Assembly: GCA_016180965.1 (NCBI GenBank)
Contig: JACPAF010000001.1
Location: forward strand, 74,111-109,859
Source of the DNA: Candidatus Aenigmatarchaeota archaeon
GTDB lineage: Archaea > Aenigmatarchaeota > Aenigmatarchaeia > JACPZZ01
Reading direction: 5' to 3'
DNA: 35,749 nucleotides
This document shows positions 1-35,749 of this stretch, in pieces (position 1 is the stretch's first letter; every line of letters starts with the position of its first letter). The notes below the pieces were generated by a model, which worked only from the letters and a program-made list of their open reading frames with translations, was not told where the DNA came from and searched no databases. Made by a program: the position numbers and the translations under genes.

Positions 1-1
1 C

Positions 2-763
2 GAGTACGTATCCAACATGGCGTTCGTTTCCTTTATGATCATACTTATCGGGTGGCCTACGATTTCTCTGCTGCTGGGGCTGGCGTTCGGATATGCCAAG
101 ATAAGTTCGGTGGCGCTTGCTGTCACACTTTCATTCACGATCTCCATGACACTTGGAATCACGGCCGCGGTGGCGCTTTTTTATTATCCTTCCGTGTCTG
201 CCGGCAGCAGGAAAAGGAAGATAGAAAATTCGCTGCCGTTTGGAACGATGTACATGGCGACCATTTCAAGTTCGGGCGCGCCGCCCGCGAAAATGTTTAA
301 AATAATAGCCGACTTCTCGGAATTCGGCGAACTATCCAAGGAGGTGTCCAGGATTTACACGGACACGGAAATATTCGGCATGGACATTAAGACCGCGCTG
401 CAAAAAGCCGCGGAACGCACGCCGTCTGACAAGTTCAAGGATCTGCTGTGGGGATTGTCCACAATAATAAACACCGGAGGCGACATGAGCGGATATTTGC
501 GCGAGAAGTCAAAGGCTTACATGGCCGATTTCAGGCGCAGCATAAAAGATTATTCTGAACAGATGTCCCTTTACATAGAAATGTACATAACGCTGATCAT
601 CGTCGGCTCGGTTTTTTTCCTCGTGCTAAGTGCTGTCATGACTGCCATTTCCCCGTCGTCGTCGATAATATCGGTACAGTTTTTCGTGATATTCATTTTC
701 CTACCGCTCGTATCGGTCGGTTTTATTTTCCTTTCGAAAGGGATCTCGCCAACAGAGGAATAA
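2..763 (+). CDS. TadC/FlaJ-like type II secretion system F (T2SF) domain membrane protein, probably 5'-truncated by the window edge
   Basis: Frame is open to the window start (EYVSN-MAFVSF...); T2SF-like layout with flanking TM segments and a central helical cytoplasmic region (LPFGTMYMATISSSGAPPAKMFKIIA... INTGGDMSGYLREKS). Confidence 0.75.
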   Translation, partial: EYVSNMAFVSFMIILIGWPTISLLLGLAFGYAKISSVALAVTLSFTISMTLGITAAVALFYYPSVSAGSRKRKIENSLPFGTMYMATISSSGAPPAKMFKIIADFSEFGELSKEVSRIYTDTEIFGMDIKTALQKAAERTPSDKFKDLLWGLSTIINTGGDMSGYLREKSKAYMADFRRSIKDYSEQMSLYIEMYITLIIVGSVFFLVLSAVMTAISPSSSIISVQFFVIFIFLPLVSVGFIFLSKGISPTEE

Positions 764-764
764 T

Positions 765-1754
765 ATGATAGAGAAATTAAAAAAACACCTCCCGAAAATG
801 ACTGATGAAAACTCCATTGCAATTTATCCGATGATGTTTGCGCTGCTGCTTCTGATCATCGGCATATTTTTCGTGAAAACCGAAACGGGGACGCCGGACA
901 TCGGGGTCATAGGCAACCTGGTTTTTCTTTCCGTGCTGGTTATCATAGGGCCTTACCTGATCAAAAAATACCTGGACTATTCCTGGATAAAAAGCCTTGA
1001 AGACCAGTTTCCCAGTTTCCTTCGGGATCTTTCGGAATCGCAAAGGTCGGGCATGAACTTAATACAGGCGTTAAGCTCTGCGTCAGAGTCCAATTACGGC
1101 AAATTGACACCTGAAATAAGAAGGATCGTAAACCATTACACATGGGGCGTGCCGTTTGAGCGCATAATAGAAATTTTCATAAGCCGCACAAAGGATTCGG
1201 AATTAATGACCCGTTCGATGCGCATAATAAAAGAGGCTTACGCGTCGGGCGGAAACATAACTTCAACCTTGGAATCCGTGTCAAGGGACGTTTCCGTAAT
1301 TAAGGACGCGGAGAAGGAAAAAAAATCTTCGCTCGGGCAGCACGTAATGATAATGTACGCGATATTTTTCATGTTCCTGATAATTGTGTTATCATTGACG
1401 AAAATATTGATACCGATGTTTAAGCAACAGGGCGTATCATTGAATGGTTCAGGTTCATTCGGATTCAGCGACCCGTGCAGGCTGTGTTCAAGCATCAACA
1501 GCGATTTGAACTGCATGCCGTGCTCCATTTACGGCATAGTTTGCAGCATGTTCGGCATTAATGCGGGAGTCGGCTGTTATTACACTTCATTGTTCTTCTC
1601 CATGCTCATGCTGCAGGGGATTTTCGGCGGGCTCGTTGCAGGCCAGATAAGCGAGAATTCTGTAACGAGCGGGTTAAAACATTCCATGATAATGGCCGGT
1701 TTGGGATTTGCAACGTTCAGTATATTCATAAGAATCGGTTTCATCGGGTTTTGA
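765..1754 (+). CDS. TadC/FlaJ-like T2SF domain membrane protein, second copy, with a cysteine-rich loop
   Basis: ORF immediately downstream of the first T2SF gene; FPSFLRDLSESQRSGMNLIQALSSASESNYGKLTPEIRRI is T2SF/TadC-like; TM segments; CRLC...CMPC loop. Confidence 0.75.
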   Translation: MIEKLKKHLPKMTDENSIAIYPMMFALLLLIIGIFFVKTETGTPDIGVIGNLVFLSVLVIIGPYLIKKYLDYSWIKSLEDQFPSFLRDLSESQRSGMNLIQALSSASESNYGKLTPEIRRIVNHYTWGVPFERIIEIFISRTKDSELMTRSMRIIKEAYASGGNITSTLESVSRDVSVIKDAEKEKKSSLGQHVMIMYAIFFMFLIIVLSLTKILIPMFKQQGVSLNGSGSFGFSDPCRLCSSINSDLNCMPCSIYGIVCSMFGINAGVGCYYTSLFFSMLMLQGIFGGLVAGQISENSVTSGLKHSMIMAGLGFATFSIFIRIGFIGF

Positions 1755-2362
1755 GGATGTACGCCAACTACAAAGGACAATTTACCGTTGAATTTATCAT
1801 GGCAGTTGTGTCATTCATAATCATCGTAGTGTATGCCATGAATTTTGCCAGCAACGAAATGACCCCGTTTTCTTCGCAGCACAACTCAAATATTATCCAA
1901 GCCCGCGCCTACCAAATATCCGAATTCCTCATCTTCGATGACGGGTCATGGGACGGGCTGCCGGCAGATTTTGCCAACGAAAATCCCAACCCGCTAAATC
2001 CTGCCAGGATCGGGCTCGGAAACGGGTACCATATACTGAACGGCACGAAGATAAAATATCTCAACACCCTGTGTTCCAGTGAAGCTGGCTACAGCAGGAT
2101 ACTGTCGAAGTTAAACATAAACAACCACGTTCCTGTGGAGAGCTTCAAAGATTTCAAAAGCTACCTGCTGTCCGAAAACAGGTGTGTGGATATTTCAATA
2201 TACGACCCATATTCCCAGCTTGTTTCATGCCCGCCGAAAGCCGAGTCGGAAAATTGGGAGTGCGTAAAATCCAAAACGTCCGCGACCGAGAGGCTGCAAA
2301 TTGTGCGTTACTCATTGAACGATGCCGGCGAAATCATAAACATGACTGTGGGTGTATGGTAA
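1751..2362 (+). CDS. Type IV pilin-like protein with class III signal peptide
   Basis: N-terminus YKGQFTVEFIMAVVSFIIIVVYAMNF fits the archaeal class III motif (K-G-Q-x3-E followed by hydrophobic stretch); overlaps the end of the TadC gene. Confidence 0.7.
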   Translation: MRMYANYKGQFTVEFIMAVVSFIIIVVYAMNFASNEMTPFSSQHNSNIIQARAYQISEFLIFDDGSWDGLPADFANENPNPLNPARIGLGNGYHILNGTKIKYLNTLCSSEAGYSRILSKLNINNHVPVESFKDFKSYLLSENRCVDISIYDPYSQLVSCPPKAESENWECVKSKTSATERLQIVRYSLNDAGEIINMTVGVW

Positions 2363-4203
2363 TGAAAGGTTACATACATACTATGGAAATCATAATTTCG
2401 ACCCTGTTGATACTGCTTGTGCTGTCGCAATTTTCATCGCTCTACACCAGAGACCCCCAATGGACAAAAAATTATCTATCGTTGTTATCAAGAGATCTAA
2501 TTTTCACGGCGAATTCGCTTGGCAGCGACTGGCAAAACTCTTCTTTTGTTTCATCTTCCATAAATAAAATATTATTTTCAGATTTCATCGAATACGAATT
2601 TGGGCTGAAAAATTCGATAAAAAGAAATATTTTCGTGGGATGCGCCTGCGATCCGCCGGAATTGACGAAATTGCAGCAACAATTGAACGGTTTCTCGTTA
2701 AACGGGCATGCAATGAATTTTCATGTCTTGGACTTGGCGGGTGTGCAGGACTGGAGCTCGCTGGACGTGATAATTTACGGGCACTACCAGGCCATGGACA
2801 AGCAAAAATTATTGGACTTCCTAAGATACGACAAAGGTTTAATTCTAATATCCACAATAACGCAAGCACAAATAAGTTCCGATGCTGTCCTCGGGGAGGT
2901 GTTCGGGTTGAAATGGGTATCGAATTCTGTGACAGGCTCGTCTTCGGATGATGTTTTCGTGCCCGGCCATCCGCAAAACAAAAGTTATGATATTAAAAAA
3001 TATTTTTATGGGTTTAGATATACAGGCGCAACTTCAACGCGCACTTCCGAAAGCGATTTGCCCGGCATAACCGGCATACAGGTTTCCGGCGAACCGGTTT
3101 CATGCACCAACAGCACGCACGAAGGCACGTTAAAAATGCGCGGCCCGGAAAAGAAATTCTGGATAATCGACGGATCGCAAAAACCGGGCGGAGGGACGTA
3201 TTGTGATTATGTCCTTTACTTCGATGAAAATTCCAACAGTCTGGCTGATTCAAGCGAAGGTCCGTACGTTGAAGGGTCTGCTATAACCATGAATGGGTTT
3301 GCTTCCAAGCTCAGAGACTTGAATATACAAAATTACAATGAGATGGCCGAAGCTGAAACTGGATCTGGTTGGCCGCTTGCTTCTGCGCACAGCCTGTGCA
3401 CCGGCGACGTGGATGACATATGTTCGGAAGGAGACGCGCTGTGGACGGACGACAGGGACGATGTTGCTACGATTAGTATCAATGTAAACAGGCCTGACCG
3501 CTACGAATTGTGGCTTCGTTCCTACAGAAGCGACGACCCGACAGAAAAAGAAAGGGAATATTTCGTTTCCGTAGATGGCGGCACGGAAATTTTAATTGAC
3601 CCGTTCACGCAAAAAGACCCAACATTTGCCGGCCCGTGGGGATGGAACCGCGTCGAGAGCCAGGCAGGCTCGACAATATTGCTTGATTTGGGAATCCATA
3701 CTATAACTTTGCGCACGCCGAAAAACAGCGAAGAACACGAATGGGAAAGTTCGGCCGTCGATTGGATATTTTTGCGCAACACAACATTCAACGTAAAAAA
3801 CAGCGCGGGTTTCATTTTTGAAAAGAATTACAAATTCGTGGACTTTTCGGAAGCTGGACCGTTTCCCGACGATGATAAAGTCGCCAGGATAGCAGTGGGA
3901 AGCGAGAAAAAATATTCGATGCCGCCTGATAATGCGCCGGTCGCTTCGGTCATAGTAAAGGACGGCATTACTGACAGGAAAGCCGGCCGGGCAGTTTGGA
4001 TCGCGGCTAACAACGAAGGGGAAGATTCCAGGACGCTGATGCGTTCCATCGTTGTGTGGGCCTCACAAAAGGAATTTATAAGCATACAAAACCCCTCATT
4101 AAGCGGAAGCGCAACCCAAACATACACCGTGTTTGAAAACGGGGACATGCTAAACCCGTACCAGATTTTCATAACGCTGTGGTATTCGAGAAGGGTTGGC
4201 TGA
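2362..4203 (+). CDS. Pilus-operon surface protein: N-terminal TM/pilin-like helix, possible GATase1/ThuA-like fold, and CBM-like jelly-roll region
   Basis: ATG at 2362 overlaps the upstream TAA (TAATG), so the ORF-track start at 2182 is not needed. MKGYIHTMEIIISTLLILLVLSQ TM; RYELWLRSYRS...YFVSVDGGTEILID...WGWNRVES...LDLGIHTITLRT is typical of CBM6/35-like sandwiches; LDVIIYGHYQAMDKQKLLDFLRYDKGLILIST resembles GATase-like domains. Confidence 0.65.
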   Translation: MKGYIHTMEIIISTLLILLVLSQFSSLYTRDPQWTKNYLSLLSRDLIFTANSLGSDWQNSSFVSSSINKILFSDFIEYEFGLKNSIKRNIFVGCACDPPELTKLQQQLNGFSLNGHAMNFHVLDLAGVQDWSSLDVIIYGHYQAMDKQKLLDFLRYDKGLILISTITQAQISSDAVLGEVFGLKWVSNSVTGSSSDDVFVPGHPQNKSYDIKKYFYGFRYTGATSTRTSESDLPGITGIQVSGEPVSCTNSTHEGTLKMRGPEKKFWIIDGSQKPGGGTYCDYVLYFDENSNSLADSSEGPYVEGSAITMNGFASKLRDLNIQNYNEMAEAETGSGWPLASAHSLCTGDVDDICSEGDALWTDDRDDVATISINVNRPDRYELWLRSYRSDDPTEKEREYFVSVDGGTEILIDPFTQKDPTFAGPWGWNRVESQAGSTILLDLGIHTITLRTPKNSEEHEWESSAVDWIFLRNTTFNVKNSAGFIFEKNYKFVDFSEAGPFPDDDKVARIAVGSEKKYSMPPDNAPVASVIVKDGITDRKAGRAVWIAANNEGEDSRTLMRSIVVWASQKEFISIQNPSLSGSATQTYTVFENGDMLNPYQIFITLWYSRRVG

Positions 4204-4224
4204 AAAATTTCGGAATGCATGATT

Positions 4225-4827
4225 ATGAATTTTTGTCCAAGATGCGGGAAAGAAGATAAATTAATTGACGGGCTGTGCCTTAATTGTTTCAAAGAAACGA
4301 CCGTGTTAGCCGAATTTACAGGCAAGCTTGTCCAATGTTCCATATGCAAGCGATGGCTCTCCAAAGGCACGTGGAAAACTTTCGAAGAGGCTTTACAAGA
4401 CGGCATAAAACATAAGGGCTTGTTAATAGAGACTGACACAACAAACCACGGAAATTATTATACCATAGAATATTCCATAGACTACAAAAAAAATATTTTC
4501 AAAGGCGTCATTGAGGTACACTCTTCTGTCAGAAAAATAGCGTGCACAAACTGTTCGCGCACTCGCGGAGGCTATTACGAGGCCATGGTACAGTTACGCG
4601 GCAACTGGCGAAAACCGTTTGAATACGCCAACTGGGTGGGAACATCGAAAGTGGACGAAAGGAAGGAAGGCGTCGACCTTTACGTGATCAAATTCGCAGA
4701 AGCCGGTAAACTTGTGGGCATGCTGAAAAAGAAATTCAAACCAGAAGTGAAGGAATCTTCATCGATGGCCGGCATGAAAGACGGACAGCACATCAACAGG
4801 AAGACTATTATGCTTAGGTTCAAATAA
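4225..4827 (+). CDS. NMD3-related zinc-ribbon protein (short form)
   Basis: MNFCPRCGKEDKLIDGLCLNCF... CSICKRW... CTNCSRTRGGYYEAMVQLRG matches archaeal NMD3 N-terminal organisation; start may be 4219. Confidence 0.7.
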   Translation: MNFCPRCGKEDKLIDGLCLNCFKETTVLAEFTGKLVQCSICKRWLSKGTWKTFEEALQDGIKHKGLLIETDTTNHGNYYTIEYSIDYKKNIFKGVIEVHSSVRKIACTNCSRTRGGYYEAMVQLRGNWRKPFEYANWVGTSKVDERKEGVDLYVIKFAEAGKLVGMLKKKFKPEVKESSSMAGMKDGQHINRKTIMLRFK

Positions 4828-4844
4828 TATAGGTGAGTGAAATA

Positions 4845-5132
4845 ATGGAAGAACAACAACCGGAGCGCGTACGGCTGCAAAGGCCCGGAGAAATCATGGG
4901 AACCGTAATGGAATTGTTAGGCGGGGACCGCTTTCGTGTCGATTGCAACGACGGCAAAGTGCGCATATGTAGGATACCGGGCAAACTCAGAAAAAAAGTA
5001 TGGATACGCCCGAATGATGTTGTGCTGGTCGAGCCGTGGGTGGCACAAGGCGACGCGCGCGGCGATTTGGTGTGGCGTTACACCGGCACACAGGTGCTGT
5101 GGCTAAAAAAACAAGGTTACATAAAACAATAA
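4845..5132 (+). CDS. eif1A: Translation initiation factor aIF-1A
   Basis: RLQRPGEIMGTVMELLGGDRFRVDCNDGKVRICRIPGKLRKKVWIRPNDVVLVEPW; SD-like AGGTGA at 4831 favours ATG 4845. Confidence 0.95.
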   Translation: MEEQQPERVRLQRPGEIMGTVMELLGGDRFRVDCNDGKVRICRIPGKLRKKVWIRPNDVVLVEPWVAQGDARGDLVWRYTGTQVLWLKKQGYIKQ

Positions 5133-5164
5133 TATTCCCGTAAAATTTTTGGAATTGTTTTTAC

Positions 5165-5665
5165 ATGATGGAGTTTGTTAAAATCCCGGAGGAACGGAAA
5201 GCTATTGCAATAGGCAAGAATGCTGCGGTGAAAAAACAGATTGAATCTCTGACTGAGACGGAAATAACCATTGGCGACGATGTAAAAATAGAGGGCGACG
5301 ACCCCGTAAAAATTCTGGATGCTAAAAATATTATTACTGCGATAGGGCGCGGGTTCGCGCCGGAAAAGGCGATGAAACTTTCTGACAACGATAACATACT
5401 TGAGATAATCAGCCTGAAAGGTTTCACGCCCAAAAAAAGGCCGACCCAGAAGGGGCGTTTGATAGGAACCAAAGGCAAAACGAGAAAATTAATAGAAGAA
5501 TTTACAGGCTGCGATATTTCCGTGTATGGCGACACAGTTTCAATCATTGGAGGCTGGGAATCTTCCAACGTAGCGAAACAAGCCATAGAACAAATACTTG
5601 AAGGACGCTCGCACCAGTCCGTTTACAAATTCTTGGAAAAAAACCACACAAACAACTCTTCATAA
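5165..5665 (+). CDS. KH-domain RNA-binding protein (archaeal Dim2/Pno1-like)
   Basis: Two KH-like modules (IGKNAAVKKQIE; GRLIGTKGKTRKLIEEFTGCDISVYGDTVSIIG); position between aIF1A and top6B. Confidence 0.88.
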   Translation: MMEFVKIPEERKAIAIGKNAAVKKQIESLTETEITIGDDVKIEGDDPVKILDAKNIITAIGRGFAPEKAMKLSDNDNILEIISLKGFTPKKRPTQKGRLIGTKGKTRKLIEEFTGCDISVYGDTVSIIGGWESSNVAKQAIEQILEGRSHQSVYKFLEKNHTNNSS

Positions 5666-5674
5666 TCGATGAAT

Positions 5675-5682
5675 TTTATATA
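5675..5682 (+). promoter_or_regulatory. Putative TATA box (TTTATATA) for top6B
   Basis: Archaeal box A-like motif 30 nt upstream of the TTG start at 5712. Confidence 0.45.
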
Positions 5683-5711
5683 CTATAACCGCAAATAATT
5701 AAGGGATTTCT

Positions 5712-8700
5712 TTGAGTGATAAAACGGCTGAAAAGATCGAAAAAGTAAAAAGTGCGCAGGAAATGTCAAGAGACCAGCGCGACATATCGGTTTCCGAATT
5801 CTTTGAGAAAAACCGCCACTTATTGGGTTATGATAACAAGGTCAAGGCTCTGCTTACCATTGTAAGGGAAGCCGTCGACAACTCGCTGGATGCGACGGAA
5901 GAAGCCAGAATAATTCCCGACATAAAAATTTCGGTAAAACCCGCGAAAGACCTGAAAGACCGCTACATAATTTCCGTGGAAGACAATGGACCGGGAATAA
6001 TAAAAGAGAATATCGGACGCGTATTCGGAAAACTTTTATTTGGGTCTAAATTTCATAGGCTGAGGCAGTCATTGACTGCTGACGAACCAGTGTTTTTAAT
6101 AAAAGACGGCAAAACCGAACTTATGCCAATAGGGCAACTGGTAGATTCCTATTTATCGGCAGGGGAGGGGGAAAAGGATGTATCCGAAAGAAGCCTTTTT
6201 GTGCCAGCTTTTGATCCAAAATCTTACAAGTACAGTTTCCGAAAAGTCAGCCACGTAATCAGGCACAAAAGAAACAATGAAATAATCAAACTTTTCCTGT
6301 CGACAGGCAGAACAATAAAGATAACCGGCTGCCACAGCGTGTTTTCCATAAACATGAAAAGCGGTAAACTTGAAGAAACCGAGGCTAGATTATTGAAAGA
6401 AGGGCGTTATATAGCGATTCCCAAAACACTACCTTCTTTGAATATATCAGAAATTAATATTTTAGATTATCTTGGCTACGAGGATGTAAAAGACAACTGG
6501 GCTTATGTGTACGGTGTGCCGAAAGAAATTTTAGACAAGATAGTTGGAATGTCTCAAACCGTCCACAAAAAAACTGACAAGAGCAGGAAATACTATCGAC
6601 TGCTTACCGATGAAGGCGAAACCATTGACATACTCGACGACAGCATGAGACAATATTACAACAAGAAATTCCTCCCGCTTCACATAGTACTCAAATTAAA
6701 ACTAAAAGATTTTGTAAAAGAGTGCACAATAAAAACCTACTATCATGGACGAGAAACAAGGTTTCCCGTTTCGATAGAAATAAGCGACAAGTTAATGAGA
6801 TTTTTGGGGCTTTTTGTTGCCGAAGGGCATTCAGACAAACGTCAAATAGGACTCACGTTTGGTAAACATGAGGATCACCTGATAGATGAGATGCTCGATT
6901 TTGCCAGAATTTTTGGAATTAATACAACCATAGAAAACAGGAAAAATTCGATAAGAGTAAAGTTGTTTGGCAACATCTTTGTAAAACTGATTTCCAATTT
7001 ATGCGCAAGGGGCGCTCACAACAAAAAAGTTCCTGAATTTGTATTCCGCGCCGGCACGGAGATGAGACAGCACTTTATCGATGCCCTTTACCAAGGAGAC
7101 GGGCATAAGGTGAAGGGAAGAAACTGTATCATGTTGAATACTGTAAGCCGAAGACTGGCTAATGAAATCATGTATCTATGGTCGATGCAGGGCGTGACGG
7201 CCTGCATAACCAGCAGGAAAAACAAAGGTTTAGGCAAGAATCCTTCCGTCTGCTATGTTGTCAACGTTTATGGAAGTGACATAAACAAATCTTTTGTTTT
7301 TTCCACATCGCAGAGAGAAAGAACAAGAAACGTGGAATATGATTCGGCTAGTTATATCTCCACAAATTCCAGTCAGACTACCAAAACCGAGTTACTGGAA
7401 TCGGACCTGTGCTTTGCCAAGGTTAAACGTTTAGAAATTATTAACGACGGTTATGAATTTGTATACGACCTTTCTGTGCCCGAATGCGAAAACTTCGTTG
7501 GTGGGTTTGGTGGAATCGCATGCCACAACTCAAGAGGTCAGCAGGGCATAGGAATATCCGGTGCCGTTCTTTATGCGCAGTTGACAAGCGGAAAACCCGC
7601 AAAAATAGTTTCTTCCACAGGGGACGGAAAAACACACCACATAGAATTAATGATAGACACGTACAAGAACGAGCCGGAAATACTGAAAGAAGAAATAAAA
7701 GAAGGAAAAATTTGGCACGGCATTAAAGTCGAGCTGGAAGTGGAAGGGAAATACGTAGAACACCAGCAATCAATACCCGAATACATAAAACAAACCGCAA
7801 TCTCAAACCCGTACGCTGAAATAATTTACGACGGACCGGAAAGCAAAATAAAATTTGAACGTTCAGTAAAAACTTTGCCGGAAGCGCCCAAATCGATAAA
7901 ACCGCACCCGCACGGCGTGGAAATAGGAATACTCCGGAGAATGTTAAGAAACACCGAAGCACGCACGCTTACGGGGTTTTTAACAACTGATTTTTCGCGC
8001 GTCGGGCAAAGTTCGGCCAAGGAAATAATCAGGGTTGCAAAATTCGACGAAGACGTGAACCCGAAAAACATAGACGGGCCGCAGGTTGAGAAATTATTCC
8101 AGGCCATACAACAGGTACAATTAATAAAACCCCAACTTGATTGTTTGTCGCCGTTGCGCGAAAAATTGGTCGAGGAAGGTCTGAAAAAGCAATTAAAACC
8201 GGAATACGTGGTTGCGATAACGAGGCCGCCGGACGTTTATCGTGGAAATCCGTTCCAAATCGAAGTCGGTCTGGCCTATGGCGGGGAATTGCCCGTTGAC
8301 TCTGTTGCAACATTATACAGGTTCGCCAATCGTGTGCCATTAATGTACCAGGCGGGCGATTGCGCACTTGCGAAAGCGGTCAGCGAAATAGAATGGCGGC
8401 GTTACGGGTTGGAGCAGGCGTCTAGCGCAGCGCTACCTACGGGCCCGATCGCAATATTCGTTCATATCGCGTCAGTGTGGGTCCCGTTCACTTCAGAGTC
8501 CAAGGAGGCGATTGCATCTTATCCGGAAATAATAAAAGAGGTCAAGCTTGCGCTACAGGAGGCCGGGCGCAAAATAAGCATCTACGTTAACAAGAAAAGA
8601 AAAGCCGGCGAGGCTGCGATGAGGATAAGTCTTTTCGAAAAATACATACCGGAAGTTTCTGATGCGCTCGCCAGATTAAGTGGCGGAGAAAAGAGTAAGA

Positions 8701-8798
8701 TCGCGGCTAAACTTGAACTCATGTTAAAGAAGGGAAAAATCGTAATAGAAGATACGGAAGAGCCGGAAGAAGACGTTAAGCAAAAAGAGGACGAATAA
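5712..8798 (+). CDS. top6B: DNA topoisomerase VI subunit B precursor containing an in-frame intein; TTG start
   Basis: Bergerat-fold motifs REAVDNSLDAT, EDNGPGI and SRGQQGIGIS; extein halves join as GSKFHRLRQ/SRGQQGIGIS. Confidence 0.95.
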   Translation: MSDKTAEKIEKVKSAQEMSRDQRDISVSEFFEKNRHLLGYDNKVKALLTIVREAVDNSLDATEEARIIPDIKISVKPAKDLKDRYIISVEDNGPGIIKENIGRVFGKLLFGSKFHRLRQSLTADEPVFLIKDGKTELMPIGQLVDSYLSAGEGEKDVSERSLFVPAFDPKSYKYSFRKVSHVIRHKRNNEIIKLFLSTGRTIKITGCHSVFSINMKSGKLEETEARLLKEGRYIAIPKTLPSLNISEINILDYLGYEDVKDNWAYVYGVPKEILDKIVGMSQTVHKKTDKSRKYYRLLTDEGETIDILDDSMRQYYNKKFLPLHIVLKLKLKDFVKECTIKTYYHGRETRFPVSIEISDKLMRFLGLFVAEGHSDKRQIGLTFGKHEDHLIDEMLDFARIFGINTTIENRKNSIRVKLFGNIFVKLISNLCARGAHNKKVPEFVFRAGTEMRQHFIDALYQGDGHKVKGRNCIMLNTVSRRLANEIMYLWSMQGVTACITSRKNKGLGKNPSVCYVVNVYGSDINKSFVFSTSQRERTRNVEYDSASYISTNSSQTTKTELLESDLCFAKVKRLEIINDGYEFVYDLSVPECENFVGGFGGIACHNSRGQQGIGISGAVLYAQLTSGKPAKIVSSTGDGKTHHIELMIDTYKNEPEILKEEIKEGKIWHGIKVELEVEGKYVEHQQSIPEYIKQTAISNPYAEIIYDGPESKIKFERSVKTLPEAPKSIKPHPHGVEIGILRRMLRNTEARTLTGFLTTDFSRVGQSSAKEIIRVAKFDEDVNPKNIDGPQVEKLFQAIQQVQLIKPQLDCLSPLREKLVEEGLKKQLKPEYVVAITRPPDVYRGNPFQIEVGLAYGGELPVDSVATLYRFANRVPLMYQAGDCALAKAVSEIEWRRYGLEQASSAALPTGPIAIFVHIASVWVPFTSESKEAIASYPEIIKEVKLALQEAGRKISIYVNKKRKAGEAAMRISLFEKYIPEVSDALARLSGGEKSKIAAKLELMLKKGKIVIEDTEEPEEDVKQKEDE
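6069..7529 (+). mobile_element. Intein (487 aa) with DOD/LAGLIDADG homing endonuclease domain
   Basis: Ser1 block A (SLTADEPVFLIKDGKTELMPIGQLVD), block B TGCH, LAGLIDADG-like FLGLFVAEGH and FIDALYQGDGH, block F VYDLSVPECENFVGGFGGIACHN, Ser+1. Confidence 0.93.
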
Positions 8799-8799
8799 A

Positions 8800-9879
8800 A
8801 TGGCGGGCGAAGCTGTTAAAAAACTCGACAACCTTGGAAAGAAATTAGTAAAAGACATCGAAGATGAAAAAAATCCGTCGATGACGATCCCGCTTAGAAC
8901 CCTATCCAACGTTGTGTTTGACCGCCAAGACAAAACATTGAAGATAGGGGACAAAACGTTTGTAAGATCTTTTTTCAATGTTGCCCATGCGCGCAAATTT
9001 TTGCAGACGGTTGAAGTCGGGGCCATAAGCAAAGACCTGTTGAATAACAATAAACACGCGTCACTCAGAGACGTATTCTATATGGCCAAACGCACTATAC
9101 CGAACACAAAAATAAACGTAGTCGACGAACAGCAGGAATCGGACAATGCTGTTGAAGACTTGGAAATGATAACCGGTTCGTGGCGCGAACAGCTGCACAT
9201 CAATGCCAACAAACTGGGCGCGGTCGCAGGAAACGTAGTTGTGGAAGATGCAGGCGACACGATAGACTGGTCCAAACTCGGATCAGGGGGCTGGTCGATA
9301 CCTTCGAACATAGAAGAGCTGAAATTCAAGAAGGTTGACGCGAAATATGTCATATACATGGAAAAGGCCGCTGTGTGGGAAAGATTAAACGAGGATAAGG
9401 TCTGGAAGAAATTAAATTGCATAATAATATCGTCGCAAGGACAGGCCACCCGTGGCATCAGGAGGATGTTACAAATACTTTCGACCCAATACAAATTACC
9501 CATCTACGTACTTACAGATTTTGACCCGTGGGGGATCTACATCTATTCCGTTTTAAAATTCGGTTCGATAAACCTGGCGCACATATCCGACAGGCTGTCA
9601 ATTCCCAACGCGAAATTCCTGGGCATAACAGCTGATGACATAGAAAAATACGACCTGAAAAAACATTTCATCAATTTCAAGGACGTCGATTTTTCGCGTT
9701 TGGAGCAGATAGGCGCGTATGACTGGTTCAAGAATAACAAGGACTGGCAAAGGCAATTTAAAATGATGAAAGACTGGAAGGCTAAGGCTGAAATACAAGC
9801 GCTATCCGCACGCGGAATATCTTTCATCTCGGACAAATATTTGCCCGACAAGATAAAGAACGAAGATTGGCTGGATTAG
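8800..9879 (+). CDS. top6A: DNA topoisomerase VI subunit A (Spo11-like)
   Basis: SLRDVFYMAKRT catalytic Tyr motif; Toprim LTDFDPWGIYIYS; directly downstream of top6B. Confidence 0.96.
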   Translation: MAGEAVKKLDNLGKKLVKDIEDEKNPSMTIPLRTLSNVVFDRQDKTLKIGDKTFVRSFFNVAHARKFLQTVEVGAISKDLLNNNKHASLRDVFYMAKRTIPNTKINVVDEQQESDNAVEDLEMITGSWREQLHINANKLGAVAGNVVVEDAGDTIDWSKLGSGGWSIPSNIEELKFKKVDAKYVIYMEKAAVWERLNEDKVWKKLNCIIISSQGQATRGIRRMLQILSTQYKLPIYVLTDFDPWGIYIYSVLKFGSINLAHISDRLSIPNAKFLGITADDIEKYDLKKHFINFKDVDFSRLEQIGAYDWFKNNKDWQRQFKMMKDWKAKAEIQALSARGISFISDKYLPDKIKNEDWLD

Positions 9880-9886
9880 CAAAAAC

Positions 9887-10390
9887 TCATTCCAGCCCGC
9901 CGACAAATTTGATAAATACCGGCGCCAGGATAAATGATACCAATATGACCACCGCCATCATAAAAATAGTGTTTGAGTTTGTTTCTGTCCGGCTCCGCAC
10001 CACGAAAAATTCAAACGTGGCGTTTCCTTCCACACCGGCTCGGGCCGCGCTGAAACTTATTTTGTAATTGCCCCCTTCGGGAAAGGTGTACATGAACATT
10101 GCTACGCTGTCTTTTTTTGCATTGAAGGAAGTTGGGGGAAACAAAGGTGTGTCCGATTTTGATATGGTTACATGCAACTTGTCCGGTGTTATCAATTGCC
10201 CGGTCGACGAGTTAAACACAGACAGCGTCATCAGGGCCGCGTCCAATGATTTTGGCTCAGGATTCACCATTCCGAATTTGAACAGGAAACCGTTGGATTC
10301 TTTTGTGTATTCCGAACCGAAATCTGCAGATGCGTAACCGGCCAATAAAAGAAACGCGACCGCGATGGCCGGTATTCTCATAATACCCAT
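9887..10390 (-). CDS. Secreted/membrane-anchored protein, unknown function
   Basis: N-terminal signal-like IPAIAVAFLLLAGYASA, beta-rich middle, C-terminal TM FMMAVVILVSFILAPVFIKFV. Confidence 0.65.
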   Translation of the reverse strand: MGIMRIPAIAVAFLLLAGYASADFGSEYTKESNGFLFKFGMVNPEPKSLDAALMTLSVFNSSTGQLITPDKLHVTISKSDTPLFPPTSFNAKKDSVAMFMYTFPEGGNYKISFSAARAGVEGNATFEFFVVRSRTETNSNTIFMMAVVILVSFILAPVFIKFVGGLE

Positions 10391-10447
10391 ATTAACACGG
10401 ATACGGTTATTTTATTAAATAAAGATAATTAATAACGGACAAATTTC

Positions 10448-11005
10448 ATGAAACGCGTAACCCATTACGGCCACCTGAGCATAAAATTCCTGGATGTCAT
10501 GTTTGGCGCCATTATCGCGCTTGGTTTCGGCCAGTGGTTTTCTGTACCTGAACGCGAAATAATTTTTTTCATAGCGTTTGTTTTCGCGCACACGATACTG
10601 ATAGACGTATGGATAAACTACGACCCAACCATAAGAAAATTCCCAACAAAGAACCCGTATTTCCTAATTTTGGACCTGGCCCTGATATTCACGATGGCGT
10701 TCCTCGTCTATTACAGCATGTTCAATCTCCAAAGATTTTTGGTTTCTGCTGCAGTTCTAAGGACGATCGGAATTCTTTGGTCTGAAAGGCCCCTCAAGGA
10801 GTACAAAATCCGGGGGTCGGACAGCTCTTACCTGAAATATGTACGCAAAAGAAATTTTTTTGAGGCCGCTGCTTTCGCACTCTTAGCGTATGCCTATGCT
10901 GCGATCGACCCGTCCGCAGCCACGGTCGCCATGATACCGGTGTGGGTGATTTTTAGGTTGTACGATTCCTCACACATAAAAAATATAATAAAATCCGATT
11001 CGTAA
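10448..11005 (+). CDS. Multi-pass membrane protein, unknown function
   Basis: 185-aa ORF with several hydrophobic segments and upstream A/T-rich promoter region. Confidence 0.65.
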   Translation: MKRVTHYGHLSIKFLDVMFGAIIALGFGQWFSVPEREIIFFIAFVFAHTILIDVWINYDPTIRKFPTKNPYFLILDLALIFTMAFLVYYSMFNLQRFLVSAAVLRTIGILWSERPLKEYKIRGSDSSYLKYVRKRNFFEAAAFALLAYAYAAIDPSAATVAMIPVWVIFRLYDSSHIKNIIKSDS

Positions 11006-11097
11006 TAAGACAATCTACGAATTTGGTGCGAATACAACCTATTTAACTTTAGTGCGGACAAACAATTTCTAGTGTTGCCCCGGTAGCTCAGTAGGTT

Positions 11098-11130
11098 GCT
11101 TGATGTATACTCCGTATACTCAGTCTGCAA
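11098..11130 (+). other. Predicted tRNA-Asn intron 1 (D-loop)
   Basis: Removal restores D-loop AGTAGGTTA; contains hairpin GTATAC-TCC-GTATAC; boundaries can slide by a few nt. Confidence 0.75.
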
Positions 11131-11147
11131 AGAGCGCATGGCTGTTA

Positions 11148-11184
11148 ACTACTAAAGTCGAAAAATGACGTTTGGTTGGCTGCG
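11148..11184 (+). other. Predicted tRNA-Asn intron 2 (canonical 37/38 position)
   Basis: Removal restores loop CTGTTAA closed by CATGG/CCATG; ±1 nt ambiguity. Confidence 0.8.
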
Positions 11185-11194
11185 ACCATGAGGT

Positions 11195-11226
11195 ACTGTT
11201 ACCGGATTACCGGCAAACAGGCATAA
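11195..11226 (+). other. Predicted tRNA-Asn intron 3 (variable loop)
   Basis: Removal restores variable loop AGGTC; insert has hairpin CTGTT-A-CCGG-ATTA-CCGG-CA-AACAG. Confidence 0.75.
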
Positions 11227-11256
11227 CGGTTGTTCGAGTCAACCCTGGGGCGCACT

Positions 11257-11273
11257 TATTTTTTTTATTTTAG
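11257..11273 (+). terminator. T-rich archaeal terminator downstream of tRNA-Asn
   Basis: TATTTTTTTTATTTTAG-type tract just after the tRNA 3' end. Confidence 0.5.
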
Positions 11274-11290
11274 TCGCGCCTCTGTTAACT

Positions 11291-11392
11291 AGAAGCAGGT
11301 ATATCGTAAACTGAAGCAGGTTTAGGTTGAAGCATACCTTGGGTATGCTTCTTTTTACCTCTTGCTTCCAGCTGCGAGGCATCTGCTTCAGT
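11291..11392. repeat. Nested palindromic repeat element between tRNA-Asn and EF-1alpha
   Basis: ACTGAAGCAG (11310-11319)/CTGCTTCAGT (11383-11392) encloses GAAGCATACC-TTG-GGTATGCTTC (11329-11351); three GAAGC and three GCTTC words. Confidence 0.8.
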
Positions 11393-11445
11393 CTGAACAA
11401 CCGAACGAATTTAAAGCGTTTTGCGTATAATATCCTTTGACCTTT

Positions 11446-12711
11446 ATGAACAAACCTCACATCAACGTAGTTTTTGTCGGGCACGTCGACCATGGAAAAT
11501 CCACTTTAGTGGGACGTGTTCTTTACGACTCCGGAAAAATACGCGAAGATGAGATGAATAAGTTAAAAGCGATTGCGAAAGAAGTCGGGAAAGAGACTTT
11601 TGAATTTGCATTTGTAATGGACGTCACTAAAGAAGAAAGAGAGCGCGGCGTCACTATCGAGATTAACTGGAAAGAAATAGACACGCCAAAAAACCATATC
11701 ACAATAATAGATGCGCCTGGCCACCGCGATTTTATCAAAAACATGATAACGGGCGCAAGCGATGCCGACGCTGCTGTTTTAGTCGTTGATGCGGATGCAG
11801 GCCTACAGCAGCAGACGAAAGAACATTTGTTTTTGACGCGCACGTTGGGAATAGACCAGCTGGTTGTTGCGGTGAATAAAATGGACAAAGTCGGCTATTC
11901 GAAGGATAAATTCGACAAGATCAAAAACGACATAGATAAATTATCCAAACTCGTCGGTTACCAGAACGTTAATTTTATTCCAGTTTCCGCTTATGTCGGT
12001 GACAATGTGGTGAAAAAATCCGATAAGCTGCAATGGTATTCCGGACCGACGTTATTCGAAATGCTCGATAAATTGAAAGAGCCCGAGAAGCCGACGGATA
12101 AGCCGTTGAGAATGCCTGTTGACAAAGTTTATAGCATCAAAGGCATTGGTGTTGTTCCGATAGGCCGCATAGAGACGGGAAAATTGAAAATAGGCGACAC
12201 GGTTGTTTTCGAACCGTCTAACGGCCGGGGCGAAGTAAAATCCATAGAGATGCACCACAAACAAATGGTTGAAGCGGGACCGGGCGATAACATTGGTTTC
12301 AACGTCAAAGGGATCGATAACAAACAGGTTAAGCGCGGAGACGTGATGGGAACGCCTCAGAACCCGCCGACTGTTGTCACTCAAAAAGATTGGATTGAAG
12401 CCAAAATAGTTGTTTTGGACCATCCAAACGGAATCTCCATCGGGCATGTCCCGTCAATGTTCGTGCATACCGCGGATGTGCCGGTAAAAATCATTGAAAT
12501 AGTAAGCAGGATAGACCCGGCCTCGGGCCAGCAAGTTGAAAAGAGTCCCAAGGTTGTTAAAACCGGCGAGGCTGCGATAATAAAACTGCAGCCTCTGGTT
12601 CCGGTCGTGATAGAAAAATCTTCATCGATACCGCAATTGTCACGCTTCGCATTGCGCGAGGGCGGGATGACCATTGCGGCCGGCGTCTGCACAGGAATTA
12701 ATAAAGGTTAG
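11446..12711 (+). CDS. tuf: Translation elongation factor EF-1alpha
   Basis: GHVDHGKSTLVGRVLYDSG, DAPGHRDFIKNMITGASDAD, VAVNKMDK; ATG at 11446 preferred over TTG 11437. Confidence 0.97.
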   Translation: MNKPHINVVFVGHVDHGKSTLVGRVLYDSGKIREDEMNKLKAIAKEVGKETFEFAFVMDVTKEERERGVTIEINWKEIDTPKNHITIIDAPGHRDFIKNMITGASDADAAVLVVDADAGLQQQTKEHLFLTRTLGIDQLVVAVNKMDKVGYSKDKFDKIKNDIDKLSKLVGYQNVNFIPVSAYVGDNVVKKSDKLQWYSGPTLFEMLDKLKEPEKPTDKPLRMPVDKVYSIKGIGVVPIGRIETGKLKIGDTVVFEPSNGRGEVKSIEMHHKQMVEAGPGDNIGFNVKGIDNKQVKRGDVMGTPQNPPTVVTQKDWIEAKIVVLDHPNGISIGHVPSMFVHTADVPVKIIEIVSRIDPASGQQVEKSPKVVKTGEAAIIKLQPLVPVVIEKSSSIPQLSRFALREGGMTIAAGVCTGINKG

Positions 12712-12719
12712 ATCAATAA

Positions 12720-12748
12720 AAACAGATGCTATAAGTATGCATCTGTTT
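12720..12748. repeat. Perfect intergenic hairpin downstream of EF-1alpha
   Basis: AAACAGATGC-TATAAGTAT-GCATCTGTTT, 10 bp stem. Confidence 0.8.
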
Positions 12749-12774
12749 CAGTTAGTTAATGGTGGTTGCAAACC

Positions 12775-12806
12775 GAAACATACGCCATACTAAAGGCGTA
12801 TGTTTC
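12775..12806. repeat. Perfect intergenic hairpin immediately upstream of tRNA-Phe
   Basis: GAAACATACGCC-ATACTAAA-GGCGTATGTTTC, 12 bp stem, 9 nt from the tRNA 5' end. Confidence 0.85.
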
Positions 12807-12815
12807 TAGCTAAAA

Positions 12816-12889
12816 GGGTTCGTAGCTCAATCCGGGAGAGTACACGGCTGAAGCCCGTGCTGTTGGGGGTTCAAATCCCTCCGAACCCA
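12816..12889 (+). tRNA. tRNA-Phe(GAA), intronless
   Basis: Acceptor GGGTTCG/CGAACCC, D-stem GCTC/GAGT, anticodon arm CACGG-CTGAAGC-CCGTG, T-arm GGGGG-TTCAAAT-CCCTC, discriminator A. Confidence 0.93.
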
Positions 12890-12890
12890 C

Positions 12891-13712
12891 TCAAAGGAAA
12901 AAATTAATTGTTGTCAGCAAGAAGCCGATTAAAATCAATTTGAAAAATAAAGATGCCAACTTCTCCGAAGGTTTGAAAAAAATTATAACATACATGGCTA
13001 AACAAGCGGCCATGTAGAAGAAGGTTATTTTTCCAACTCCGGCGAACAGAATCACAGCTGCCGTGGCTATTACGGAGAATAGCGCGGCGTACCGCTTGCC
13101 GAATACGACGGCAAAGGTTTTATATCCCGCTTTTTTATCTGCACCAAAATCCATTATCGTAGAGAACGCGTGTATGCCCATCACGAAAAAAGTTATGAAA
13201 AATATCCGCGCTGTTATGTTTACGTTGCCGAAACTCGTCCCCATTAAAAAAGGAAAAAAATAATATGCCAGGCCGTTTGACACAGAATCTAACGGCGGTT
13301 TTTCTTTGAGCCTTACAGGGGGCGTGGAATAGAAATATGCCAATAAAAGAAACCCCGCCATCGCAGCCATGTTCAAGTAGCTAGAGGTCACCAACGCGCT
13401 CAAAATTAACAGTGCGGCTGAAAAGATTGACGCGTTTTCTACCAGCCTGCGATTTTTAGCTTCTAATATTACGCCTTCCACCCCTCCTTTTCTGTTATTT
13501 CGCACATCCGAATTGTAATCGTAAATGTCATTTACCCCGTAAATGAAAAGGGAGGCGGGAAATGACAAAAGGATGGCCTGGACCAATGATACGACGTCCA
13601 GTTCTGCGCCGGACGCCAACAAGCCCCTTGCAAAAATAAGCGGTACTACAACCCACCCCAACGGCCTGCTAACCAATACCAAGGCGCGCAATTTATTCAT
13701 AAACGAACCCAA
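12891..13712 (-). CDS. UbiA-family prenyltransferase
   Basis: NDIYDYNSDVRN and DFGADKKAGYKTFAVVFGKRYA motifs; multi-pass membrane protein. Confidence 0.88.
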   Translation of the reverse strand: MGSFMNKLRALVLVSRPLGWVVVPLIFARGLLASGAELDVVSLVQAILLSFPASLFIYGVNDIYDYNSDVRNNRKGGVEGVILEAKNRRLVENASIFSAALLILSALVTSSYLNMAAMAGFLLLAYFYSTPPVRLKEKPPLDSVSNGLAYYFFPFLMGTSFGNVNITARIFFITFFVMGIHAFSTIMDFGADKKAGYKTFAVVFGKRYAALFSVIATAAVILFAGVGKITFFYMAACLAMYVIIFFKPSEKLASLFFKLILIGFLLTTINFFL

Positions 13713-13744
13713 CTGTATTTATTAAACAATATTGGGAGATATTA

Positions 13745-14371
13745 ATGATCGAAATGCCGAAGAACATGAAAGACGATGAAGACTTGAACTCCAATGCCTA
13801 CGCAGAGGACAAGGATTTCTTGGAATTGGGAAAGGCTGAACCATTAAGAGGCGAATTGATAGAAAACAGGGTGATGGTTTTTTCGCACCCGTTACTAAAC
13901 GAATTTTTTGAGCGCGGTTACGGCAAATTCGCGGAAAACAGGCTCGAATTGTCGTTTGTAGAAGCGTTATACCTAGTCGACAAAGGTAAGCTTGTTGTTA
14001 CCAGCAAAAATAAAAAAACAAATTTTGAGGAGCTAATTAAACTTGCGAATGAAACTGACCGAGAAATACACACAACGTACGTGGTTTACAAGGACCTGCG
14101 CGAACGCGGACTAACCATAAAGACCGGTTATAAATTCGGATGCCATTTCCGCGTTTACGAACGCGGTGTGAAAATAAAACGCGGTCCGAAAGAAGCGCAC
14201 GAACATACAAAATGGATCGTGCACGCAGTCGCTGAAGACTACACGTGTTCATTTCCTGAATTGTCGCGGGCTGTGCGTTTGGCGCATAACATACGGGCAA
14301 AAATGTTATGGGCCATCGTCGACCAAGAAAACGACGTTACATACTATCAGATTTTGAGAATAAAACCTTGA
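13745..14371 (+). CDS. endA: tRNA splicing endonuclease EndA (catalytic subunit)
   Basis: YKDLRERGLTIKTGYKFGCHFRVYERG, HEHTKWIVHAV, IRAKMLWAIVDQENDVTYYQI (Tyr/His/Lys triad region); one-unit size. Confidence 0.93.
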   Translation: MIEMPKNMKDDEDLNSNAYAEDKDFLELGKAEPLRGELIENRVMVFSHPLLNEFFERGYGKFAENRLELSFVEALYLVDKGKLVVTSKNKKTNFEELIKLANETDREIHTTYVVYKDLRERGLTIKTGYKFGCHFRVYERGVKIKRGPKEAHEHTKWIVHAVAEDYTCSFPELSRAVRLAHNIRAKMLWAIVDQENDVTYYQILRIKP

Positions 14372-14381
14372 GAGGAAAAAA

Positions 14382-15470
14382 ATGAAAGCCGAAGACGTCA
14401 TGACCGCAAATCCCGTTACTATAGATCATAGTGCTACGGTGTCGGATGCTATAAACCTCGTGAAGGAAAACCGTGTACACGAGCTGGTTGTCGTCAGGGA
14501 TAACAAACCGGTCGGCATGTTAAGCCCGCGCGCCCTTATCGAACGTTCTGTGAAACTTGAAGAAAAAATCTCAAAGCTTATGTTTGTTTCGCCCACACTA
14601 CAAAAAAAGGATGACATAAGCCGCATAGTAGAAATATTCATGTTATCCGGGTCGAGAGATCTGCCAGTGTTAGACGGCAATGAACTTGCCGGAATAGTTT
14701 CGGAAATGGATGTGCTAGCTACGGTTGGCAACGGCAGAAAAGCCAGAGACGTGATGCGCCCAATAAAATATTTATCTAAAATCGGCGAATCCGCGAACGA
14801 CGCGAGAAAAAAAATAATAAACCACAAGATAAACAGGCTGCCTGTACTTGACAATAACGGAAAGCTTGCCGGTATTTTATCGACCGTCGATTTGCTGGAT
14901 TTTGTATTGCCGACGTCAGCCTGGAGGAAAGGAGAGAGAAAAGGGGAAACTACAAATGAAAAATCAGGCAACGTCAAAATAGAATCCATAATGCAGGACA
15001 AAGTTTATTGTGTGGAGCCGGATGAAAGCTTAAACGATGTCATTGTTAATATGAAGGACAAAGGCATATCTTCAGTCGTTGTGACAGAAAACCAGAAGCC
15101 CGTCGGGATAATCACACCTAAATGCATCCTTAGCCTTATGATGCCTGTTTCGGAAAGTTTAACTAATTTAGTTGTTACCGGGCTATCGGACAATTACATA
15201 GACAAAAAATACCTCGTTGAGAACGCTGCAAGAAAGGGCATCGACAAAATGGGCAGGTTAACCGAGATCATATCCTTTGCCATGGATTTCAAGGAGCACA
15301 GAAAAATTGAAGGGCAAGAAAAGACTAAATACGAGATAAAAGCACGTGTCAAATCTTCTGCGGGAAATTTCTACGCCACTGCAGTCGACTGGGACATCAA
15401 CAAGGCCGTAAAAGAGATTACTGAAAATCTGGAACGTGGAATAAAAAAGAAGCTGGGTAAAAACGCTTAA
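14382..15470 (+). CDS. CBS-domain protein (about four CBS motifs)
   Basis: Repeated motifs: MKAEDVMTANPVTI, ARDVMRPIKYLSKI, INRLPVLDNNGKLAGILSTVDLLDF, IESIMQDKVYCVEPDESL. Confidence 0.88.
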   Translation: MKAEDVMTANPVTIDHSATVSDAINLVKENRVHELVVVRDNKPVGMLSPRALIERSVKLEEKISKLMFVSPTLQKKDDISRIVEIFMLSGSRDLPVLDGNELAGIVSEMDVLATVGNGRKARDVMRPIKYLSKIGESANDARKKIINHKINRLPVLDNNGKLAGILSTVDLLDFVLPTSAWRKGERKGETTNEKSGNVKIESIMQDKVYCVEPDESLNDVIVNMKDKGISSVVVTENQKPVGIITPKCILSLMMPVSESLTNLVVTGLSDNYIDKKYLVENAARKGIDKMGRLTEIISFAMDFKEHRKIEGQEKTKYEIKARVKSSAGNFYATAVDWDINKAVKEITENLERGIKKKLGKNA

Positions 15471-16937
15471 TCATCCTTGCGAAACCAGTTCTGTTATTTT
15501 ACGCGCCAAATCCTTTATTTTAACGCGCTCCTGTTTTTTCGTGTCCCTTTCGCGGATGGTTACTGAATTGTCCGAAGATGTTTCGCCGTCGATAGTAACG
15601 CAAAACGGTATCCCGATCTCGTCTGCGCGTGCGTAGCGTTTTCCTATGGAATCTTTTGTCTCGGTTTCCACATCCAAACCTTCTTTTTTTAGTTTTTCGA
15701 CGACCTCGTCCGCTTTTTCCGGCATACCGTCCTTGTTGATGAGAGGGAATATTGCAACGCTGGCCGGGGCTACATATGCCGGCAACGAAAGATAAACGCG
15801 TTCTCCGTCCTTTTTGTATGCTGTTTCCATAACACAATAAAATAAACGGTCGATGCCCATGGAGATTTCCCAAATATGCGGGATGAATTTCTCGTTAGTT
15901 TCCGGGTTAACTACACTAACATCTTTGCCGGATATTTTCCCGTGTGCGGACATGTCATAATCCGTGCGGTTATTGTTCGCTACGATCTCAACCCAACCCA
16001 AAGACGTTTTTATTTCCGTATCCCACGATTCTTTCGCGTAGAATGCGCGCTCTTCGTCATCTAACTGGCGGTTGCGTATTTTTTCCGCAGGTATACCGCA
16101 TTTCAAAAGGAATGACTGTAAAATTGAAATGTAATAAGCCGCAAATTTTGACATCATCTTCTTTTCGATTGCTTCTTTCGCGGTTACCGCCAGATAATCC
16201 CCCCTGTCTTTCATGGATTTAAGGTTCAACACGCAATCTCCAACGTCTTCAAAATTCTTGACTTCGGCGTTGTTGGGGTCGAAGAATATTTCCGCTTCGG
16301 CCTGCGTGAATTCACGAGCACGAATCGTTGCGTTGCGGGGCGATATTTCATTGCGGAATGATTTTCCGACCTGGGCTATGCCCAACGGGAGCGATTTTTT
16401 CATAACTTTTATCAGGCGCGGAAAATCTGCGAATATTGACTGGCACGTCTCCGGTCGCAAATATGCGTCTTGCGGTTTTGATGCGCCAATGGAAACCTTA
16501 AACATCATGTTGAATTTACGCGTCTTGCCCAATTCGCTTTTACAATTTGTGCATTTTATTTTATGCTTCTTTATCATTTCATCAAACTTCTCGGCGGCCA
16601 TCGCTTCGGGAGCTTTTTCCTTTGAAACCTCTTCTATCAGCTTGTCTGCCCGGAATATCGAACCGCACTTCGAACATTCGATTAAAGGGTCGGAGAAGCT
16701 TTGCAAGTGGCCGGAAGCGCGGAAAACGTCGGCGTCCATGCATATGGACCCGTCGATTTCTATCATTTTAGTCCTTTTAACAATCTCACTGCGCCACAAT
16801 TCAACCAGTTTTCTCTTTATCGTAGCGCCGTACGGGCCGTAGTCCCAGAAGCCTGACGGATGGTTATCATAGATTTCAGACGAGGGAAACAAAATTCCGC
16901 GCCTCGAGAATAAATTCATCATAGTTTCGAAGTTCAT
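15471..16937 (-). CDS. glyS: Glycyl-tRNA synthetase
   Basis: LFSRRGILFPSSEIYDNHPSGFWDYGPYGATIKRKL, LRPETCQSIFADF, FRNEISPRNATIRAREFTQAEAEIF; start ATG at 16937 more likely than 16991. Confidence 0.95.
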   Translation of the reverse strand: MNFETMMNLFSRRGILFPSSEIYDNHPSGFWDYGPYGATIKRKLVELWRSEIVKRTKMIEIDGSICMDADVFRASGHLQSFSDPLIECSKCGSIFRADKLIEEVSKEKAPEAMAAEKFDEMIKKHKIKCTNCKSELGKTRKFNMMFKVSIGASKPQDAYLRPETCQSIFADFPRLIKVMKKSLPLGIAQVGKSFRNEISPRNATIRAREFTQAEAEIFFDPNNAEVKNFEDVGDCVLNLKSMKDRGDYLAVTAKEAIEKKMMSKFAAYYISILQSFLLKCGIPAEKIRNRQLDDEERAFYAKESWDTEIKTSLGWVEIVANNNRTDYDMSAHGKISGKDVSVVNPETNEKFIPHIWEISMGIDRLFYCVMETAYKKDGERVYLSLPAYVAPASVAIFPLINKDGMPEKADEVVEKLKKEGLDVETETKDSIGKRYARADEIGIPFCVTIDGETSSDNSVTIRERDTKKQERVKIKDLARKITELVSQG

Positions 16938-17116
16938 AATCTCAATTTCCCGCAAACACCATTTTAAACTCTTTGGACGAGGAAAGCTCAAATGGATTGG
17001 CGCCGACCATTTATTTAAGCACTCCTGCCAAATTAAGTTTATTTTTGCAGGCTTTTATCTTCGCTGCCCGGTCGACCTTATAACAATGGGAGTATAAAAT
17101 TAAATTCAGTGTTAAT

Positions 17117-18235
17117 ATGACAAAAGATTTCGTCGTGACTCCGTGGGAAGTCAAAGGCGACATAGACTATGAAAAGCTGATACGCGATTTTGGCGTGAAA
17201 CATGTCGATAGCAAGGTCATGCAGGAAATGGAAAAATTAACGGGCGGGCTGCATTATTTCCTAAAACGCAAGATTTTCTTTGCCCATATGTATTTTGACG
17301 AGATTTTAAACGAGGCCAAACGGGGGAACAAATTCTATTTGTACACCGGGCGGGCGCCTTCGGGGCCTGTGCATCTGGGTCATTTGGTACCGTGGATTTT
17401 TACTGAGTGGCTGCAGGACAAATTTGGCGCGACATTGTTGTTCCAGATACCGGACGAGGAGAAATTCCTGTTCAAAGAAAACCTGTCCTTTGGGGACACG
17501 GACAAATGGGCGTATGAAAACATACTCGATATAATAGCGGTTGGTTTTGATAAAAAGAAAACTAAAATATTCCTGGATACGGAATACGCCGGCCACATGT
17601 ATAAAACGGCGTGCGCGGTCGCGAAAAAAACAAACATATCCACGCTTAAGTCGCTGTTCGGACTTAACGACTCGAATAACGTCGGCGAGTATTTTTACAC
17701 GTGCATGCAATCGGTTCCTGCGTTTTTGCCAACGATAATGGAAGGCAAACAAACTAAATGCCTGATACCATGTGCTATTGACCAGGACGTACATTTCCGT
17801 TTAACTCGCGACGTCGCCAATGGCATCGGCTTCCCAAAACCGGCTACCATATTGTCGCGTTTCCTCCCTGGCCTGGCGGAAGGCGGAAAGATGTCATCTT
17901 CGATTGAGAATACGGCGATATTCACGACGGATGATGAAAATACCGTGCGCAACAAGATAATGAAATACGCATTTTCAGGCGGCCGTGATACAGTAACGGA
18001 GCACAGGAAACACGGTGGCGTGCCGGAGAACGATGTTTCTTACCAATATTTGACTTATTTCATGGAGGATTCTAACAAACTCAAGAAAATTTATGAGGAT
18101 TACAAGTCTGGCAAAATGCTAACCGGCGAGTTAAAGGAAATAACGGTGGAAGTGATAAATGAATTCCTGGAAAAACACCAGAAGAAACGCGAGCTGGCGA
18201 AAGGCGTTTTGGAAGATTTCATGCTGCGCGATTGA
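17117..18235 (+). CDS. trpS: Tryptophanyl-tRNA synthetase
   Basis: PSGPVHLGHLVPW, GGKMSSS and CAIDQDVHFRLTRDVA motifs. Confidence 0.95.
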   Translation: MTKDFVVTPWEVKGDIDYEKLIRDFGVKHVDSKVMQEMEKLTGGLHYFLKRKIFFAHMYFDEILNEAKRGNKFYLYTGRAPSGPVHLGHLVPWIFTEWLQDKFGATLLFQIPDEEKFLFKENLSFGDTDKWAYENILDIIAVGFDKKKTKIFLDTEYAGHMYKTACAVAKKTNISTLKSLFGLNDSNNVGEYFYTCMQSVPAFLPTIMEGKQTKCLIPCAIDQDVHFRLTRDVANGIGFPKPATILSRFLPGLAEGGKMSSSIENTAIFTTDDENTVRNKIMKYAFSGGRDTVTEHRKHGGVPENDVSYQYLTYFMEDSNKLKKIYEDYKSGKMLTGELKEITVEVINEFLEKHQKKRELAKGVLEDFMLRD

Positions 18236-18923
18236 TTTTTTGTTTGATATCGGACACGTGGAAATATTTTACCTTGGCGCCCAGAACAAAACCAAGCAAG
18301 AACCACATAAAGTACATGCCCATGGCCCGTATCCTTCCCATTTCGTGAAAACGCCTTACGGACATCTTTGGCATTACGCTTCGCGTGAAATTTATTTTTC
18401 CGACACGCGCGAGCCGTGCAGATATGTCCGTGTCCTCGCTCACTTCACGGCGTTCGTCATAGCCGCCGATCGAATCGAACGCGGTTTTTTTAACCGTATA
18501 ACAACATGACAAATTTTTTGTGTACCTGTTAAACGGATTAAATATCATTTTCATGTCCCTTCCTATTTCACGGTCATTTTCCATCGGAACAAACTCATAA
18601 CCAACTGCCATTGCGCCGGTTTTTAAGATTTTATTGGTATTTGCAAGGAAATTTTCCGGTACCTGCACGTCCGCGTCCAGGAAGACCAGATAATCCCCGC
18701 GCGCGAATTTTGCGGCCGCGTTCCTGGCTTTGCCGGGGAAGGATTTGGGGACTTGAACGACTTTAGATCCGTTAGCTTTAGCTATCTGCAGTGTCCTATC
18801 TTTTGATTGTGAATAACTGATAATAATTTCATAGTCCTTGAACGTTTGGGCCTTAACCGACTCCACACAGCCGCCTAAATACTTCTCCTCGTTATAGGCG
18901 GGTATGACAAAGGAAAACCGCAT
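18219..18923 (-). CDS. Family 2 glycosyltransferase
   Basis: FSFVIPAYNEEKYLGGCVESVKAQTFKDYEIIIS, DYLVFLDADVQVP; 3' end overlaps trpS by 17 nt. Confidence 0.9.
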   Translation of the reverse strand: MRFSFVIPAYNEEKYLGGCVESVKAQTFKDYEIIISYSQSKDRTLQIAKANGSKVVQVPKSFPGKARNAAAKFARGDYLVFLDADVQVPENFLANTNKILKTGAMAVGYEFVPMENDREIGRDMKMIFNPFNRYTKNLSCCYTVKKTAFDSIGGYDERREVSEDTDISARLARVGKINFTRSVMPKMSVRRFHEMGRIRAMGMYFMWFLLGFVLGAKVKYFHVSDIKQKINRAA

Positions 18924-18967
18924 AATAAATACTTATTATTGGAATTATTAAATCTAGTTGTGGTTTT

Positions 18968-20224
18968 GTGCAGGATTATGAAGTAATCGTAGTTGGCGGC
19001 GGGCCTGCCGGTTCGTCGTGCGCTACTTTTCTAGGAAGAAAAGGCGTAAAAACCCTGCTCGTTGACAAGGCGTCATTCCCGCGCGACAAGACATGCGGTG
19101 ACGGAATAACCGGAAAATCTTATGGTGTGCTGGAAGAACTTGGTGTGGAAGATGAAATAATAAAAAACCAGCATATGGAAACCTTCGGGCTGGTCACGTC
19201 TTCCCCTTCCGGCGTATCGTTGAATACTAGATCTGAACGGGAGGCTGACAAGAAAAAAGTTTACGTTTGTAAAAGGCAGATTTTCGACAACATCCTTTTC
19301 CAGGAAGCGAAAAAAAAGGCGGATATTATTGAAAATTTTTCCGTGGGTGATTTGATCATCGAAAATGGGGCCGTGGCCGGCATCAAAGGTGCGGGCAAAG
19401 ACGGAAAAGAAAAAGAATTCCGCGCAAAAATCGTTGTTGGCGCGGACGGAGCAAATTCAATAGTCGCAAGAAAGTTGGGTTTAAACGACTTCCAGACGGA
19501 CAGGTCGCTTGTTGCTGTAAGAACTTATTACGAAAATGTGGGAGAAACGCAGGACCTCATAGAATTCCATTTTCTAGAAGATCTGACCCCGGGATATTTT
19601 TGGATATTTCCGGCCGGCGATAACGTGTCAAATGTGGGCATCGCCGTAGTTGCTGGCGACGTGCCGAAGCGAAAATTAAATTTAAAAAATAAGCTTGAGG
19701 AAATCGTCAAAAATTCGCGGTTCGCACCGAGGTTTACCAATGCAAAACAAATATCGGAAGTCAAAGGCTGGAACCTCCCCACCGGGGCGCAGAAACGAAA
19801 AAGGGCGGGCGATGGCTTCATCCTAGTCGGAGACGCAGCATCATTGATAGATCCGTTTACGGGCGAAGGCATAGGAAACGCGCTTGTGAGCGGCAAAATG
19901 GCGGCGGAAGTGATTGCGGATTCATTGGGCAGCAATGATTTTTCTTATAATGTTCTAAAACGCTACGAGTCCATGATAGACGAACGTATGGGAAAAGAAT
20001 TTAAGACTAGCTACAAATTCCAAAAATTTGGCAGGAATGCAATTATGTTCAGCGCACTTGTTGAGGAATTAAATTCGGACAAGAAGTCAATGAAGATTGC
20101 AGCTTCATCGTTTGGCGACGATTCAACCGCCACAGCGAACTTAAAAATACCCTTAAGCCTCTATGTGAAGGTTCTGATCAGGTACATAAAGAGCTATATA
20201 AAAATGAAGATGCGCAACCGATAG
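18968..20224 (+). CDS. Geranylgeranyl reductase family FAD-dependent oxidoreductase
   Basis: VIVVGGGPAGSSCATFLGRKG, FILVGDAASLIDPFTGEGIGNALVSGKMAAEVI; GTG start. Confidence 0.93.
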   Translation: MQDYEVIVVGGGPAGSSCATFLGRKGVKTLLVDKASFPRDKTCGDGITGKSYGVLEELGVEDEIIKNQHMETFGLVTSSPSGVSLNTRSEREADKKKVYVCKRQIFDNILFQEAKKKADIIENFSVGDLIIENGAVAGIKGAGKDGKEKEFRAKIVVGADGANSIVARKLGLNDFQTDRSLVAVRTYYENVGETQDLIEFHFLEDLTPGYFWIFPAGDNVSNVGIAVVAGDVPKRKLNLKNKLEEIVKNSRFAPRFTNAKQISEVKGWNLPTGAQKRKRAGDGFILVGDAASLIDPFTGEGIGNALVSGKMAAEVIADSLGSNDFSYNVLKRYESMIDERMGKEFKTSYKFQKFGRNAIMFSALVEELNSDKKSMKIAASSFGDDSTATANLKIPLSLYVKVLIRYIKSYIKMKMRNR

Positions 20225-20292
20225 CTGTCTTATTAACCACCGCATTTAATTCTTTAATTGGAAAATATCCAGATGTAATAGAAGGTTTTCGC

Positions 20293-21741
20293 ATGGAACT
20301 GCATCCACACGAGCTGAAATTGCTTGAAACATTAAAAGATTTTCCTAACGGGGCCGGCGTGGCTGAAATAGCCCGATTGTCAGGACTGAACCCCGATTCC
20401 GTCAGAAAAGCCTCGTTGTGGGCGTCTTCGAAAGGTCTCGTGAGTTCAAAAACCGAGTCCAAAATTTTTTATTCTCTGACCCAGGAAGGCAACAAATGGT
20501 TCAAGGACAACACGCTGCCGGAACTGGAAATTTACAAGGCCGTTTCCTCCAGCGCTAAAAAAATAACCGACCTAATGAAATTAAAATATTTTGATGTCGG
20601 TCTGATGTGGGCCAAAAAGAAAAACATGGTAAAAATCGACGGCGGCTATGTTCAAAAAATAAACGTGGCGAAAGACGCGGACAAGGAACTTAAAAATCTC
20701 GAACGTGCGGCGAACGGCCGTTCATTGACGGAGCTGGAAGCCGCGGAATTAAAAAAACGGGGGTTTGTGGAGAAAAAATTTGAAAAAATTGAAACGATTT
20801 TAATAACTAAAAAGGGACTTGAGACTGCTGATTCCGGTTCGGACGGGAAAATAGGCAAACTAACACCGGAAATAATAAGGTCTGGAGAGTGGCGCAAAGG
20901 ACTGCGGCCGTACGATTTAACTTTATCACCGGGCAGGCTGATAACAGGCAAGAGGCACATAACTTCAATTTGGATGGAAAAAATAAGAAAAATATTCCTA
21001 GACATGGGATTCAGCGAAAAGGCGGGACCGCTTGTCGAATCAAGTTTCTGGTGTTTCGATGCCTTGTACCAACCGCAGGATCATCCCTCACGCGAGTTGG
21101 CGGATACATTTTACATGAAAATGCCTGCTAAATCGAAATTGCCGGACGCGCAAATTGTGAACAACGTAAGGCGCGCGCATGAATCCGGCATTGGCGGGTC
21201 GACGGGCTGGATGTACAAATGGTCCGAGGATATAGCCAAAAAACCCGTACTGCGCACACACACTACTGCCGTGTCGGCCAGAAGCCTGAATGGATTAAAA
21301 CCTCCGGCGAAAATTTTCTGCATCGGACGCGCGTTCCGCAACGAGACCGTGGATTATAAACACCTGCCCGAGTTCACACAAGTCGAGGGTATAGTCGCAG
21401 ATGAAAACGTCACTTTCCGCGACCTACTGGGATATTTAAAAGAATTTTATTGGAGGCTCGGGTTTGAAAAAATACGTTTCAGGCCGGCATATTTCCCGTA
21501 TACAGAGATGAGCGTTGAGCCGGAAGTCTATTTCGAAGAAAAAAAAGAATGGGTCGAACTGGGCGGCGCCGGAATTTTCAGGCCCGAAGTAACCAATCCG
21601 CTGGGCGTCGACGTGCCTGTGCTGGCCTGGGGATTAAGCCTGGAGCGTCCGATAGCATTAATGACAGGATTAAATGACATACGCAATTTCTATTTCAAAA
21701 ATGATTTGAAATTGCTGCGCGATGCGAAGGTGAATGTATAA
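20293..21741 (+). CDS. pheS: Phenylalanyl-tRNA synthetase alpha subunit
   Basis: N-terminal HTH, LRTHTTAVSARSL, FRNETVDYKHLPEFTQVEGI. Confidence 0.96.
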   Translation: MELHPHELKLLETLKDFPNGAGVAEIARLSGLNPDSVRKASLWASSKGLVSSKTESKIFYSLTQEGNKWFKDNTLPELEIYKAVSSSAKKITDLMKLKYFDVGLMWAKKKNMVKIDGGYVQKINVAKDADKELKNLERAANGRSLTELEAAELKKRGFVEKKFEKIETILITKKGLETADSGSDGKIGKLTPEIIRSGEWRKGLRPYDLTLSPGRLITGKRHITSIWMEKIRKIFLDMGFSEKAGPLVESSFWCFDALYQPQDHPSRELADTFYMKMPAKSKLPDAQIVNNVRRAHESGIGGSTGWMYKWSEDIAKKPVLRTHTTAVSARSLNGLKPPAKIFCIGRAFRNETVDYKHLPEFTQVEGIVADENVTFRDLLGYLKEFYWRLGFEKIRFRPAYFPYTEMSVEPEVYFEEKKEWVELGGAGIFRPEVTNPLGVDVPVLAWGLSLERPIALMTGLNDIRNFYFKNDLKLLRDAKVNV

Positions 21742-23360
21742 TGGCGGTAGTTACGTTCAACAGGAAAGATTTCGAATCCCTTCTGGGCAAGAAGTTAAAG
21801 GATTCCGATTACACTGAAACCATTCCTATGATAGGAGTGACCACGGAATCGTTGAGTGCGGATTCCGTCAGTTTTGAAGTGTTTCCAAATCGGCCGGACA
21901 TGCTTTCCGTAGAAGGCTTTGCGCGCGCGCTGGCCGCATTTATGGGAAATCCGAAAAAAATAAAATACGGCGCATCCGATGTTCATGGAATTATCAAAGT
22001 CGAAAAATCCGTAGATAATGTGCGTCCTTATGTCGTTTGCGCTGTTATTCGGGGAATAAAACTTGACGATGACACGTTGAAATCAATGATACAATTCCAG
22101 GAAAAAATACACGAAACATTCGGGCGCAAAAGGGAGCGCGTCGCTATTGGAGTCCATGACATATCCAAAGTCAAATTTCCGTTAAATTATGCAGCATATA
22201 ACCCGAATAAAATTTCTTTTGTGCCTCTGGACATGAAAGAGAAGATGAATCTCGCACAAATACTACAAAAACACCCGAAAGGAAAAGATTACGGATGGAT
22301 AATCGAGAATTCCAAAGCCTATCCTGTCATAACCGACGCTAATGGGTATGTGCTCAGTTTTCCGCCGATAATCAACGGAGAATTAACGCGTGTCACGGAA
22401 AAATCCAAGGACTTGTTCATAGACGTTACCGGAAATTCAAAACATTACATTTCGAAGACATTGAACATGATTTGCGCCTCGCTGGCCGACCGCGGAGCTA
22501 AAATCGAGGCCGTGGAGGTAGTGTATGGAAACAAAAAGGAATTGACCCCTGACATGGAACGCCAGAAAATCGATGTTAACGCGGATTACGTGAACGGACT
22601 TCTTGATACGGACTTAAAAGAAAACGAATTGAAAACGCTGCTTGTAAAGATGGGTGTGGATTTTACCAAGGGCATCGCTTCCGTTCCCTGTTACAGGACC
22701 GATGTTATGCACCAGATGGACATCGTCGAGGATGTGGCGATAGCAATTGGTTACCAAAAATTCGAGCCGCGCATACCAAAAATACCGACGATGGCCGAAC
22801 GCAATGAGGTTTATGAAAAATGTTACGCCATAAAGGAAATTATGATTGGATTGAGCTTTGAAGAAACCGTTTCATTCGTACTGACTAACGATAAAAAACA
22901 GTTTACTATGATGAACTCGCCCTCAGAGGAGTGCGCGACTATATTGAACCCGAAAACGGAAGATTACACAGCATGCAGGAAACATTTGATACCATCCTTG
23001 GTCGCGGTTTTGGCCGACAATAAACATAACGAATATCCGCAGAAAATTTTCGAAACTGGGGATTGTGTTGAACTATCTAACAACGATACCGGTGCGATTA
23101 ACGCAAGGAAATTTGCGGCGGCGACGTGCCATGCGAATGCGGACGTGAACGAGATAAAATCTGTTTTGGAAACATTCGCACACCTTTACGGGATAAAATA
23201 CACACTGAAGAATTCGTCGCATCCGTCAATGATTAGGGGCCGATGCGGGGATATTTTTGTAGACGGGGAAAAAACCGGCGTTATCGGAGAAATATCCCCG
23301 GAAGTTTTAAAAAATTGGGGGCTGGAAAATCCGGTTGCGGTTTTTGAGATGGTTGTCTGA
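21741..23360 (+). CDS. pheT: Phenylalanyl-tRNA synthetase beta subunit
   Basis: VSFEVFPNRPDMLSVEGFARAL, DVMHQMDIVEDVAIAIGY; 1-nt overlap with pheS. Confidence 0.96.
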   Translation: MAVVTFNRKDFESLLGKKLKDSDYTETIPMIGVTTESLSADSVSFEVFPNRPDMLSVEGFARALAAFMGNPKKIKYGASDVHGIIKVEKSVDNVRPYVVCAVIRGIKLDDDTLKSMIQFQEKIHETFGRKRERVAIGVHDISKVKFPLNYAAYNPNKISFVPLDMKEKMNLAQILQKHPKGKDYGWIIENSKAYPVITDANGYVLSFPPIINGELTRVTEKSKDLFIDVTGNSKHYISKTLNMICASLADRGAKIEAVEVVYGNKKELTPDMERQKIDVNADYVNGLLDTDLKENELKTLLVKMGVDFTKGIASVPCYRTDVMHQMDIVEDVAIAIGYQKFEPRIPKIPTMAERNEVYEKCYAIKEIMIGLSFEETVSFVLTNDKKQFTMMNSPSEECATILNPKTEDYTACRKHLIPSLVAVLADNKHNEYPQKIFETGDCVELSNNDTGAINARKFAAATCHANADVNEIKSVLETFAHLYGIKYTLKNSSHPSMIRGRCGDIFVDGEKTGVIGEISPEVLKNWGLENPVAVFEMVV

Positions 23361-23366
23361 TAACTA

Positions 23367-23398
23367 GAATCATACCGTATTTTGTACCGGTATGATTC
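23367..23398. repeat. Perfect hairpin between convergent pheT and minD-like genes
   Basis: GAATCATACCG-N10-CGGTATGATTC, 11 bp stem. Confidence 0.82.
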
Positions 23399-23407
23399 GG
23401 TTTACCT

Positions 23408-24172
23408 TTAATCAAAAATAAAACCGAAAACCCTTGACATTAAGCTGGGGTTCCTTTTTTGGTATTGAAGCCCTATTAAAGAATGGGCCAATCTTGTTAT
23501 TTCTTCCGATGCCGCTGATCTGGGGTTAGCGCTTACGACGGGCTTGCGCATTGCTATTGATGCAGGCACGTTAATATCTTCTGGTATTTCAGCTGAAACT
23601 GACAGGGATAACATTTGCTCAACTTCCCGGCGTGTCATCTCGTGTTTGTGGTTGCGCACACGATTAAGGACGACGCCGGTTATCCATTTGTCTTTGTTTT
23701 GAACCACTTTAACGGTCTTTAATGCGTCTGCAACCGATGGCAAATCCGGGTTTGTGACTAAAATTATTTCGTTCGCAGCGTCCATTGCCGATTGCGCCTC
23801 GCGACCGAGACCTGCGGCTGAATCGAGTATAATCATATCCATCGTGCCATCCAAGTTAGCGACGACTTCGCTTAACGTAGACGGGTCGACGCCTTTCATT
23901 TCGTCAAAAGATATTCCAGCGGGCAATACGTAAAAACCGGCTTCGTGCATATAGACTGCGTCGCGGATTCTTGCCTGGCCGCGCATGACATCGTGCAGGG
24001 TGGTTTTTGCAACAGGCATGTTTAAATGAAAGCCAATGTTCGGGGTTGTGACATTGCCGTCGATGACCATCACTTTTCTGTTTAGTTTAGCCATGGATGC
24101 GGCCAAATTTGCGACTAACGTGGTTTTACCGACGCCGCCCTTTCCGGATGTCACACAGATTAAACGTGTCAT
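23408..24172 (-). CDS. minD: MinD/ParA-family ATPase
   Basis: ICVTSGKGGVGKTTLVANLAASMA, VMVIDGNVTTPN, MIILDSAAGLGREAQSAM. Confidence 0.93.
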   Translation of the reverse strand: MTRLICVTSGKGGVGKTTLVANLAASMAKLNRKVMVIDGNVTTPNIGFHLNMPVAKTTLHDVMRGQARIRDAVYMHEAGFYVLPAGISFDEMKGVDPSTLSEVVANLDGTMDMIILDSAAGLGREAQSAMDAANEIILVTNPDLPSVADALKTVKVVQNKDKWITGVVLNRVRNHKHEMTRREVEQMLSLSVSAEIPEDINVPASIAMRKPVVSANPRSAASEEITRLAHSLIGLQYQKRNPSLMSRVFGFIFD

Positions 24173-24210
24173 GTGTTTTCTACGCCTCTAAAACAAATAA
24201 ACCAATTATG

Positions 24211-24330
24211 CGGGCCTGATGGGATTTGAACCCACGACCTTTTGCTGTCTTCCTTTGGTTGACCGTTTGGTCAAGCTTTCCCAAAGCTTGTTAGAAGGCA
24301 ACCGCTCTGTCCAAGCTGAGCTACAGGCCC
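24211..24330 (-). tRNA. tRNA-Arg(TCT) with a 45-nt intron near position 37/38
   Basis: On minus strand: acceptor GGGCCTG/CAGGCCC, D-stem GCTC/GAGC, loop CTTCTAA, T-arm GTGGG-TTCAAAT-CCCAT, discriminator G. Intron about 24247-24291 has hairpins CAAGCTTT-GGG-AAAGCTTG and TTGACC-AAAC-GGTCAA. Confidence 0.92.
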
Positions 24331-24337
24331 TGTTGTA

Positions 24338-24367
24338 AACTGACTCATACAAAGTATGAGTCTAGTT
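24338..24367. repeat. Intergenic hairpin 7 nt upstream of tRNA-Arg
   Basis: AACT-GACTCATAC-AAA-GTATGAGTC-T-AGTT. Confidence 0.82.
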
Positions 24368-24415
24368 GTAACTGACTGAAACATGTCATGTTAAAATTGA
24401 CATGTTTCCAGTTAC
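24368..24415. repeat. Composite intergenic hairpin between ASCH gene and tRNA-Arg
   Basis: GTAACTG-ACT-GAAACATGTCA-TGTTAAAAT-TGACATGTTTC-CAGTTAC: 7 bp outer and 11 bp inner stems with one 3-nt bulge. Confidence 0.85.
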
Positions 24416-24456
24416 CAACTTTCTTCCGCTTTTACTCAATTGTGCACAAGCATTTA

Positions 24457-24888
24457 TTAGTTCTTTTTTCTTATCCTGCTGATGTCTGGAACGGATATCC
24501 AGGCTGACATAGCGCCGAAGCCCTTTTTATCGACGCCGAATGGTTTTACGGGTTTCGGGTTGGAAAGGAAAACCAGTATGCAGTATTTCTTGTTGATAAA
24601 AAATTTGTAAAATTTATCTATGTCTTCTATGCCGTCGGCCTTGCCGTATTTTTTTAATAGTTTCATAACCGCGCCGGGCGTGAGATTTGAAAATTGCATC
24701 ACTTTGTCTACGGTTGCTTTTATCCGAACAGGCTCGCCGGAGTTTTTAAAATAAACAATATCCCCCCTGTTTATTCTATTCCAAGGCAATCTCTTGGAGG
24801 AATACCAACGAGATTCTATGGTTTTTCTACGATCCAGTATTTTTTCTGCAAAGCCCCAGGATTTTTTCATTATTGCAATTTGGTCCAT
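24457..24888 (-). CDS. ASCH-domain protein
   Basis: FAEKILDRRKTIESRWY, NRINRGDIVYFKNSGEPVRIKATVDKVMQF. Confidence 0.75.
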   Translation of the reverse strand: MDQIAIMKKSWGFAEKILDRRKTIESRWYSSKRLPWNRINRGDIVYFKNSGEPVRIKATVDKVMQFSNLTPGAVMKLLKKYGKADGIEDIDKFYKFFINKKYCILVFLSNPKPVKPFGVDKKGFGAMSAWISVPDISRIRKKN

Positions 24889-25086
24889 TTGACTACAACC
24901 TATTTAAGATAAACCTTACAAGTTATTTTAGATCAGAATGGGAAAAAACACGTACGTTATGTCCGTAAAGGCGTTTTGGGTAGGCCCAATTACATTTAAT
25001 TTGTGCCAATAAACGCCAATTGTTTTTTCCCTGGTCGAGAAATTTTTTCTGTCCGTTTGGTTCCTTCTGGGGAATTAAACTTACGG

Positions 25087-25488
25087 ATGGTTGCTGTACC
25101 CACTGGTTTGGAGGCGATTAAGTTGCTGGATGGGATAGACGAATTGGGTATGCTAAGAAACCGCGTTGTTGGGCTGGAGAATGTAGTTAAATCCGGATTA
25201 AGGCTAACGCAAAAGAAAAGAATGATTTTGCGCGAAATCGTGAAAATTTCCGGGCGCACCACATTTACATCGGCCGTCGACCGCGTTTCGCGAGAGCTTT
25301 CGATGCCATATTCGACTGTTAAGTGGAATATGATGAAACTACGATCTTCCGGGCTCATAACCGCAGGCACGAAGGATCGCCAAAGCCTTCCGATAGTCGT
25401 GACAGAGTTTGGACGGGCGGCTGCGGACATCCAAGAATTAGAAACTGGCTCGCACAACCAGCGCATGTTCCCGTTGACAAAGGTATAA
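25087..25488 (+). CDS. HTH-type putative transcriptional regulator
   Basis: LTQKKRMILREIVKISGRTTFTSAVDRVSRELSMPYSTVKWNMMKLRSSGLI is winged-helix-like; start uncertain (25003 in ORF track). Confidence 0.6.
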   Translation: MVAVPTGLEAIKLLDGIDELGMLRNRVVGLENVVKSGLRLTQKKRMILREIVKISGRTTFTSAVDRVSRELSMPYSTVKWNMMKLRSSGLITAGTKDRQSLPIVVTEFGRAAADIQELETGSHNQRMFPLTKV

Positions 25489-25490
25489 AT
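25484..25490 (+). promoter_or_regulatory. Putative TATA box (TATAAAT) for leuS
   Basis: About 29 nt upstream of ATG 25513, overlapping the end of the HTH gene. Confidence 0.45.
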
Positions 25491-25512
25491 TGTTTGCACC
25501 TTCAATCTGAGT

Positions 25513-28155
25513 ATGCTGACCGTGACGGACGAGGCCAAATGGCAGAAAGCGTGGAATGAAAAAAAGATATTTGAACCCGAGATTGATACGAAAAAGAAAA
25601 AATTCTTCTTCACTGTGCCCTACCCGTATACTAGCGGTACGTTGCACGTTGGCCACGGGCGAACTTATACGCTCGGCGACATAACCGCCCGTTTCATGCG
25701 TATGCAGGGCTTCAATGTATTATGGCCGCTTGGTTTCCACATCACAGGGACGCCCATATTAGCCGTCTCCAAACGCATTGAGAACGGGGAAAAAAGCGTA
25801 ATCAAAGACCATGAAGAATATGTTTCTCTACATGATCCTAAACGGGCAAAAGAAATTGTGGCGGGTTTCGTAGACCCGAGCAATGTCGCAAAATATTATG
25901 CTTCCGTGATAAGCAAGGACATGACCGAACTTGGATGCTCAATAGACTGGCGACGCGATTTTACCACAGGCGACAAAATTTACAACCAGTTTATAAAATG
26001 GCAGTATTCCCACCTCAATAAGCTTGGTTATTTGAAAAAGGGCGAGCACGCCGTTTTCTATTGCACCGCAGACGCCAACCCAGTCACAACGGACGATGTC
26101 AAAGGCGGCGATGAAATGTCGATGGCCATAGAGAAATTTTTCCTGATAAAGGAAAAAATGGATGATGGTTATATTGTCGCGGCCACTCTGAGGCCGGATA
26201 CGTTATTTGGAATAACCAACGTTTGGGTGAACAAAGATGCCGATTATGTGAAAGCCAAAGCCGGCGGCGAGATTTGGTATATTTCCGAGATTGCCGCGGA
26301 CAAATTAAAAAACCAGAACATGGAAATCGAAATTGTAAAGCGTATGAAAGGTTCCGAATTGGTCGGGAAAGATGTTACCATACCGCTGTCCGGCAAAAAA
26401 GTAAAAATATTCCCAGCCACTTTCGTGGACGTTAATGTTGCGACCGGTGTCGTCAATTCCGTTCCGGCAAGCGCACCTTATGACTATATCGCGTTAAAGA
26501 TGATCCCTGAGGGAAAAAGTATAAAGCCCATTTCCGTAATAACCGCGGACGGGAAAGAGTCGTTAGCGGTCGGCGCGTGCGAAAGCGCGGATATTGCATC
26601 TCTTAACGAAACTGATAAACTTGAAAAAGCCACAAAAGACGTTTACGCAGCCGAATTTTACAAAGGTGTTACGAACAAAACCTGCGGGAAATTTGCCGGC
26701 TTAAAAATTAATGACGCGAAATTGAAGATTTTTGACGAGCTCGTGAAAGAAAATTCGGGGTCTTCCATGCACGAAAACGCAAGCACGGACATGAAAGGCC
26801 AGGCTGTTAAATCGATAACGTGCAGGTGCGGCGGAAATGTAATTGTCAAAGTCATAAAGGACCAGTGGTTTTTGGACTATTCCAATGCGGGCTGGAAAAA
26901 AATTACGAGAAAATTGTTGGCCCAGATGGATGTTACACCCGCAATGTACCGCAAACAATTTGAAGAATCCATATCATGGCTGCATGAATGGGCGTGTGCG
27001 CGACACCGCGGATTAGGAACAAAATTACCGTACGACGAAAAATGGATAATTGAATCCCTATCCGATTCCACGGTTTACATGGCTTTCTATACGATTGCCG
27101 ATGAGATCAAGAGGAGCAAGATTTCTCCTGAAAAATTGACCGAGGACGTGTTTGATTACGTGCTTCTTGACAAAGGCGAAGCCGCTAAAATAAAAAATGT
27201 CGACAGAAAAATACTTGACGCGATGCGCAATGAATTTTCATACTGGTATCCGCTTGATGAACGAAGAACCGCACCGGCTCACATTCCCAACCATTTGACA
27301 TTTTTCCTGTTTCACCATGCCGCCATTTTCCCGGAAACTATGTGGCCCAAAAGAGTTTCGATTAATGAGTTACTAATAGCCGAGGGCAGGAAGATGAGCA
27401 AATCCCTCGGCAACGTCATACCGCTGGCGTCCGCGATACGGAAACACGGCGCCGATACGATAAGATTATTTTTAGCATACTCCGCGGATTCCGCGTCCAC
27501 ACTAGACTGGCGTGAGAACGAAGTTGAAAATTTGAAGGCTAGGATCGAAAGATTTTACGATATTGTGAAACATAATTCAAAACCGCTTGTAGGATCTATT
27601 GCAGGCGAGTGGTTTGTGGAAGAATTTTACCAGAACCTCCGTACCGCAGAGAATGTTATGAAGAACTACGGCTTCCGCGCATACATACAGAAAATGTTTT
27701 TCGACACTCTGCGCAACGCGGAAAATTTAATAAACAGGACAAACGATTGCGGCGCGATACAATCGATTGCGAAAGATTGGGTTCTCGCATTGTCCCCGGT
27801 GATACCGCACACATGCGAAGAGCTTTGGAAATCGATTGGGAGTGGGTTTGTTTCAACTCAAACGTGGCCTTCTGGAATAGACGCAAGCAGGAAATACATA
27901 ATATTAGAAATGATGTTTTCGGGGATGTTAAAAGATTTGAACCAACTGATAAAAATAGCGGGTGTTAAGAAAAAGGTCTTTATCTACGCTTCAACTGAAG
28001 AAGAGAAAAATTATATATCAGAATCCGCGGATTACATCAAAAACACGATGGGATTTGAAAAAATAACAGTGTATGGGCCCGGCGACAAAGCCTATGATCC
28101 TTCGCAAAAGGCTTTGAAAGCTAAAGAGGGAAAGCCTGGAATTTATCTGGAATAA
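25513..28155 (+). CDS. leuS: Leucyl-tRNA synthetase
   Basis: YPYTSGTLHVGHGRTYTLGDITARFMRMQGFNVLWPLGFH, GRKMSKSLGN. Confidence 0.96.
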   Translation: MLTVTDEAKWQKAWNEKKIFEPEIDTKKKKFFFTVPYPYTSGTLHVGHGRTYTLGDITARFMRMQGFNVLWPLGFHITGTPILAVSKRIENGEKSVIKDHEEYVSLHDPKRAKEIVAGFVDPSNVAKYYASVISKDMTELGCSIDWRRDFTTGDKIYNQFIKWQYSHLNKLGYLKKGEHAVFYCTADANPVTTDDVKGGDEMSMAIEKFFLIKEKMDDGYIVAATLRPDTLFGITNVWVNKDADYVKAKAGGEIWYISEIAADKLKNQNMEIEIVKRMKGSELVGKDVTIPLSGKKVKIFPATFVDVNVATGVVNSVPASAPYDYIALKMIPEGKSIKPISVITADGKESLAVGACESADIASLNETDKLEKATKDVYAAEFYKGVTNKTCGKFAGLKINDAKLKIFDELVKENSGSSMHENASTDMKGQAVKSITCRCGGNVIVKVIKDQWFLDYSNAGWKKITRKLLAQMDVTPAMYRKQFEESISWLHEWACARHRGLGTKLPYDEKWIIESLSDSTVYMAFYTIADEIKRSKISPEKLTEDVFDYVLLDKGEAAKIKNVDRKILDAMRNEFSYWYPLDERRTAPAHIPNHLTFFLFHHAAIFPETMWPKRVSINELLIAEGRKMSKSLGNVIPLASAIRKHGADTIRLFLAYSADSASTLDWRENEVENLKARIERFYDIVKHNSKPLVGSIAGEWFVEEFYQNLRTAENVMKNYGFRAYIQKMFFDTLRNAENLINRTNDCGAIQSIAKDWVLALSPVIPHTCEELWKSIGSGFVSTQTWPSGIDASRKYIILEMMFSGMLKDLNQLIKIAGVKKKVFIYASTEEEKNYISESADYIKNTMGFEKITVYGPGDKAYDPSQKALKAKEGKPGIYLE

Positions 28156-29178
28156 TTACGCGCATGTCACGGATGTTTCCGAAACGCCGGAAGAAGTTCC
28201 TATTCTCAAAGAATGCTTGCCGGAATTTGCCGGATAATCTATCAACAGGCCTGATTTGCCCGGATTAATGCTTACTGTGCCTGTGGCTTTATTATAAATT
28301 TTGACCTCGTCCAGTGTGCCCAAGAACGCCTGAGTTACGTCAAATACGCCTCCGCCGGGCGCAGTCCAAACGCTGTCCTGTTCCTGTGCCACTATCAACG
28401 TACCGCCATTTGTCATGGCAACGCCCGAAGAAACCGTTGCGCCAGGGAATGCCGGCACACCGTCTTTGTACAATTTCGTTTCGCCTCCGGCGCTTTTCCA
28501 TGTTGTGGCTATGTGATGCCACTGGCCGTCATTCGCGCTTACCCCAGTCGTTACGCTCTGACCGGCGAGACTATTATCCTTAATGCCAATGTAGAAATTC
28601 CGGTAATCGTATATTAGAAAATCGTTGCTAGACGATGACGAAGCGTAGGAGATTGGAGTCCCTGCTTTTGTATTGTCCGATGTTTTCATCCAGAACATTG
28701 CTGTTATTTCAGATGCTGGAAAGTTCGGGAACGAGCTTTTTGCGACGTAATTGGCCAGCGTTCCGTCAAACCTTAATGCCTTGTTGACTTTGCCGCTTTC
28801 ACGGATCGGATTGCCTATCAGAGTCCCGTCGTTACCGCTGCCAGAACTGTCCGATGCGACTGACCCCAAAGCCTCGTCGAATTTCCAGTACATTACCAGA
28901 GCGCCGGACATGTCGCCGAAGAACGGCGAGTTTAAAACGCTCGTGCCGTCGACGTCGGCGACTAAGATGTCTGTTGAAGTTATTGTGGTGTCGCCTGGGT
29001 TGAGCGCGTAAACCCTGATCTCGCTATTGGCGCAATACGCCCCGCCAACTGGGATCAATATTGTGTTTTTCGTATTTGATGAAAATACTGCATTAAACCA
29101 CGCAGCCGAAACGCCAACAATGCCGACCGTTATCAGCATCAGCATGACCAGCGCAATCACGGGCGTAACCGCTTTCAT
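28156..29178 (-). CDS. Pilin/archaellin-like surface protein with an internal LamG (concanavalin-like) domain
   Basis: MKAVTPVIALVMLMLITVGIVGVSAAWF N-terminus; LamG-type ALVMYWKFDEALGSVASDSSGSGNDGTL... DGQWHHIATTW... FLGTLDEVKIYNKA. Confidence 0.85.
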   Translation of the reverse strand: MKAVTPVIALVMLMLITVGIVGVSAAWFNAVFSSNTKNTILIPVGGAYCANSEIRVYALNPGDTTITSTDILVADVDGTSVLNSPFFGDMSGALVMYWKFDEALGSVASDSSGSGNDGTLIGNPIRESGKVNKALRFDGTLANYVAKSSFPNFPASEITAMFWMKTSDNTKAGTPISYASSSSSNDFLIYDYRNFYIGIKDNSLAGQSVTTGVSANDGQWHHIATTWKSAGGETKLYKDGVPAFPGATVSSGVAMTNGGTLIVAQEQDSVWTAPGGGVFDVTQAFLGTLDEVKIYNKATGTVSINPGKSGLLIDYPANSGKHSLRIGTSSGVSETSVTCA

Positions 29179-29224
29179 AATATCAAAAATAGGTTTTCTA
29201 TATTAAAACGCGCGTTGCCTGATG

Positions 29225-30313
29225 CTAGCTCACAAACTCTATACCAAGAATCTGTTCAATCTCTTTTTTATTTTCAGCAACGAATTTCCTGTTCGGTCCG
29301 TAGATCTGCGGGCTTTTCACGCCTGTGATAACTAAAAGCGCGCGCACAACATCGCCCATTTCCTTGACAACCTGCGCGCCCCAGATGATTTTTGCGCCCG
29401 GGTTTAACCGCGAAGAAACAGCCTCGACAATCTCCTGGCATTCGCGTATAGTCATATCCGAGCCTCCGGCGACGCTCACAAGAGCGCCGGTAGCTCCAGT
29501 AATATCAACATTCAACAGCGGGTTGGTCAAGGATTTTTCAACCGCTTCAATCGCTCTGTTTTCTGAATCCGATTCGCCCATCCCGATCATTGCTAACCCG
29601 CCCGAAGACATCACGGCGCGTATATCCGCGAAATCCAAATTGACAAGTCCCGGCCTCGTTACCAATTCGGCAATGCCTTTTACAGCATTTACCAGAATTT
29701 CATCCGCGACTTTAAACGCCGTGGTTATAGAAACATCCGGGACGATTTCAAGAAGTTTGTCGTTTGGAATAACAATCAATGTGTCAACAACAGCCTCCAG
29801 ATTTTCTAAACCTTCTTTGGCGTTGTTCATCCTGTGTTCGCCTTCCATTGTAAACGGAAGAGTTACGATGGCAACAGTCAAGGCGCCGATTTTTTTCGCG
29901 ACATCGGCCACAACAGGGCTCGCTCCTGTTCCGGTCCCGCCTCCAAGGCCGCACGTTATAAAAACCATATCCGCGCCGTCTAAAACTTTTTTTATGTCGT
30001 CTTTATTTTCTTTCGCGGATTCAGCCCCAACCTTTGGGTTCGCGCCTGCCCCTAAACCCTGGCTGACCTCTTTACCAATTAGAACTTTCGCATCCGCGTC
30101 TGTGTACAACAAATCCTGCGCGTCCGTATTGATGGCAACGGTCTCGCAGCCGGTTATTCCTATCTGCATTATTCTGGAAATCGTGTTTCCGCCCGCGCCC
30201 CCGATGCCGACAACTTTAATATCGGATTTTCGGGATTCTATTATTCTCCTTAATTCCTCATCCACATCCTTTGATTTTGTGCTTCTTGGAGAATCACTGA
30301 TAGGCAGAGCCAT
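29225..30313 (-). CDS. ftsZ: Cell division protein FtsZ
   Basis: GGAGGNTISRI, GLGGGTGTGASPVVADVAK, NVDITGATGALVSVAGG. Confidence 0.97.
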   Translation of the reverse strand: MALPISDSPRSTKSKDVDEELRRIIESRKSDIKVVGIGGAGGNTISRIMQIGITGCETVAINTDAQDLLYTDADAKVLIGKEVSQGLGAGANPKVGAESAKENKDDIKKVLDGADMVFITCGLGGGTGTGASPVVADVAKKIGALTVAIVTLPFTMEGEHRMNNAKEGLENLEAVVDTLIVIPNDKLLEIVPDVSITTAFKVADEILVNAVKGIAELVTRPGLVNLDFADIRAVMSSGGLAMIGMGESDSENRAIEAVEKSLTNPLLNVDITGATGALVSVAGGSDMTIRECQEIVEAVSSRLNPGAKIIWGAQVVKEMGDVVRALLVITGVKSPQIYGPNRKFVAENKKEIEQILGIEFVS

Positions 30314-30317
30314 AGAA

Positions 30318-30339
30318 CATCAATAAAGAACTATTGATG
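30318..30339 (-). promoter_or_regulatory. Short hairpin in the ftsZ 5' leader
   Basis: CATCAATA-AAGAAC-TATTGATG (plus strand), perfect 8 bp stem ending 4 nt from the ftsZ ATG. Confidence 0.5.
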
Positions 30340-30399
30340 CCCGAAGATATTTAAGGTTGTTCCGTCCGTTCGGCAGCAATATTAGGTTTGAGAAAAAAA

Positions 30400-31071
30400 T
30401 CATTCGGCTTCTTTTTTGTAAACTTCTTCAAACTTGACAGAATCGACTTTAATCCATTTTATTATTTCCTTCGCTGCACGTTCGCGTATCTCCGAAGGTA
30501 TTGCGTTCTTCGGTGCCAGCGTAATTATCGCTTCTGAACCTTTTACGGAAGCCTGCGTTTGGTCCGGTTTTGCTCCGGCGTAATATTGCATTAGCGACTT
30601 TATTTTTTCATCTTCGTTTTCAACCGAGCCTATGCAGGTCATGTCATAAGACAAATTCTTTCCGGCAAGCGGGTGGTTGAAATCCACTTGTACGCGCCCG
30701 CCCGAAGACGATAGGACTTTGCCGCGCAAACCGTTTACGTTTACTGTTAATCCTGGTATCGGATTCATATCGTTCTTCACGAATTCGGATTCGCTGAAAA
30801 CCTTTATTAAACGTGAATCGCGCGGGCCAAACGCATTCGCAGCGTCAAGTTCAATTTTTTTCGTTTCATTGGCCTTCATGGCCTTTATTTCATCTTCCAG
30901 CGCGGGTAATATCATCTTCTCCCCAATGATAACAGTAACAGGCCCGTAAATTACGTTCTGAAGCTCAATTTTTTCTTTTTTTGCAACAGCTTCGTCTGTC
31001 AAATCAAAAATCTCTTTCGTTTCCTTGATTCGCCCTATGTAATTAATTTTTATGAAATCCCCGTTTTGCAT
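30400..31071 (-). CDS. FKBP-type (SlyD-like) peptidyl-prolyl cis-trans isomerase
   Basis: GDFIKINYIGRIKETKEIFDLT, NAFGPRDSRLIKVF, VQVDFNHPLAGKNLSYDM. Confidence 0.92.
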   Translation of the reverse strand: MQNGDFIKINYIGRIKETKEIFDLTDEAVAKKEKIELQNVIYGPVTVIIGEKMILPALEDEIKAMKANETKKIELDAANAFGPRDSRLIKVFSESEFVKNDMNPIPGLTVNVNGLRGKVLSSSGGRVQVDFNHPLAGKNLSYDMTCIGSVENEDEKIKSLMQYYAGAKPDQTQASVKGSEAIITLAPKNAIPSEIRERAAKEIIKWIKVDSVKFEEVYKKEAE

Positions 31072-31107
31072 TTCAGATCACTTCAAAAATATCATATTAG
31101 CAACTAT

Positions 31108-31938
31108 TTAAACCGCCATAAGAAACCGGTTTAAATCAGTTAACACTTCTATGCCAAGGCTTTTCATTCTTTCCGAGTGTTCGGTTTTCATACCAGGATC
31201 GTTCGGGTTGTAAAAACCGAAAACCCTCGCGCCGCGCGCTCGCAATTCAATTAGCATGTCGATCTGGGTGTCGTCAATGGCAACAACTTCGTCGTACCGG
31301 GTTTTTCGAGCTTCGAGGTGTTTAAACACCGTGTCTGTTTTGCCCCAGCTGGCCATCTTGCCCGTTAACCTCACACCAGCATTTCCCAAATGTTCCAGAG
31401 AATACAATGATTCCTGCCGGCCTTCAAAAGTTACATAAGGTGTAACACCCTGTGAATAATGAAACCCGAATTTCTTTGCAACCGCATCAACAAGAGAGCC
31501 GTTGCTGTTGGAAAACAATTCCTGCACAAACCCGCGTCTTGTGAAACCGTTTACGCATAACTCAAGTCCGGCGTTGTACGGCATATTGTCTGCGGTTTGC
31601 GCGACCTGTTTCATGGACATGCCTTCGAGCAGTGCGTTCTTTGTATAGGTTGTTTCAGAAGAACTTGAAAAAACACCCATCGCGTTTTGCAAATCCGTCA
31701 GGCATGCCGCCAGCTGGCCAGTCGTTTTTATCCGGCCCTTGTTGTAATTTGTTTCCCATTCACCGAAACCGCGCTCCAGTTCATCGCGTTTAACATTATA
31801 CAAAGCGTTTTCCTTTTGTCCGCATTCCGACAAAAACCTTTGCATGAAATAGCGCGGAGCCATTTGGTAATTATTAGCCAGATGTGTAGTACCGCGCCCT
31901 GGTATCATGACGCCGTCCATATCCCATATAATTTTCAT
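31108..31938 (-). CDS. HAD-superfamily hydrolase-like protein
   Basis: IIWDMDGVMIPG motif I; VVAIDDTQIDMLIELRARGARVFGFYNP motif IV-like. Confidence 0.72.
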   Translation of the reverse strand: MKIIWDMDGVMIPGRGTTHLANNYQMAPRYFMQRFLSECGQKENALYNVKRDELERGFGEWETNYNKGRIKTTGQLAACLTDLQNAMGVFSSSSETTYTKNALLEGMSMKQVAQTADNMPYNAGLELCVNGFTRRGFVQELFSNSNGSLVDAVAKKFGFHYSQGVTPYVTFEGRQESLYSLEHLGNAGVRLTGKMASWGKTDTVFKHLEARKTRYDEVVAIDDTQIDMLIELRARGARVFGFYNPNDPGMKTEHSERMKSLGIEVLTDLNRFLMAV

Positions 31939-32001
31939 AATAACAGTCCACGCCGATATAAGGATTTAAACGTTTTTATTGGGCGCAGGACAGTTCTTAT
32001 T

Positions 32002-33210
32002 ATGAAAGCCATTACGCCTGTGATTGCGCTGGTCATGCTGATGCTGATAACGGTCGGGATAGTCGGCATTGCTTACACGTGGTTTAGCGGTATTGCGTCA
32101 TCGCAAACCTCGAACACATTCAAGATCACGCCCATATCCGGAAATAAGATCATGGTAGCCAACCTTGGGTCGTCGGACCTTGATACGAACAACCTGAAAA
32201 TATTTGTGGGCGACGGCGAAGCTGGAGTGGCTAACCCGTCAAAAATACAGCCGGGAAAGGCTTCTGTCCTGGAAATAATACCGCACGGCTACGGCGAACT
32301 GGACGGACGGGTCATGTCCAATTCAATGGCGTACGATTTTAACGTGAATATTGCATGCCCGTCGATGGCAAATTTTAAACAAAACGATGTGTTAAGATTC
32401 AGGTGGCACAACGACTGCGCGGAAGACGGCGGAATAGGACTTAGCAACGTAAACGGCGGACCAACTTGCACAGGATGCGATGATCCCGTATTGACAGGAA
32501 TAATAGTGAGGGATAAGGACGGCGCTGCGATAGGCTCATGGTCCGGCTCTTTACAGACGGGCGACAGCATAAATCCGAAAATCGAAAACCGGTTCATAGA
32601 CGTCACGGTCACACAATCGTCAGCGAACGGGCCGTTCTATGTTGAGCCGTCGTTCACAGGATTGAACAAGCCGCAGGACCAGCAGCTGTGGCTGTTCAGT
32701 GTCAACGGGATTGATAAAAGAACATATCTCGGAGACGCCGGCTCAGGAGCCAAAATGCAAATCCCGTGCGCAAAGACCTACGCCTGCATAAATTCGATAA
32801 CACTTGGCAGCGCGCTGAAGATCAGGATCGAGCATAAAAGTTACGGAGACTACGACAACGACCTGCAAGCCAGCTGTGCGTATACAGAAGACACTGACGA
32901 CTTCCACCTGAGGAAAATAGAAGTTCTGGATAAAGATAATGTCGTGTTGGCCGTGAATACAACAACCAAATGGATTGCCGATGTTTCAAATGGTGTACAA
33001 AATTTTGACGCGTACATTTACTATCTTACGGCCGCACAATCGTCGTCAAACGGCCCGTTCAAGCTGAGGATAACAAATTACGATTTGGACACAGGCCCCG
33101 CGGAGTTTGATTTAATAAATATCAACAACGGTTTTGTCGGTTATGTGGGCGACATAACCGGGGGCGGGGCTGGCGTGGAATACGCCTACACAACAGGCAT
33201 TTGCACGTGA
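32002..33210 (+). CDS. Pilin/archaellin-like surface protein with duplicated C-terminal beta domain
   Basis: MKAITPVIALVMLMLITVGIVGIAYTWFSG N-terminus; ORF-track start at 31687 overlaps the divergent HAD gene and is not needed. Confidence 0.82.
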   Translation: MKAITPVIALVMLMLITVGIVGIAYTWFSGIASSQTSNTFKITPISGNKIMVANLGSSDLDTNNLKIFVGDGEAGVANPSKIQPGKASVLEIIPHGYGELDGRVMSNSMAYDFNVNIACPSMANFKQNDVLRFRWHNDCAEDGGIGLSNVNGGPTCTGCDDPVLTGIIVRDKDGAAIGSWSGSLQTGDSINPKIENRFIDVTVTQSSANGPFYVEPSFTGLNKPQDQQLWLFSVNGIDKRTYLGDAGSGAKMQIPCAKTYACINSITLGSALKIRIEHKSYGDYDNDLQASCAYTEDTDDFHLRKIEVLDKDNVVLAVNTTTKWIADVSNGVQNFDAYIYYLTAAQSSSNGPFKLRITNYDLDTGPAEFDLININNGFVGYVGDITGGGAGVEYAYTTGICT

Positions 33211-33294
33211 CGTATGCTCCGCTTTCGGATTACACCATACCCGCCATTTCCGCAGTTTGAAGTTATTGAAAAGGACTTATAAACTTCCGACGCC

Positions 33295-33302
33295 TTTAAA
33301 TA
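33295..33302 (+). promoter_or_regulatory. Putative TATA box (TTTAAATA) for secE-spt5-rpl11
   Basis: Box A-like motif 40 nt upstream of secE ATG. Confidence 0.45.
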
Positions 33303-33341
33303 CACTGCGCAATAATTGATCTAAGTTTCTGCGGCGATTTT

Positions 33342-33515
33342 ATGGGTTTAGGGTCGGATATTAAAAACAAACTTAGCCAATATCTTAGAGTAATAAGCGT
33401 CAGCAGGAAGCCGGACAAGGAGGAATTCTGGTCTTCGGCGAAAGTATGCGGTGCCGGAATTTTGATAATCGGAGTCGTTGGATTTGTGATATACGTCCTG
33501 TTCAGGATAGTTTGA
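33342..33515 (+). CDS. secE: Preprotein translocase subunit SecE/Sec61 gamma (57 aa; absent from the ORF track)
   Basis: MGLGSDIKNKLSQYLRVISVSRKPDKEEFWSSAKVCGAGILIIGVVGFVIYVLFRIV; directly upstream of spt5 and rpl11. Confidence 0.93.
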   Translation: MGLGSDIKNKLSQYLRVISVSRKPDKEEFWSSAKVCGAGILIIGVVGFVIYVLFRIV

Positions 33516-33525
33516 AGTGGTTTGG

Positions 33526-34104
33526 ATGGAAGAAATAAAAAACGCTCATGAAAAAACGGAGACAGAAAAATTTATAGAGTCCGCGGACCAGACTACGGAA
33601 GTTGTTGAACAGAAACCTGTTGCAGCTCCGATAATTGGGGAAGAATCTTCGAGCAACGTTTTCACAGTAAAAACGACGCTTGGACGCGAAAACGTGGTAA
33701 TGGATTTTCTGTCTTCGCGCATACGGGCCCAATCAATACCGATTAAAGCGGTTATGCATCCGCCGGAATTAAAAGGTTATATTTTTGTAGAGGGAAACAT
33801 TGAAGACGTCCAGCATTCGATACAGGGTATACCGCACATACGCGGAATTATAAACAAGCCGGTCGAATTAAATAAAATACAGCAATTCCTTGTGGCCAAG
33901 GTTGTTAACATAGAATTAAACATCGGCGACATTGTCGAAATTCTAACGAGCCCTTTCAAGGGTGACAAAGCGCGCGTGGCGCGAGTTGATAAAACTAAGA
34001 ATGAAGTAACGCTCGAGCTGTTGGAAGCGGGCGTTCCGATACCGGTAAAGGTTAACATGGAATTCGTGAAAGTTCTAGAAAAAGTTGGGGAAAGGAAGGA
34101 ATAA
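33526..34104 (+). CDS. spt5: Transcription elongation factor Spt5/NusG
   Basis: NGN domain VFTVKTTLGRENVVMDFLSSR... and KOW GDIVEILTSPFKGDKARVARVDKTKNEVTLEL; start could be GTG 33517. Confidence 0.93.
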   Translation: MEEIKNAHEKTETEKFIESADQTTEVVEQKPVAAPIIGEESSSNVFTVKTTLGRENVVMDFLSSRIRAQSIPIKAVMHPPELKGYIFVEGNIEDVQHSIQGIPHIRGIINKPVELNKIQQFLVAKVVNIELNIGDIVEILTSPFKGDKARVARVDKTKNEVTLELLEAGVPIPVKVNMEFVKVLEKVGERKE

Positions 34105-34106
34105 AA

Positions 34107-34589
34107 ATGGCCAAGATGGAAAAAATGGAATTCATAATTGAAGGCGGCAAGGCTTCGCCAACGCCCGCATTGGCGCAAAAGTTGGGCCCGATGAAGATTA
34201 ACATAGGCGCGGTTGTGTCAAAAGTGAATGAAAAAACAAAGCCGTTTGCAGGTATGCAGGTTCCTGTCAAGCTCGAAATAAACGTAGATACGAAAGACTT
34301 TGAAGTTTCCGTGGGCACGCCGCCAGTTTCTGCGATGATTAAAAAAGAATTGAAACTGGAGAAAGGGGCAAAAGGCGAGGCGACGGTTAAAGGCAAGGAA
34401 ATTGTCGGCAATTTATCGATTGACCAGATCATAACAATTGCAAAGGGCAAAGGCTTCCGTGATGTAAAAAACGGTTCAAAACAGGTTATCGGCACGTGCA
34501 AAAGCATGGGTGTGACTGTCGAAAGTGAAGACCCGAAAAAAATTATTGCGCGCATCGATGGCGGCGAGTTTGACGCGAAATTCAAATAA
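34107..34589 (+). CDS. rpl11: Ribosomal protein L11
   Basis: FIIEGGKASPTPALAQKLGPMKINIGAVVSKVNEKTKPFAGMQVPVKL. Confidence 0.97.
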   Translation: MAKMEKMEFIIEGGKASPTPALAQKLGPMKINIGAVVSKVNEKTKPFAGMQVPVKLEINVDTKDFEVSVGTPPVSAMIKKELKLEKGAKGEATVKGKEIVGNLSIDQIITIAKGKGFRDVKNGSKQVIGTCKSMGVTVESEDPKKIIARIDGGEFDAKFK

Positions 34590-34620
34590 ATTTTTTCTTT
34601 AAATCTCTTACTGTATTCAA

Positions 34621-35487
34621 ATGGTTATGAGAATTGTTTACACGGCACAACCAATAGAAGGAATTGTTGAATCCAGGCATCCGCCTGTCGCGACGCTCAT
34701 TGCCAAAGAAACACTGAAAGCCGTTGTAGAAGAAGATCTGATGAAACGCGGAGTTGTGACTTCGTACACCATTGCGGATGATAACCAGTTCCCGTTTCCG
34801 TTCGAAAAACCAAACGTAATAGATATGGACGGATTTTTCGGGCCGAACCCTGATTTTAATTTAATTGCCAGCGAGGTCACCGAACTTTTCGAGCAGCCTC
34901 AAAGGGAATACGCGGATTTCCAAGCGAAACTGGAAGCCGAATTGAAAACCGCTACAGATTCACAGATACTTGAAATGGTTGAAAGATTTCATTACACACA
35001 GGCGGGTACCAGAAAAAAATACGAAGACGCCCGAGACGAAGTTGGGCGTTTATGGAAACCGTACGGAGAAATAAAAGGGCCGATTGAATCGTTGGATTAC
35101 AATCCAACAGGCCATAAATTAATGGATGCGTTAAAGACCATTGACGACATTCACGCAAAGGGCCTTATCAGAGACTTGGATGAAACTAGAAAACTTTTGA
35201 AAAGCGGTTACAGGGAAAAGGCAAAAGAAAAAGTAATGTTCAATTACAGGAATTGGAGAAGGAAAAATCTCGCGGCGCTGGAAAATGCGTGCGGTGACGC
35301 GAAATTCTACGGCGCCGGTTTTTGGATCGCAAGGTTGGTCGCGCCTGACGAGGATCTTGACCCGTTAAAAATGGGTTATCCCGAATGGTCGAGACCGCCG
35401 GTTAACGCTGAACAAGCGTTGCGAGTTTGGAGAATGCCGTACCAGACAATACAAATGCAACCCGCGGCTTTAAGACAAAACGCTTAA
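34621..35487 (+). CDS. Hypothetical protein
   Basis: Long ORF (288 aa) with consistent coding character; no family recognised. Confidence 0.6.
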   Translation: MVMRIVYTAQPIEGIVESRHPPVATLIAKETLKAVVEEDLMKRGVVTSYTIADDNQFPFPFEKPNVIDMDGFFGPNPDFNLIASEVTELFEQPQREYADFQAKLEAELKTATDSQILEMVERFHYTQAGTRKKYEDARDEVGRLWKPYGEIKGPIESLDYNPTGHKLMDALKTIDDIHAKGLIRDLDETRKLLKSGYREKAKEKVMFNYRNWRRKNLAALENACGDAKFYGAGFWIARLVAPDEDLDPLKMGYPEWSRPPVNAEQALRVWRMPYQTIQMQPAALRQNA

Positions 35488-35545
35488 ATGCGAAATTTTA
35501 ATGATATGGTTAAATCTCTTCGAATAGACGGTTTAATACGATAAC

Positions 35546-35749
35546 ATGGGATCATGGGACAAATTATTCTGGGCCTGGTTCGCGCTTGGCGGGTTGGGAG
35601 TGGCTTACTCTATCTATGCGAACCCATCATTCAGTGTTACGACCGGGCTGTTGTTAAGCGTTGCGATAATAGCTTCGGGCATAGTCAAATTAACAGAGGA
35701 GGTCGCATTCAACGAATTGAAGAAGATCACGTCGGAAATTGTTGACACT
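35546..35749 (+). CDS. Small membrane protein, 3' truncated by window end
   Basis: MGSWDKLFWAWFALGGLGVAYSIYANPSFSVTTGLLLSVAIIASGIVKLTEEVAFNELKKITSEIVDT...; open to window end, two TM-like segments; different frame from ORF-track 35554..35745. Confidence 0.6.
   Translation, partial: MGSWDKLFWAWFALGGLGVAYSIYANPSFSVTTGLLLSVAIIASGIVKLTEEVAFNELKKITSEIVDT

Follow-up and report, generated by a model that had tools for sequence, protein, structure and literature searches.

An uncultured groundwater archaeon of the Aenigmatarchaeota carries a tRNA-Asn(GTT) gene that is interrupted by three introns of 34, 37 and 32 nt, located at tRNA positions 20/21, 37/38 and 47/48. It is very likely a functional gene, whose introns would be cut out by an alpha-type splicing endonuclease (EndA) and whose exons would be joined by the ligase RtcB to give a mature tRNA of 73 nt. 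The gene occupies positions 11077-11252 (176 nt) of the window, i.e., the whole 35,749-nt stretch of contig JACPAF010000001.1 that was analysed (positions 74,111 to 109,859; assembly GCA_016180965.1). The genome (G000) is a metagenome-assembled genome (MAG) of 731 kb in seven contigs that is 81% complete, and its EF-1alpha shares 92% and 89% identity with those of two Candidatus Aenigmatarchaeota groundwater MAGs. The four exons follow each other in the order of the tRNA on the plus strand: exon 1 (nt 1-20) at 11077-11096, exon 2 (nt 21-37, with the anticodon GTT) at 11131-11147, exon 3 (nt 38-47) at 11185-11194 and exon 4 (nt 48-73, the T arm and the 3' strand of the acceptor stem) at 11227-11252.

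Once the three inserts are removed, the cloverleaf is complete and displays the conserved tRNA bases; its stems are Watson-Crick paired throughout, except for a single G-U in the acceptor stem. Each insert holds a hairpin, which is weak in intron 2. The initial annotation had described the locus as a tRNA-Asn(GTT) interrupted three times, with stems perfect save one G-T, with a hairpin in each insert and with a need for splicing at non-canonical positions, and it holds on all these points. It had also noted that standard finders often overlook such genes; the locus is indeed missed by ARAGORN and by the Rfam tRNA model, even at a relaxed threshold. A script of our own, which scans the fetched genome for T-arms and matches them to acceptor and D-arm strands located upstream, recovers it as a tRNA-Asn(GTT) carrying inserts in three loops (D, anticodon and variable). 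At 32-37 nt, the inserts are too short for group I introns, whose core needs about 200 nt or more, and no group I match was obtained with Rfam.

The tRNA-Asn loci of five congeneric MAGs, this one included, measure 107, 150, 176, 178 and 180 nt. Splicing at the inferred sites gives the same 73-nt tRNA-Asn in all five, letter for letter, which excludes chance as the origin of the structure; introns found at the same position are 24-94% alike. The sets of introns differ from one species to another. G001 harbors three introns, of which that at 20/21 measures 32 nt and that at 37/38 only 13 nt, the third being at 47/48. G003 and G004 carry a different D-loop intron, at 15/16, together with 37/38 and 47/48 introns, and introns 2 and 3 are precisely absent, without any scar, from G002. 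Each insert is therefore missing from some orthologue, introns 2 and 3 from G002 and the 20/21 intron from G003, G004 and other families. No claim is made about the direction of gain or loss on the tree, as the identities of EF-1alpha and of EndA point to conflicting nearest relatives. As all these sequences come from MAGs, the inserts could be viewed as assembly artefacts, whether from chimeric joins or from repeats that the assembler introduced. This is extremely improbable, since five separate species assemblies contain different but orthologous introns of similar length at precise tRNA loop positions.

The comparison with G002 also delimits two of the introns. In this species of the same genus, the only insert lies in the D-loop, and nt 22-74 (in a 74-nt numbering) are uninterrupted and 100% identical to the exons studied here. 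Because these exons are contiguous without a scar, intron 2 (anticodon loop, plus strand) is bounded at 11148-11184 and intron 3 (variable loop, plus strand) at 11195-11226. From the sequence alone, the boundary of intron 2 could be shifted by one A; the canonical 37/38 site was adopted.

For intron 1 (D-loop, 11097-11130, plus strand), all pairs of boundaries leaving a valid D-loop (11 allowed) were scored against the standard bulge-helix-bulge (BHB) geometry, that is, a 4-bp central helix and bulges of 3 nt in which the cut follows the second nucleotide. The best-scoring pair, GUAG GU^U GCU / AGU CUGC AA^A, has the central helix GUAG/CUGC and the bulges GU^U and AA^A; its cuts, GGU^U and AA^A, release 34 nt. 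The D-loop left behind is AGUAGGUA. Other families of the class have exactly this D-loop where their tRNA-Asn is free of a D-loop intron (L038, L039, L040), and so do the congeners whose D-loop intron is placed elsewhere. A 33-nt intron 1, as given in the initial annotation, was rejected: it leaves the D-loop AGTAGGTTA, unlike those of the relatives, and the mature tRNAs would then differ between species. Among the sizes proposed at the outset, the 37 and 32 nt of introns 2 and 3 are retained, whereas intron 1 becomes 34 nt and the mature tRNA 73 nt instead of 74 nt. In G001, an alternative boundary of intron 1 scores slightly higher (6.1 vs 5.8), so the choice of 20/21 in this species rests on agreement with the relatives.

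The flanks resemble those of a transcribed gene. A TATA-like element, TATTTAA (11040-11046, plus strand), which may serve as promoter, is found about 30 nt upstream and at the same distance in four congeners; the T-rich 3' flank (11256-11271, plus strand), a likely terminator, is conserved in them as well. No second tRNA-Asn was found in any of the five genomes (all incomplete, with about 28 kb of contig C3 masked in this one). The locus might be a decayed pseudogene if a working copy were hidden among the missing or masked portions of the genome, which is 81% complete and has C3:175131-202355 masked. Such decay is very improbable given that the introns diverge among five species whose exons are 100% identical, that none of the five genomes holds another tRNA-Asn and that the promoter-like and terminator-like flanks are conserved. 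The N-masked stretches of this genome, about 28 kb, are G000:C3:175131-202355 and 204846-205802; any tRNA genes there are unreadable.

The junctions differ in how closely they fit the BHB motif. That of intron 1, whose central helix has all 4 bp and whose two bulges measure 3 nt each, is better than those of shuffled introns (P 0.018), and the corresponding fold is at most 0.5 kcal/mol above the minimum free energy (MFE) in every splicing context. In the 15/16 intron of G003 and G004, the central helix is made of the D-stem strand GCUC paired with the intron sequence GAGC (P 0.0012-0.0014). Intron 3 displays a relaxed motif, ACC-AUGA-GGU^A-CUGUU / AACAG-GCAU-AA^C-GGU, in which the 5' bulge has 4 nt and three of the four central pairs form. 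Its P values, 0.0004 here and 0.001-0.01 in the other species, are optimistic, this form having been spotted by eye before scoring. The motif uses strands of the anticodon stem and of the T stem, which must open, at 3.4-5.6 kcal/mol relative to the mature fold. Overall, the D-loop and variable-loop junctions fit the BHB geometry better than shuffled introns do in every species (P 0.0004-0.03). Intron 2 fits only loosely, as its central helix CUGU/GCUG includes a U-U mismatch (P 0.065). Of the four species having intron 2, three show a weak anticodon-loop BHB (P 0.06-0.09), and this motif lies 6.5-8.6 kcal/mol above the MFE. The 13-nt intron 2 of G001 has four central pairs; its length leaves no room for a separate inner helix, and its low P therefore overstates the match. 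The relaxed BHB forms invoked by the initial annotation are thus found for the variable-loop intron and for the anticodon-loop intron, whereas the D-loop intron has a standard BHB. At the three junctions, then, the expected motif is present for intron 1, present in relaxed form for intron 3 and weak for intron 2.

A gene encoding EndA (13745-14371, plus strand; 208 aa, in a reading frame open from 13706) is located 2.5 kb downstream of the tRNA-Asn gene. This lone alpha-type enzyme, of a type reported as inefficient on relaxed introns, had gone unnoticed in the initial annotation although it lies in the same window. The protein matches PF01974 (1.3e-26) and PF02778 (1.2e-15), both tRNA_int_endo domains being above cut-off, and aligns over its full length with the enzyme of Methanocaldococcus jannaschii (1A79; 2.1e-34). 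Its residues Y138, H154 and K186 align with the catalytic triad Tyr, His and Lys of the latter. EndA is encoded by one gene (208-222 aa) in this genome, and exactly one PF01974 match per genome was found in all five congeners (71-91% complete). Neither a second subunit nor a three-unit fusion was detected here with PF01974, PF02778 and class-specific alpha and beta profiles, and the enzyme is probably a homotetramer. Other families of the class possess tandem alpha-beta EndA genes or fusions. An AlphaFold model of EndA obtained from a two-sequence alignment (pLDDT 39) was discarded.

According to the review by Hirata, relaxed introns are removed efficiently by (alpha-beta)2 and epsilon2 enzymes only, by means of a CSL or ASL lysine (PMC6379350; see also PMC12397907). 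By residue number, CSL K44 and ASL K161 map to the N-terminal domain of EndA. When aligned with M. jannaschii, this domain shows no insertion of CSL or ASL type, with at most one extra residue there. Six extra Lys-rich residues are present between the catalytic Tyr and His (residues 138-154), an extension conserved across the single-gene EndA of the class. The Lys-rich insertion, VKIKRGPKEAHEH, was considered as a crenarchaeal CSL and rejected, as it sits between the catalytic Tyr and His and not in the N-terminal domain, and as a relative with an intronless tRNA-Asn (L087, L038; both G011) shares this conserved insertion. Owing to this conservation in G011, the Tyr-His loop is not proven to be the cause of a broad specificity. 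The inserts could be removed with the help of a very divergent second subunit that escaped detection, or by another nuclease, as the restriction of efficient relaxed-intron removal to (alpha-beta)2 and epsilon2 enzymes (PMC6379350) and the tandem alpha and beta genes of other families would suggest. The profiles that detect no second gene here and the one PF01974 match in each congener argue against such an extra factor, which nevertheless keeps a modest likelihood.

Both EndA and RtcB are encoded in the genome, and the reading frame of rtcB (G000:C2:290412-291743) is itself interrupted by a 21-nt insertion with an in-frame TAA, directly after MPDGH (GGCCAT^ACCTTTTAATTAAGGGGCAAA^TCC). The rtcB gene of G003 (L124) shows the same 21-nt insertion and a second one, of 33 nt, after GFDI; those of G004 (L122) and G002 (L123) are uninterrupted. 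These insertions resemble BHB pre-mRNA introns, here within the gene of the splicing ligase itself. In archaea, cbf5 is an established case of a gene with pre-mRNA introns (PMC2738675); our literature search found no published report of one in rtcB.

Interruption of tRNA genes is widespread in this genome. Out of 29 tRNA genes parsed, at least 18 carry inserts (automatic parses, not curated); eight of the latter are very long, with precursors of 160-237 nt. Further tRNA genes with T-arm inserts escaped the script. One of them, tRNA-Tyr(GTA) at G000:C3:46134-46330, has an anticodon-loop intron and another in the T arm and is missed by the standard model. In the four congeners (G001 being only 71% complete), the Rfam model finds 7-20 tRNAs per genome, whereas two other families of the class yield 33 and 40; heavy interruption explains in part why so few are found in the genus. 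Another family of the class (L037, L039, L040) has a tRNA-Asn with uninterrupted D and anticodon arms that breaks off in the T-loop, as would be expected if an intron were located there. In tRNA-Leu(CAA) (G000:C2:28623-28842; 220-nt precursor), the D-loop insert contains GTGATGA and CTGA motifs and may be an intron that houses a C/D-box guide RNA.

A 51-nt hairpin repeat, CTAGAAACATACSC-loop-GSGTATGTTTCAGT, whose arms covary, abounds in each of the five congeners; 35 other genomes of the class have none or almost none. Copies lie in the window at 11319-11361, 12709-12759, 12765-12816, 23357-23408 and 24368-24418; a tRNA-Arg(TCT) gene (24211-24330, minus strand) that has an anticodon-loop insert shows a copy 38 nt upstream. 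Among 54 copies examined, four are inside tRNA genes, within their introns, and 18 within 60 nt of one, many abutting it within 1-3 nt, for about 0.6 expected for both classes together. No Y1 transposase that might move the repeats was found. The inserts of tRNA-Asn could accordingly be regarded as mobile hairpin elements that still move, the tRNA being merely a landing site: at least four tRNA genes contain the genus-specific repeat and many others have it directly next to them, and intron 1 weakly resembles it (8.6 bits). Membership of intron 1 in the repeat family was rejected as this score falls short of genome-wide significance, and neither intron 2 nor intron 3 matches the repeat. Moreover, exon conservation indicates that the gene is in use, and mobility would concern the origin of the inserts rather than their present function. 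Mobile inserts appear rather improbable as an account of the locus.

A functional, spliced tRNA-Asn gene thus remains the preferred reading, and its expression can be outlined as follows. The gene would be transcribed as a single pre-tRNA of about 176 nt. EndA, likely as a homotetramer, would cut it at 20/21, 37/38 and 47/48, at BHB or relaxed motifs, and RtcB would ligate the exons into the 73-nt tRNA-Asn. The sequences show the order of the exons, the limits of introns 2 and 3, the identical spliced product of the five species and the single EndA gene; we infer the cleavage by EndA, its homotetrameric state, the ligation by RtcB and the order of intron removal. Counting against this scheme are the weak BHB of intron 2, the strand opening at intron 3, the published rule on relaxed introns (PMC6379350), the incomplete genome and the interrupted rtcB. 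A bolder proposal, which we put forward tentatively and at somewhat less than even chances, is that the lone alpha-type EndA, devoid of CSL and ASL, cuts D-loop, anticodon-loop, variable-loop and T-loop introns of tRNAs as well as the rtcB pre-mRNA introns. Its broad specificity would have evolved in another way, perhaps via the Lys-rich Tyr-His loop, with the hairpin repeat feeding new introns into tRNA genes.

Archaeal tRNA genes can contain up to three introns each (PMC8450103), and three-intron pre-tRNAs are already known from Pyrobaculum, namely tRNA-Glu(UUC) of P. calidifontis and tRNA-Pro(UGG) of P. islandicum (PMC4390854). As in these cases, the gene described here is a single tRNA gene with its exons in order and three short introns, at non-canonical positions; it differs by its phylum (groundwater Aenigmatarchaeota), its isotype and its single alpha-type EndA, in place of the crenarchaeal (alpha-beta)2 enzyme. 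ARMAN-2 (Ca. Micrarchaeum acidiphilum, epsilon2 EndA) likewise combines a small genome with non-canonical introns (PMC12397907, PMC6379350) and has a similarly long Tyr-His loop (Y236-H251 vs Y138-H154 here), but its EndA is a three-unit fusion with an ASL, whereas the present one has one unit and no ASL insertion. The catalytic part also aligns without gaps over 129 residues with the EndA of Nanoarchaeum equitans (3IEY chain A), which has the same long Tyr-His loop but a separate second subunit (NEQ261), none being found here. The alpha4 enzyme of M. jannaschii (1A79) shares the single subunit and matches over the full length but lacks the six extra Tyr-His residues, and the introns of the present organism are more numerous and less canonical.

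The finding thus extends the three-intron tRNA of Pyrobaculum, and heavy tRNA interruption more generally, to the Aenigmatarchaeota, a phylum for which our literature search found nothing on tRNA introns. For a specialist, the surprising part is the lone alpha-type EndA, which makes the rule that reserves relaxed introns for (alpha-beta)2 and epsilon2 enzymes directly testable. The five congeners, with differing intron sets around an identical tRNA, form a natural series for the study of intron gain and loss. In these archaea, an essential tRNA for which the genomes show a single gene would rely on three splicing events here, and up to three would be needed in the genus before asparagine codons can be read.
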